This document shows positions 1 through 50,466 of a stretch of 50,466 nt of DNA, piece by piece. Source of the stretch: an uncultured Pseudomonadota bacterium (GTDB taxonomy: Bacteria > Pseudomonadota > Gammaproteobacteria > Competibacterales > Competibacteraceae); the NCBI GenBank assembly GCA_903844665.1, contig CAIMUS010000087.1, positions 1 to 50,466 on the forward strand, read 5' to 3'. The notes beneath the pieces are model-generated. The model saw only the letters and a program-made list of their open reading frames with translations. It was not told the origin of the DNA and did not search any database. Each line of letters begins with the position of its first letter. Positions within the stretch are counted from its first letter, which is position 1. A program made the position numbers and the translations under genes.

Positions 1-1
1 C

Positions 2-226
2 GAGAAGGAGGGAACGCCTGCCTATCTGATCGACGGGCCCGAGGATATCGATCTGGCCTGGTTGGCCGGACGGGATGTCATCGGCGTTACCGCGGGCGCA
101 TCCGCGCCCGAAGTGTTGGTGCGCCAGGTGGTGGACAGGCTGCGCCAGTTGGGGGCTGCCACTGTGGAGGAAAGCCGGGGAACACAGGAAAATGTAACAT
201 TTGCACTGCCACGCGAATTACGTTAA
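2..226 (+). CDS. ispH: 4-hydroxy-3-methylbut-2-enyl diphosphate reductase, C-terminal part
   Basis: This is the last 74 codons of a gene cut by the left edge of the window. The translated tail contains GVTAGASAPEVLV, the conserved C-terminal motif of IspH (LytB), and ends in VTFALPRELR. IspH is the iron-sulfur enzyme that performs the final step of the MEP isoprenoid pathway, reducing HMBPP to IPP and DMAPP. Only the C-terminal substrate-binding region is visible, so the cluster cysteines cannot be checked. It converges with the minor pilin operon, a neighbourhood also known in Pseudomonas. Only 20 bases separate the two stop codons, and they include a weak hairpin without a T-run. Confidence 0.93.
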   Translation, partial: EKEGTPAYLIDGPEDIDLAWLAGRDVIGVTAGASAPEVLVRQVVDRLRQLGAATVEESRGTQENVTFALPRELR

Positions 227-246
227 ACGTAACCGGTGAGTATTGC

Positions 247-681
247 TTACCGTGACCAGCACTCCTGCGCACTCAGTTGGGCGTTGAGATTACCCGTCTG
301 GCCCAGGTTATTCAATGTCAATGTGCCGCACTTGTCGTTCGCCTGTGCCCCTTGAGGCGTGGCGCTTAACGTAAAGGCATTCCCGGCTATGTTATTAAAG
401 GCGAAGGTGTAATAGGTCGATATATTTGCATTTTGAATTTGTGTTTGGAGCCATGTATTGGCCTGGGCCAGATTGATAAGATTGCCTTGGCTATCCTGAT
501 TATATTTTAAGTTTAGCATATAACTTCGCTCCATCCACTGAGCCAGTTCCAGCAGTGTTGCCTTGGCGTCTTCACGCCGGCTCCTGTTTACATGCTCCAC
601 ATAAGAAGGATAGGCAATGGCAGCCAGGATGCCTACAATGGCCACAGTGATCATCAGCTCTATCAAGCTAAAACCTTTCAC
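247..681 (-). CDS. pilE: Type IV minor pilin PilE
   Basis: This is a 144-residue type IV prepilin. I chose the GTG at 681 rather than the in-frame ATG at 711. GGAGGAGGTAA ends 5 bases before the GTG, and the GTG gives the short leader MKG before the peptidase site (G then FSLIEL). Glu5 of the mature protein is present, followed by a hydrophobic helix of about 20 residues. The C-terminal half has a cysteine pair (KCG and QEC) that could form the pilin D-loop disulfide. It is the last gene of the minor pilin operon. The minor pilins and PilY1 form the priming complex at the pilus tip in Pseudomonas. Base composition is AT-richer than the flanking chromosome. Confidence 0.9.
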   Translation of the reverse strand: MKGFSLIELMITVAIVGILAAIAYPSYVEHVNRSRREDAKATLLELAQWMERSYMLNLKYNQDSQGNLINLAQANTWLQTQIQNANISTYYTFAFNNIAGNAFTLSATPQGAQANDKCGTLTLNNLGQTGNLNAQLSAQECWSR

Positions 682-686
682 TGGGG

Positions 687-3600
687 TTACCTCCTCCATA
701 ATTGCCGCCATGATTGTCGCCCAAGATCATTGGGGCCAGAGTTGATAGTATATTTTGCAGATTCTCCTGTTGTCCCACCACCAATACCGATCAATGCCCC
801 ACGGATGCCGCCACAATCACCATTACTGCCGCCACCGCCACCGCCGCCACCGCCACCGCCGCCACCGCCACCGCCGCCACCGCCGCCACCGCCGCTGTTG
901 TCAGGTGGTATATAGTATATCAGGCCTGGAGTTGGCAAGGCGCCAACCTGTGATTTTTGCCCGGCAACATTCTCGCCTCCCATAATAAGCGCCAAATCGG
1001 CTTGATCGAACTTGAAATCTCCATTTAAATCAAAGGTAACCTCTTTCGGAGTGCCGCCATCATTGGCATCCACCACCATAAGCCAACTCGAACTGCCATC
1101 GGAATCACAGGTCTGAGAGTTCTGAGGAAGAGGAAGGACCAGCGTAGTAAAAATAACCCGCTTATTCCGGATGGTAGGGTCGCTGATTTGCTTCTCACCT
1201 AACGGAAAGTCCATATACCAACCTTTATTGCATTGTGCTCCGCTGCTGTTCAACCATTGGATGGATCCGCTTGCAGGGGTGAGCTTGCGGAAATCGGTAC
1301 CGACGAGCGCGATTTGCTGCTCGAATAGAGGTAGAGGTTGACAGCCTGTTGCTGTTACAGGGGTGTTTCGGCTAAAGGCGCTTGACCCTGCTGGTACATT
1401 ATAGTCCCAGATGCCATAAAAACTTTGTTGTGTGGCGCCATTATACTGGTTATCGTTAATTTCAAAATACTTGCCGGTGCCAAAATAAATCATTTGACCG
1501 AAAGCTCTCCCCATTGGATGATAATTCACCTCCGGGCGTACTGTAATCGGTTGTGCTGTTCCATTTGTATCGGTAGCCTGGAACAGTTTTATTACTGTCC
1601 AATTACCTGAATTAGAATCACTGATATCGAATTTCCATAGATTGCCGAAAAGATCGCCCGCATAGACATAATCGGCATTCAAGTCATCATCGACATCCAC
1701 GACCGCGGGAGTTGCCAGACCGTTGGGTCGGCCAGCACCGGTGGGATCCTGGCTGCTGCCTACACCCGTACTTATCTTAATGAACTGAGGAGTGGAATTG
1801 TCCAGATAATACACATAGAGCACGGCTTCACCACTATGTAAGCCTGTGCTAACTACCGTCTTACCGTTTCGTTTGGTATTGTCATTCGGATCGTTCCCAT
1901 CAGGTTCTGTATTATTATAGCCGTTGCCAAAAATGACAGCCCACTTATTGTTGTGCAGGCGGGTAATAGTCGGTTTACTGAAGGAATAGCCTAAATCGGG
2001 ATCGTCATTATCGCTGAACTCCCAAAGTACATTAGCCGTGCTAAAATCGACTGGATTTTGGATGGTTCCTGGATTGGTGATCTTGAGTGCGAAGACGGCT
2101 TGTCCGCCGGCACGCAAGCCACTTACCAGAACACTCTCCCAATGGCCGTCAAAAAAGGCATCACCCACCGTTGGAGAACCATCGACAAAATACCGATGGA
2201 CATACTGACGCGAGGTTAGAGAGAGCAATTGACCAACCAAGTTACCTGGAATATAGGCAATCTTCTCGTTACCGTCAGTGGCATTGAAACCATGCAGCAT
2301 GCCATCGTTAGCACCAACATAAACTATCGGTTGACGGAAAGCCCAAGCCGATTTAAAGGTTTTGTACGCGGAACACTCCGTGCAGTTGTATTCATCATAG
2401 CGGAAAGGAGGCTGGGCAACATAAACTGGATCGGACTGAATAATATCTCCGAGTAAATTCGGACGTGGCCGGAAGGTATTAGCATTAATCCAATCTTTAT
2501 CATTGCTAGTGTTATTGACCCCTGTACCTGCGCCTCTGCCCTGGAGAAATTCAACTCGCGCCTGGCCCTTGCCATCACTGTTCAAGGCGTTCTGCTGGGT
2601 TAAATCCAAGTTGTCAAATGTAAAAGGAATGGCCTGGGGCAGCGGTAAGAGTTTATAGCTAAAGATTTTTCTGGTTAAGTAGCCGGTGTTATTAAGTTTG
2701 TCAGCCGCGCTCCAAATTTCGTCCCCGAGATTGCCTTGGTCATCCACAGCAAATGCTTTTAAATCACCGGTCCAATACTGACTTTCAAAACTGGTCAGGA
2801 AAACCTTACTACCTGAGCTGTAGTAACTGGAGCTCGATGCAGAACTAGCAAATGTTCGGGCTGTGCTGATCTGATTCAGTACCGCGAGCAACGCCGACCG
2901 CAGCTTTTCAGGATCCTGGGCAAAGGTATAAGCGCCATGACTGTTATAAGCCGCATGCCAGAGATCGTTGATTTTTTTCGGGCAATCACCGCAAGCTGTA
3001 GGTTGATTACCCCATGAAGAGTTAGCAGCCTGGCCCCAGTTGTTATGGCCGGCAGGAGGGGGACACCAGATAGGAGGATTTACAATATTATCAGGCCAAC
3101 CATCGCCATTGGCATCCGTGAGTGTGCCATTCACACCGAGAGATATGCCAAAAGTTACCATATGCTGGTGTGATGGATAATTACTCGGATCATCGCAAGA
3201 CGTTGGGTTGAGGATATTTGGAAAATTGTTTGTAGTTCTAAGATCGTTGATATAATAATATCTGGCCACATCGGCGAGAGTAACAGTGGGAGATCCATCT
3301 CCATCAGCATCTCCGATTGAGGTAAGGTTATCGGTATCAAACGTAGTATAATAGCCATCGGTAATTATCAAACTATAGTTACGTTGACATTTGTCAATTA
3401 TCGGATCGACCGCTGTACCTGATATCTTGTTCATATAGTATTTCCCTGCTTGATTCAAGACCGTACGCGCTGGTGTACCACCACTATAATAATATAATCT
3501 AAAAAGTGCGTCGAGCATATTTTGATTATGCTCTTGAGAATCAGTAGTTTGAGTTGGAAATTCGAAAATTAATCCCAGTGAGTTTTGATTGGCATTACTT

Positions 3601-4937
3601 TGATCAAATTTCGCAAGCGATTGAGTATTATTATCATTAGCTATTATTAGGTTGGATTGATCAGATTGATCGAATTGGCTCATTAAACCATAACGGTAAT
3701 TGGGAGCAATATAGGGCATTTCCGAAATTAATGCCTTCATTGTCAGCAGACGGCGACGATAATATTGAAACCAATTGGCGATATTCTGTTTTTCTTCTGT
3801 TAGTGTTCTATTTGGAATAACACTGGCAGGGAGCCCATTCAGTGGAGTGGAGGTGGAAGTGCAATTAAGAGATCCATTTGGGTTATAAGTATTCGAACAG
3901 GTGATCTTTTCAACCGTCATTGAATTTTCCGTAACGGTAACTTTATAGCGTGAATCCCACAAATCAACCATACCATTTGGACTATTAGTCACATTAATAT
4001 TGGTGCCACGCTTGGGACGGTTCCCACTATAACCCTTATCATCTATCCATACGTAATAAACAAACCCTATTCTAGTACATGTAACATCTCCAGATGAGGA
4101 TAAGGTGCAGGAAGTAGGATCAACTCCAAGCGGCGATAGGGGGTTCTGCCCATTTTGTGAACCTAAGTTGACTACTTTGTCATAACCCTTCTCATTGGAA
4201 TAAGGATTACCTCGTGCTGCTGTAAAATCGGCATCTTGCAGATTATTTTGCGAATTTGATAGTTTCCAAGGTTTATAATTAACTCTGGGGTTATAATACA
4301 TTACATTCAAATCGGCGGATCTCACTCTCCAATCTAATGCTTCGGTTCTAGGACAAGAAGCCAGAGAAAAATAAGAAATTGATCGTATACAATTTGTAGA
4401 TACGAGATTATCGTCACATACAGTCTGAGTTGGATCACATGTTACATTTACCCCAACATTGCTGCTGCTCAAATAATCATATGATAAAAAATTTCTTACA
4501 CCGTTTCCAGCTATTGCTGGATCGCAGATAAAAGAAGTACAGGGAGGGTTGCCGCTTTCTGCAGCCTCAGCGAGATCCGGCCCCGAAAGAGTAATATCAC
4601 CATCCTCCCTTAAGATACCACAATCGTCATCAGGGTTAATACAGCTATTATTTAATTGGTGTCCATCACTAATATCCGCAGGGGTTGGCGCATGACTATT
4701 ACCTGATGCATAACTATACTCGTATGCAGCTCGTTCCCAATGCGGTTTGGTCATGATTTCTTTATCCGTACTCTGAGAATTATCCAACAGGATAAGGATA
4801 TTAGGCGGTGTGGTATTTGCCAAAAATAGTGGGCTCGAGCTCAAATTCAGGTTTGCTGCTGAAGCAGCAGATATGGTTTGTATAAGGATGCTGATCGATA
4901 TACTTGCCAACTTAATAAAGAATTGAATTTTTCTCAT
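687..4937 (-). CDS. pilY1: Type IV pilus tip protein PilY1 with polyglycine tract
   Basis: This 1416-residue protein has a signal peptide (about residues 1-28). An N-terminal von Willebrand-like region has a metal site of the form DNSQS at 52-56, and a C-terminal beta-propeller region follows. Propeller signs are the calcium loop DVDDDLNAD starting at D1081, which matches the known PilY1 calcium site, and VYVGANDGMLHGFN upstream. A second dockerin-like loop, DLNGDFKFDQAD, starts at D1303. Residues about 1349-1370 are 22 consecutive glycines, followed by a short tail ending in GRQSWRQL and an extra WRR. PilY1 is the calcium-dependent pilus tip adhesin and mechanosensor. An AAGGA ribosome site lies 9 bases before the ATG. 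Its stop overlaps the pilE ribosome-binding site. Confidence 0.93.
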   Translation of the reverse strand: MRKIQFFIKLASISISILIQTISAASAANLNLSSSPLFLANTTPPNILILLDNSQSTDKEIMTKPHWERAAYEYSYASGNSHAPTPADISDGHQLNNSCINPDDDCGILREDGDITLSGPDLAEAAESGNPPCTSFICDPAIAGNGVRNFLSYDYLSSSNVGVNVTCDPTQTVCDDNLVSTNCIRSISYFSLASCPRTEALDWRVRSADLNVMYYNPRVNYKPWKLSNSQNNLQDADFTAARGNPYSNEKGYDKVVNLGSQNGQNPLSPLGVDPTSCTLSSSGDVTCTRIGFVYYVWIDDKGYSGNRPKRGTNINVTNSPNGMVDLWDSRYKVTVTENSMTVEKITCSNTYNPNGSLNCTSTSTPLNGLPASVIPNRTLTEEKQNIANWFQYYRRRLLTMKALISEMPYIAPNYRYGLMSQFDQSDQSNLIIANDNNTQSLAKFDQSNANQNSLGLIFEFPTQTTDSQEHNQNMLDALFRLYYYSGGTPARTVLNQAGKYYMNKISGTAVDPIIDKCQRNYSLIITDGYYTTFDTDNLTSIGDADGDGSPTVTLADVARYYYINDLRTTNNFPNILNPTSCDDPSNYPSHQHMVTFGISLGVNGTLTDANGDGWPDNIVNPPIWCPPPAGHNNWGQAANSSWGNQPTACGDCPKKINDLWHAAYNSHGAYTFAQDPEKLRSALLAVLNQISTARTFASSASSSSYYSSGSKVFLTSFESQYWTGDLKAFAVDDQGNLGDEIWSAADKLNNTGYLTRKIFSYKLLPLPQAIPFTFDNLDLTQQNALNSDGKGQARVEFLQGRGAGTGVNNTSNDKDWINANTFRPRPNLLGDIIQSDPVYVAQPPFRYDEYNCTECSAYKTFKSAWAFRQPIVYVGANDGMLHGFNATDGNEKIAYIPGNLVGQLLSLTSRQYVHRYFVDGSPTVGDAFFDGHWESVLVSGLRAGGQAVFALKITNPGTIQNPVDFSTANVLWEFSDNDDPDLGYSFSKPTITRLHNNKWAVIFGNGYNNTEPDGNDPNDNTKRNGKTVVSTGLHSGEAVLYVYYLDNSTPQFIKISTGVGSSQDPTGAGRPNGLATPAVVDVDDDLNADYVYAGDLFGNLWKFDISDSNSGNWTVIKLFQATDTNGTAQPITVRPEVNYHPMGRAFGQMIYFGTGKYFEINDNQYNGATQQSFYGIWDYNVPAGSSAFSRNTPVTATGCQPLPLFEQQIALVGTDFRKLTPASGSIQWLNSSGAQCNKGWYMDFPLGEKQISDPTIRNKRVIFTTLVLPLPQNSQTCDSDGSSSWLMVVDANDGGTPKEVTFDLNGDFKFDQADLALIMGGENVAGQKSQVGALPTPGLIYYIPPDNSGGGGGGGGGGGGGGGGGGGGGGSNGDCGGIRGALIGIGGGTTGESAKYTINSGPNDLGRQSWRQLWRR
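828..893 (-). repeat. GGC/GGT microsatellite encoding 22 glycines in pilY1
   Basis: Twenty-two consecutive glycine codons alternate irregularly between GGC and GGT with no other codon. The array sits between the propeller domain and the C-terminal tail of PilY1. Because units are three bases, gain or loss changes linker length without breaking the frame. Confidence 0.95.
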
Positions 4938-4991
4938 CGCTATATTCCTTCTATAAAGTCAATAACAATACTCTATCAGACCAGCGCAACC

Positions 4992-5615
4992 TTATTGCTT
5001 ATACCGCCAGGCAAATACGGACTGTAGCATGACGTCAGATTGGCTGTTTTGCCCGGTGCTGCTACGTGCAGTAATTCGATAAAGGAATTTTGGCGGTGGT
5101 GGGGGGTAACCATGTACGAGAGTGTCGTCCTTGACTTGTCCTCCTTGCTGTTCGATCAAATACATCGGCTGGCTGGGATTTTGGTTATTCTCCAGACTGA
5201 AGAGTGGATCAGAGAATTCGTATGCCCGCCCTGTGTTGACGACCTGACCTTGCCACCAGTTGAATCCACATGAAAACCACCAAGGATTATCAGGATCCAC
5301 TGGGATAGCCCCTTTACAATCGTTGTAGGCACTACCTAGAGACCATATTGCGGGACTGGTTGTATTCTGAGTATTCCCGATTATAGGTCTGGTGGTGGAC
5401 ATACACAGACGGTTTTCACCGTTGCTAAGGGCGCCTTCGCCTCCTTCGAAAGCAATCGTGTAACTTCTATAATTGCCGGTAATTTTTGTGTCCAGCGTGG
5501 TTCTCTGCATAGCAGTGATCCCGATCAGCGTGATAACCACCAGAAAAATCAGGCCGATAATCAACACGGCGCCTCTTTGTCGCACAGGTATTCTTGCAAT
5601 GGTATGAATGGACAT
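4992..5615 (-). CDS. pilX: Minor pilin assembly protein PilX
   Basis: The 207-residue protein starts with the PilX N-terminal pattern: a short basic leader ending RQRG, then AVLIIGLIFLVVITLIGI, a hydrophobic helix with no Glu at mature position 5. The conserved continuation TAMQRTTLDTK follows, then a pilin-like soluble domain with several cysteines. An ACAGG ribosome site lies 7 bases before the ATG. It lies between pilW and pilY1 in the usual minor pilin order. PilX acts with FimT/U, PilV, PilW, PilE and PilY1 to prime pilus assembly. Confidence 0.88.
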   Translation of the reverse strand: MSIHTIARIPVRQRGAVLIIGLIFLVVITLIGITAMQRTTLDTKITGNYRSYTIAFEGGEGALSNGENRLCMSTTRPIIGNTQNTTSPAIWSLGSAYNDCKGAIPVDPDNPWWFSCGFNWWQGQVVNTGRAYEFSDPLFSLENNQNPSQPMYLIEQQGGQVKDDTLVHGYPPPPPKFLYRITARSSTGQNSQSDVMLQSVFAWRYKQ

Positions 5616-5626
5616 AAAGAAGCCTG

Positions 5627-6475
5627 TTACCTTGTCTGGTTACGAAGATTAATCGTAGTGGTAAATATACGCCTAAGCCGGAAATCGTTCGCTGTAACCA
5701 TAACCGGTGGTTGATTACTCGAGAGAGGCCAGGGAGGATAGGTATAAGTTTGATGTTGGTTTGTTACACTGACACCATTATTTTCCGAACTGAGTAAGAG
5801 AGCGATTTTGACACTAACCACATTAGTCCAATCAGTTACGTTAGCGGCTGTAAGATAGGTTCCGGTGCTGGTACCATATAATATCTGCATATCCTGAACA
5901 TTGTTTACAAATGTTGCTGTCCTGACGGTCGAACCATTAGCACTTAATGTCGTAGACTTACATCTGAGTGCCCAATCGTTAATATTTTGATCAAAAGCTA
6001 AAAAGAATACATTAATTACAGTTTCTGCGTTATTATTTACTGGGGTACCAAAGCAATCAGTGATAGAACCATCGACATTGCCACGATAGCGAAATATTAT
6101 ACAACCACTATTATAGTTGCCTTTAACACTGTCTATAACATTGTCTTTACCAATTATTACTTGGCCTTCCTTAAGTGTAATCGCTTGGCCGCATGCATTT
6201 ATATCATTATTACCAAAAGAGTAAGTATTCTGAATTGTCGGATCATTTCTATACCCTGTTATCCTGATATATTTATTAAGCCATTCCAGGGCAAAATTTC
6301 CATTTTCCTGAATTCCTGAGTTTTGTTCCTGGGTAAGGTAGACTCGTTTTGAGCTTAAAAAAATTTGCAGAACTGTTGCAGTTACAAAAAGACCTAAGGT
6401 GAGAGCGACCAGTATCTCGACTAAGGTAAGACCTTTTTGATCCCGGTAGCTGTTAATGAGAAAAATCTTTGCCAT
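5627..6475 (-). CDS. pilW: Minor pilin PilW
   Basis: This 282-residue protein has a class III prepilin signal: the leader ends in DQKG, followed by LTLVEILVALTLG with Glu5. The rest matches the PilW pattern, with QNSGIQENGNFALEWL just after the helix, a feature of PilW proteins, and a large soluble domain with paired cysteines. It precedes pilX with an 11-base gap. The gene is clearly AT-richer than the flanking chromosome, as are its operon neighbours. Confidence 0.88.
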   Translation of the reverse strand: MAKIFLINSYRDQKGLTLVEILVALTLGLFVTATVLQIFLSSKRVYLTQEQNSGIQENGNFALEWLNKYIRITGYRNDPTIQNTYSFGNNDINACGQAITLKEGQVIIGKDNVIDSVKGNYNSGCIIFRYRGNVDGSITDCFGTPVNNNAETVINVFFLAFDQNINDWALRCKSTTLSANGSTVRTATFVNNVQDMQILYGTSTGTYLTAANVTDWTNVVSVKIALLLSSENNGVSVTNQHQTYTYPPWPLSSNQPPVMVTANDFRLRRIFTTTINLRNQTR

Positions 6476-6525
6476 AACAATCTCACTGATCTGTAGAATG
6501 ATAACTATTCAGCCAACCAGCACCC

Positions 6526-7035
6526 TCACTGCCACCTGAGAAAGAAAGTCGTTAGCTGCTGACGGCCATTTGCTTGGGCAGGATCATCCCATGTAATCCT
6601 TACCATAAAGGGGGTTCCTGGAATGTTGGCAGCATTAGCATTGACGCAGTCCTGGTTATCGAGGGGATTACTGTCTATACAAACTACTGTATTAGCACTT
6701 GGCAGAGCCCGATTGATAGCTTGATTCCACTCCCAAAGATCATTTGCCGCCATCTGTTGAGGAGTACAGGGTTGCTGTGGATTCGAGCAATTGAACTGTT
6801 GAGGTGCTATGCCATTATAGTTAGCAGTGTTGTTTGATCGCATTCTATCAGTAATATCATTGGCAAGCCACATCGCCTGCGATGTTAAGTTGACACTATG
6901 GTTGTTACGTAATCCAACGGTTTGCAAATTAGCAAGGCCCAATAAGCCAATCGCGACCACGATCAGCGTAACCAGCACCTCGATAAGAGTAAAGCCGATT
7001 TGATTTTTGGAAAATATCATCTGCTTTTTCGACAT
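6526..7035 (-). CDS. pilV: Minor pilin PilV
   Basis: This is a 169-residue type IV prepilin with leader MSKKQMIFSKNQIG and mature start FTLIEVLVTLIVVAIGLLGLA, with Glu5. The sequence AIGLLGLANLQ is typical of PilV. The frame opens further upstream at a TTG inside the end of fimT. I prefer the ATG at 7035 because it gives a normal leader length. Four cysteines in the second half may form disulfides. It is the second gene of the pilin operon proper. Confidence 0.88.
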   Translation of the reverse strand: MSKKQMIFSKNQIGFTLIEVLVTLIVVAIGLLGLANLQTVGLRNNHSVNLTSQAMWLANDITDRMRSNNTANYNGIAPQQFNCSNPQQPCTPQQMAANDLWEWNQAINRALPSANTVVCIDSNPLDNQDCVNANAANIPGTPFMVRITWDDPAQANGRQQLTTFFLRWQ

Positions 7036-7052
7036 AATCGCAAATTGACCTG

Positions 7053-7586
7053 TTAATTGATTGGGCAATCATTACTTTCCTCTACTCTAACACGTCCAGT
7101 AACACTTATAACGATGTGGCGTCCATTATTATTCCCTTGTTGACAGAGGCGTAGAGTTGTATTGTTAAACGAAGCTGGTGTACCGTCAGATCTATAGCTA
7201 ACTGTTTGGTCATCCAAGCTCATTCCTTGAGGCATGCCCTGATTCGTGTTAATAATTGCTTCAAAGTCTGGGTCAGATGCCTGGAGAACATCGTGTATAC
7301 CGAAATTCTGTTTATCTACAAACACTATCCATCCCTGTTCAAAGCCGCTGGCGTTATTACTGCAATTCTGCCCATCTCCACTTTTGCACACGGTGACATC
7401 CAGGTTGCGCTTGATAGCCTCCGCGCGGGCGAGATAAAGCGCACCGATGAAAGCATTGGCTTGAGTACTTAGCCTATTATTAGTAATAAGTGCTTCAAAG
7501 CTCGGTACGGCCGTTGTGAGCAATATCGCTGCTATCACTAAGGTTATCATTAGTTCTATCAGCGTAAAACCTTTGTTGGACATCAT
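7053..7586 (-). CDS. fimT: Minor pilin FimT/FimU (GspH family)
   Basis: The 177-residue prepilin begins MMSNKG followed by FTLIELMITLVIAAILL, with Glu5. It continues with a GspH/FimT domain (SFEALITNNRLSTQANAFIGAL) and ends with a cysteine-containing tail. FimT/FimU is the first minor pilin of the tip complex, and FimT is a DNA-binding pilin in some species. No clear ribosome site precedes the ATG. The start codon directly follows the stop of a 53-codon frame, so translation may depend on coupling. It is the first recognisable gene of the operon. Confidence 0.88.
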   Translation of the reverse strand: MMSNKGFTLIELMITLVIAAILLTTAVPSFEALITNNRLSTQANAFIGALYLARAEAIKRNLDVTVCKSGDGQNCSNNASGFEQGWIVFVDKQNFGIHDVLQASDPDFEAIINTNQGMPQGMSLDDQTVSYRSDGTPASFNNTTLRLCQQGNNNGRHIVISVTGRVRVEESNDCPIN

Positions 7587-7748
7587 TCAATCACTAATAC
7601 TGATGATTAAAGGATAGTAAATAATTTCAGCGTATCTGTGATCCAAATGTGTTTCACCTATCTCTTTAAGCTGACTTACTGGCGCCGACAAGCTTATGGG
7701 AGGCGTTTCCTCCTCGGTAGGTGTGGACTTTATCTCTTTGTTTATCAT
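7587..7748 (-). CDS. Possible 53-residue leader ORF upstream of fimT
   Basis: An ATG-started frame of 53 codons ends in TGA immediately before the fimT ATG. The product would be soluble and acidic in its first half, ending in a hydrophobic stretch (IIYYPLIISISD). I recognise no family. It would explain how fimT, which lacks a ribosome site, is translated. Against it, the ATG has no ribosome site and overlaps the -10 box of a good predicted promoter, so that transcript would begin after the ATG. The reality of this gene is uncertain. Confidence 0.25.
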   Translation of the reverse strand: MINKEIKSTPTEEETPPISLSAPVSQLKEIGETHLDHRYAEIIYYPLIISISD

Positions 7749-7772
7749 ATACTTTGAAAATAATTATGGCAA
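7744..7772 (-). promoter_or_regulatory. Predicted sigma70 promoter of the minor pilin operon
   Basis: On the minus strand TTGCCA (5 of 6 to the -35 consensus) is separated by 17 bases from TATGAT (5 of 6 to the -10 consensus). The surrounding DNA is AT-rich. It points at fimT about 160 bases downstream. This is inferred from sequence only. Confidence 0.5.
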
Positions 7773-7885
7773 TAGTAAATTGAAAGTGGTGTAGCTTGCA
7801 GCCTTTACTGCTTCACTCCTACAATTTTACATGATTTTAACATGAAACCAGCTTATTGTACCGCCTGTTCGATCCCGCAATATAA

Positions 7886-7987
7886 TCGGAGTTGCAGATT
7901 ATTCCCACCGCCGGTCACACCGCTACCGAGCCTGGCATCAGCAGTGCGTTGGTGGCGGCCACCCGGACGCTGGCGGGCCCGCCTGGC
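7886..7987 (+). pseudogene. pip: C-terminal remnant of prolyl iminopeptidase
   Basis: Thirty-four codons in frame with dtd encode the characteristic end of prolyl iminopeptidase: an [13 protein letters not shown] block carrying the catalytic histidine, then a helix of the form [14 protein letters not shown] lies just upstream of the conserved part, and no alpha/beta-hydrolase body or catalytic serine precedes it. The remnant has lost its own stop and runs directly into dtd. In Pseudomonas pip lies next to dtd, which supports reading this as a deleted pip gene. Conceivably it is still translated as an N-terminal extension of Dtd from the TTG at 7892. Confidence 0.75.
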
Positions 7988-8437
7988 ATGATCGCTCTGT
8001 TGCAACGCGTCAGCGAGGCGCGGGTGGAAGTCGAGGGAGAAACGGTCGGGGCCATCGACGCCGGTTTGCTGGTGTTGGTGGGTGTGGAACGGGGTGATAG
8101 TGAACCGCAGGCCGATCGGCTGCTGGAGCGTATTTTGGGATACCGGGTATTTCCCGATGCCCAGGGGCGGATGAATCTGAGCCTGCGGGAGATCGACGGC
8201 GGTTTGCTGCTGGCGCCACAATTCACCCTGGCGGCGGATACCCGCAAAGGCATGCGCCCGAGCTTTACGCCGGCGGCCTCGCCGGAAGAGGGAGCGCGAT
8301 TGTTTCATTATCTGGTCGATAGGGCCCGGGCAAGCCATTCAAAAGTTGCAACCGGCCGCTTTGGCGCCTATATGCAGGTTAGACTGAGCAATGATGGGCC
8401 GGTTACTTTCTGGTTGCGGGCGGCGGCGAGTGACTGA
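7988..8437 (+). CDS. dtd: D-aminoacyl-tRNA deacylase
   Basis: The 149-residue protein hydrolyses D-amino acids wrongly attached to tRNA. Family signatures are the start [15 protein letters not shown], the central [17 protein letters not shown] block (equivalent to the SQFTL active-site motif) and the C-terminal GPVTFWL with the Gly-cisPro pair. Length equals the usual 145-150 residues if the ATG at 7988 is used. The longer frame upstream is the pip remnant. A strong hairpin terminator follows. Confidence 0.93.
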
Positions 8438-8460
8438 GACGCAGCAGGAACTCCAATAAA

Positions 8461-8489
8461 AAAAGGGCGGCCTTATGAGCCGCCCTTTT
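8461..8489. terminator. Bidirectional intrinsic terminator between dtd and pntB
   Basis: A perfect 11-bp stem (AAAAGGGCGGC with GCCGCCCTTTT) encloses a 7-base loop. The A-run on the left and T-run on the right let it serve both converging genes. Confidence 0.88.
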
Positions 8490-8507
8490 GGGCCGATAGA
8501 CCTGAGC

Positions 8508-9884
8508 TTACAGCGTCTTCACGTGCTGGATCAACGCGGCGGTTACTTTCTGGGCATCGCCGTAGACCATATGGGTGTTGTCCAGGAAGAACAGCGCGTT
8601 CTCGATGCCGGAGAAGCCGGCGCCCTGGCCGCGTTTGATGACCAGTACGTTCCTGGACTCATCCACATTCAGGATGGGCATTCCATAGATGGGGCTGTTG
8701 GGATCGGTCTTCGCCACCGGATTGACCACATCGTTCGCGCCGATGACCAGGGAAACATCGGTGCTGCCGAACTCGTTATTGATCTCTTCCAGATCGAAGA
8801 TCTTGTCGTAAGGCACGCCGGCTTCGGCCAACAGTACGTTCATATGGCCGGGCATCCGACCCGCCACCGGATGGATGGCGAACTTGACCTCCACCCCGCG
8901 CTCTTCCAGCAGTTCCGCCAGTTCCCAGACCTTATGCTGGGCCTGGGCTACCGCCAGACCGTAACCCGGCACGATAACGACCCGGCTGGCATAACACATC
9001 TGCACCGCTGCATCCATCGGCTCCATTCCCTTCATGGTGCCGGTGACCTCCATGGCGGGACCGCCACCCTCGCCGAAGCTGCTGAACAGCACGTTGCTGA
9101 TCGGCCGATTCATGGCCCTGGCCATCAACTGGGTGAGCAAGGTGCCGGCGGAGCCTACCACCGTACCGGCGATGATCAGCGCGGGATTGTTGAGCACAAA
9201 ACCCTCGAAGGCCACCGCCAGACCGGTAAAGGCGTTGAACAGCGAGATGATCACCGGCATATCGGCGCCGCCGATCGGCACGGCCATCATGTAGCCAAAG
9301 GCGAGCGCCAGCAGGAAGAACAGCAGAATCCAGAAGGCGCCGAGATGGGGGTAGAAGGTGATAATCAGACCCAGCAACACCATCAGACCGAAGACGATCA
9401 AGTTGACCTTCTGCTGACCGGGGAAACGAATCACCTTCTTCATGACTCCTTGCAGCTTGGCCCAGGCCACACAGGAGCCGGAGAACGATACGGTGCCGAT
9501 CAGCGCGCCGAGCACCGCCAGGAAGACGATGAAGGTGTGATGGTCGCCGCCCTTGACCAATTCCACCGCCGCGATTGCGCCGGCGGCGCCGCCGCCCATG
9601 CCGTTATAGATAGCGATCATCTGCGGCATATCGGTCATGGCCACCCGCTTGCCGGTCCACCAGGCGATCGCGCCGCCGGCGACAATGGCGATGATCATCA
9701 GCAGATAGTTGCCGGCGATCTCGGGGTGGAGAAAAGTTACCACCGTCGCCAGCACCATGCCCCAGCCGGCCCAGACGATACCGCTGCGGGCGGTAGTGGG
9801 ATGGGACATGCGCTTCAGTCCCATAATGAACAGCACGGCGGTTACGAAATAGCTGATTTGAATGATAAGACTCATCACTTCCAT
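8508..9884 (-). CDS. pntB: NAD(P) transhydrogenase subunit beta
   Basis: The 458-residue membrane protein forms the NADP(H)-binding and proton-channel part of transhydrogenase, which uses the proton gradient to reduce NADP+ with NADH. The first half has about eight or nine membrane spans, including GSVSFSGSCVAWAKLQG-type loops. The second half is the soluble dIII domain, with VPGYGLAVAQAQHKVWEL, the GRMPGHMNVLLAEA segment and the GANDVVNPVA loop. It is the last gene of a three-gene operon, starting 2 bases after pntAb. Confidence 0.96.
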   Translation of the reverse strand: MEVMSLIIQISYFVTAVLFIMGLKRMSHPTTARSGIVWAGWGMVLATVVTFLHPEIAGNYLLMIIAIVAGGAIAWWTGKRVAMTDMPQMIAIYNGMGGGAAGAIAAVELVKGGDHHTFIVFLAVLGALIGTVSFSGSCVAWAKLQGVMKKVIRFPGQQKVNLIVFGLMVLLGLIITFYPHLGAFWILLFFLLALAFGYMMAVPIGGADMPVIISLFNAFTGLAVAFEGFVLNNPALIIAGTVVGSAGTLLTQLMARAMNRPISNVLFSSFGEGGGPAMEVTGTMKGMEPMDAAVQMCYASRVVIVPGYGLAVAQAQHKVWELAELLEERGVEVKFAIHPVAGRMPGHMNVLLAEAGVPYDKIFDLEEINNEFGSTDVSLVIGANDVVNPVAKTDPNSPIYGMPILNVDESRNVLVIKRGQGAGFSGIENALFFLDNTHMVYGDAQKVTAALIQHVKTL

Positions 9885-9886
9885 GA

Positions 9887-10174
9887 CTATTTCCCCTTGC
9901 TGCTCTTGAACATTTCCAGCATCCGTTCGGTGACTACATAGCCACCGACGGCGTTGCCGGCACCCAGGAATACGCCGATAAAGCCGATCGCTTTCTCCAG
10001 GGTGGTATCGGCCTGACCCAGGACCACCATCGCGCCCACCAGCACGATGCCATGGACGAAATTGGAGCCGGACATCAAGGGGGTATGCAGGATTACCGGC
10101 ACCCGGCCGATGACCTCATAGCCGACGAAACCCGCCAGCATAAAGATATATACATAAATGAACGCTTCGATCAT
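9887..10174 (-). CDS. pntAb: NAD(P) transhydrogenase subunit alpha part 2
   Basis: This 95-residue protein has three or four predicted membrane helices, including VGYEVIGRVPVILHTPLMSGSN, a hallmark of the membrane part of PntA. In enterobacteria this segment is fused to the NAD-binding domain. Here it is a separate gene, as in Rhodospirillum and many other proteobacteria. Its ATG overlaps the pntAa stop in a 4-base ATGA junction, so translation is probably coupled. Confidence 0.94.
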   Translation of the reverse strand: MIEAFIYVYIFMLAGFVGYEVIGRVPVILHTPLMSGSNFVHGIVLVGAMVVLGQADTTLEKAIGFIGVFLGAGNAVGGYVVTERMLEMFKSSKGK

Positions 10175-11304
10175 GACGCACCTCTCAACCGTCTGCCGGT
10201 GGGTTCGTGTTTTATTTCACCCTCATGAGTCAGTACGCTCTCACGGATAACCTCGTCTTCCCAGTTCAGGGCCAACTGGCCATCCTTGAACATCGGCGAG
10301 AGGAAGTTATACAGGTTCTTGGCGTACGTCTCGGTGGCGTGTACCGGGATCAGGCTGGGGATATTGACCGGTCCATGAATAATCACGTCGTTGTACTCGA
10401 TGGTCTTGCCGGGCTCGGTCAGTTCGCAGTTTCCGCCGGTCTCGGCGGCCAGGTCCACGATCACCGAACCCGGCTTCATCGCCTCCACCATCGCCCTGGT
10501 GATGATCTTGGGCGCATCCCGTCCGGGCAGAGAGGCGGTGGTGATCACCGCGCTGGCGGCGGCGACGTGCTTGGCCAACACCTCGGCCTGTTTACGTTTC
10601 TCCTCGTCCGTCAGTTCGCGGGCATAGCCACCAACGCCTTCGGCTTGTATGCCGGTGTCGATCAGGCGGGCGCCCAGCGATTCCACCTGCTCCTTGGCGG
10701 CGGCGCGGATATCATAGGCTTCCACCTGGGCTCCCAGCCGTTTGCAGGTGGCGATGGCTTGCAGGCCGGCTACGCCGGCGCCGACGACCACCACCTTGGC
10801 GGGGCGGATGGTGCCCGCCGCCGTGGTGAGCATGGGAAAGAAGAAACTGGCCATTTCGGCGGCCATCAGCGCGACCTTGTAGCCAGCGATAGAGGCTTGC
10901 GAGGACAGGGCGTCCATCGACTGGGCGCGGGAAATACGGGGCAGCAACTCCATGGCGAAACTGGTGATTTTCTTATCACACAGCTTGTGCACCATGTCGG
11001 GGTGACGGTGCGGCTGTAGAAAGCCGACGATGATGGCGCCATCCCGTATCAGGTCCAACTCGTCCAGAGTAGGCGGTTGTACCTTAAAAACAACGTCCGC
11101 CTCGGCGTATAATGCGGCGGCATCGTCCAGAAGACGGGCTTTGCCTTCATAGGCGGCATCGACGAAGTGAGCGCCCTTGCCGGCCCCCTTTTGCACCAGC
11201 ACCTCGGCGCCCAGTTTGGTAAAGCGTTCGGCTACGCTGGGATCCAGCGCAACCCGGCGTTCTCCCGGAAAAATTTCCTTGGGGACTGCCAAACGTACAG
11301 GCAT
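10171..11304 (-). CDS. pntAa: NAD(P) transhydrogenase subunit alpha part 1
   Basis: The 377-residue soluble NAD(H)-binding subunit (dI) is related to alanine dehydrogenase. It begins MPVRLAVPKEIFPGERRVAL, has the Rossmann motif VVVGAGVAGLQAIATCKRLGA and ends in the linker ALNWEDEV. I chose the ATG at 11304 because GGAGGA sits 6 bases upstream. The frame extends 12 codons further but without support. The 5' leader carries a perfect 9-bp hairpin and a separate 15-base dyad. It heads the pntAa-pntAb-pntB operon. Confidence 0.95.
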   Translation of the reverse strand: MPVRLAVPKEIFPGERRVALDPSVAERFTKLGAEVLVQKGAGKGAHFVDAAYEGKARLLDDAAALYAEADVVFKVQPPTLDELDLIRDGAIIVGFLQPHRHPDMVHKLCDKKITSFAMELLPRISRAQSMDALSSQASIAGYKVALMAAEMASFFFPMLTTAAGTIRPAKVVVVGAGVAGLQAIATCKRLGAQVEAYDIRAAAKEQVESLGARLIDTGIQAEGVGGYARELTDEEKRKQAEVLAKHVAAASAVITTASLPGRDAPKIITRAMVEAMKPGSVIVDLAAETGGNCELTEPGKTIEYNDVIIHGPVNIPSLIPVHATETYAKNLYNFLSPMFKDGQLALNWEDEVIRESVLTHEGEIKHEPTGRRLRGAS

Positions 11305-11329
11305 GGTTTTCCTCCAATCTATTAAGCGC

Positions 11330-11356
11330 AACCTGGACACCCGCTGCGTCCAGGTT
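11330..11356 (-). promoter_or_regulatory. Perfect hairpin in the pntAa leader
   Basis: AACCTGGAC pairs perfectly with GTCCAGGTT around a 9-base loop, ending 25 bases before the pntAa start codon. There is no T-run, so it is not a standard terminator. It could be a protein-binding RNA hairpin or an operator. The role is unknown. Confidence 0.55.
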
Positions 11357-11366
11357 TTGACAGGGC

Positions 11367-11381
11367 AAGGCTAATAGCCTT
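11367..11381. promoter_or_regulatory. 15-base dyad upstream of pntAa
   Basis: AAGGCTA and TAGCCTT flank a single base, forming a perfect 7-bp half-site dyad just upstream of the leader hairpin. It has the size of a dimeric repressor site. No regulator can be named. Confidence 0.4.
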
Positions 11382-11616
11382 ATTGTTGTTTGCTTTACTG
11401 TAGGGCATGCCCACCAGCGGGTGGGGCGGGCATGGACAGAACGAATAGTATCCCAGATTTGCGGCATCGCACAAAGCTTGTTTGCAGTATCCTGAGAACT
11501 TGGCCCAGCCCGTTACCGTAACCAGCCAAGTCACGGTGCTATTGTAATTCAGGGTTCACCTCAGCGCAGGAAAATGTCAAATTCAGGTGGTTTACGCCAC
11601 GTACGGGAGATTCTTC

Positions 11617-12216
11617 ATGTATGGCCTTGAGCAGCAGGTCTTGCGCACCGACGTGTCGGGCATGCCGCTGGAATGGATCGATTACCAGGAGGCTGTCAGA
11701 CTTTACCATTTAGAGCAGGTGGCCTATACCTGCGGTACGCTGTTGTATCGCATCCGCGGCGGCATCAACGCCAGCAGCGGCCGCCGCAGCGTGGTCGAAG
11801 TCAACTCGATTATCGCCACCCAGGGCGGCACATACGCCCAGCTCAGGGCCCGGCACGATTACGTCCCGCCGCTGACCAACGGTGCGCTGTTCCGGCGCGA
11901 CTTCAATCTGTGCCTGTACTGTGGCGGCAGCTTTCCGGTGCGCGAGTTGTCGCGCGATCATGTCACCCCCATGGTGCAGGGCGGCGCCGATCAGTGGAAC
12001 AATGTGGTCACGGCCTGTAAGCGCTGCAATCATCATAAGGGGGGGCGTACTCCCGAGCAGGCCGGGATGCAGTTACTGGCCATTCCGTTCACGCCCAACC
12101 ATGCCGAGTATATTTATTTGCAGGGGCGCCGGATCCTGACGGATCAGATGGAGTTTCTGCGCGCCCATTTTCCCCGTACCAGTCCGCTGCGCGAACGTCT
12201 GGCGCGGCTGGCCTGA
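11617..12216 (+). CDS. HNH endonuclease family protein
   Basis: The 199-residue protein has an HNH nuclease fold in its middle. It contains the zinc-binding pair C99-x2-C102 (CLYCGG), the DH motif D114-H115 (LSRDHVTPM), a conserved NN at 128-129 and a second zinc pair C134-x2-C137 followed by NHHKGG. The spacing is that of the stand-alone HNH proteins common in proteobacteria, whose cellular role is not established. I chose the ATG at 11617 because GGGAGA lies just upstream, inside the longer frame that opens with GTG at 11587. No methylase or phage gene is adjacent, so a restriction role is not supported. Confidence 0.85.
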   Translation: MYGLEQQVLRTDVSGMPLEWIDYQEAVRLYHLEQVAYTCGTLLYRIRGGINASSGRRSVVEVNSIIATQGGTYAQLRARHDYVPPLTNGALFRRDFNLCLYCGGSFPVRELSRDHVTPMVQGGADQWNNVVTACKRCNHHKGGRTPEQAGMQLLAIPFTPNHAEYIYLQGRRILTDQMEFLRAHFPRTSPLRERLARLA

Positions 12217-12260
12217 CAGGATCTCCGACCGGAGTGCGGCCAGGTGTTTTCGCTACCGTT

Positions 12261-12288
12261 GTTCGTAGGAGCGAGCTGGCTCGCGAAC
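12261..12288 (+). repeat. REP-like palindrome, copy 1
   Basis: The core GTAGGAGCGAGCTGGCTCGC is palindromic (GCGAGC, 2-base loop, GCTCGC) with outer GTTCG/CGAAC arms. It closely resembles the dispersed GTAGGAGCGAGC REP family of Pseudomonas and related bacteria. A second copy in opposite orientation with one mismatch in 24 bases lies at 19907. Confidence 0.75.
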
Positions 12289-12302
12289 AGCGCCGGCGTC
12301 TT

Positions 12303-12420
12303 TATTCCCCCCCCTGCCAAGGGGGGGGGGGGCGCCCGAAGGGCGGGGGGTCAAGTCCGCCAAGTCGAACCACCCCGGCGCTGCGCGCCACCCCTCCTTA
12401 TCCAAGGAGGGGAATCCATA
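12303..12420. repeat. Imperfect inverted-repeat intergenic element
   Basis: Two related half-elements face each other. The left half starts ATTCCCCCCCC and contains G-rich runs. The right half, read in reverse complement, starts ATTCCCCTCCTTGG and follows a parallel course. The right half also contains its own 9-bp hairpin (CCCCTCCTT, loop ATCC, AAGGAGGGG). It fills most of the gap between the HNH gene and the kinase-like hypothetical. This looks like a dispersed non-coding repeat family. No transposase is present. Confidence 0.6.
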
Positions 12421-12466
12421 CCCACCCACGCCCGACTTTCCGGTATAGCCTTTGCCAGAAATCACC

Positions 12467-13147
12467 TTACGCCCTTCTGGATTGATGCAATAGATATTCC
12501 AGATAGTCCCTTCGCTTTAATGAAATGTTAATTCTTTCCTGAAGTTCTGCATCGATTTCATCACACAGATAGAGCAGGTCTTCATAGAAGAAAACAGAAA
12601 AGCTGTCGATGTATTTGATCTGCGAATTCCTGTCCAGGATGAGATTATCGATACCATAAAGATCGATGACCTTGGCATTGTTCTGGGTATACCACTCCCT
12701 GGCGGCGGTCAGAAACAGCTCCAGTTGGTCCTGCGCCTTGGGCAATTTTCCAAGCAGGGGTATGGCCTCTTCCTCGTTGGCCGGATTGGCGATATTGAAC
12801 CAGGGATAGACCGTCTCGGCGATGGCGATCACGCCTTCCATGCCGTCCACGCGGGTGGCGACAAAAACCGCCGTGGGGATGATTTCGCCTAGCCTGGCTT
12901 TGATTTCCCGGTAATCCCGATTCAGGATTTCGACTTCTTTCAGTGGACAGGGATCGTTGTATTTTTTAATGACATAATCGATGGTTTTTGTGCCCCATTC
13001 GTGGATAAGAAGCATCGTGCTCTGCCAGACTTTGCAATGGAAACCGGTCGTGGAAATCAGCATGGCCGGAATCTGATGGGTATTCAGGCAGGCAATATTA
13101 CCGATAGCCGTGGATTGAGAACGTTTTCTATGATGGGTGTTTTCCAT
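12467..13147 (-). CDS. Hypothetical protein with weak protein-kinase-like pattern
   Basis: The frame encodes up to 226 residues with no family I can name firmly. The order of segments recalls a minimal kinase fold. DYVIKKYNDPC is followed by KEVEILNRDYREIK, like the beta3 lysine and alphaC helix. IDLYGIDNLILD then precedes IKYIDSF, reminiscent of the catalytic loop and metal-binding loop of small kinases such as YrbL. The expected HxD and DFG residues are not intact, so activity is doubtful. The start is uncertain because no ribosome site is visible at the ATG used. An internal ATG (MLISTTGF) is possible. It follows lysA, where dapF often lies. Confidence 0.55.
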   Translation of the reverse strand: MENTHHRKRSQSTAIGNIACLNTHQIPAMLISTTGFHCKVWQSTMLLIHEWGTKTIDYVIKKYNDPCPLKEVEILNRDYREIKARLGEIIPTAVFVATRVDGMEGVIAIAETVYPWFNIANPANEEEAIPLLGKLPKAQDQLELFLTAAREWYTQNNAKVIDLYGIDNLILDRNSQIKYIDSFSVFFYEDLLYLCDEIDAELQERINISLKRRDYLEYLLHQSRRA

Positions 13148-13195
13148 GGTATGGGATAAGGTAAGGACAAGGGGAGCGATAGCGCTGGGCGCCCA

Positions 13196-14443
13196 TCAGG
13201 GCAGTAACGTTTCTCCGGCATATAATTCGGCCACCGTTTCCCGGCGGCGCACCCGGTAGAACCGATCGCCGTCGACCATGACTTCAGCGGCGCGGGGGCG
13301 GGCATTGTAATTGGAACTCATCGCAAAACCATAAGCGCCGGCGGAACGCACGGCCAGCAGATCTCCGGCCTCGATGCGCAGTTCCCGTTGTTTGCCCAGA
13401 AAGTCCCCGGTTTCACACACCGGCCCCACCACATCATAGCAGCGGCTCACCCCCTCGCTGCGCGGCGCAACCGGAATGATTGCCTGCCAGGCGGAATACA
13501 GGGCCGGCCGGATCAGATCGTTCATCGCGGCATCGACCACGGCGAAGTTCTTATGCTCGCCCGGCTTCAGCAGTTCCACGGTGGTCACCAGGATGCCGGC
13601 ATTGCCGACGATAGCCCGGCCCGGTTCGATGACGATTTCATAGGGAAGATCATCGAGAGTCGCCAGCAGCGCGGCGGCCTGGTCGGCAGGCAGGGGTGGA
13701 TTTTCTTCCTGGTAACGAATGCCCAGGCCGCCACCCAAATCCAGATGCTGGATGCCGATCCCCTGGGCTTCCAGATCTTTCACCAACACCAATAAGCGTT
13801 CCAGCGCCTGCACCATGGGTTCCAACCGGGTCAATTGCGAACCGATATGACAATCCACCCCGACGATACGAATATGGGGCAGCCTGGCGGCCAGTCGATA
13901 GACCGATAGCGCCTGTTTAATATCGATACCGAACTTGTTTTCCTTCAGCCCGGTGGCGATATAAGGATGAGTGTTGGCGTCCACATCGGGATTGACTCGC
14001 AACGACAGCGGCGCGCGTTTGCCCAAACGACCGGCTATCTGGTCGAGCTGCACCAGTTCGGCCTCGGATTCCACGTTGAAGCAACGGATGCCCACCTCCA
14101 GCGCACGGGCCATTTCATCGGCGCGTTTGGCCACTCCCGAGAAGACCACCTTGCCAGGGTCGCCGCCGGCGGCCAGCACCCGCTCCAATTCACCTACCGA
14201 CACGATGTCGAAACCTGAACCCAGCCGGGCCATGATATTCAGCACCGCCAGATTGCCGTTCGCCTTGACGGCGTAGCAGACCAGATGCGGATGGGCGCCG
14301 AAAGCCTCGTCGAAGGCGTGCCAGTGGCGCTCCAGCGTGGCCCGTGAATAAATATAACAGGGTGTACCATAGGTGGCGGCGATGGCGCCGACGTCTACCT
14401 CCTCGGCGAACAAACGGCCATGGCGATAGTTGAAATGATCCAT
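13196..14443 (-). CDS. lysA: Diaminopimelate decarboxylase
   Basis: This 415-residue PLP enzyme decarboxylates meso-diaminopimelate to lysine, the last lysine biosynthetic step. It has the family III PLP fold: PLP lysine K60 in CYAVKANGN, the phosphate-binding glycines in HLDLGGGLGI, EPGRAIVGNAG, and the C-terminal CETGDFLG (catalytic cysteine) and GAYGFAMSSNYN motifs. Length is normal. The ATG follows the lptM stop by 3 bases, with AGGTGA as ribosome site inside the end of lptM, so the two are co-transcribed. The usual next gene, dapF, is not downstream. Confidence 0.96.
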   Translation of the reverse strand: MDHFNYRHGRLFAEEVDVGAIAATYGTPCYIYSRATLERHWHAFDEAFGAHPHLVCYAVKANGNLAVLNIMARLGSGFDIVSVGELERVLAAGGDPGKVVFSGVAKRADEMARALEVGIRCFNVESEAELVQLDQIAGRLGKRAPLSLRVNPDVDANTHPYIATGLKENKFGIDIKQALSVYRLAARLPHIRIVGVDCHIGSQLTRLEPMVQALERLLVLVKDLEAQGIGIQHLDLGGGLGIRYQEENPPLPADQAAALLATLDDLPYEIVIEPGRAIVGNAGILVTTVELLKPGEHKNFAVVDAAMNDLIRPALYSAWQAIIPVAPRSEGVSRCYDVVGPVCETGDFLGKQRELRIEAGDLLAVRSAGAYGFAMSSNYNARPRAAEVMVDGDRFYRVRRRETVAELYAGETLLP

Positions 14444-14446
14444 AAG

Positions 14447-14611
14447 TCACCTGCTGGTGGATGCGGATTTTTGCTTTCCGGTTTGCTGGGGCTCATCCGG
14501 CAGATACAGATTGCCTTTCTGGCCCAGATAGTAACAGCCGGCCAGAGCATTTCCCAGTAACCCGAGCGCTACCAGCAGGGCAAGCCGTCTTAGAGATTTG
14601 CTCATCGTCAT
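14447..14611 (-). CDS. lptM: LPS translocon maturation lipoprotein LptM (YifL)
   Basis: This 54-residue frame encodes a lipoprotein: basic start, hydrophobic segment LALLVALGLLGNALAGC as signal and lipobox, then the short conserved stretch CYYLGQKGNLYLP and a polar tail. This matches the LptM (YifL) pattern C-x-x-KGPLYLP and its usual place directly before lysA. In E. coli LptM helps assemble the LptD/LptE outer-membrane LPS translocon. GGGAGAG precedes two possible ATGs, at 14611 and 14605. The first is listed. Confidence 0.88.
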   Translation of the reverse strand: MTMSKSLRRLALLVALGLLGNALAGCYYLGQKGNLYLPDEPQQTGKQKSASTSR

Positions 14612-14881
14612 CTGCTCTCCCGTTGATCAGGACCGGTGCAGTATATAGCGGGAGGACGGTGGAGCCTATGCTTAGGTGGTCGGCCTCGTTCCCATGCTGT
14701 TCCCAGGCTGGGCCGGCCTGAGACCACTTCAATTCCAGCACAAGCCCTTCTCTGCCTATGTTATGCTGTTAAATTAGATGGTCTCCACCGCTGCTCCGGT
14801 TTTCCCATTCGACGGCAATCATAATGTAGGTATTATTTTAAGACCCCTTCATACAGTCAGTCTCTCAAGCAACAATCTATC

Positions 14882-16108
14882 ATGAGTGATTCTTTGAACA
14901 TCGATGTGGCTATCGTCGGTGGCGGTATCGCCGGCTTATGGCTGTTGTCTCACCTCCGTGCCCACGGCTATGGCGCCTTGCTGATCGAAGGCAGGCGTCT
15001 TGGGCAGGGGCAAACCATTGCCTCCCAAGGCCTTATTTATGGTAGTTCAAGTTATACCTTGGCCGGTGCGGGTGCGGGTGCGGGTGCGGGTGCGGGTGCG
15101 GGTGCGGGTGCGGGTGCGGGTGCTGAAATCGACCGGACAGCCGACAAACTTACGGAAATCTGGCGGCGTTGTCTGACGGGCAGCGGCGAAGTGGACTTGA
15201 GCGGCGTCAGGCAGCTCAGCCAGCTCCAGTATCTTTGGATGCCCAAACCGCGCTCTTCATGGCTGAACCGGTTGATCCACCCGTTCAAGCGCAAACCGGC
15301 GATAGCTATACCCACCGGGATCGATTGCCCGGCACTGCTCTCCCAACTGGGTGTGGATGGCGCTGTCTACCAACTGGATGAACCGGTGTTGGACGTCGCC
15401 TCCTTACTCCAGGTGTTCGCCGAAAGGCAGCGGGAAGCGATTGTCCTCAATCGGGGTTCCCTGGTGCTGTCTTCCGATGGCGCGATCGCTTTGCTGGCGC
15501 CGGAGCGGAATCCGGTTACCATCCGGCCGCGCTGGTGCGTGTTCACGGCGGGGGTTGAAAATGCCGCCTTGGTCTGGGCGCCGGTGAAAATCCGCACTGT
15601 GCATATGATCATAGTGCGCGGTAAGCACTTGCCGGATAATGTTTATGCGCATTGTCTGAGCGATGGCGCCACTCCGCGCCTGACGATCACCAGCCACCGC
15701 GCCGCTGACGGTTCAGTCATCTGGTATTTGGGGGGACAATTGGCGGAAGAAGGCAAACGCCGCCGTGTCTCGCAACATCTCCGTGAGGCGCGTCGGGAAT
15801 TGACCCGGTTATTGCCCAAGGCAGACCTGAAGGATGCTCAATTCACCACCCTGCGCATCCGCCGGGTGGAGGGTCCGCGAACGGAGGGGAAGCACCCGGA
15901 CAAACCTGGCGTTTCTCAGAACGGTAAGGTGATCGCCGCCTGGCCTGGCAGCCTGACGATGGTTCCCATGCTCGCCGAGGCGGTCGTGCAGCGGCTGGAA
16001 CGAAACGGATTGCGGCCTGCTGCCGTCTCTCTTGAACCGTTGGCCGACTGGCCCCGTCCCGAGGTGGCCAGCTATCCCTGGGATAACGAGCAGTTGGTTT
16101 GGCAGTGA
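14882..16108 (+). CDS. FAD-dependent oxidoreductase (DAO-like) with Gly-Ala repeat
   Basis: The 408-residue protein opens with a dinucleotide-binding motif (IVGGGIAGLWLLSHLRAHGY, glycines at 13-15 and 18) and continues with IEGRRLGQGQTIASQGLIYG, as in D-amino-acid oxidase-like flavoproteins. A late AWPGSLTMVPMLAEAV segment fits the second FAD-contacting region. Residues 62-81 are ten Gly-Ala pairs encoded by a hexanucleotide repeat, inserted after the GLIYGSS strand. The substrate is unknown. A small cytochrome c gene follows 144 bases downstream on the same strand, a possible electron acceptor. No strong ribosome site is visible. Confidence 0.8.
   Translation: MSDSLNIDVAIVGGGIAGLWLLSHLRAHGYGALLIEGRRLGQGQTIASQGLIYGSSSYTLAGAGAGAGAGAGAGAGAGAGAEIDRTADKLTEIWRRCLTGSGEVDLSGVRQLSQLQYLWMPKPRSSWLNRLIHPFKRKPAIAIPTGIDCPALLSQLGVDGAVYQLDEPVLDVASLLQVFAERQREAIVLNRGSLVLSSDGAIALLAPERNPVTIRPRWCVFTAGVENAALVWAPVKIRTVHMIIVRGKHLPDNVYAHCLSDGATPRLTITSHRAADGSVIWYLGGQLAEEGKRRRVSQHLREARRELTRLLPKADLKDAQFTTLRIRRVEGPRTEGKHPDKPGVSQNGKVIAAWPGSLTMVPMLAEAVVQRLERNGLRPAAVSLEPLADWPRPEVASYPWDNEQLVWQ
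15065..15124 (+). repeat. GGTGCG hexanucleotide tandem repeat inside the flavoprotein gene
   Basis: Nine perfect GGTGCG copies are followed by one GGTGCT. Each encodes Gly-Ala, so copy number changes alter length by two residues and keep the frame. Confidence 0.96.
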
Positions 16109-16252
16109 CCCAGGGCAAATCGCCGGATCGCATTTCCAGGTTGACACTGGCAGGCGGCGGCGTCGGGAGAAATCCCGGCTGGATTGGCATTGAACCGGGT
16201 TTATCGTAATTTTCCGCGGCTGGCTGACAGCCGAACGGTGAGGACAACAATA

Positions 16253-16555
16253 ATGCACAAGTATCTGTTGCCAGGCTTTGCAATGGTATTGATAGCAGCT
16301 TTTCCCAAGGATGTTCAGGCCGCTGACACCGAGCGGGGTAAGCTGCTGTATGAAAATCACTGCATGTCCTGCCACGAGAGTGTGGTGCATATTCGTGAAA
16401 ACCGGCGCGCCAGAGCGTTGGGCGAGATCTACTGGCAGACCACTCGCTGGGCTGTGACACAGCAACTGGAGTGGCGTTACGAAGAGGTGCGTGATGTGGC
16501 GCAGTATCTCAATAATCAGTTCTATAAATTCGACGAGCGGCTGGAATGCAAGTAG
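16253..16555 (+). CDS. Small monohaem c-type cytochrome
   Basis: The 100-residue precursor has a signal peptide (about residues 1-23, ending VQA) and one haem-binding motif, CMSCH at 37-41. The rest of the pattern (VVHIREN, then RWAVTQQLEW and EVRDVAQYLNNQFYKF) is that of a family of short periplasmic cytochromes. There is no methionine after the haem motif, so the sixth ligand is not a usual Met. The nearby H45 is too close to be an ordinary distal ligand. GAGGA 9 bases upstream of the ATG at 16253 decides the start over a longer frame. It may accept electrons from the preceding flavoprotein, an inference from proximity. Confidence 0.85.
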   Translation: MHKYLLPGFAMVLIAAFPKDVQAADTERGKLLYENHCMSCHESVVHIRENRRARALGEIYWQTTRWAVTQQLEWRYEEVRDVAQYLNNQFYKFDERLECK

Positions 16556-16606
16556 TGCGTTCGCTCTCGCTACCGTAGTCAAGGCATATCATCCGGAAAT
16601 CTATCC

Positions 16607-19120
16607 ATGACGGTCCAGGTTCTTCCCCTAAAAGTGCTTTATAGAAAATGCGATCCCGCGTCGCTGCCTTTTGAAACGACGGAGGCGCTGCCGGACTTAA
16701 GTGAAGTACTCGGCCAGGCGCGCGCGCTGGAAGCGATGCAGCTCAGCGTGGGCATGAACCGCAAGGGTTATAACCTGTACGCGATGGGCAGCCCCGGCAT
16801 CGGCAAACATGCCATCGTGCGCCGGGTGCTGGCGCAGCGGGCCGCCGCCGAACCCTCCCCTTGTGATTGGGTATACGTCAATAATTTTTCTCAGCCGCAT
16901 CAGCCGCTCGCCCTGGAGTTGCCCACGGGACGGGGAGAAGCGCTATGCCAGGATATGGAACAGTTGGTGGAGGATTTACGGGATGCCCTGCCGGCGGCGT
17001 TCGACAGTGATGACTATCGCAAACGGGTCAGGGAAATCGAGGAGGATTTCAAGCGCCGCCAGGAAGGGGAATTCCGTTCCTTGCAACAGAAAGCGCGCGC
17101 TCTCGGCATCGCCCTTTTGACCACGCCCGCCGGCTTTGCCCTGGCGCCGATGAAAGAAGGCAAAGTGTTGAGCCCGGACGAGTTTGCCGATCTGCCGCCG
17201 GCCGATAAGGAGCAGATCGAGCAGGTGGTGGCCCGGCTTCAGGAAGATCTGCAACACATCGCCCAACAGATGCCGCGCTGGCGGCGCGAGCATCGCGAGC
17301 GGATCAGGGCGCTGAATGATGAAGTCGCCCTGGCCGCCGTCGGCCATATCATGAGTGAGTTGCGCCGTCGCTACGAGGATCTGCCGCGGATTCTGGAGTA
17401 TCTCGACGCCGTGCAGCAGAGCGTGCTGGATAATGTGGACGATTTCCTCGCCAAGGAGGAGGGCGGGGGAGGACAAGTGCCGATGATGGGTAACGGTCCT
17501 TCCTTCCGCCGCTATGCGGTCAACGTGCTGGTCAGCCGTCAGGACGGGGATGGCGCGCCGGTGATTTACGAGGATAATCCCACCTTTCAGAATCTGATCG
17601 GGCGGGTGGAATATATGTCCCAGTTCGGCGCCCTGATGACAGATTTCACCCTGATCAAGGCCGGCGCTTTGCACCGCGCCAACGGCGGTTATCTGCTGCT
17701 GGACGTGCGCAACCTGTTCCGTCAGCCCTATGCCTGGGAGGGTTTGAAACGGGCGCTGTTCGCCGAAGAAGTGCGGATCGTCTCGCTGGGAGAAATGTTC
17801 AGCCTGCTCAGCACCGTCTCGCTGGAACCGCAGGCGATACCCCTGAAAGTCAAGGTCGTGCTGCTGGGCGAGCGGATTTTCTATTACCTGCTCTACCATT
17901 ACGATCCGGATTTTAAGGAGTTGTTCAAAGTCGCCGCCGATCTGGAGGAGGAAATCGACCGCAACCCCGATCATGATTTGCTTTACGCCCAACTGCTCGC
18001 CACCCTGATCCGTAAGGAGAAGCTGCGACCTTTCGAGAGGGGGGCGGTGGCCAGGGTGATCGAGCACAGCGCCCGCATGGCCGAGGATGCGGATAAGCTA
18101 TCCATCCATATGCAAAATATCACCGATCTGCTGCAAGAGGCGGATTTCCGGGCGGGTAAGGACGGCGCCAAGGTGGTCGAAGCCGGCCATGTGACCCAGA
18201 CCATCGAGGCACAGCGCTATCGCAGCGGGCGGGTGCATGAAAAACTGGTGGAGGCTGTCCGTCGTGAGATCATCCTGATCGACACCCGCGGCGCCAGCGT
18301 CGGTCAGATCAACGGTTTGTCGGTAATCGATCTGGGCGACAGCCGCTGGGGGCAGCCGTCCCGGATTACCGCCACGGTGCGGCTGGGCAGCGGTCAGGTG
18401 TTGGATATCGAGCGGGAAGTGGACCTGGGCGGTTCGATCCATTCCAAGGGCGTACTGATTCTGTCTTCCTTCCTGGGCGCCCGTTATGCCGGCAAACAGC
18501 CTCTGTCCCTGCACGCCAGTCTGGTGTTCGAGCAATCCTATGGCCGGGTGGAAGGCGACAGCGCTTCATTGGCGGAGTTGTGCGCCCTGTTATCGGCTCT
18601 GGCGGCTGCGCCCATCAAGCAGTCCTTCGCCGTGACCGGCTCGGTCAATCAGCAGGGTCAGGTGCAGCCCATCGGTGGGGTCAATGAAAAAATCGAGGGC
18701 TTTTTCGATGTCTGCAGAGAGCGCGGCGGTCTTGACGGCCAGGCGGTCATTATTCCGACGGCCAATGTCCAGCACTTGATGCTGCGGGAAGACGTCGTCG
18801 ATGCGGTCGCCGAGGGACGTTTTGCGGTCTACGCGGTCAACACGGTGAACGAGGCGCTGGAATTGCTCACCGGTCTGCCGGCCGGCGAACGGGATGAAAC
18901 AGGCGAGTTTCCCGAGGGTAGCATGAACCGGCGGGTTGAAGAGCGGTTATTGGAGTTCTCGCAGTTGCGTCTGGCCTTTGCCAGGGAAGGGGAGAAGGTC
19001 AGGGAGAAAGTATCTGCGCCCACGCCGGAACCGGAAGCGGATCGGCCGCCAAAGGAGATGCCAATGACCCTGTACCGGGTGACTCCTGAAGTAGGAACAA
19101 TGGACCCAGATTTCCTATGA
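16607..19120 (+). CDS. Lon-related AAA ATP-dependent protease
   Basis: The 837-residue protein belongs to the LonB-like group that joins an AAA domain to an S16 serine protease domain. The start matches this group (DLSEVLGQARALEAMQLSVGM), with Walker A GSPGIGKHA near residue 65 and a long helical insert after it. The proteolytic dyad is S652 (EGDSAS) and K695 (GGVNEKIEGF). The C-terminal 80 residues are variable and low in complexity. It is full length. Its stop overlaps the cpdA start in ATGA. Substrates are unknown. Such proteins are soluble, unlike archaeal membrane LonB. Confidence 0.92.
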   Translation: MTVQVLPLKVLYRKCDPASLPFETTEALPDLSEVLGQARALEAMQLSVGMNRKGYNLYAMGSPGIGKHAIVRRVLAQRAAAEPSPCDWVYVNNFSQPHQPLALELPTGRGEALCQDMEQLVEDLRDALPAAFDSDDYRKRVREIEEDFKRRQEGEFRSLQQKARALGIALLTTPAGFALAPMKEGKVLSPDEFADLPPADKEQIEQVVARLQEDLQHIAQQMPRWRREHRERIRALNDEVALAAVGHIMSELRRRYEDLPRILEYLDAVQQSVLDNVDDFLAKEEGGGGQVPMMGNGPSFRRYAVNVLVSRQDGDGAPVIYEDNPTFQNLIGRVEYMSQFGALMTDFTLIKAGALHRANGGYLLLDVRNLFRQPYAWEGLKRALFAEEVRIVSLGEMFSLLSTVSLEPQAIPLKVKVVLLGERIFYYLLYHYDPDFKELFKVAADLEEEIDRNPDHDLLYAQLLATLIRKEKLRPFERGAVARVIEHSARMAEDADKLSIHMQNITDLLQEADFRAGKDGAKVVEAGHVTQTIEAQRYRSGRVHEKLVEAVRREIILIDTRGASVGQINGLSVIDLGDSRWGQPSRITATVRLGSGQVLDIEREVDLGGSIHSKGVLILSSFLGARYAGKQPLSLHASLVFEQSYGRVEGDSASLAELCALLSALAAAPIKQSFAVTGSVNQQGQVQPIGGVNEKIEGFFDVCRERGGLDGQAVIIPTANVQHLMLREDVVDAVAEGRFAVYAVNTVNEALELLTGLPAGERDETGEFPEGSMNRRVEERLLEFSQLRLAFAREGEKVREKVSAPTPEPEADRPPKEMPMTLYRVTPEVGTMDPDFL

Positions 19121-19890
19121 AAATGAGAGACGATAATCCCTTGCGGGTAGTGCAAATCACCGATACTCACATCAAGTCCCAACCCGGCAGCCGGCTCTGG
19201 GGCGTGGATGTGGACGCCAATTTAACCGCCGTGTTGCAACGGCTCAAGACGCGCCATTGGCCGGTGCAGTTCATCCTGGCCACCGGCGATCTGGTCCACG
19301 ATGAGGGCGCCCAGGCGTATGAGCGCCTGTACGCCTTTCTGGAACCGCTGGGAGTGCCTGTCTATTGCCTGCCGGGCAATCATGACGCGCCGGAGGAGTT
19401 GGAGCAGACGCTGACCAATCCGGTACGCCGGCAGCGTCATATCAACGCCGGCCACTGGCAGTTCATTCTGCTGGATTCCACGGTTCACGGCTCCGACGCC
19501 GGCCATTTGCTGGACAGCGAGCTGATGTTCCTGGAAAGCGCCTTGCGGGTCCATCCGCGGCGGCACGCCATCATTTGCCTGCACCATCAGCCCCTGCCGA
19601 TCGGTTGTTCCTGGCTGGATACCATGGTGGTCGACAACGGCGAGAAGCTGCTCGCCATCGCCGGGCGCCATCCTCAGGTGAGGGCCATCGTCTATGGCCA
19701 TATCCATCAGGAATTTGCGGCACGGCACGGCGCCGTGGAATTGCTGGGCGCCCCTTCCACCTGCGTCCAGTTCAAGCCCGACGCACCCACTGCCGAAGCC
19801 GATCCTATCCCACCGGGTTACCGCTGGTTCGAGTTGTATCCGGACGGGCGCCTGCTGACGGGAATAGAACGGACCAAAGGGATTATCTAA
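19117..19890 (+). CDS. cpdA: 3',5'-cyclic AMP phosphodiesterase CpdA
   Basis: This 257-residue calcineurin-like metallophosphoesterase hydrolyses cAMP. Metal-ligand motifs appear in order: DTH (QITDTHI), GDLVHD, GNHD (CLPGNHDAP), HHQPLP and the late GHIHQEF. The PSTCVQFKP segment near the end is also typical of CpdA. It shares a 4-base ATGA overlap with the Lon-type protease gene, which implies coupled translation. An alternative ATG lies two codons inside. Confidence 0.92.
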   Translation: MKMRDDNPLRVVQITDTHIKSQPGSRLWGVDVDANLTAVLQRLKTRHWPVQFILATGDLVHDEGAQAYERLYAFLEPLGVPVYCLPGNHDAPEELEQTLTNPVRRQRHINAGHWQFILLDSTVHGSDAGHLLDSELMFLESALRVHPRRHAIICLHHQPLPIGCSWLDTMVVDNGEKLLAIAGRHPQVRAIVYGHIHQEFAARHGAVELLGAPSTCVQFKPDAPTAEADPIPPGYRWFELYPDGRLLTGIERTKGII

Positions 19891-19906
19891 GCGTAGGCAT
19901 GGTCAT

Positions 19907-19930
19907 GTTCGCAAGCCAGCTCGCTCCTAC
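19907..19930 (-). repeat. REP-like palindrome, copy 2
   Basis: Read on the minus strand this is GTAGGAGCGAGCTGGCTTGC plus GAAC, identical to 23 of 24 bases of the copy at 12265-12288 and inverted relative to it. It lies in the short gap between cpdA and the aldolase gene. Confidence 0.75.
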
Positions 19931-19963
19931 ACCAATCCACCTGCAAAATTCACGCTCGCCCTT

Positions 19964-20521
19964 ATGAATTTCAAAGACGATCTCGTGCGCCATTACCACT
20001 GGCTCCGCCAGTACGGACTCAATGATTCCCACAGCGGCAACGCCTCGGTCCGGGAAGGGAACTCGATCTGGATCACACCGACCGGTTGCTGCGCCGATAC
20101 CCTGACCAGTGGTGAGTTGGTGGAATGCCATAGCGATGGTCATCCCGGCCAGGATGCTTCCCTGGATGCGCCCCTGCATGTGGCGGTTTACCAGGCCAAT
20201 CCCAAGGTTCGGGCCGTGCTGCACAGTCATGGCCCCTATTCCGTGGCCATGACCATGGACAACAAAGAATTCCTGCCGGAGGATTTCGAGGGGCAGCTTT
20301 ATTTCAGCCGGGTGCCGGTGCTCACCATTCCCTATGACCGCTACGTGGCGGAATCGCCGCGGCTGGTATCGGCGGTACTGGCGGAATATCCCATCGCCGT
20401 GGTCCGCGGCCATGGCATTTATGCCCGCGCGGAAAGCCTTACCCTGGCCTATAAATGGACCTGTTCGCTGGAACTCTCCGCCAAGACCGCCTTCATCGCC
20501 CATCAGGCGGGGAAAATCTAA
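19964..20521 (+). CDS. Class II aldolase/adducin family protein
   Basis: The 185-residue protein shows the fuculose-phosphate-aldolase fold: SHSGNASVREG near residue 23 and ITPTG for phosphate binding. Zinc ligands are HSHG in the middle and RGHG later. The usual catalytic acid region reads LDAPLHVAVY, with Asp where Glu is common. It could be an aldolase, epimerase or dehydratase. The substrate cannot be told from sequence. It starts with ATG in the gap after cpdA. No sugar-catabolic genes are adjacent. Confidence 0.82.
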   Translation: MNFKDDLVRHYHWLRQYGLNDSHSGNASVREGNSIWITPTGCCADTLTSGELVECHSDGHPGQDASLDAPLHVAVYQANPKVRAVLHSHGPYSVAMTMDNKEFLPEDFEGQLYFSRVPVLTIPYDRYVAESPRLVSAVLAEYPIAVVRGHGIYARAESLTLAYKWTCSLELSAKTAFIAHQAGKI

Positions 20522-20540
20522 AGTCCGGCCGTGCCCGGTG

Positions 20541-20705
20541 TTAAATCTCGATCATTTCGAAATCATCCTTGGTCGCCCCGCACTCCGGGCAGGTCCAGGT
20601 GGGCGGCAGGTCCTCCCAGCGGGCGCCGGGGGGAATACCTTCTTCCGGCAATCCTTTCTCTTCTTCGTAGATAAAACCGCAAATCACGCACATATACGTC
20701 TTCAT
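20541..20705 (-). CDS. Rubredoxin
   Basis: This 54-residue protein has two CxxCG knuckles (MCVICGFIY near the start, CPECGATKDDFE near the end) that hold a single iron. The conserved aromatic and proline-rich middle (GARWEDLPPTWTC) is also present. Rubredoxins carry single electrons, for example in alkane oxidation or oxygen and peroxide detoxification. No partner is adjacent. It is divergent from thiD, as in several gammaproteobacteria, and converges on the aldolase gene with a 19-base gap. Confidence 0.95.
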   Translation of the reverse strand: MKTYMCVICGFIYEEEKGLPEEGIPPGARWEDLPPTWTCPECGATKDDFEMIEI

Positions 20706-20894
20706 AAGGCTTCGCGCTGGTTCGCTCCGATCGTTCCGACCGCGGCCGACCAGGGACCGCGTTCGAATTGCTTATTAATACCGTATTAACACCGATTAAA
20801 CCCGCCTATTGTCCCACATCCAAATCAACCGGTGAAATCGGGTATGAAATGGTAAAATCCAGCATCTTTTTTTCTAGCGCAAAATGCTGAATTC

Positions 20895-21707
20895 ATGAGA
20901 ACTCCTGTTTCCATACCGGTAGTGATGACCCTGGCGGGCCACGATCCCAGCGGCGGCGCGGGCATCCAGGCGGATATCGAGGCGATCGCCAGCATGGGTT
21001 GTCATGCCGTGCCGGTAATCACCGCGCTGACCGTCCAGGATACGCGCAATGTCAAGGATATGGTACCGCTCAGCCCCGGCCTGGTAACCGCCCAGGCCCG
21101 CGCCGTGCTGGAAGATATGACCGTGGCGGCGATTAAGATCGGCCTGCTCGGCAGCGCGGAAACCGTCGAGGCTATCCATATCCTGTTGACCGATTATCCC
21201 CGTATTCCCGTCATTCTCGATCCGATACTGGCGGCCGGCGGCGGCAGCGAACTGACTACCGCCGACCTGATCGACGCCTTGCAGACTCTGTTATTACCCC
21301 TGACCACGGTGCTGACCCCCAACAGCAGCGAGGCCCGCCGGCTGGCGCCGAATGCGGATTCGCTGGAAGCCTGCGCCATGGCCCTGCTGGAACAAGGTTG
21401 CGAATTCGTTTTGATCACCGGCGGTCATGAACCTTCGCCCCAGGTCATCAATACGCTGTACGGCAATAATCGGCGGCTGGAGGTATTTACCTGGGAGCGA
21501 CTGCCGGGCGACTACCACGGCTCCGGCTGCACCTTGGCCGCGGCCATCGCCGGCCTGGTCGCCCAGGGGCGGGAGTTTCTGTCCGCGATTCGCCAGGCCC
21601 AGGAATATACCTGGCAAAGCCTGCGCGCGGCTTACCGGCCGGGTAAGGGTCAGTCCATTCCCAACCGTCTGTTCTGGGCGAACCGGCAGGGCGCCGCCAA
21701 GCCATGA
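20895..21707 (+). CDS. thiD: Hydroxymethylpyrimidine/phosphomethylpyrimidine kinase
   Basis: The 270-residue ribokinase-fold enzyme phosphorylates HMP and HMP-P in thiamine synthesis. It shows [13 protein letters not shown] at the start, [12 protein letters not shown] in the middle, LTPNSSEA, and the C-terminal anion-hole motif [15 protein letters not shown] with the catalytic Asp equivalent. Length is normal. hemL follows directly. In many relatives thiE lies between the two and is missing here. I see no TPP riboswitch upstream. Confidence 0.94.
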
Positions 21708-21760
21708 ATAAGGCGCGCCGCCGTCCAGGCGTATGCCCGTCTGTTCGAGGAATCCCAGCG

Positions 21761-23047
21761 ATGAGCCGGTCCCATGAGTTATTTGTAGAAGCGCAGCGCT
21801 ATATTCCCGGCGGGGTCAACTCGCCGGTGCGCGCTTTTCGCGGCGTCGGCGGCGAGCCGATCTTTTTCCAGCGGGCTGCCGGCGCCTATCTGTTCGATGT
21901 GGATGGTCGCCGCTATATCGACTATGTCGGCTCCTGGGGACCGATGATCGCCGGCCACGCTCACCCGGCGGTAGTCGGGGCGGTGCGGGAAACCGCCGGC
22001 AACGGCTTAAGCTTCGGTGCGCCCACGGCGCTGGAAACCGAACTGGCCAAAGCCATCTGCGCGGCCTTGCCGTCTATCGATCTGATACGGTTTTGCAACT
22101 CCGGCACCGAGGCCACCATGAGCGCCATCCGGCTGGCGCGGGGTTTTACCGGGCGGGACAAAATCATCAAATTCGAGGGCTGTTATCATGGCCATTCCGA
22201 TTCATTGCTGGTCAAGGCCGGTTCCGGCGCGCTGACGCTGGGCGTGCCGACCTCGCCCGGCGTGCCGGCGGATCTGGCGGCGCATACCCTGACCCTGACG
22301 TTCAACGAATTGGACAGCGTGCGCGAGACCTTCCGCATCTTCGGCGAGCAGATCGCCTGTATCATCGTCGAGCCGGTGGCCGGCAATATGAACTGTATTC
22401 CGCCGGCGTCCGGTTTTCTGGAGGGTCTGCGCCGGGTCTGCGACGATTACGGTGGCGTATTGATTTTCGACGAGGTGATGACCGGTTTTCGGGTGGCCCT
22501 GGGCGGAGCGCAGGAACGCTACGGCGTGACGCCCGATCTGACCACCCTGGGCAAGGTCATCGGCGGTGGCCTGCCGGTGGGTGCGTTCGGCGGCCGGCGG
22601 GAGATCATGGAGCAACTGGCGCCGCTGGGACCGGTCTATCAGGCCGGTACTTTATCCGGCAATCCGGTGGCGATGGCGGCGGGGCTGGCGACCTTGCAAC
22701 TGGTCTCGGCGCCGGGATTCTTCACCGCGCTGGAAGCCAGGACCCGGCTGCTGACCGAGGGGATGGTGGACACGGCGCAGGAGGCTGGAATTCCGTTGAC
22801 GGCCAATCAGGTGGGTGGCATGTTCGGGCTGTTTTTCACCGAAACCCGCAACGTGACCCGCTATGCCCAGGCCACAGCCTGTCATCTGGAACGGTTCAAA
22901 GCCTTCTTCCATGGCATGTTAGGGGAGGGCATCTATCTGGCGCCGTCGGCCTTCGAGGCCGGTTTTATGTCGGCGGCGCATACCGAGGCGGATATCGAGG
23001 CGACGCTGGCGGCGGCGCGGCGGGTGCTGACGGGATTGCAGGTTTAG
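21761..23047 (+). CDS. hemL: Glutamate-1-semialdehyde 2,1-aminomutase
   Basis: This 428-residue PLP enzyme makes 5-aminolevulinate in the C5 haem pathway. Signatures are [52 protein letters not shown] and the PLP lysine K265 in [17 protein letters not shown], the same number as in E. coli. The frame opens at 21704 overlapping thiD. I prefer the ATG at 21761 because it gives the family N-terminus ([12 protein letters not shown]), with GAGG upstream. Confidence 0.96.
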
Positions 23048-23050
23048 CAA

Positions 23051-23102
23051 GCGTGGAGTGCGTTCCACGCCAGTGATCGCGGCGAGGGCGCCGCTCCCAC
23101 AG
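23051..23102. repeat. Hairpin plus REP-like palindrome after hemL
   Basis: GCGTGGA and TCCACGC form a perfect 7-bp hairpin 3 bases after the hemL stop. Next comes GCGGCGAGGGCGCCGCTCCC, whose reverse complement (GGGAGCGGCGCC...) resembles another Pseudomonas-type REP family. There is no T-run. This probably combines transcript end-protection with a dispersed repeat. Confidence 0.5.
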
Positions 23103-23195
23103 CGCAAGGACCGGTTTGATTCCCAAAAATTTCAGGTCTCGAAATGGACGCGGTTTAGAACCGATTAGGTGGCAAGGGCCCCATGAGATCTGGTC

Positions 23196-23939
23196 TCATA
23201 GGGACAGACTGCGGCCGCCGTCCACGGCGATGATCTGCCCGGTGATATAGCGGCCATCCTGCAATAGAAACAAGACAGTACTTGCAATGTCCTCCGGCTC
23301 GCCACGCCGGCGCAGGGGAATACGGGACAACAGTTGCGCCTTGGTCGCCTCGCTCATTTCTTGCTCGGGCCAGAGAATCGCGCCCGGCGCAATGCCGTTC
23401 ACCCTGACAGCCGGCCTCAGTTCCCAGGCCAGGGAACGAGTCAGCATCGCCAGCCCAGCCTTGGCGGCGCAGTAAACCGGATGATTCTCCAGCGGCCGCC
23501 GGGCGTAAATATCCACCAGGTTAATGATACTGCCCTCCACCGCCCGTAACGGCGGCGCGGCGGCCTGGGACAGGAAAAACGGCGCTTTCAGGTTGCTGGC
23601 CAGCAGGTCGTCCCAGTCGGCTTCCGTCGTCCGGCCCAGCGGAGTCGGATAAAAACTGGAAGCATTGTTGATCAGCGCATCCAGCCGGCCCCAGCGGGCA
23701 ATGGTCTGTTCCACCAGCGCCGGCAGGCTGGCGGTATCCCGCAAATCCGCCTGCAACAGGATGACCGAGTCCGCCCGTCGACGGTTCAGTTCATCCTGCA
23801 AGGCGGCGGCTTCTTCGCCGGAGGAACGATAATGCAGTGCCAGGTTCATGCCGGCCCGATGCAGCGTGCGGGCGATGGCCGCGCCGATACGGCGGGCGCC
23901 GCCGGTCAGCAGCACGATCTTGGTGAGGGTGGATTGCAA
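23196..23939 (-). CDS. Pteridine reductase (PTR1/FolM-like SDR)
   Basis: This 247-residue short-chain dehydrogenase has TGGARRIG at residues 13-20 in place of the usual TGxxxGIG, NNASSF, and YxxxK in VYCAAKAG. The catalytic serine position carries aspartate (NLVDIYARRP), the arrangement of pteridine reductases such as PTR1. It probably reduces dihydrobiopterin or dihydrofolate with NADPH. It is divergent from the MidA-type methyltransferase gene. A 6-bp hairpin (ATGAGA/TCTCAT) spans its stop codon without a T-run. Confidence 0.85.
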   Translation of the reverse strand: MQSTLTKIVLLTGGARRIGAAIARTLHRAGMNLALHYRSSGEEAAALQDELNRRRADSVILLQADLRDTASLPALVEQTIARWGRLDALINNASSFYPTPLGRTTEADWDDLLASNLKAPFFLSQAAAPPLRAVEGSIINLVDIYARRPLENHPVYCAAKAGLAMLTRSLAWELRPAVRVNGIAPGAILWPEQEMSEATKAQLLSRIPLRRRGEPEDIASTVLFLLQDGRYITGQIIAVDGGRSLSL

Positions 23940-24007
23940 GCGAGTCTCCTAACAGGTAGTGTGCGCGGGTGGCAACCTTGAGCCGAATCCTTAAGTTTTC
24001 CAAGAGT

Positions 24008-25195
24008 ATGAATCCTGCCGACCTCTATGCCTTGCCTGCCCCCGAGCCGGCAGCCGCCGCCCACAGCGCCCGCTTGGTGGAAGCCATTCGGGCCGAGATG
24101 GCGGCCGGCGGCGGCGCCATCCCCTTCGCCCGCTTTATGGAACTGGCGCTGTACGCGCCGGGACTGGGCTATTACCGCGCCGGCGCCCGCAAGTTCGGCG
24201 CCGGAGGCGATTTCGTCACCGCGCCTGAACTTTCGCCGCTGTTCTCCCGCTGCGTAGCCCGCCAATGCCAGCAGATACTGGCCCGGTTGGGTGGCGGTCA
24301 CATTCTGGAGCTGGGGGCCGGTTCCGGCGTCATGGCGGCGGCCATGCTTCAGGAACTGGACGCGCTGGATAGTTTACCCGAGCGGTATGAGATTCTGGAA
24401 CTCAGCGCCGAGTTGCGTGAGCGGCAGCAGCAGACGCTGGCGGCGCAGGCGCCGCGATTGCAAACGCGGGTGTGCTGGCTGGATACCCTGCCGGCGGCCG
24501 GATTCAGCGGAGTCATGGTCGCCAACGAGGTGATGGACGCCATGCCGGTAGAACGCTTCCGCATCACCCCGGCGGGTCCCCGGCCGTTGCAAGTCGCCTG
24601 GGAGAAAGACTGCTTTATCTGGCGCGAAGGGGAGGCGGCTCCGGCCCTGACGGACGCCGTGAACCGGCTCCAGGAGACGCTGGGCTATGCGCTGCCGTTG
24701 GCTTACGAGTCCGAGTTCAACGCCCGGCTGCCGGGCTGGATCGCCGCGCTGGCGGAAAGTCTGGCAAGCGGGGTGGCGCTGCTGATCGATTACGGCTATC
24801 CACGCCGCGAGTACTATCAGCCGGCGCGGCGGACGGGGACCTTGCGCTGTTATTATCGCCATCGGGTACATGCCGATCCGCTGCTGCTGCCGGGCTTGCA
24901 GGACATTACCGCCAGCGTGGACTTCAGCGCCCTTGCCGACGCCGCGCTGAACGCGGGTTTGGCGGTGGGGGGATATACCCGGCAGAATTACTTTTTGTTC
25001 GGCTGCGGACTGGAAAATCTGTTGGCCGAGGTGGATCCGACCGATACGGTTCCCTATCTGCGGTTGAGCAATCAGGTCAAGCTCCTGACCCTGCCCGGCG
25101 AAATGGGCGAGCTTTGCAAGGCGATAGCCCTGTGCAAACGGATGGACGCGCCGCTGCGTGGATTCAGTTTTCTCGATGAACGCGGCCGGCTGTAA
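24008..25195 (+). CDS. SAM-dependent methyltransferase, MidA/NDUFAF7 family
   Basis: The 395-residue protein fits the COG1565 family. Signs are GLGYYRAGARKFGAGGDFVTAPELSPLF, the SAM-binding LELGAGSGVMAAAML, NEVMDAMPVERF, LIDYGYPRREYY and a late QNYFLFGCGL. The mitochondrial relative NDUFAF7 methylates an arginine of complex I, but the bacterial substrate is not established. The frame extends to a GTG at 23969. The ATG at 24008 is preferred, although its ribosome site is weak. It stands divergent from the pteridine reductase gene, an arrangement seen elsewhere in gammaproteobacteria. Confidence 0.88.
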   Translation: MNPADLYALPAPEPAAAAHSARLVEAIRAEMAAGGGAIPFARFMELALYAPGLGYYRAGARKFGAGGDFVTAPELSPLFSRCVARQCQQILARLGGGHILELGAGSGVMAAAMLQELDALDSLPERYEILELSAELRERQQQTLAAQAPRLQTRVCWLDTLPAAGFSGVMVANEVMDAMPVERFRITPAGPRPLQVAWEKDCFIWREGEAAPALTDAVNRLQETLGYALPLAYESEFNARLPGWIAALAESLASGVALLIDYGYPRREYYQPARRTGTLRCYYRHRVHADPLLLPGLQDITASVDFSALADAALNAGLAVGGYTRQNYFLFGCGLENLLAEVDPTDTVPYLRLSNQVKLLTLPGEMGELCKAIALCKRMDAPLRGFSFLDERGRL

Positions 25196-25248
25196 CGGGC
25201 TGAAGCCAATAGCAAATTAACTCCAATAAACCGATTGGGAGGGATTAT

Positions 25249-26358
25249 ATGTCTCGTCTTCCGCTCGTCATGGTGGTGCTCGCCCTGATGCTCACCGCCT
25301 GCGCTTCCGGCAAAGTGACCCATAACGAGTTGCGGCAGGCCCAGGGGGCCACCACCGCCGGTCGTTATGAAGAGGCCATCCGGTATTGGAATAAGGTGAT
25401 CAAAGCGGGCAAGCTGACGGACAGGCAACTGCTCGCGGCTTATCTCAGCCAGGCCGAAGCGTATGCCGCGCTGGGCCAATACCAGGCCGCACTTAAAGAT
25501 TACGGGCAGGCGCTTCGCCTGAATTCCAAGGATGCCGGAATCTATAGCAAGCGGGGTCGGGTCTACACGCTGATGGGAGACTATCAGCGGGCCTTCGAAG
25601 ACTGCGACCGCGCCCTCCAACTCAAGCCGGACTCTGCCGAGGCTTACCTTAACCGGGGCGGCGCTTACCGCGCTCAGGGCGATTATCCGCGAGCGCTCGC
25701 CGACTATGACCAGGCGCTGCAACTGAACCCGGAACTGGCGACGGCTTATCTGCAGCGCGGCAGCCTCTATCTCCAACAGGGACAGTATCCGCAAGCCCTG
25801 GAGAATTACGACAAAGCCCTGCGGTTGGACGACAAGCTGGCCAAGGCTTACACCAAGCGGGGTCTCATCTACCAGACCCAGCGGCAATATCAGAAAGCCA
25901 TCGCCGATTTCGAACGGGCGCTGCGGCTGGATTCGAATGACGCCGAGGCTTACGGCCAACTGGGTGCGCTCTATGCCACGCTGGGTCAGTACCAGCAGGC
26001 TGTCGACAACTATGACCAGGCGCTGCGGCTGAACCCGGATTACATAGAGGTCCTGAACAATCGGGGGCTGGCTTATCAGTCCCAGGGTGAGATCCAGCGG
26101 GCGCTGGAAGAGTATGATCGGGCCGTCAGCCTGAACTCGAACTATGCGATTGCCTGGCTGAATCGGGGGTATGCTTATTACACCCTCGGTCAATACCCGC
26201 AGGCGTTGGAAAACTACGATCGGGCCATCCAGTTGGATCCCAATCTGGCCACCGCTTACAGCAACCGGGGCAGGACCTATACCGCGCTGGGTCAGCCGGA
26301 ACGGGCTGGCGAAGATTTCGACAAGGCCCGCCAGTTGCTGGCTGAAGAACGGCGTTAG
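25249..26358 (+). CDS. TPR-repeat lipoprotein
   Basis: The 369-residue protein has a lipoprotein signal (LALMLTAC, lipid cysteine at residue 18) and about nine tetratricopeptide repeats covering nearly all of the mature protein, each with the pattern AY..RG..Y...G.Y..AL.DYD.AL.L.P. It should be an anchored scaffold facing the periplasm. The partner is unknown. A strong GGGAGGG ribosome site lies 6 bases before the ATG. The repeats are close copies at the protein level, suggesting internal duplication. Confidence 0.9.
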   Translation: MSRLPLVMVVLALMLTACASGKVTHNELRQAQGATTAGRYEEAIRYWNKVIKAGKLTDRQLLAAYLSQAEAYAALGQYQAALKDYGQALRLNSKDAGIYSKRGRVYTLMGDYQRAFEDCDRALQLKPDSAEAYLNRGGAYRAQGDYPRALADYDQALQLNPELATAYLQRGSLYLQQGQYPQALENYDKALRLDDKLAKAYTKRGLIYQTQRQYQKAIADFERALRLDSNDAEAYGQLGALYATLGQYQQAVDNYDQALRLNPDYIEVLNNRGLAYQSQGEIQRALEEYDRAVSLNSNYAIAWLNRGYAYYTLGQYPQALENYDRAIQLDPNLATAYSNRGRTYTALGQPERAGEDFDKARQLLAEERR

Positions 26359-26405
26359 CCGTAGCGGCCTTTCGGGTAAAATTGAACTTAGCCTTCATTT
26401 GATCG

Positions 26406-26500
26406 GGTAGGATGGGTAGAGCGCAGCGAAACCCATCTATTAACGCGGCTTGGCGCTGATGGGTTTCGTTCCGCTTAAGCTCCACTCTACCCATCCTACC
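26406..26500. repeat. Long imperfect inverted repeat (GGTAGGATGGGTAGAG family)
   Basis: The arms GGTAGGATGGGTAGAG...CGAAACCCATC (left) and its reverse complement (right) enclose a central loop. The right arm has about 11 extra bases near the middle. The motif resembles the GTAGGATGGG...AACCCATC elements scattered between genes in many gammaproteobacteria. It lies between the TPR gene and the thioesterase gene and could form a large RNA hairpin. Confidence 0.75.
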
Positions 26501-26555
26501 GGTCGGCGAAGTTTTCGGTCAGGCGCCCTCTGCAATACGGAGCAAGCGAGTTCTT

Positions 26556-26996
26556 ATGTCCATCTGGCACATTTCAAGCACTGTAGACGAGATCAACGCC
26601 AACTGCCGTGGCACGCTGTGCGAACATCTCGGCATCGAATTTCTGGAAATCGGCGAGGATTATCTGAAGGCCCGGATGCCGGTGGACCATCGCACCATTC
26701 AACCGGCGGGGATTCTGCACGGCGGCGCCTCGGTAGTGCTGGCGGAAACCCTGGGCAGCGTGGCGGCCTTTCTCTGCGAGGACCCGCAGACCCGCCACTG
26801 CGTAGGGCTGGAAATCAACGCCAATCATGTGCGCCCGGTGCGTTCCGGCTATGTCTACGGCGTGGTCAGACCTTTGCATATCGGCAGTTCGACCCAGTTG
26901 TGGGAGATCAGGATTACCGATGAACAGGAGCGGCTGGTATGTATCTCCCGCCTGACCATGGCGGTGCTGGCGAGAGTCAATCCAGAGGCAGGCTAA
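26556..26996 (+). CDS. Hotdog-fold thioesterase (PaaI/YdiI/EntH type)
   Basis: This 146-residue protein has the hotdog signature: RTIQPAGILHGGASVVLAETLGSVAA with the catalytic acid E in LAET, then GLEINANHVRPVRSGYVYG. It hydrolyses acyl- or aroyl-CoA thioesters. Relatives act on DHNA-CoA or enterobactin intermediates, and the substrate here is unknown. It begins MSIWH, typical of YdiI-like proteins. No menaquinone or siderophore genes are nearby. Confidence 0.88.
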   Translation: MSIWHISSTVDEINANCRGTLCEHLGIEFLEIGEDYLKARMPVDHRTIQPAGILHGGASVVLAETLGSVAAFLCEDPQTRHCVGLEINANHVRPVRSGYVYGVVRPLHIGSSTQLWEIRITDEQERLVCISRLTMAVLARVNPEAG

Positions 26997-27040
26997 CCGG
27001 CAACGACCGCCCTCATCTAAAAAAATGTATTAACGGTAGG

Positions 27041-27054
27041 AAACGGACCCGTTT
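27041..27054. promoter_or_regulatory. 14-base dyad upstream of the OFA transporter gene
   Basis: AAACGG and CCGTTT flank two bases in a perfect dyad about 150 bases before the transporter start, within an AT-rich stretch. It could be an operator. No regulator is adjacent. Confidence 0.35.
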
Positions 27055-27155
27055 TAATGGTAAGCTTTTTAAAGGTTGTGCTCCTGTGCCGGGTTCACCG
27101 CCTGGCCGGGAGAGGCAACTTCAACACACCAACAATCCAGCAACAAACTTCACAA

Positions 27156-27172
27156 GAGCTAGCGACTAGCTC
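27156..27172. promoter_or_regulatory. 17-base dyad just before the OFA transporter gene
   Basis: GAGCTAG and CTAGCTC flank three bases, ending 28 bases before the ATG. It could be an operator or a 5'-leader hairpin controlling the transporter. Confidence 0.4.
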
Positions 27173-27200
27173 AATACTCAACCACAAGAGGTAAATTAGA

Positions 27201-28469
27201 ATGGCTGATAATGGTAACACCAAAGTGTTTGGAATGCAGGCGGAAGCCGGGAGGTGGGGGTTTGTGCTCGCGGGCATGATCATGAACCTGTGTCTGGGTA
27301 CGGTCTATGCCTGGAGCGTGTTCAGAAAACCCCTGCAGGAACTCTTCTCGACCCCTGAAGTAAAAATCACGGCCACTCAGACCTTATGGCCGTTCATGCT
27401 GTTTCTGGCGGTCTTCACCGTGCTGATGCCGATTAGCGGGCGACTGTTGCAACGGGGGATAAAACCCGCTGTGCTCAGCGTGATCGGCAGCCTGATCGTG
27501 GCCGCGGGCTGGATTCTGTCCAGGTATGCCACGGACATGAACTTCCTCTATTTGAGCTATGGCCTGATCGCCGGCGCTGGCGTGGGCATCGTCTACGGCA
27601 TACCTATCGCCGTAGCAACGAGATGGTTCCCGGATATCAAGGGCATTGCCGTCGGCATTACGGTACTCGGTTTTGGAGCGTCGGCGCTCATCACCGCTTA
27701 TGTGGCGAGCAATCTAATCAAAAGTGAAGGGGTTCTCCTAGCCTTTCTTCACCTCGGACTCTTTTTCCTGGTAGCGCTGGTATTGCTGTCACTCGTGCTC
27801 AGGTTTCCGCCGGCCGGTTGGAAACCGGCGGGCTGGCAACCCGTCGCCGGCTCGAGCGGTACTGTCGATTTTACCCCTACTGAGACGATGAAGACCTCGT
27901 CCGGCTGGGGCTTATGGTTGTGTTTCATCATCGGTTCTCTGAGCGGTTTGATGGCCATCGGCATTTCCAGTGGAGTTGGGCAGGAAATTATCAAAGTGGA
28001 TGCCGCGACGGCGGCGGGCTTGGTTTCGTTCTTCGCCATCTTCAATGGTGGTGGACGGCCTGTCTTCGGCTGGCTGACGGACGCCCTTGGCCCTGGTAAA
28101 ACAGCAGCCTTATCTCTTGCCTTGGTATTGCTGGCTTCGGTGTTGATGATCCTGTTTGCCGGCGAGGGCAAGCTGATCCTGTTCATGTTTTGTTTTGCCT
28201 GCCTGTGGGCGGCTTTAGGCTCCTGGCTGGCTATCGCGCCGACCGCCACGGCGTCCTTTTTCGGCATTAAAAACTCCGCCGCCAACTATGGCGTAATCTT
28301 TTCAGCCTATGGCATCGGCGCGATAGCGGCGGGACTGATAGCCGGTCAAGCCAAGGATGTGTTCGGCAGCTATATCTATGCCTTTTATGTCACCGCCGGA
28401 CTGGCAGTGCTCGGCATCATCATCGCCTTGACCCTCGTGAAGCCGCCCAAGGCCAAGCGAGCTTACTAA
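27201..28469 (+). CDS. MFS transporter, oxalate/formate antiporter (OFA) family
   Basis: The 422-residue membrane protein has about 12 predicted spans. OFA-type features are LCLGTVYAWSVFRKPL in the first span, GAGVGIVYGIPIAVATRWFPDIKG between spans 4 and 5, and FNGGGRPVFGWLTDALGPGKT in the central loop. Characterised relatives exchange oxalate for formate or move other small carboxylates. The substrate here is open. AAGAGGT lies 9 bases before the ATG. The region upstream has two dyads, and a strong terminator follows, so it is probably a single-gene unit. Confidence 0.88.
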   Translation: MADNGNTKVFGMQAEAGRWGFVLAGMIMNLCLGTVYAWSVFRKPLQELFSTPEVKITATQTLWPFMLFLAVFTVLMPISGRLLQRGIKPAVLSVIGSLIVAAGWILSRYATDMNFLYLSYGLIAGAGVGIVYGIPIAVATRWFPDIKGIAVGITVLGFGASALITAYVASNLIKSEGVLLAFLHLGLFFLVALVLLSLVLRFPPAGWKPAGWQPVAGSSGTVDFTPTETMKTSSGWGLWLCFIIGSLSGLMAIGISSGVGQEIIKVDAATAAGLVSFFAIFNGGGRPVFGWLTDALGPGKTAALSLALVLLASVLMILFAGEGKLILFMFCFACLWAALGSWLAIAPTATASFFGIKNSAANYGVIFSAYGIGAIAAGLIAGQAKDVFGSYIYAFYVTAGLAVLGIIIALTLVKPPKAKRAY

Positions 28470-28506
28470 GACGCATGATTCGAAGGGACTCAAGTTCTTT
28501 TTAAGC

Positions 28507-28540
28507 CAAAGGGCGCCCTGAAAAGGCGCCCTTTGTTTTT
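28507..28540 (+). terminator. Intrinsic terminator after the OFA transporter gene
   Basis: A perfect 11-bp stem (CAAAGGGCGCC with GGCGCCCTTTG) and a 7-base loop are followed by TTTTT. Confidence 0.9.
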
Positions 28541-28561
28541 CCGCCCATCCCGCCCCGACTC

Positions 28562-29032
28562 TCAGGGTCGATGAGCGCCGCCGGCAGGGTGCATGGGTTC
28601 CGGCTCTGCCTTGGTGACCGTGACCTCGACCGGGATTTTACCGGCTTTTTCGAAGTTCAGGGTCAAAGGAAACCGTTGTCCCGCCACCAGAGGTTGCTTG
28701 AGATCGATCAGCATAATGTGCAAACCGCCGGGTTCGAGTACGGTAGGCTCGCCCGGCTTGACGTCGATGGCCGCCACCGGACGCATCTTCATCTGGGCGC
28801 CTTCCATGATATGAGTATGCAACTCGATGGTTTTAGCCACCTCTCCACTGGCCCCCAGCAGGCGGTCCGGCTGCTGACTCTGATTGAGCAGCGTCATATA
28901 GGCGGCGCCGTTGGTCACCGTCGGAGGGGTCTCCCGCGCCCATGGATGCTCGATTTGAACAGTGGCCGGGTCGGCAGCCCATGCCAAGCTGCTCAAGGCT
29001 CCTGCCAACACCAAATATTTGAGTTTTTTCAT
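28562..29032 (-). CDS. Periplasmic copper chaperone, PCu(A)C family
   Basis: The 156-residue precursor has a signal peptide (residues 1-19, ending AWA). The PCu(A)C fold follows: HPWARETPP, GAAYMTLLN, then copper-ligand pattern ELHTHIMEGAQMKMRPV and LEPGGLHIMLIDLKQPL. Such proteins deliver Cu(I) to the CuA or CuB site of cytochrome oxidase with Sco proteins. The C-terminus has additional His and Met (EPMHPAGGAH). I chose the ATG at 29032 because it starts a clean signal peptide. It probably shares a transcript with the small hypothetical gene 34 bases upstream. Confidence 0.92.
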   Translation of the reverse strand: MKKLKYLVLAGALSSLAWAADPATVQIEHPWARETPPTVTNGAAYMTLLNQSQQPDRLLGASGEVAKTIELHTHIMEGAQMKMRPVAAIDVKPGEPTVLEPGGLHIMLIDLKQPLVAGQRFPLTLNFEKAGKIPVEVTVTKAEPEPMHPAGGAHRP

Positions 29033-29066
29033 AGTTTTTTGCCTTATGGTAATGGCTGAGATTGAC

Positions 29067-29315
29067 TCAGCCGGTTCGCCAGGTTTCCCGGCCACTCTTG
29101 GAAGCACTGCGGGTGATTTGTTCGGCCAGGAGAGCGACTTCGCGCAGTTGGGCGTTGGCAAGCAGTAAACCGAGAACGATCTCCCGGCATTCGGATGTTC
29201 CCAACCCGGCATCCAGATAAGCCTGGGCGCGTTCGATCAAAGCCCGGTTGTCCCGCTGGTTCCAACCCTGAAGTTGAGAATCCCCGCTCAGCATAGTGTT
29301 GCTATCTTGATACAT
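29067..29315 (-). CDS. Small hypothetical protein
   Basis: This 82-residue protein has no family I recognise. It is soluble, with a helical core (NRALIERAQAYLDAG and GLLLANAQLREVALLAEQI) and a single cysteine. GAGG lies 9 bases before the ATG at 29315, which supports this start over the longer frame. It precedes the PCu(A)C gene on the same strand by 34 bases, so a role linked to copper is possible but unproven. Confidence 0.6.
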   Translation of the reverse strand: MYQDSNTMLSGDSQLQGWNQRDNRALIERAQAYLDAGLGTSECREIVLGLLLANAQLREVALLAEQITRSASKSGRETWRTG

Positions 29316-29644
29316 TTCCACGTTCCTCGGATTCAATGACAAAATCTAATCGCCATTCGACTCTGACTCAGTCTGTTTTGTGCCGGTGAAAAATCATAGT
29401 GGGCGTTTATCCCGTAGTTTAGAAGATTGTCCAAAACAGATTGTTAATCATTATGAATTTTAAATTTTCATTTTGAATCAATGACATATTATCCTCTACC
29501 CGGAGTGATGCGGTATGGCTGCGGACCTGTCGGCAGGGGAGATAGGGGCGGCATGACAACAGCCGGCGCAATGATGACATAGCGCCACTCGATCCCGCAA
29601 TCACGACTTGCCTCTCCCGGCGGCGCAAGCGAAGTGCTGACCTG
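29316..29644. other. Gene-free stretch between dusA and the small hypothetical
   Basis: These 329 bases change from AT-rich on the left to GC-rich near dusA. I see no convincing gene, terminator or repeat. A 69-codon minus-strand frame crosses the composition change and has no protein-like features. Confidence 0.5.
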
Positions 29645-30637
29645 TCAAGGGATGAGGGCTTCCAGGAAATCAGTCTCCGGCGCCTGCCGTAGAGCGGCCT
29701 CGATGACCTCCACGCCGGCGCCCCGACGATGCGCCTGTTCGCTGAGATAGCGCCGCCAGGCCCGCGCCCCCGGCCTGCCCTGAAAGAGACCCAGAATATG
29801 GCGGGTCATGGCGTTCAAGGGTACGCCGTGCGCCAATTGCCGGTCCACATAAGGCAGAAAGGCGGTCACGATCCGGCGCCGGCCCGGCGCCGGCCGGGCG
29901 TCGCCGAAAAAGCGCCGGTCCACCTCGGCCAGCAGATAGGGATTTTGATAGGCGGCGCGGCCGATCATGACGCCATCCAGATGCAGGAGCTGCCCGGCGG
30001 CCTGCTCCAGGCTGGTAATACCCCCGTTAAGCACGATCCGCAACCCGGGGAAATCGGCTTTGATCTGCCGGACCACAGCATAGCGCAGCGGCGGAATTTC
30101 CCTATTCTCGCGGGGACTTAAGCCCTGCAGCCAAGCCTTGCGGGCATGAATGATAAAGACCCGGCAACCGGCGGCGGCGACAGTGCTTACGAACCGGACG
30201 AGATTCTCATAGGAATCGTTCTCGTCGATGCCGATCCGGGTCTTGACCGTAACCGGAACGGTCGTGGCCGCTGTCATGGTGGCCACACACTCGGCGACCA
30301 GTTCCGGTTCCGCCATCAGGCAGGCGCCGAACCGGCCGGCCTGCACCCGGTCGCTGGGACAACCCACGTTCAGGTTCACCTCGTCGTAACCCCAGGCGGC
30401 GGCGATGCGGGCGCATTCGGCCAGCACCGCCGGTTCGCTGCCGCCGAGCTGCAGGGCCAGGGGATGTTCGGCGGGATCGTAGCCCAACAGATAGTCCCGG
30501 TCACCGTGGATGACCGCGCCGGTGGTCACCATCTCCGTATACAGCCGGACATGACGGCTGATCAGGCGCAGAAAGTAGCGCTCATGCCGATCGCTCCAGT
30601 CCAGCATGGGCGCGACGCAAATGCGATGCTCCGTCAT
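29645..30637 (-). CDS. dusA: tRNA-dihydrouridine(20/20a) synthase
   Basis: The 330-residue FMN enzyme reduces uridine in the tRNA D-loop. DusA features are VAPMLDWSDRHERYFLRL, LYTEMVTTGAVIHGD, NLNVGCPSDRVQAGRFGACLM with the catalytic Cys, HARKAWLQGLSPRENREIPPL and the FMN phosphate site VLNGGI then GVMIGRAAYQNP. The ATG at 30637 is preferred to an upstream TTG. It follows argE on the minus strand across a long inverted repeat. Confidence 0.95.
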   Translation of the reverse strand: MTEHRICVAPMLDWSDRHERYFLRLISRHVRLYTEMVTTGAVIHGDRDYLLGYDPAEHPLALQLGGSEPAVLAECARIAAAWGYDEVNLNVGCPSDRVQAGRFGACLMAEPELVAECVATMTAATTVPVTVKTRIGIDENDSYENLVRFVSTVAAAGCRVFIIHARKAWLQGLSPRENREIPPLRYAVVRQIKADFPGLRIVLNGGITSLEQAAGQLLHLDGVMIGRAAYQNPYLLAEVDRRFFGDARPAPGRRRIVTAFLPYVDRQLAHGVPLNAMTRHILGLFQGRPGARAWRRYLSEQAHRRGAGVEVIEAALRQAPETDFLEALIP

Positions 30638-30693
30638 GGCCGCAAGAGGGTGCAATTAAAAGTGTGAGGCGCCTTCATCGTTGTCGCTGGTCC

Positions 30694-30780
30694 CCTGGGA
30701 GCGCCGGCGTCCCCGCCGGCACAAAGCCGGCCTTTGGCCGGCGTTTTCAGGAAGCCGGCGGGGACGCCGGCGCTCCCAGG
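30694..30780. repeat. Long perfect inverted repeat between argE and dusA
   Basis: Two 27-base arms (left begins CCTGGGAGCGCCGGCG, right ends CGCCGGCGCTCCCAGG) match perfectly. The 33-base centre holds a further hairpin, GCCGGCC and GGCCGGC around TTT. It probably forms a very stable RNA stem that separates the two genes. The sequence looks like a dispersed intergenic element. No other copy is present in this window. Confidence 0.85.
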
Positions 30781-30804
30781 AACAGGCAACCGTCTGCGCA
30801 GTCC

Positions 30805-31956
30805 TTAACTCCCGCCAGATAAATACGCGATCAGCCGACGGATAAACTGCATGCCGGCCTCCACCTGCTGGAGGGTAATGTATTCATCCGGCTGATGCGC
30901 CTGATCGATGGAGCCGGGACCGCAAATCACCGCCGATAGCCCCGCTTCCTGGAATTGGCCGGCTTCCGCCGCATAGGGTACTTTATAAATCGCTTCATTA
31001 CCGAGCAGGGTCTTGACCAAGCGCGCGGCCACGCTGTCGGGTTCATGCCGCAGGGCCGGCGCGCTGGCGAAAATTTCGGTCTGAATGCCGGTTTCCGGGG
31101 CAATCGCACGCATGGCCGGCTCGACCTTCTGCCGACAGAAGGTCTGGAACTGCGCCAACAGGTCCTGCGGTTCGTCGCCGGGGATGTTGCGGATATCCCA
31201 GACAAACTCACAGTGACGGGAAATAATATTGACCGCCGTGCCGCCCCGGATCACGCCGACGTGGACGGTGGTAAAGTCCGGTTCGAAGCCGGGATTGCGT
31301 GGCCTGACCTCCTGCCGCCGCCGGGCCAGATCATCCAGGAAAGTAATCAGCCGGGCGGAGGTCATCACCGCGCTGACGCCGCGATGGGTCTGGCTGGAAT
31401 GCGCTTCATGACCGATGACGCTGGTTTTCAGCGCGGTAATGCCCTTGTGCGCCGTGACGAGCTGCATCTTGGTGGGCTCGCCGACGATCACCGCCGTCGG
31501 CCGGGGCACATTTTCCAGCAGCGCCCGAATCAGCGACGGCGCTCCCTGGCAGCCGATTTCTTCGTCGTAAGAAAAGGCCAGGTGAATGGGTTTTTGCAGT
31601 TTTCCCATCTCCGGCGCCAGCGCCAGGACGATCGCACAAAAGCTCTTCATATCGCAGGCGCCGCGACCATACAGCCGACCTTCCCGCTCCACCACGGTAA
31701 AGGGTTCGCTGCTCCAGGGTTGACCATCCACCGGCACCACATCGGTATGGCCCGACAGGACCACGCCGCCCGGCGCGAGGGGACCGATGGTGGCATACAG
31801 ATTGGCCTTGTTGCCGGCTTCATTGGTTACCAGGGATGACCGTATGCCGAAACCGTCCAGATAGTCGCGGATAAAGTCGATAAGCGCCAGATTGGAATTA
31901 CGGGATACGGTCTCGAAGGCGACCAGCCTGGCAATCAGCTCGCATACGGTCATCAC
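30805..31956 (-). CDS. argE: Acetylornithine deacetylase
   Basis: The 383-residue M20 metallohydrolase removes the acetyl group from N-acetylornithine in arginine synthesis. Signs are VVLSGHTDVVPVDGQPW with the first metal ligands, GRGACDMKSF, YDEEIGCQGAP with the catalytic Glu, and the late GPGSIDQAHQPDEYI with the final His ligand. Length is typical. The frame starts with two ATGs, and a GAGGGG lies upstream. It follows the CoA transferase gene on the same strand with a 62-base gap. No other arginine genes are nearby. Confidence 0.93.
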   Translation of the reverse strand: MMTVCELIARLVAFETVSRNSNLALIDFIRDYLDGFGIRSSLVTNEAGNKANLYATIGPLAPGGVVLSGHTDVVPVDGQPWSSEPFTVVEREGRLYGRGACDMKSFCAIVLALAPEMGKLQKPIHLAFSYDEEIGCQGAPSLIRALLENVPRPTAVIVGEPTKMQLVTAHKGITALKTSVIGHEAHSSQTHRGVSAVMTSARLITFLDDLARRRQEVRPRNPGFEPDFTTVHVGVIRGGTAVNIISRHCEFVWDIRNIPGDEPQDLLAQFQTFCRQKVEPAMRAIAPETGIQTEIFASAPALRHEPDSVAARLVKTLLGNEAIYKVPYAAEAGQFQEAGLSAVICGPGSIDQAHQPDEYITLQQVEAGMQFIRRLIAYLSGGS

Positions 31957-32018
31957 TAAACCCCTCGGGTCTATGGTCTCTATTCCAGCATTTTACCGAT
32001 TATTAAGGATGATCGGTC

Positions 32019-33200
32019 CTAAATTACGCCGGCGGCGCGCAACTGTGCGATCCGCGCCGTGCTGAAACCCGCTTCGGTCAGAATCTCCTCGCTGTGTTCA
32101 CCCGCCAACGGCGCTTCCCGCTCGATGGCGAATTCGAACTCGCTGAATTTGACCGGAAAGGCGTACTGGGTTACCGGACCGTCGATGGGATGGTGGGAGG
32201 TGACGAACATACCACGCGCCCGCAACTGTTCGTTCTCCATCGCTTCGGCCATGGTGAGCACGGGGGTGACGCAGCAGTCCACCCGATCGAAGATCTCGAC
32301 CCAATGGGCCTGCGGTTGGGATTGAAATAGCACCGCCACTTCGGCGCGGATCGCCGCGGCCTTGGCGCCGGAGACCCTATGCTGCTCGGCCAGATCCGGG
32401 CGGCCCAGAGTCTGACAGCACAGCGCCCAGAATTTCTGTTCCAGGGCGCCGACCGCCATATAGCGGCCGTCGGCGGTTTCGTAGACACTGTAGCAGGGCA
32501 AGGCACCGGTCAGGAAATCCTCACCGCGCGGCAGGACCTGGCCATGGCTGAGTTGGCTGATGAGCGGGAAGATCGTATGCGCCAGGGCGCAATCGGTCAT
32601 GGCTACATCGACATACCGCCCCTGGCCGGTGCGCCGGGCGTCCAGCAGCGCCGCCAGAATGCCCATGACGGCGCTCAAGGAACCGCCGACCAGGTCGCCG
32701 ATCTGGAAGTTGGGAATCGCCGGGGGGCCGCCGGCCACGCCGATCTGATCGCTGATGCCGGCATAGCCGCAGTAATTGAGATCGTGGCCGGCCCGATCCT
32801 GGTAGGGTCCGGTCTGACCGTAACCGGTGATCGCGCAGTAGACGATGCGGGGATTGCCGGCCCGCACGGTGTCGTAACCGATGCCCAGCTTGTCCACCAC
32901 GCCGGGACGAAAACTGTCCACGATCACATCGGCCTGGTTGGCCAGTTCCAGGAACGCCTCCCGTCCCGCCGCCTGCTTAAGGTCCAGACGCAGCGCCCGC
33001 TTGTTACGGTTCACCAGCAGGAACAGCCAGGCATGGGTTTTGGCGCCCGCGCCGAGGGTGCGGGCATAGTCGCCGGCGCCGGTATCTTCGATCTTGATGA
33101 CATCCGCCCCCAAATCCGCCAGATGCAGCGTGGCCAGCGGGCCGGGGAGGAGTCGGGTAAGGTCCAGTACTTTAATGCCGTGCAAAGGTTTGTCGCGCAT
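32019..33200 (-). CDS. Family III (CaiB/BaiF) CoA transferase or acyl-CoA racemase
   Basis: This 393-residue protein begins GIKVLDLTRLLPGPLATLHLADLGADVIKIE, the classic family III start. It has VIVDSFRPGVVDKLGIGYD, GHDLNYCGYAGI and NFQIGDLVGGSLSAVMGILAALL, and ends in a typical LRAAGVI. The GHDLNY segment with its Asp resembles alpha-methylacyl-CoA racemase more than formyl-CoA transferase, so a racemase is plausible. It is divergent from the lipoprotein gene at 33322. Confidence 0.87.
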   Translation of the reverse strand: MRDKPLHGIKVLDLTRLLPGPLATLHLADLGADVIKIEDTGAGDYARTLGAGAKTHAWLFLLVNRNKRALRLDLKQAAGREAFLELANQADVIVDSFRPGVVDKLGIGYDTVRAGNPRIVYCAITGYGQTGPYQDRAGHDLNYCGYAGISDQIGVAGGPPAIPNFQIGDLVGGSLSAVMGILAALLDARRTGQGRYVDVAMTDCALAHTIFPLISQLSHGQVLPRGEDFLTGALPCYSVYETADGRYMAVGALEQKFWALCCQTLGRPDLAEQHRVSGAKAAAIRAEVAVLFQSQPQAHWVEIFDRVDCCVTPVLTMAEAMENEQLRARGMFVTSHHPIDGPVTQYAFPVKFSEFEFAIEREAPLAGEHSEEILTEAGFSTARIAQLRAAGVI

Positions 33201-33253
33201 AGAGTTTCCTTGGATAATATCGCTTGGCGGAAATGTGAAGTTTGGATAATCTT

Positions 33254-33283
33254 TTGCATCGCTCGATGCATGGCGGTTATTCT
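33254..33283 (+). promoter_or_regulatory. Predicted promoter with overlapping 16-base dyad
   Basis: TTGCAT, an 18-base spacer and TATTCT form a moderate sigma70 promoter pointing at the lipoprotein gene. A perfect dyad (TGCATCG, CT, CGATGCA at 33255-33270) covers the -35 box, as a repressor site would. The region lies between divergent genes, so the site could affect both. Confidence 0.4.
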
Positions 33284-33321
33284 AATAGCAGTCAGTCATT
33301 ATCAGGATAGGAGTTTGGAGT

Positions 33322-33876
33322 GTGAAAGCCTTACAACTCGCCATTATCGCCTTTATCGTTTTATTGGGAAACGCCTGTAGCCTCTGGCCGAAAAAAGAGC
33401 CCGAGATGCCCGCGATCGATTTTTTGAGCACACCGACGAACGCTTTTCGAAGAGATCTGCAATCGGCGCAGCAACGGGAAGTGTTTGCGGCGACGCGGAC
33501 GGCAACGGCCCGGGAGGCCTACGAGAAATTGAAGAAGGATTTCAAGGAGACCGATGATAAAACCAAGCCGGCCATGGCGGTACAACTGGCCACTGCCCAA
33601 GGCGATTATATCAGTGCTCAGGAACAGCACATGGAATCCAAGCGCTCGTTACGGCAGGTAAAAGATGCTTATCTCTATAAGCTGTACGTGAACAAGCATC
33701 CTGAGGCTGCCGGCCCTGCCCTGGATATCACCGCCGAGGCCGGGTTGCCGGCGGCTAAGCCTACACCAGCGGCCAGTGGCGGCGCCCCGCCCGTCGAGAT
33801 CATCTCTAAGCCGCAGACGCCCGCCGAGGAGGGAGCAGTCGAAACTGGCCCGTCCGGCGGATTAAAAGGCAAGTAG
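33322..33876 (+). CDS. Hypothetical lipoprotein with helical middle
   Basis: The 184-residue protein starts with GTG, has a signal with a plausible lipobox (LLGNAC, cysteine at 19), then a helical, charged middle region (about residues 35-115) of coiled-coil character, and a Pro/Ala-rich tail ending in GGLKGK. No family is recognised. GGAG lies near the start. It ends directly against the stop of the DUF2889 gene on the other strand. Confidence 0.7.
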   Translation: MKALQLAIIAFIVLLGNACSLWPKKEPEMPAIDFLSTPTNAFRRDLQSAQQREVFAATRTATAREAYEKLKKDFKETDDKTKPAMAVQLATAQGDYISAQEQHMESKRSLRQVKDAYLYKLYVNKHPEAAGPALDITAEAGLPAAKPTPAASGGAPPVEIISKPQTPAEEGAVETGPSGGLKGK

Positions 33877-34452
33877 TTACTCGTTGACCACCCTGTCCGG
33901 GCCGGTATAGAACTGCGGCCAGTGTTGTTTGATCACCGCGCCGTCGCTGCGCATGGCGTGGCAACTGTTCAACAAACGCGACCGTTCCTCGTCGCCGGCT
34001 TTGGGTTTTTTCGCCCCCCGCCGCCTGGGATGGATGGTTTGGAATGCCGTGGTGGCCACCGGACCCAGCAGTTCGGTCAGATGGGTGCAACCCTCCACGC
34101 CGTGGAACAACTGCTTTATCTTGAGATTCCAGCCCGGCTTGACGTGCAGGCCGATGAGTTGCTTATAACGCCCGGCGATTTCAGGACAGATATGGAAAGG
34201 TGACCCATCGGTGCAGGCTTCGGCGTCGTGAATACACAGATCCGAATCCAGGGTCAGGCGTATCCACATTTCATGGAGCGGTTCGCCGGCCTTGACCTCT
34301 CCCCCCCGGTCCTGGTTGGGAAAGCTGTAGGTTTTGACGTCGGTCATATGCCCTTCGATATCCCAAAGACCATCCTCGCGCTGATAGCCGTAGCATTGCA
34401 CGGTGCGGGTATGCAGGAGCTTGCGGGACCTTGGGGGGCGGCTTAAAGGCAT
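33877..34452 (-). CDS. DUF2889 domain protein
   Basis: The 191-residue protein matches the DUF2889 pattern: HTRTVQCYGYQREDGLWDIEGHMTDVKTY, HEMWIRLTLDSDLCIHDAEA, and C-terminal GCTHLTELLGPVATTAFQTI. The function of this family is not known. I chose the ATG at 34452, with GGGAGG just upstream, over a longer frame. It lies 34 bases after the DUF1289 gene on the same strand, probably one transcript. Confidence 0.85.
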   Translation of the reverse strand: MPLSRPPRSRKLLHTRTVQCYGYQREDGLWDIEGHMTDVKTYSFPNQDRGGEVKAGEPLHEMWIRLTLDSDLCIHDAEACTDGSPFHICPEIAGRYKQLIGLHVKPGWNLKIKQLFHGVEGCTHLTELLGPVATTAFQTIHPRRRGAKKPKAGDEERSRLLNSCHAMRSDGAVIKQHWPQFYTGPDRVVNE

Positions 34453-34486
34453 TGCGGATCCTCCCGGCGGACGGGTTGCGGTGCGG

Positions 34487-34693
34487 CTAGATACATAAGG
34501 CTTCGCCCCAAATCCGCAGACAACGTTCCTCCAGTTGGGCCAGGACGGCACGTTTTTCCTCCGCGGTGTAACTTCTCCAGGCGGCGATTTCAGCGAGCGT
34601 GCGGTAACAGCCATCGCACAGGCCGGTTTGGGAATTCATGGCGCAGACGCCGATGCAGGGAGAGGGGGGGTCGGGTTCACCCATAGTGGACAT
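34487..34693 (-). CDS. DUF1289 family cysteine-rich protein
   Basis: This 68-residue protein has the DUF1289 arrangement of four cysteines, SPCIGVCAMNSQTGLCDGCYRT, followed by EIAAWRSYTAEEKRAVLAQL. The cysteines may bind metal or a cluster. The family has no settled function. It starts at ATG 34693, with a second ATG three codons in. Confidence 0.88.
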   Translation of the reverse strand: MSTMGEPDPPSPCIGVCAMNSQTGLCDGCYRTLAEIAAWRSYTAEEKRAVLAQLEERCLRIWGEALCI

Positions 34694-34801
34694 TACTCTA
34701 CCGGATTGGAACTGGGAAGGCGATAACCGTAAGGTGCGCCATCATACTGCACCGCAATAAACAATGCTATGGCTTGGGTTGTTCGACTTACCGCCCCGGA
34801 G

Positions 34802-34829
34802 TTGGCAACCTCATCGCAAGGTGTATCAT
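34802..34829 (+). promoter_or_regulatory. Predicted sigma70 promoter for the kdsD operon
   Basis: TTGGCA (5 of 6), a 16-base spacer and TATCAT (5 of 6) place a transcript start about 35 bases before the kdsD ATG. This is inferred from sequence only. Confidence 0.5.
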
Positions 34830-34873
34830 GATAGCGGTAGTGAGCCTGCAAACACCCTGACAACGATAACACT

Positions 34874-35845
34874 ATGAGCGACCTCAAACTCAAGCAACTC
34901 GGCCGCGACGTCCTGGAGACCGAAGCCCAGGCGGTGGCCCGTCTGAAAGACCGGATCGATGACAACTTCGTTCGCGCCTGTCAGTACATGCTGGCCTGTG
35001 AAGGGCGTATCATCGTCACCGGCATGGGCAAATCGGGTCATATCGGTGGTAAGATCGCCGCCACCCTGGCCAGCACCGGTAGCCCGGCCTTCTTCGTCCA
35101 TCCCGCCGAGGCCAGCCATGGCGATCTCGGTATGATCACCGCCAAGGATCTGGTGCTGGCGCTGTCCAATTCCGGCGAAACCGAGGAGATCAAGGTCCTG
35201 CTGCCGCTGATCAAGCGGCTGGGGGTGCCGTTGATCGCCCTGACCGGCAACCCGGCATCCACCCTGGCCAGGGCGGCCGATGTGCATATCGATGTCAGCG
35301 TCGATAAGGAAGCCTGTCCCCTGGGACTGGCGCCGACCGCCAGTTCCACGGCGGCCCTGGCGATGGGAGACGCGCTGGCTATCTCGCTGCTGGAGGCGCG
35401 CGGTTTTACCGCCGATGATTTCGCCCTTTCCCATCCTGGCGGTCGGCTGGGACGGCGCCTGCTGTTGCTGATCGACGATGTGATGCATACGGGCGATACT
35501 ATCCCGCGCAACGCGCCCGAAGACCGCCTCGATGTCGCCCTGGTGGAAATGACCCGTAAGGGACTGGGCATGACCGTCGTCACCGATCCGGCCGATCGTC
35601 TGCTGGGCGTGTTTACCGACGGCGATCTGCGCCGTACACTGGACCGGCGCATCGATGTTCACGCCGTCAGCGTCGCCGAGGTGATGACTCCTAATTGCAG
35701 GAGAGTACATCCGGGCATCCTGGCCGCGGAAGCGCTGGGGCTGATGGATACCTATAAAATCAACGCTCTGCCGGTGGTGGATGCCGATGATAAACTGCTC
35801 GGCGTGCTGAATATGCACGATCTGCTGCGCGCGGGCGTCATGTAA
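34874..35845 (+). CDS. kdsD: Arabinose-5-phosphate isomerase
   Basis: This 323-residue protein converts ribulose-5-phosphate to arabinose-5-phosphate, the first step to Kdo. The SIS domain (about 1-190) has GMGKSGHIGGKIAATLASTG, FVHPAEASHGDLGM and ALSNSGETEEI. Two CBS domains follow (from about 205), containing VTDPADRLLGVFTDGDLRR and VVDADDKLLGVLNMHDLLRAGV. Length equals the E. coli enzyme. It leads the LPS gene run. Confidence 0.96.
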   Translation: MSDLKLKQLGRDVLETEAQAVARLKDRIDDNFVRACQYMLACEGRIIVTGMGKSGHIGGKIAATLASTGSPAFFVHPAEASHGDLGMITAKDLVLALSNSGETEEIKVLLPLIKRLGVPLIALTGNPASTLARAADVHIDVSVDKEACPLGLAPTASSTAALAMGDALAISLLEARGFTADDFALSHPGGRLGRRLLLLIDDVMHTGDTIPRNAPEDRLDVALVEMTRKGLGMTVVTDPADRLLGVFTDGDLRRTLDRRIDVHAVSVAEVMTPNCRRVHPGILAAEALGLMDTYKINALPVVDADDKLLGVLNMHDLLRAGVM

Positions 35846-35863
35846 CCTCGAAAGCTAACGACT

Positions 35864-36406
35864 ATGCAAGATATTCTGCACCGAGCCGCCCAGATTCGTC
35901 TGGTCATCTTCGACGTCGATGGAGTGCTCACCGACGGCCGTCTCTATTTGGCCGACGATGGCAATGAATTCAAGGCCTTCCATTCCAGGGACGGCCATGG
36001 CATGAAGATGCTGCAAAACCAGGGCGTGGCTGTCGCCATCATCTCCGGCCGCCGTTCGCTGGCGGTGGAGCGGCGCATGGCCGATCTGGGCATCGATTAT
36101 GTCTATATGGGCGTTCAGGACAAACTGGTCGCCTTCCAGGACTTGCTGCAACACCAGGGCCTGGATCCCGCTCAGGTGGCTTACGTGGGCGATGACGTGA
36201 TCGACCTGCCCGTGATGAGTCGGGTCGGACTGGCGATCGCCGTGCAGGACGCCGATCCCTTCGTCAGACGCCACGCCCACTGGCAGACCCCCAGTGCCGG
36301 CGGACGGGGGGCCGCCCGCGAGGTCTGCGAACTGCTCCTGGAAGCCCTTGGCCGGCTCGAACCGGAGCGAGCCAGGTTCATCGAACCGCCGTCGGCTCCG
36401 GTTTGA
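35864..36406 (+). CDS. kdsC: 3-deoxy-D-manno-octulosonate 8-phosphate phosphatase
   Basis: The 180-residue HAD-family enzyme releases phosphate from Kdo-8-P. Motif I is IFDVDGVLTDGRLYL, motif II IISGRRS, and motif IV YVGDDVIDLPVM. The C-terminus has the TPSAGGRGAAREVCELLL loop of KdsC. It starts 18 bases after kdsD. The next gene in most relatives, lptC, is absent. Confidence 0.95.
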   Translation: MQDILHRAAQIRLVIFDVDGVLTDGRLYLADDGNEFKAFHSRDGHGMKMLQNQGVAVAIISGRRSLAVERRMADLGIDYVYMGVQDKLVAFQDLLQHQGLDPAQVAYVGDDVIDLPVMSRVGLAIAVQDADPFVRRHAHWQTPSAGGRGAAREVCELLLEALGRLEPERARFIEPPSAPV

Positions 36407-36440
36407 GAGGCGGCGAGGCCGGCGCGCGGGCCGCAAGGTA

Positions 36441-36494
36441 GAGGAGTGAGGAGTGAGGAGTGAGGAGTGAGGAGTGAGGAGTGAGGAGTGAGGA
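36441..36494 (+). repeat. GAGGAGT heptanucleotide tandem array
   Basis: Seven perfect copies plus five bases of GAGGAGT lie between kdsC and lptA. The seven-base unit is not a multiple of three. Each copy looks like a ribosome-binding site. It stands where lptC would be expected. Confidence 0.97.
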
Positions 36495-36581
36495 AGAAAT
36501 CGCCGGACAGTTTCAAATTTACCATGAAAATTCAAGTAGTTATTTTTTATACAGCACTAACGTCTCAATCCGAGGATACCT

Positions 36582-37223
36582 ATGTACTTGCCACTGCGCC
36601 TCAGCGCCTTATTGCTACCGGCCCTACTGTTGCTGCCGGGTTGGCTTTATGCCCTGCCGGAGGATAGCAAGCAGCCTGTTCAATTGGAAGCCGACCGTGG
36701 TCAATTGGACCAGAAGACCGGCACCAGCATCTATGAAGGCAACGTGGTCATCATCCAGGGCAGTCTGCATCTGACCGCCGATACCGCCACCGTCTATACC
36801 CAAAACGGCCAGTTTCAACGGATCGAGGCCTTCGGCAAGCCGGCCGCCTGGCGCTACAAAACCTCCCCCGATAAGGAGGAGATGCATGGTACCGGCCAAC
36901 GGGTGGATTACGATGTCACCAAAGATCTAATGAGCATGACGGGTAACGCCAGAGTGACTCAGGGTAACGACGTCTACACCGGCGATTACATCGAATACGA
37001 AACCAAAACCGACCTGGTCAGGGCTCGGGGCGAAAAAGGCAACCGTATTCAGATCACCATCCAACCCAAATCATCGACCACGGGATCTGCCTCATCCCAA
37101 AAGTCGCCTAAAACCCCGACGCCGTCCGCCAAGGTCCCGGGGACGGAAGGGCCAAGCGTTGGCAAACAGGAGCCTTCCAAAGCCCCGACGCCGCCCCCCA
37201 AAGCGCCTTCCCCGGGCCGCTAG
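36582..37223 (+). CDS. lptA: LPS transport protein LptA
   Basis: The 213-residue precursor has a signal peptide (about 1-24) and the LptA/OstA jellyroll domain: [31 protein letters not shown] in spirit, ending with AGNARVTQG-like repeats ([21 protein letters not shown]). LptA forms the periplasmic bridge that carries LPS from LptBFG-C to LptDE. Residues about 163-213 are an unusual Ser/Pro/Lys-rich tail with TP and AP repeats that E. coli LptA lacks. lptB begins 5 bases after its stop. Confidence 0.92.
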
Positions 37224-37227
37224 CCCT

Positions 37228-37953
<726 letters not shown>

Positions 37954-38043
37954 GAAAATCGGCACTGGCACATTAAATGCTTTACTATAAAATGCAGACT
38001 ATGAAACCTGTGACCTGAACCCGTTCATCCGGCACGTGAACCT

Positions 38044-39522
38044 ATGAGACAGTCGCCGCAAATCCAACTGCAGGTAAGTCAGCAGTTGACCATGACGCCC
38101 CAGTTGCAGCAGGCCATCCGCCTGTTGCAGCTTTCCAGCGTGGACCTGCAAACGGAAATCCAGGCGGTGCTCGAATCCAATCTGATGCTGGAACGGGTGG
38201 AGGAGGCGCACGACAGTCTGTCACCGGCGGATGAAGCTCTGGCCATGGCGGCGCCCGACCCGGCCGAACTGTCTGCCGCTGGAGAGGAACTGGATGCCGC
38301 CAATACCACTTTGCCCGAAGAGTTGCCGGTGGACAGCGCCTGGGAGGATGGTTACGACAGCTACGATGGCGCCACCAGCTTTTCGCGGGGTGACGATGAG
38401 CCATGGGACCCTTACGAGCAACAGGCCGACGCCCCCGGTTCGCTACGCGATCATTTGATCTGGCAAATGGAGCTGACCCCTTTTAGCGAGCGGGATATCG
38501 CTATCGCCACCGCCCTCATCGACGCCATCGACGAGACCGGCTATCTATCCCTGCCGCTGACAGAGATTCACCAGGGGCTGCCGGCGGAACTGGACATCGA
38601 ACTGGACGAGGTGGAAGCGGTACTGCATCGGATCCAGCATTTCGATCCGCCGGGGGTGGCGGCCCGCAACCCGGCGGAATGCCTGCTATTGCAGTTGAAT
38701 CAATTGCCGCCGGATACCCTCTGGCTGCCGCAGGCACAGGAACTGGTGCAACACCATCTGGACCTGCTGGCGGAACACAACTTCCCCTTGCTGCTACGCC
38801 GGCTGAAGGTAGCGCGGGAATCCCTGCAACAAATCGTGCTGTTGATTCTTTCTCTGAACCCCCATCCAGGCGCAGCGTTGTCGGTCAGCAAAACCCAGTA
38901 TGTTATCCCGGATGTCTTCGTGCACCGCCATAGCAACATCTGGCGGGTGGAGCTCAATCCCGATAACACCCCCCGCCTGCGCATCAACAGCCAGTATGCC
39001 CGACTGGTGCGCCGCGCCGATAACAGCACCGACAATGTCTATTTGAAAAATCATCTGCAGGAAGCGCGCTGGTTCCTGAAAAGCCTGAAGAACCGCAACC
39101 AGACTCTGCTGAGAGTCGCGGGTTGTATCGTCGAGCGCCAGCGGGAATTTCTGGAATACGGGGAAGAATCCATGAAACCGCTGGTGCTGCGGGATATCGC
39201 CGAAGCGATGGAGATGCATGAATCCACCATTTCCCGGGTCACCACCCAAAAATATATGCATACCCCGCGCGGCATCTACGAGTTCAAGTATTTTTTCTCC
39301 AGTCATGTCGGCACCAGCGACGGCGGTGAATGTTCCTCCACCGCCATTCGCGCCATGATCAGGAAATTGATCGCCGAGGAAAGTCCGCAACAGCCGCTCA
39401 GCGATAGCACGATCGCCCGATGTTTAAGCCAGGATGGCATTCAGGTGGCGCGGCGAACGGTGGCAAAATACCGGGAGGTGATGTCGATACCGTCATCGAC
39501 CGATCGTAAACGTCTCACTTGA
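38044..39522 (+). CDS. rpoN: RNA polymerase sigma-54 factor
   Basis: This 492-residue sigma factor has the glutamine-rich region I (QLQVSQQLTMTPQLQQAIRLLQ) that contacts enhancer-binding ATPases, an acidic region II, and the core-binding region. Region III has the helix-turn-helix (DIAEAMEMHESTISRVTTQKY) and the RpoN box ARRTVAKYRE at about 469-478, which reads the -24 element. It is full length. It follows lptB, and ptsN comes next without hpf between them. Confidence 0.97.
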   Translation: MRQSPQIQLQVSQQLTMTPQLQQAIRLLQLSSVDLQTEIQAVLESNLMLERVEEAHDSLSPADEALAMAAPDPAELSAAGEELDAANTTLPEELPVDSAWEDGYDSYDGATSFSRGDDEPWDPYEQQADAPGSLRDHLIWQMELTPFSERDIAIATALIDAIDETGYLSLPLTEIHQGLPAELDIELDEVEAVLHRIQHFDPPGVAARNPAECLLLQLNQLPPDTLWLPQAQELVQHHLDLLAEHNFPLLLRRLKVARESLQQIVLLILSLNPHPGAALSVSKTQYVIPDVFVHRHSNIWRVELNPDNTPRLRINSQYARLVRRADNSTDNVYLKNHLQEARWFLKSLKNRNQTLLRVAGCIVERQREFLEYGEESMKPLVLRDIAEAMEMHESTISRVTTQKYMHTPRGIYEFKYFFSSHVGTSDGGECSSTAIRAMIRKLIAEESPQQPLSDSTIARCLSQDGIQVARRTVAKYREVMSIPSSTDRKRLT

Positions 39523-39551
39523 TCACAGCGAAGCCTGCATCCCTGCCTGCT

Positions 39552-40028
39552 ATGAATATCGTGGACCTGCTAACCGCCGAGCGCGTGGTTTGCATCGGAA
39601 GCGCCGACAATAAGGGGCGCCTGCTGGAATTATTGGGCAGGCTGCTGGCGGTTGGCCAGACTGGCCGGACTGGCCTGACAGCCAGACAGATCGCCGACAG
39701 CCTGAGCAAACGCGAGCGCCTGGGCAGCACGGGTCTGGGCAATGGGATTGCCCTGCCTCATGGCCGTCTGGGCCAGGGTCCCCGGGTCACCGGCGCTTTT
39801 ATCAGACTTAAACAAGGAGTGGAGTTCGATGCACTCGATAGACAACCGGTGGACTTGGTATTCGGCCTGTTGGTGCCGGAACAGTTCACCGACGAACATC
39901 TTAAAATTCTTGCCTATCTGGCGGAAATGTTCAGCGATCATGCCTTTTGCGGGCAATTACGGCAAGCCGATACTGGTAAGGACCTGTTCGAGCGACTCAG
40001 CCAATGGCTACCGCCCGTTCTGACATGA
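39552..40028 (+). CDS. ptsN: Nitrogen-regulatory phosphotransferase IIA protein
   Basis: The 158-residue EIIA-Ntr domain accepts phosphate from the regulatory PTS at H70 (GNGIALPHGRLG) and acts on potassium transport and other targets rather than on sugar import. It has KRERLGSTGLGNG and ends in a KDLFERLSQ helix. The ATG at 39552 gives the family N-terminus (MNIVDLL). Its stop overlaps the hprK start in ATGA. Confidence 0.94.
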   Translation: MNIVDLLTAERVVCIGSADNKGRLLELLGRLLAVGQTGRTGLTARQIADSLSKRERLGSTGLGNGIALPHGRLGQGPRVTGAFIRLKQGVEFDALDRQPVDLVFGLLVPEQFTDEHLKILAYLAEMFSDHAFCGQLRQADTGKDLFERLSQWLPPVLT

Positions 40029-40969
40029 CCCAGGGGATCCTGGCGGAGGCCGTTTTCCGGGCCTTACAGACCGTGCTGGAACTGAGCTGGATCGGCGGCC
40101 AAAGCGGCGCCGGGCGGGTGATCTGGACGGCGGACAATACCGCCGACACCCCGGTTGGGCGGTTAAACTGGGTACACCCTCCCCGCATCCAGATTCTGGA
40201 TCAGGACGAACTGTATTTTCTGGAGACTCTGGAAACCGCCGCCCGCACCGTGCTGATAGAGCATCTCCTCGGTCCCCGGGCGGGGGCGGTGCTGATCTGT
40301 GGCGACCGGGACCGGGCCAGCCTGCTGCAGGGCGCCGCCGCCGACACCGGCACGCCCCTGTGGCATACGCCGGCCACGCCGGAAACGGTGCTGGAACGAT
40401 TCCTGGAATATCAGCACAGCCTGGGAGGCGCCACCGTGGTTCATGGCGAATTGCTGGAGGTGTTCGGCCTGGGATTACTGATTACCGGCGCCAGCGGCAT
40501 CGGCAAGAGCGAACTGGCCTTGGAACTGATCAGTCGTGGCCATCGCCTGATTGCGGATGACACCCCGGAACTGATTCGGACCGCTCCCAATGTGATCGAA
40601 GGCAGTTGCCCGCCCTCCCTGTGCGGTTTTTTGGAAGTCAGGGGCCTTGGCGTCCTCAATATCCGTCGGATGTTCGGCGACAGCGCCATCAAGCGCAATA
40701 AGCGAATACGCCTGATCATCCATCTGGTACGGCTGGAAGAGGCGGCCATTCCGGCGGAAGCCAGATTGAACGGCGCCCGGATCAAGCGCCGGATTCTCGA
40801 TGTGCACATCCCGACGATCAATCTGCCCATAGCCCCGGGCCGTAACCTGGCCGTCCTGGTGGAATGCGCGGTGCGCGATCATATCCAGCGTCTGGGCGGT
40901 TATTCCGCCGATGAGGATTTGATCGAACGATTGCAACGTGAAATGGTGAGCGCCACCGTATGCGAATGA
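40025..40969 (+). CDS. hprK: HPr kinase/phosphorylase
   Basis: This 314-residue protein phosphorylates HPr on serine and removes the phosphate again. The C-terminal domain has the P-loop GASGIGKSE (from about residue 155), ISRGHRLIADD with the catalytic Asp, and the family signature FLEVRGLGVLNIRRMFG. The N-terminal half is the less conserved regulatory domain, here with LGPRAGAVLICGD. The ATG at 40025 overlaps the ptsN stop. A longer frame begins at 40004. HprK is present in some gammaproteobacteria such as Xanthomonas but not in enterics. Confidence 0.94.
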   Translation: MTQGILAEAVFRALQTVLELSWIGGQSGAGRVIWTADNTADTPVGRLNWVHPPRIQILDQDELYFLETLETAARTVLIEHLLGPRAGAVLICGDRDRASLLQGAAADTGTPLWHTPATPETVLERFLEYQHSLGGATVVHGELLEVFGLGLLITGASGIGKSELALELISRGHRLIADDTPELIRTAPNVIEGSCPPSLCGFLEVRGLGVLNIRRMFGDSAIKRNKRIRLIIHLVRLEEAAIPAEARLNGARIKRRILDVHIPTINLPIAPGRNLAVLVECAVRDHIQRLGGYSADEDLIERLQREMVSATVCE

Positions 40970-41817
40970 TCGTCGTCAGCGGCCTGTCCGGCTCGGGTAA
41001 GAGCATCGCCTTGCAGACACTGGAGGACGTCGGTTACTACTGTGTGGATAACCTGCCGATCACGCTGCTCAAGTCCTTCGCCAGTGAAATCCTGCGGCAC
41101 GGGCAACCGCCATCCCATCCCACCGCCGTCGGTATCGACGCCCGTAATTTTCTCGGTGAACTGGATCGGTTTCCCTCGATTATCGAAGAGTTGCGCGGTA
41201 CCGGTCTGAAGGTCGAGATTCTGTTTCTGCAAGCCGCCGATGAGGTGCTGTTGAAACGCTACAGTGAGACCCGCCGCAAGCATCCTTTAAGCCTGGATGA
41301 GGTTCCCCTGTTGGAAGCCATCCGGCAGGAGCGGCAGTTGCTGGGCTGTATCTCGGCTTATGCCGACCTCATCATCGACACCAGTCTGACCAATGTGCAT
41401 GAACTGCGCCGCCTGTTGCGGCAGCGCCTGCACGAGGCCCCGGCCGGCGGCATTTCGATCCTGTTCGAATCTTTCGGCTTTAAAAAAGGGATTCCGGCCG
41501 ATGCCGATTTTATCTTCGATGTGCGCTGTCTGCCCAATCCTTATTGGGAGCCGCAGTTGCGTTCGCTCACCGGTCTGGATGAGGCGGTCATCGGCTTTTT
41601 GAACCGGCAGCCCGAGGTGCTGCGGATGATCGAGGATTTACGTAATTTCCTGCTGCACTGGCTGCCTTACTTCGAAAACGGCGACCGCAGCTATCTTACC
41701 ATCGCCATCGGTTGTACCGGTGGGCAGCATCGTTCGGTTTTCATCGCCGAGGCGCTGGCGACTTATTTCCGTCAGAGCCGGCGCGGCACCATGATCCGCC
41801 ATCGAGAACTGCCGTGA
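40960..41817 (+). CDS. rapZ: RNase adapter protein RapZ
   Basis: This 285-residue protein has Walker A GLSGSGKSIALQTLEDVGYYCVDNLP in segments, FDVRCLPNPYWEP in the middle and CTGGQHRSVFIAEALA near the end. In E. coli RapZ binds small RNAs and RNase E to control GlmS and so amino-sugar supply to the envelope. It overlaps hprK by 10 bases. It lies in the regulatory PTS cluster, as usual. Confidence 0.95.
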   Translation: MRMIVVSGLSGSGKSIALQTLEDVGYYCVDNLPITLLKSFASEILRHGQPPSHPTAVGIDARNFLGELDRFPSIIEELRGTGLKVEILFLQAADEVLLKRYSETRRKHPLSLDEVPLLEAIRQERQLLGCISAYADLIIDTSLTNVHELRRLLRQRLHEAPAGGISILFESFGFKKGIPADADFIFDVRCLPNPYWEPQLRSLTGLDEAVIGFLNRQPEVLRMIEDLRNFLLHWLPYFENGDRSYLTIAIGCTGGQHRSVFIAEALATYFRQSRRGTMIRHRELP

Positions 41818-41908
41818 GCGTAGGTTTGCCGTTAATGGCTGCCCCGACCGGCCGGCTGAATGAGATTTATCACCACCATCGGCTGCTAGACCATGAGGAG
41901 CCAGGGGA

Positions 41909-42175
41909 TTGAAACGGGAAGTGACGATTATCAACAAGCTGGGGCTGCATGCCCGGGCGGCTGCTAAATTCGTGACCCTGGCTTCCAGATTCGAAGCCGA
42001 TATCCGCCTGTTGCGGGACAAAAGGGAGGTCAACGGCAAGAGTATTATGGGGGTTATGATGCTGGCTGCCGCCAAGGGTACGCGCCTGGAGATCCAGGCC
42101 TGCGGCGCCGATGCGGCGCAGGCGCTGGATTCCCTGGAACAGCTCATCTTCCAGCGCTTCGGCGAAGATGAATGA
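41909..42175 (+). CDS. ptsH: Phosphocarrier protein HPr
   Basis: This 88-residue HPr has the phosphoryl-accepting His at H14 (LGLHARAAAKF) and the regulatory serine at S45 (NGKSIMGVMML), the site HprK would modify. The start is TTG at 41909, with GAGGAG 9 bases upstream. No ATG precedes the family N-terminus in this frame. The EIIA-Man-type gene that often precedes ptsH in HprK-bearing relatives is not here. Confidence 0.95.
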   Translation: MKREVTIINKLGLHARAAAKFVTLASRFEADIRLLRDKREVNGKSIMGVMMLAAAKGTRLEIQACGADAAQALDSLEQLIFQRFGEDE

Positions 42176-42184
42176 GTCGATCCC

Positions 42185-43924
42185 ATGATGTTCTCTTTGC
42201 ATGGGGTCGGGGTAGCGCGGGGCTGCGCCATCGGCAAGGTCGCGCTGTTGCAGCGCAATCAGCCGGAAATCAGCGAATACACCCTGCCCGAGGCGATTGT
42301 CGAGGACGAGGTGCAACGGTTTTTGGACGGCGTGGCCAGAGCCCGGCAGCAATTACAGGAAATCCGGGCCCGCCTGCCGGCCACCATTCCGGCCGATACC
42401 GCCGCATTTATCGATATTCACCTGCTGATGCTGGAAGATTCCATGCTGACCCAGGCGCCGGTGAAGCTGATCCGCACCCGGCGCTGTAACGCCGAATGGG
42501 CGCTGAAGCTCCAACGGGATCTGGTGGTCCAGGTGTTCGAGGCAATGGACGATCCTTACCTGCGGGTCCGGCGCGATGATATCGATCATGTCGTGCGGCG
42601 GATACAGCGCATTCTGTTGGCGGACGAAGCGGCCTGCACCGATCTGGTCGCCACCCGCCTGGAGGATCGCATCGTTATCGCCGATGATCTGACGCCGGCG
42701 GACACCATTCTGATGCAACAGCAAGGGATGAGCGCCTTTGTCACCGAGCACGGGGGACCGCTCTCTCATACCGCTATTCTGGCCCGCAGTCTGGGCATAC
42801 CCGCCGTCGTCGGCGTCCGCAACGCCCGGCGCTATGTGCGTGACGATGAATGGCTGATTGTCGATGGCCAGCAGGGGGTGGTCCTGGTCGGACCGGACGC
42901 GGCCATGCTCGCCTTCTACCGCTGGAAGCAACAACAGGAACAAGGACAGTTGCGGGAGCTCGGCAAGCTGAAGGAGCAGCCGGCGCTGACCCGGGATGCC
43001 GTATCGATCGGCCTGTATGCCAATATCGAGTTACCGGAAGACGCCGTGCTGGTGCGGCAGGTGGGCGCGGCCGGCATCGGCCTGTACCGTACCGAGTTTC
43101 TGTTCATGAACCGCACCGACCTGCCCGATGAGGAAGAACATCTGGCGTCCTATCTGCATGTGATCAAGATACTGGAGGACCAACCGATTACCATCCGCAC
43201 GGTGGATCTGGGCGCCGACAAGCGCCTGGATGGGGAGCAGGGGGCCACGGTGGTGGCCAACCCCGCCCTCGGCTTGCGCGCCATTCGCCTGTGCCTGAAG
43301 AATCAGGAATTGTTCCGCCCGCAATTGCGGGCCATCCTGCGGGCCTCCGCGTTCGGCGCCATCCGGATGATGATTCCCATGCTTTCCACCTTGCAGGAGT
43401 TATTTCAGGTCTTGCGCTTGGTGGAGGATACCAAACGGGAGTTGCAGGCGCGGGGGCAACGCTTCGATGCCCGCCTGCCGGTGGGGGCGATGATCGAAGT
43501 GCCGGGAGCGGCCATTTGCGCGCCTTATTTTGCCCGTCATGTCGATTTTCTCTCGATCGGCACCAACGATCTGATTCAATACACCCTGGCGATCGACCGG
43601 ATCGACGATGCCGTCAATTATCTCTACGATCCACTTCATCCGGCGGTGCTGCGGCTCATCCATGTCACCATCCGGGCCGGCCGGAAAGCCCGGATTCCGG
43701 TCAGCCTGTGTGGCGAGATGGCCGGGGACCCGCGCTATACCCGACTCCTGCTGGGCATGGGGTTGACCGAATTCAGCATGCATCCCAATAATCTGCTTGA
43801 AGTCAAACGGATGATTAGAAACAGTGACTTGTCCAAGCTTACCCCTATCGCCAAGCGCCTGCTGCAAACCACCGATGCCGGGAAACTGGCTGAGTTATTA
43901 AGCGCTATTACAGAAAACACATAA
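42185..43924 (+). CDS. ptsI: Phosphoenolpyruvate-protein phosphotransferase (Enzyme I)
   Basis: The 579-residue enzyme moves phosphate from PEP to HPr. The active His is H195 in EHGGPLSHTAILARSLGIPAVV. PEP-binding motifs follow: GIGLYRTEFLFMNR, RTVDLGADK, NPALGLRAIRLCL and the C-terminal SIGTNDLIQYTLAIDR and SLCGEMAGDPRYT. It starts 9 bases after ptsH. With HprK, HPr and EIIA-Ntr it makes a regulatory chain. No sugar permease is nearby. Confidence 0.96.
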   Translation: MMFSLHGVGVARGCAIGKVALLQRNQPEISEYTLPEAIVEDEVQRFLDGVARARQQLQEIRARLPATIPADTAAFIDIHLLMLEDSMLTQAPVKLIRTRRCNAEWALKLQRDLVVQVFEAMDDPYLRVRRDDIDHVVRRIQRILLADEAACTDLVATRLEDRIVIADDLTPADTILMQQQGMSAFVTEHGGPLSHTAILARSLGIPAVVGVRNARRYVRDDEWLIVDGQQGVVLVGPDAAMLAFYRWKQQQEQGQLRELGKLKEQPALTRDAVSIGLYANIELPEDAVLVRQVGAAGIGLYRTEFLFMNRTDLPDEEEHLASYLHVIKILEDQPITIRTVDLGADKRLDGEQGATVVANPALGLRAIRLCLKNQELFRPQLRAILRASAFGAIRMMIPMLSTLQELFQVLRLVEDTKRELQARGQRFDARLPVGAMIEVPGAAICAPYFARHVDFLSIGTNDLIQYTLAIDRIDDAVNYLYDPLHPAVLRLIHVTIRAGRKARIPVSLCGEMAGDPRYTRLLLGMGLTEFSMHPNNLLEVKRMIRNSDLSKLTPIAKRLLQTTDAGKLAELLSAITENT

Positions 43925-44060
43925 TGAGAGTATTATTACCTCGATTAATCTTTTATTGAAAATAGGCGTTAACCAACTTTTGTAGCAACGATAACAGGCT
44001 CTACAGAGGCCATATCTACACTATGGATTCTGGTGTTAAAGGCTGACTAAATTGCACTCT

Positions 44061-44930
44061 ATGTCCATAAGAACATTTTCTGTTGTTACGACGTGTCATA
44101 AGGAAGGCTATGATCTCTACGGTCGCCGGATGGTCGAAACCTTCGACCGCCATTGGCCCAGGGAAATTGTCCTTTACCTCTATACCGAAAATTTTAAACC
44201 TGACATTATCAGTGATCGCATCGTTTGCTTGGATCTGCTCGCCGAATGCCCTGAGCTTGTCGCATTCAAGCAGCGCCATCAAGATAATCCCCTGGCTCAT
44301 GGCTCCGCGAGCGAGAAGCATTGGAAGGTACGAATAGACTGGCGTAAGCCTAAATTAAAGCTCCGCCGTAAGCAAAACCTTGGCTATCGTTGGGATGCGG
44401 TACGTTTCAGTCATAAGACCTTCAGCATCTTTGCTGCGGCGGAACGCTGTGCAACCGATGTCCTGTTCTGGGTGGATGCCGACATTCAGTTTTTTGCCGA
44501 TATTCCTTTCGAGTTCTTGGAGGAAACTATACCTCCGGATTGTATGGTGAGTTTTCTCGCACGGCCTCAGTTTTCCGAGTGTGGTTTTGTCGGCTACAAT
44601 CTTCGGCATCCAGCTACGGGCAAATTCCTTAAACAGTTCAAGGCACTGTATACCACTGACAGCCTTTTTAAGGAAGACCAGTGGCATGACTCTTATTTAT
44701 TCGATGTGGTTCGCAAGCGCTTCGAGAAAAAGGGTCATAGGACTTATGATATTGGCAAGGGGATGGGAGAGGAGGTGGGCCATGTTTTCATCAACAGCGA
44801 CCTTGGCCGCTATATGGATCATATGAAGGGCGACCGCAAAATCACTGGCTCAAGCTATGGAAGCGATCTCAAGGTCGATAGAGATGAAGCCTACTGGAAA
44901 GAAAAAAGCAACCATTCGACGAATTCTTAA
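44061..44930 (+). CDS. Putative glycosyltransferase (GT-A-like)
   Basis: The 289-residue soluble protein opens with a strand typical of nucleotide-sugar enzymes (TFSVVTTCHKEGYDLYGRRMVETF) and carries a DxD motif in LFWVDADIQFFADIP. A later WHDSYLFDVVRKRFEKKG and IGKGMGEEVGHVFINSDLGRYMDHMKGDRK resemble acceptor-side elements. No named family is certain. It stands first in the polysaccharide block after ptsI. The ATG at 44061 is preferred to an upstream TTG. Confidence 0.7.
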   Translation: MSIRTFSVVTTCHKEGYDLYGRRMVETFDRHWPREIVLYLYTENFKPDIISDRIVCLDLLAECPELVAFKQRHQDNPLAHGSASEKHWKVRIDWRKPKLKLRRKQNLGYRWDAVRFSHKTFSIFAAAERCATDVLFWVDADIQFFADIPFEFLEETIPPDCMVSFLARPQFSECGFVGYNLRHPATGKFLKQFKALYTTDSLFKEDQWHDSYLFDVVRKRFEKKGHRTYDIGKGMGEEVGHVFINSDLGRYMDHMKGDRKITGSSYGSDLKVDRDEAYWKEKSNHSTNS

Positions 44931-44996
44931 GCCTTTATCGGCAGGTAACCATTCGATAAATTTCATTCTCCGCTAATCCAATTACCATGGTTTTAG

Positions 44997-45104
44997 TCAA
45001 ATTGGAGTATAGAAGAAATCAGCCCAAGCTGGTATGGGAAAGGCCCTCGCAAGAAACTGGAGCATTACATGCAGGAACGCCATAGAATTATGAATATGTC
45101 CTAA
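44997..45104 (+). pseudogene. Possible C-terminal coding fragment
   Basis: After a TAG, 35 sense codons run to a TAA and read like the tail of a protein (WSIEEISPSWYGKGPRK, then LEHYMQERHR). There is no start codon in place. It may be the end of a lost glycosyltransferase or another envelope gene. The family is not recognised. Confidence 0.35.
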
Positions 45105-45171
45105 CCAACAGCGAGGCTTTTACCAGGCGCGTAGCGTAAACCGGGTAAAGGCTTGTCCATTACACACATCT

Positions 45172-45445
45172 CTAACCGATTGATTGGGAATGTATTTCAG
45201 ACGCCAATTGCATGCCCCACGCCAAGTCTCGCGCCCGCTGCAAGCCGATCCAGAGGGCTTTGGGACCGGGCGGTCCCATCGTGCTTGCGCCCCAAGTGGC
45301 CGCCCAGTCGGGCGATCTAACGGAGCATGACGGGCAGCGGCGGCGGGGTCACCGGCGGCGGCCGGTGGTGAATCGCGACGTAGACAGCTTGCCATTCGGC
45401 CGGGTCCAGGACCGCATCGCACGGCAGGTCGGGGGTGGCCCGCCC
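45172..45445 (-). pseudogene. Remnant of an IS4-family transposase (C-terminal end)
   Basis: Read on the minus strand, one frame gives GRATPDLPCDAVLDPAEWQAV then HHRPPP, and IARLGGHLGRKHDG. After a shift of one frame near 45270 it continues GPKALWIGLQRARDLA to a TAG at 45172. This is the C-terminal pattern of Tn5/IS4-type transposases (LGGFLGRK.DGEPG.KTLW.GLQR). An in-frame TAG at 45317-45319 and the frameshift show it is dead. The catalytic DDE part is absent. Confidence 0.75.
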
Positions 45446-45459
45446 GCAGGGTGCCGGGT

Positions 45460-45519
45460 AAGATGGGCATGCCCATCTTTTCCATGAATCCTATGTGAAA
45501 GATGGGTCATGCCTATCTT
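45460..45519. promoter_or_regulatory. Two similar palindromes upstream of the GT-C gene
   Basis: A perfect 20-base palindrome with half-site AAGATGGGCA lies at 45460-45479. A near copy (AAGATGGG-T-CATGCC-TATCTT, one mismatch between the arms) lies at 45499-45519, with centres 39-40 bases apart. They sit 37 to 96 bases before the GT-C ATG. Paired sites like this suit a dimeric regulator. They could also be related to the old insertion. Confidence 0.45.
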
Positions 45520-45555
45520 ATACAATTTTAACATTACAAGATTGAGTAAAAACAC

Positions 45556-47082
45556 ATGCTTACTAAATTTTTCGATAAATATATCAGCCCTCAACCTTAC
45601 TCCATACGACACGATTACGAAATTTTTTCATTATTCATAATCCTGGTTATAGGATTAATCATGCGCCTTTACAAGATCGACGCGCTTTCACTTTGGTTGG
45701 ATGAATCATTCACTTATTATGCAACAAAACTTCCATTTGATAATCTTATGTCATTTGAAGCCGATATTAATCATCCTCCAATCTATTACATGCTGCAGAA
45801 ATTTTTTCTTCAATTAGGATCCTCAGAATTCAATTTAAGAATAGGATCGGCTCTATTCGGATCTTTATCGATATTACTGGTTCATCTCATTGGAAGAAAA
45901 TTCGTGAATCCGCTTTGTGGCCTAGTAGCGGCTGCTATCATAGCGACATCCAGTACACAGATTGAATATAGCCAGGAAGCGAGAAGTTATGCTTTACTAT
46001 TTCTTGAATTAAGTATTGCGAGCTATGGATTTATTGGATTTATTGTTTCAGCTATGGATAAAGGAATGTTTAAAACATCCGATCTGAACAAAATAAAATA
46101 TCTCGCTATTTACTTTATTGGCGCTCTCACAGCACTTTATACTCACAATATTACTGTTTACTATTGGCTTATTTTTAATATAATAGCTATAATTTTCTAC
46201 CGCCCATGGAAACAGATAAGTGATGCTTCTTTGATAGAATGGATACTTTTAAATGGAGCCTTATTCATTCTATGGCTGCCCTGGTCGTTTTATATAATAA
46301 GAGGAGTAAATACTTTCAGTTGGTTGGAACAATATACCCTAAAAAAAGCTTTTTCTAAATTTCTCGACGTTCAAGGTTTTGCCTATATAAAAAGCTTGCA
46401 ATCAGCTTTTAATATCTTCGTATTACTTTGTGCATTAGCTGGCACCATTATTGCATTTTTCAGAAAAAAATATGTAATAGGCATTTTTATCTTATCGACA
46501 CTTATCTTGGTTCCTTGTCTTATATGGTTGACAGGATTCGTTAAACCTGTTTTTATGACACGGACGATAATCTTCAGTGGAATAGGGAGTGCCCTGGCTA
46601 TTGGGATTACCGTGGTTTTTCTGCGTAATCGCTACATTGCTCTAACGATCATTTCGGCTATATTATTGATAAATTTTATTTCGGCTTTTAATTACTATCA
46701 AAATCATAAGAAAGAAGAGTGGAGGTCGGCTACGAAATATTTGGAAAATGTTATTAGTAAAGATGATGCAGTCCTTTTATGTGCTAATTATATGTATTTT
46801 CCATTTCGTTATTATTATAAGAATGATATTAATATGTACGGGTGGTTCGGAGATAAAAAAATAGTGATGGAATTATCGGATAGCGCTCATTACTTTGCGG
46901 CGAATAACCCGATGGAAGTTACCAACTTAAACAAATTATTTAATAAAATCTGGATCATTAAATCTCATTGCCAGGAAACAGACTGGGATGCTTTGGGAAG
47001 AGAACTTGATAAAGCTGGCTGGCAGGAAGTGCAAAGAAAAGATTTTTACCGGATTGAATTGATTATTTATAAGTTTGATTGA
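45556..47082 (+). CDS. GT-C membrane glycosyltransferase (GT39/ArnT-like)
   Basis: This 508-residue protein has about ten or more membrane spans. The first periplasmic loop has LWLDESFTYYA and the second INHPPIYYML. The DES and HPP motifs are hallmarks of lipid-linked-sugar-using GT-C enzymes such as GT39 and GT83. YSQEARSYALL follows, as in this group. The C-terminal 130 residues are a soluble periplasmic domain. It probably transfers a sugar from a polyprenyl phosphate to a glycan or protein. The gene is strikingly AT-rich compared with the core genes, which suggests it was acquired. Confidence 0.82.
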   Translation: MLTKFFDKYISPQPYSIRHDYEIFSLFIILVIGLIMRLYKIDALSLWLDESFTYYATKLPFDNLMSFEADINHPPIYYMLQKFFLQLGSSEFNLRIGSALFGSLSILLVHLIGRKFVNPLCGLVAAAIIATSSTQIEYSQEARSYALLFLELSIASYGFIGFIVSAMDKGMFKTSDLNKIKYLAIYFIGALTALYTHNITVYYWLIFNIIAIIFYRPWKQISDASLIEWILLNGALFILWLPWSFYIIRGVNTFSWLEQYTLKKAFSKFLDVQGFAYIKSLQSAFNIFVLLCALAGTIIAFFRKKYVIGIFILSTLILVPCLIWLTGFVKPVFMTRTIIFSGIGSALAIGITVVFLRNRYIALTIISAILLINFISAFNYYQNHKKEEWRSATKYLENVISKDDAVLLCANYMYFPFRYYYKNDINMYGWFGDKKIVMELSDSAHYFAANNPMEVTNLNKLFNKIWIIKSHCQETDWDALGRELDKAGWQEVQRKDFYRIELIIYKFD

Positions 47083-47108
47083 ATCAACCTTTGCAGAATA
47101 CATTTTGT

Positions 47109-47232
47109 CAGCAATTCCCGCTCACTCGTAACCTTATGTTTTTAAAAGTTGTTATTTTGCAACAAACGCATAAGAATTTACTAATATTCTTTGCCGATCA
47201 TAGTGTTACGAAATTTTGACCGGGAATTGCTG
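47109..47232. repeat. AT-rich element with 12-bp inverted ends
   Basis: CAGCAATTCCCG at the left and CGGGAATTGCTG at the right are perfect inverted repeats 124 bases apart end to end. Inside are nested weaker pairs: CTTATG with CATAAG, and GTTG with CAAC around TTATTTT. It could be a small non-autonomous transposable element or a long hairpin in the gap after the GT-C gene. It has no coding capacity. Confidence 0.45.
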
Positions 47233-47287
47233 GCCCTGGATACACCGGAGTTCGCAGTTACCTGTCCATAGCGCCGGCAAACGGCTT

Positions 47288-48346
47288 TCAGGCAGGCTCA
47301 TACGTAGTACGGATACCGTAATAAGCGTCGAGTGTCTGCTGGCCAATGGTTCCCCAATCGTATGGGTCGAGGGGTGCCTGTTTTCCCCGTGAACCCCACC
47401 GTGCCCAAGCGATGGCTTCGCGCAGAACCGTACCGTCCAATTCTCCCTCATAGGTCTTTACCCAATCCGGCCCCACAGCGGTCTGTAGTTCAGCCATCGC
47501 ACCTAAATTAGGCACGAGTACCGGGCAATCGAAGGAAAGGCCCAACAAGGCGCTGCCGGAATTGAGTATGTTTTTATACGGAAGAATTAGCAGGTCGGCT
47601 GCTTTCAGGTAAAGCTGCACGTCATTATCGGCGATGTAGTTGAGAAGCAATCGGATACGGGTATCAGCAGCGGCTGCCGCCTGTATTTCATTGACGAGAG
47701 AGGAGTGTTTCCTATCAGGCTTACCACAGACCAGCAGAGTCGTATTGGCATCCCTAACTTCACGGACAACCTGAATCAGCCTGGGGACGTTCTTATAAGG
47801 GCGAATTTGACCGAAATAGGTCAGCACGGTGGCCTCCTGCGGTATTCCCAACCTCTGGCGGGCTGCGTCCCGATCCACCGTCTGGGGGTAAATACCACGA
47901 TAATGACCATGAGGAATAATAAAAGCCGGCAGCCCGCCGATAATCGGCATGCGTTCGTGCGTCAGTTGTAAACCTGTTCTGGTCAGGGCGATAACGCCAT
48001 CGAGTCGTTGCAAAAACTCCGACCAGAATTGTTGTTCCAGATGGGGAAAAAATAGATGGTGAGGTTTTAAGTCATGAATCGTCCAAACTATTTTGGTTCC
48101 CTGCTGTCGCGCGAAATCTATCAAGCCAAGATATTTTTTTGCAGACCACCAAGTCGATATTCGCGTTTTTCTTTCTAACAAACTTTCCGGCCAATGGATA
48201 TGCCAGATATCCCAAAACGATGATTTGAGCCTCTTCACCGAAAATTCGGCGATTTCGACATCCAGATTCTGTAGGGCTGAATACAATAAAGCATTATAAG
48301 GATTTTTGGCAGCGTTTTTAAACGCCGGTTTGGCAATAACTTTCAA
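47288..48346 (-). CDS. Glycosyltransferase family 4
   Basis: The 352-residue GT-B protein has an N-terminal acceptor-side domain (WDIWHIHWPESLL, VWTIHDLKPHH) and a C-terminal nucleotide-sugar domain (LTYFGQIRPYKNVPRLIQV, LLVCGK). The GT4 signature region reads ADLLILPYKNILNSGSALLGLSFDCPVLVPNLGAMAEL in parts, with a serine-rich loop in place of the EGFG form. It resembles enzymes that add sugars to exopolysaccharide or O-antigen units. It converges on the GT-C gene. Confidence 0.85.
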   Translation of the reverse strand: MKVIAKPAFKNAAKNPYNALLYSALQNLDVEIAEFSVKRLKSSFWDIWHIHWPESLLERKTRISTWWSAKKYLGLIDFARQQGTKIVWTIHDLKPHHLFFPHLEQQFWSEFLQRLDGVIALTRTGLQLTHERMPIIGGLPAFIIPHGHYRGIYPQTVDRDAARQRLGIPQEATVLTYFGQIRPYKNVPRLIQVVREVRDANTTLLVCGKPDRKHSSLVNEIQAAAAADTRIRLLLNYIADNDVQLYLKAADLLILPYKNILNSGSALLGLSFDCPVLVPNLGAMAELQTAVGPDWVKTYEGELDGTVLREAIAWARWGSRGKQAPLDPYDWGTIGQQTLDAYYGIRTTYEPA

Positions 48347-48470
48347 GGGTTGCTCCTGGTCGGTCTGAATAGAGCGGACTGCTGGGCCCGACGGCTGGTG
48401 ACAGCAAGGCTGAGCGGTCTGATTCTATGTGAGAATCAGGGACCTGGCAAGATTACTGACTGACACTTTC

Positions 48471-49646
48471 TCAAGCCTTGGCACGATGATGCGTCATGAT
48501 CAGCGCCAATACCAACCAGAGAATCAGCCAAAGTTCTCTGGGTCTTGTAATCAGCTTATCAGTTTCCGGGATCATACAGATCATTCCATAGGTTAGCAGT
48601 ATAAGGTATAGATAATCCCCACTTTGGTTCCCTATCTGTAATGCCCGCCTACCGGCGTAAAGCAAAATGGTCAGCATTAACAACAAGCCAACCACACCGC
48701 CATCCCGGAGAGCGGCCAGATAAGCACTGTGTGCATAATCATAAGTTACATCCTCTGCAGGGACATAGACTGTCAGATGATTCAGGTAGCCATGGCCGAA
48801 TAAAGGGGCTTGCATCACGTCGGCGAGATAGCTACTCCAGATGATTGTTCTGGGACTAATATCTCTATTGAATAGAGTAAGCAAGGCCTCGCCAAAGAAC
48901 ACAGATCCCCCAATCAAAATGCTGGCAAGCCAGCCGATGAAAAACAGGTTCGATTTGTCACGATGGATCGAAACCCCTAGAAAGATCAACGCCAGTATTA
49001 CGGCAATCAAGGCCGTTCGGCTCTGGGTAAACCACACAAAGCAACACAACACCGTAGCAATAGCCAAGAAAAACAGACGCTCCATCAGTGCCGACGCTCG
49101 CAGTGCCAGTTGTGCAGCGACGATGGCAAAGCAGCCATAAGCGAGCCCGCTGGGATTGGGGTTTACCAGTATGCCCAGACCGACCAAGCGAGAACTGGGA
49201 AATGGATGATCCTGATACCAGAGTAAGATCGATACAGCAGCGGCCACCCCCGCGCCAGTACAGAGGAATCTAAGAAGCGCTGGGAACGCGTCGGCGTATT
49301 TATGCCGCAGGACGGCCATCAGCAGGATAAACATCACAATATAGGCTGCAAGGCGAAGATAATGCCAGAATTCTTTGATAGTAAAAGGCTGACTCCAGCA
49401 CGAACTGGCCAGCATATAACCTAAATAGAGCAGCACCAACAGAAATAGATGATCGCTTTTAAGCAAGCACCAACCTGTCGGCAGCATCAAAAGACCCGGT
49501 AAAAATACAGTAAGGGTAAAAAATTTATAAAGATCGATGCCGTTTGGAATATAGAAAAAACCCAGCAAGAAGAGTCCGTAAGTAATCCACAGGACAGGAA
49601 TAAGAATATTTTCTGCCCTAGATAAGTAGACAGCAGCATGCATCAA
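48471..49646 (-). CDS. O-antigen ligase-like membrane protein
   Basis: The 391-residue protein has about ten or eleven membrane spans and the Wzy_C (WaaL-type) pattern: LGILVNPNPSGLAYG, WFTQSRTALIAVILAL with the arginine, a long periplasmic loop with the motif GHGYLNHLTVYVP, and YDYAHSAYLAALRDGGVVGLLL, where the conserved His lies in HS. Such proteins join O-antigen or related polymer to lipid A-core, or polymerise or ligate other glycans. It is in the same orientation as the GT4 gene downstream, with a 124-base gap. Confidence 0.83.
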   Translation of the reverse strand: MMHAAVYLSRAENILIPVLWITYGLFLLGFFYIPNGIDLYKFFTLTVFLPGLLMLPTGWCLLKSDHLFLLVLLYLGYMLASSCWSQPFTIKEFWHYLRLAAYIVMFILLMAVLRHKYADAFPALLRFLCTGAGVAAAVSILLWYQDHPFPSSRLVGLGILVNPNPSGLAYGCFAIVAAQLALRASALMERLFFLAIATVLCCFVWFTQSRTALIAVILALIFLGVSIHRDKSNLFFIGWLASILIGGSVFFGEALLTLFNRDISPRTIIWSSYLADVMQAPLFGHGYLNHLTVYVPAEDVTYDYAHSAYLAALRDGGVVGLLLMLTILLYAGRRALQIGNQSGDYLYLILLTYGMICMIPETDKLITRPRELWLILWLVLALIMTHHRAKA

Positions 49647-49738
49647 GGTACCTTTATTAAGGCTTATACGCTAGAGAAGATTACAGACTTGCCAAGAACA
49701 GTCTATCTGGGTAGAGAAGTCAATAAGATTAAGTCAAG

Positions 49739-49815
49739 TGGCGCCCCGAACAGGACTTGAACCTGTGACCTACCGCTTAGGAGGCGATCTCTCTATCCAC
49801 CTGAGCTATCGGGGC
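49739..49815 (-). tRNA. tRNA-Arg(CCT)
   Basis: The 77-base cloverleaf includes the encoded CCA. The acceptor is GCCCCGA with TCGGGGC and discriminator G. The D-arm starts GCTC, the anticodon stem is ATCGC/GCGGT around CTCCTAA (anticodon CCT, reading AGG), and the T-stem is ACAGG/CCTGT around TTCAAGT. Its 3' end faces the polysaccharide block, the side where integrases usually insert. Confidence 0.97.
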
Positions 49816-49898
49816 GTATGTTAAAGTGTTGATTATCTGGCCGACAGATTATAGCAGCCTGATTTTACAGCCACCAGCCAATTCCTTGGCTTGCGTTC

Positions 49899-50330
49899 TC
49901 AGCCGCGCCGCCGCCGAAAAAATTCCCGCAACAGTTCGCTACAGACGTCTGCCTCCAGGCCGGCGGTGACGTCGGTCCTGTGATTCAATTGCTCCGCTTG
50001 TAGCAGATTGAATACGGCGCCACCCGCTCCCACGCGGGAATCGACCGCCCCGAACACCACCCGCTTGACTCGGGCATGCACGATGGCGCCCGCGCACATC
50101 GGGCAGGGTTCCAGCGTTACGTACAGGGTGCTGTCGGGCAGGCGGTAATTGCCCACCCGGGCGGCCGCCTGACGCAGCGCCAGAATCTCCGCATGGGCGG
50201 TGGGATCACAGGCGCCGATCGGCCGATTGTAACCCTCGCCGAGAACCTCACCCGCCCGCACCAGCACCGCGCCTACCGGCACTTCGCCCAGCGCGGCGGC
50301 CTGCCGGGCCAGGGCAATCGCCCGTTCCAT
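49899..50330 (-). CDS. tadA: tRNA-specific adenosine deaminase
   Basis: This zinc deaminase converts the wobble adenosine of tRNA-Arg(ACG) to inosine. It has VPVGAVLV, the catalytic PTAHAEI and TLEPCPMCAGAIVHAR with the two cysteine ligands. The frame is open to an ATG at 50396 overlapping guaA. I listed the ATG at 50330 because GAGGA lies upstream, giving 143 residues. The GTG at 50363 would keep more of the usual N-terminus (EDLDWMERAI) and is also possible. It follows guaA on the same strand. Confidence 0.9.
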   Translation of the reverse strand: MERAIALARQAAALGEVPVGAVLVRAGEVLGEGYNRPIGACDPTAHAEILALRQAAARVGNYRLPDSTLYVTLEPCPMCAGAIVHARVKRVVFGAVDSRVGAGGAVFNLLQAEQLNHRTDVTAGLEADVCSELLREFFRRRRG

Positions 50331-50386
50331 CCAGTCAAGGTCCTCGCCCCGACCAGGCTGCCCCACCCGATATAAAGGCTGAGCGC

Positions 50387-50466
50387 TTATTCCCATTCGA
50401 TCGTGGCCGGCGGTTTGCCGGAGATGTCGTACACCACCCGCGCCACTCCGCCCACTTCATTGATGA
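50387..50466 (-). CDS. guaA: GMP synthase, C-terminal end
   Basis: The last 25 codons, cut by the window edge, read INEVGGVARVVYDISGKPP and end ATIEWE, the invariant C-terminus of GMP synthase (glutamine-hydrolysing), which makes GMP from XMP. Only this tail is visible. tadA lies just downstream on the same strand. Confidence 0.95.
   Translation of the reverse strand, partial: INEVGGVARVVYDISGKPPATIEWE

Follow-up and report, generated by a model that had tools for sequence, protein, structure and literature searches.

Does a bacterium that has no lptC at its usual place still run a bridge for LPS, and if so, through which proteins? E. coli cannot do without LptC, which belongs to LptB2FGC, a complex that according to published abstracts is hit by a recent antibiotic. 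The question was raised by an earlier note on the DNA studied here, which had pointed out that lptC is missing between kdsC and lptA. The window, i.e., the whole stretch of DNA analysed (50,466 nucleotides), is contig C87 of a draft assembly (348 contigs, 4.88 Mb, 98.93% complete, 1.7% contamination) of the source genome, hereafter G000; other G-numbers denote genomes compared with it, L-numbers loci, and C-numbers contigs of G000. In our search set G000 stands alone in its genus, with 38 relatives in Competibacteraceae.

The kdsC-lptA junction and the search for lptC

The junction lies in a run of five genes on the forward strand, all intact and in their usual order: kdsD, for the arabinose-5-phosphate isomerase with SIS and CBS domains (34874..35845; Pfam PF01380 and PF00571); kdsC, for the KDO-8-phosphate phosphatase of HAD type (35864..36406; NCBIfam NF007019, 219.4 bits against a cut-off of 208); lptA (36582..37223, 213 aa; TIGR03002, 145.9 bits against 71.7, and PF03968); lptB, for the ABC protein (37228..37953, 241 aa; TIGR04406, 380.4 bits against 240); and rpoN, for sigma-54 (38044..39522; PF00309, PF04963 and PF04552). 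These Pfam and NCBIfam matches bear out the standard order given in the earlier note, and the spacing of 175 bases that it reported is exact, with kdsC ending at 36406 and lptA starting at 36582.

The gap itself (36407..36581, no strand assigned) encodes no lptC in any forward frame. A family profile was built from 24 LptC sequences of Competibacteraceae; it scores 176–336 bits on 36 relatives, 24 of which went into it, and finds nothing above 4.7 bits (E 6.8) in the six frames of the window. Searched against the whole G000 assembly, PF06835 has part of lptA as its sole match, scoring 10.7 bits against a cut-off of 21, and the family profile gives nothing at E ≤ 10. A relocated lptC, the alternative that the note had offered, was therefore found with neither profile, and of the seven-protein Lpt machine the LptC (PF06835) component was not found in G000. 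Among its 38 relatives, 36 have an LptC over the PF06835 cut-off, and lptC adjoins lptA in all 36 loci examined. The other two, G019 and G036, lack both lptC and lptA; because lptA is missing too, these absences are probably assembly holes.

About one third of the gap is a GAGGAGT tandem array (36441..36494, forward strand) of 7.7 perfect copies (100% matches, score 108), and the rest includes about 87 bases of AT-richer DNA, which agrees with the note's description of a 7-base array plus AT-rich DNA free of LptC-like coding. No promoter or terminator was found in the 175 bases by consensus. The note had further suggested that the array could mark a deletion point. Three or more exact consecutive copies of GAGGAGT occur, however, at 10 places on 10 contigs of G000, nine of them away from this junction, and no such array is present in the kdsC-lptA gap of five other lptC-less genomes described below. 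Nor does a stretch of two or more copies occur in the lptA loci of the 29 family relatives searched. A reversed-sequence control for the array count was uninformative, because the heptamer is mirror-symmetric. Thus, the array is a dispersed genomic repeat; its reading as a deletion scar is not supported, and it says nothing about the way in which lptC disappeared.

Repeats of this and other kinds were seen elsewhere in G000. The heptamer arrays (GAGGAGT/ACTCCTC, 3 to 14 copies) lie on C6, C74, C87, C88, C144, C211, C215, C232, C251 and C338, and some adjoin related CACCCCT or TTTCGCC arrays. In the window, a perfect GGTGCG hexamer array of 9.8 copies (15065-15123) encodes an Ala-Gly run within a frame (14882-16108) that by eye is FAD-type oxidoreductase-like, and a CCGCCA-type array (828-895) lies within a 1416-aa reverse-strand frame (687-4937), in a context that by eye is like a type IV pilus gene cluster.

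LptF residue 212 and a second type of LptFG

In E. coli, LptF R212 was replaced, by Cys, Ser or Gly, in every independent delta-lptC survivor (PMC4986956, in excerpt). According to the part of a second report available (PMC9972910), the complex with LptF R212G forms a six-protein bridge, R212 lies near an LPS-binding site at the LptF-LptC interface, and the suppressors needed extra LptA; its authors propose that removal of the charge lowers the barrier for LPS exit from LptF to LptA.

LptF of G000 was aligned with those of its family, of the class and of E. coli MG1655, in which residue 212 is Arg; at this position G000 has Gln. All 27 family relatives with a readable LptF have Arg212 (30 loci were taken, of which L082, with a broken frame, and L092 and L094, with no LptF, were dropped). 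G000 thus combines the absence of LptC with an LptF that has no Arg at 212, as in the six-protein bridge, and its Gln is none of the proven suppressor residues Gly, Ser and Cys. Gly or Ser does occur at 212 in the second LptF copies of G348, G091, G302 and G181. As a separate observation, the LptC of one family relative, G038, has only 133 aa (L056:2100-2501) owing to an in-frame internal deletion of about one third of the protein, which is either real or an assembly error; the LptF of that genome keeps Arg212.

Of the remaining components, LptA, LptB, LptF and LptG of G000 all score over their NCBIfam equivalog cut-offs, a single intact LptF/LptG pair is encoded on C285 (two PF03739 matches), and C290 holds an LptD-like open frame of 773 aa with a PF03968 match over the cut-off. 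The combination that the earlier note had said would be notable, lptC absent with lptF, lptG and lptD present, is what G000 shows, with an lptD-like gene as the candidate for lptD.

The LptF/LptG pair is not that of the family. A tree of 102 LptF rows unites all 27 from the family in a single clade (SH-aLRT 99) that excludes the G000 sequence, which groups instead in a separate clade of 11 rows (SH-aLRT 97); the same 11 rows group in an LptG tree of 99 rows (SH-aLRT 99). We call this clade and its enlargement type b. A type-b profile was run over 379 genomes of the class and followed by a further tree, which brought the carriers to at least 20; this is a lower bound, since the reading and placing of new loci covered 13 of those fetched and did not extend to weaker matches. 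None of the 20 type-b LptFs has Arg212; the residue is A, G, S, Q, Y, L, V or I. LptC, called here by a PF06835 match alone, is kept in 12 of the 18 resolved carriers, the match in G391 being only 4.5e-12.

The neighbours of type-b genes, counted for families named by Pfam or NCBIfam since the neighbour clusters contain spurious reverse-strand frames, are of several kinds. Of the 20 loci, nine (that of G000 among them) have an NTP_transf_3 nucleotidyltransferase, nine a GNAT-type acyltransferase, seven a second nucleotidyltransferase and four a serine palmitoyltransferase; a CDP-alcohol transferase also occurs, Pfam-tested at one locus. The single serine palmitoyltransferase tested, that of G314, reaches 579 bits with NF047599, for which the cut-off is 500. 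At the G000 locus an NTP_transf_3 gene lies upstream of lptF and adjoins it, and serine palmitoyltransferase is not among the neighbours. In Caulobacter, a phosphosphingolipid locus includes LptF2 and LptG2, for which the authors propose a role in transport that was not studied there (PMC11324152, in excerpt). Judged by the kinds of genes present, type-b loci elsewhere resemble it. Given the sphingolipid genes beside it elsewhere, the type-b pair might carry a lipid other than LPS.

At the far end of the window (48471-49646) lies a gene for an O-antigen ligase-type (Wzy_C) protein with 35% identity to a homologue in G091, where a single ELM1-family gene separates it from the type-b lptF.

Recurrence of lptC loss in other lineages

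In a class draw of 379 genomes, each at least 97% complete and sampled from a larger group, the presence of LptC was judged from the PF06835 match, and additionally from the kdsC-lptA junction in the genomes for which one is described here. No PF06835 match (E ≤ 0.01) was found in 12 of the 379, G000 being one of them. At the kdsC-lptA junction, lptC is absent from five more genomes, so that six genomes, G000 included, are lptC-less; they represent four families. The junction gap is about 160–180 bases in G143 and G219, depending on the lptA start, 74 bases in G348, and 19 bases in G091, where the LptC profile finds nothing although PF06835 gives a weak genome-wide match (8.9e-4). The gap of the fifth, G129 (L262:1913-2128, 216 bases), holds an lptC remnant: a membrane-helix start, then a stop, after which only the last 55 of the 197 LptC profile positions are matched (45.4 bits; the genome-wide PF06835 match is a weak 2.1e-7). 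In G129 the decay of lptC is apparently in progress.

Arg212 is found in none of the six, over all LptF copies read. Residue 212 is Gln in G000, Tyr in G143 and G219, and Ala in G129, while G091 and G348, with two copies each, have Gln in one and Gly in the other. Among 81 LptC-bearing genomes (27 of the family and 54 of 56 chosen class genomes, G059 and G100 being left out), an Arg212-type LptF is missing from eight (G132, G139, G043, G067, G099, G106, G241 and G069); it is also missing from G179, outside the 81, in which LptC is present. A Fisher test of lptC loss against Arg212 loss gives 6e-6, or about 1e-3 when collapsed by family, with approximate family denominators and kinship uncorrected beyond this rough collapse. 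Because LptC-bearing genomes without Arg212 exist, loss of Arg212 is insufficient for loss of lptC. Type b is present in six of six lptC-less genomes and in 12 of the 366 LptC-bearing genomes of the class draw, a minimum count in which LptC-bearing means a PF06835 match, with G111 added. In G000, G143, G219 and G129 it is the sole LptFG (two PF03739 matches each).

The other PF06835-negative genomes of the draw are not counted here as lptC-less. In G111, a plausible LptC-sized frame, seen by eye, had been missed by PF06835, and in G066, G077, G130, G268 and G302 the LptA match is absent too and the ordinary LptF has Arg. G060, a genome of 0.9 Mb, is outside the LptF reading. The last is G305, where LptF has Gln at 212 and lptA-lptB (L179) adjoin a gene that by eye is Ffh-like, away from kdsC.

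The clearest comparison lies within one genus. G091, G348, G181 and G302 each have two LptFG pairs. LptC is present in G181 (PF06835, 4.2e-30), with Arg212 in its ordinary LptF; G302 also keeps Arg212, and neither lptC nor lptA was found in it; G091 and G348, which lack lptC, keep the ordinary LptF with Gln212. The scan took in 128 columns (52 of LptF, 76 of LptG) with a conservation of 80% or more among the reference rows, a set from which seven rows of second copies or unresolved genomes (L240, L242 and L188-L192) were left out and G302a was kept. G091 and G348 both depart from the consensus at 17 of the 128 columns, and only at three of these do G181 and G302 both keep it: LptF 3 (Ile to Met or Leu), LptF 212 (Arg to Gln) and LptG 55 (Tyr to Phe), of which R212Q is the sole radical change. 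Furthermore, just four columns depart in all six lptC-less genomes: LptG 91 and, in LptF, columns 3 (where the G000 fragment has a gap), 212 and 306. Of these only LptF 212 is more than 90% conserved.

A proposed bridge without LptC and its rivals

We propose, with a probability of roughly 0.6, that the Lpt bridge of G000 runs with six components, LPS being handed to LptA, without LptC, by a second-type LptF that has no Arg212. In this model the genome's own LptF/LptG pair would have been replaced by a second-type pair that has no Arg212; with this positive charge gone from the beta-jellyroll of LptF, LPS could move directly from LptF to LptA, as in the R212G/S/C suppressors; and LptC, having become optional, would then have decayed or been lost, as seen in G129. 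The earlier note's suggestion that the bridge works without LptC is thus the one that we favour, with LPS as the presumed cargo of the type-b pair and a presumably direct contact between LptF and LptA. The order of events, LptFG exchange before lptC loss, is likewise inferred. That lptC absence and Arg212 absence recur together in other lineages is observed, and nature may have repeated the E. coli R212 suppressor experiment. A literature search, in which subscription journals were thinly covered, turned up no account that links a natural loss of lptC to R212.

Several points count against the proposal. First, Gln212 was not among the E. coli suppressors, which were Cys, Ser and Gly. Second, those suppressors needed extra LptA, and the G000 gap holds no promoter consensus. 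Third, both Arg212 loss (8 of 81, and G179) and type b (12 of 18 carriers) are found with LptC kept. Fourth, the sphingolipid genes next to type b elsewhere may point to another cargo, and lipid A genes did not turn up in the 13% of G000 sampled for them.

Comparison with known systems shows the same mixture. Like the E. coli K-12 delta-lptC lptF R212G/S/C strains, G000 has no LptC and a residue other than Arg at 212, alongside LptA, LptB, LptF, LptG and an LptD-like protein. Unlike them, its state is natural and recurrent rather than selected, the residue is Gln (Tyr or Ala in the other genomes with a sole pair), LptF and LptG both come from another clade, and raised LptA is not evident. With the canonical seven-protein LptB2FGC-A-DE, G000 shares the kdsD-kdsC-lptA-lptB-rpoN order, the over-cut-off LptA, LptB, LptF and LptG, and the LptD-like protein; it differs in the missing lptC, in LptF residue 212 and in an LptFG that lies outside the family clade. 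Caulobacter LptF2/LptG2 (CC_1156 and CC_1155) offer a parallel, drawn by gene kinds only, for a second LptFG type with sphingolipid-type neighbours in several gammaproteobacteria, of which the G000 pair keeps one, NTP_transf_3. Unlike the Caulobacter pair, however, type b is the only LptFG of G000, and no LptC2 was found.

A rival reading supposes a different cargo. LPS export might have been given up and LptC lost along with the LPS-type LptFG; the LptFG that is left might then, together with LptB, LptA and LptD, export a phosphosphingolipid or a similar anionic lipid. The serine palmitoyltransferase, GNAT-type acyltransferase and NTP_transf_3 genes that adjoin type-b loci elsewhere, as around Caulobacter LptF2/LptG2, and the NTP_transf_3 gene still adjoining lptF in G000 would fit such a switch. 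So would the result of sampling about 644 kb, or 13%, of G000 with E. coli lpxA/B/C/D/K, fabZ, skp, kdsA, waaA (N-terminal part), waaG, waaQ and msbA and with a gammaproteobacterial serine palmitoyltransferase: no lipid A gene was seen, only weak ABC-domain matches to msbA, and there was one weak waaG match in the window. However, fabZ, which is expected to be needed, was not seen in this 13% either, and the sample therefore most likely missed these loci. Against a switch, the same 13% showed no serine palmitoyltransferase. The retention of kdsD and kdsC in all six lptC-less genomes, intact in G000 and beside lptA in the others (G091 and G129 by BLAST; G143, G219 and G348 by eye), argues that LPS would still be made, KDO being of little use without it, capsules aside. 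The Wzy_C gene in the window and the ordinary LptFG kept, with R212Q, in G091 and G348 also speak against a switch, and we regard it as unlikely.

An assembly artefact, in which lptC was dropped, e.g., by collapse of flanking arrays, while the LptFG of LPS type is hidden in the 1% not assembled or the contig with LptFG comes from a contaminant, is more improbable still. The fragmentation, incompleteness and contamination of the draft, the recurrence of the array at 10 places and the two relatives that look like such holes all leave room for it. Against this, kdsC and lptA lie on one contig of 50 kb, the array is short (54 bases), and the assembly runs through longer arrays, of as many as 14 copies, elsewhere in G000. 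The G+C of C285 (0.599) and its tetranucleotide profile fit G000, a weak argument given the nearly equal scores of two family relatives. The combination of no lptC and no Arg212 is also present in G219 and G091, which are single-contig genomes.

Equally improbable is an unrelated or unrecognisably diverged anchor encoded elsewhere, with the LptF change incidental: LptC is poorly conserved, PF06835 missed the plausible LptC of G111 and the assembly search covered LptC-like sequence only, but the family profile that recognises 36 relatives finds nothing in G000, the G129 remnant indicates loss rather than divergence there, and the link with R212 would be a coincidence.

Having proposed an LptC-free bridge for G000, we would extend it to the class more tentatively, at a little under even odds. 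LptC would then be evolutionarily dispensable: at least four gammaproteobacterial lineages would have lost it, always with an Arg212-less LptF, three of them after displacement of their ordinary LptFG by a sphingolipid-locus LptF2/LptG2 that now carries LPS, a second lipid exporter thus having been recruited to a six-protein LPS bridge. The lptC-less genomes, which lack the very residue hit in the suppressors, are natural test material for how LPS exits from LptF and for the question of whether LPS can be a cargo of an LptF2/LptG2-type pair; they also bear on which species an LptC-directed inhibitor would miss.
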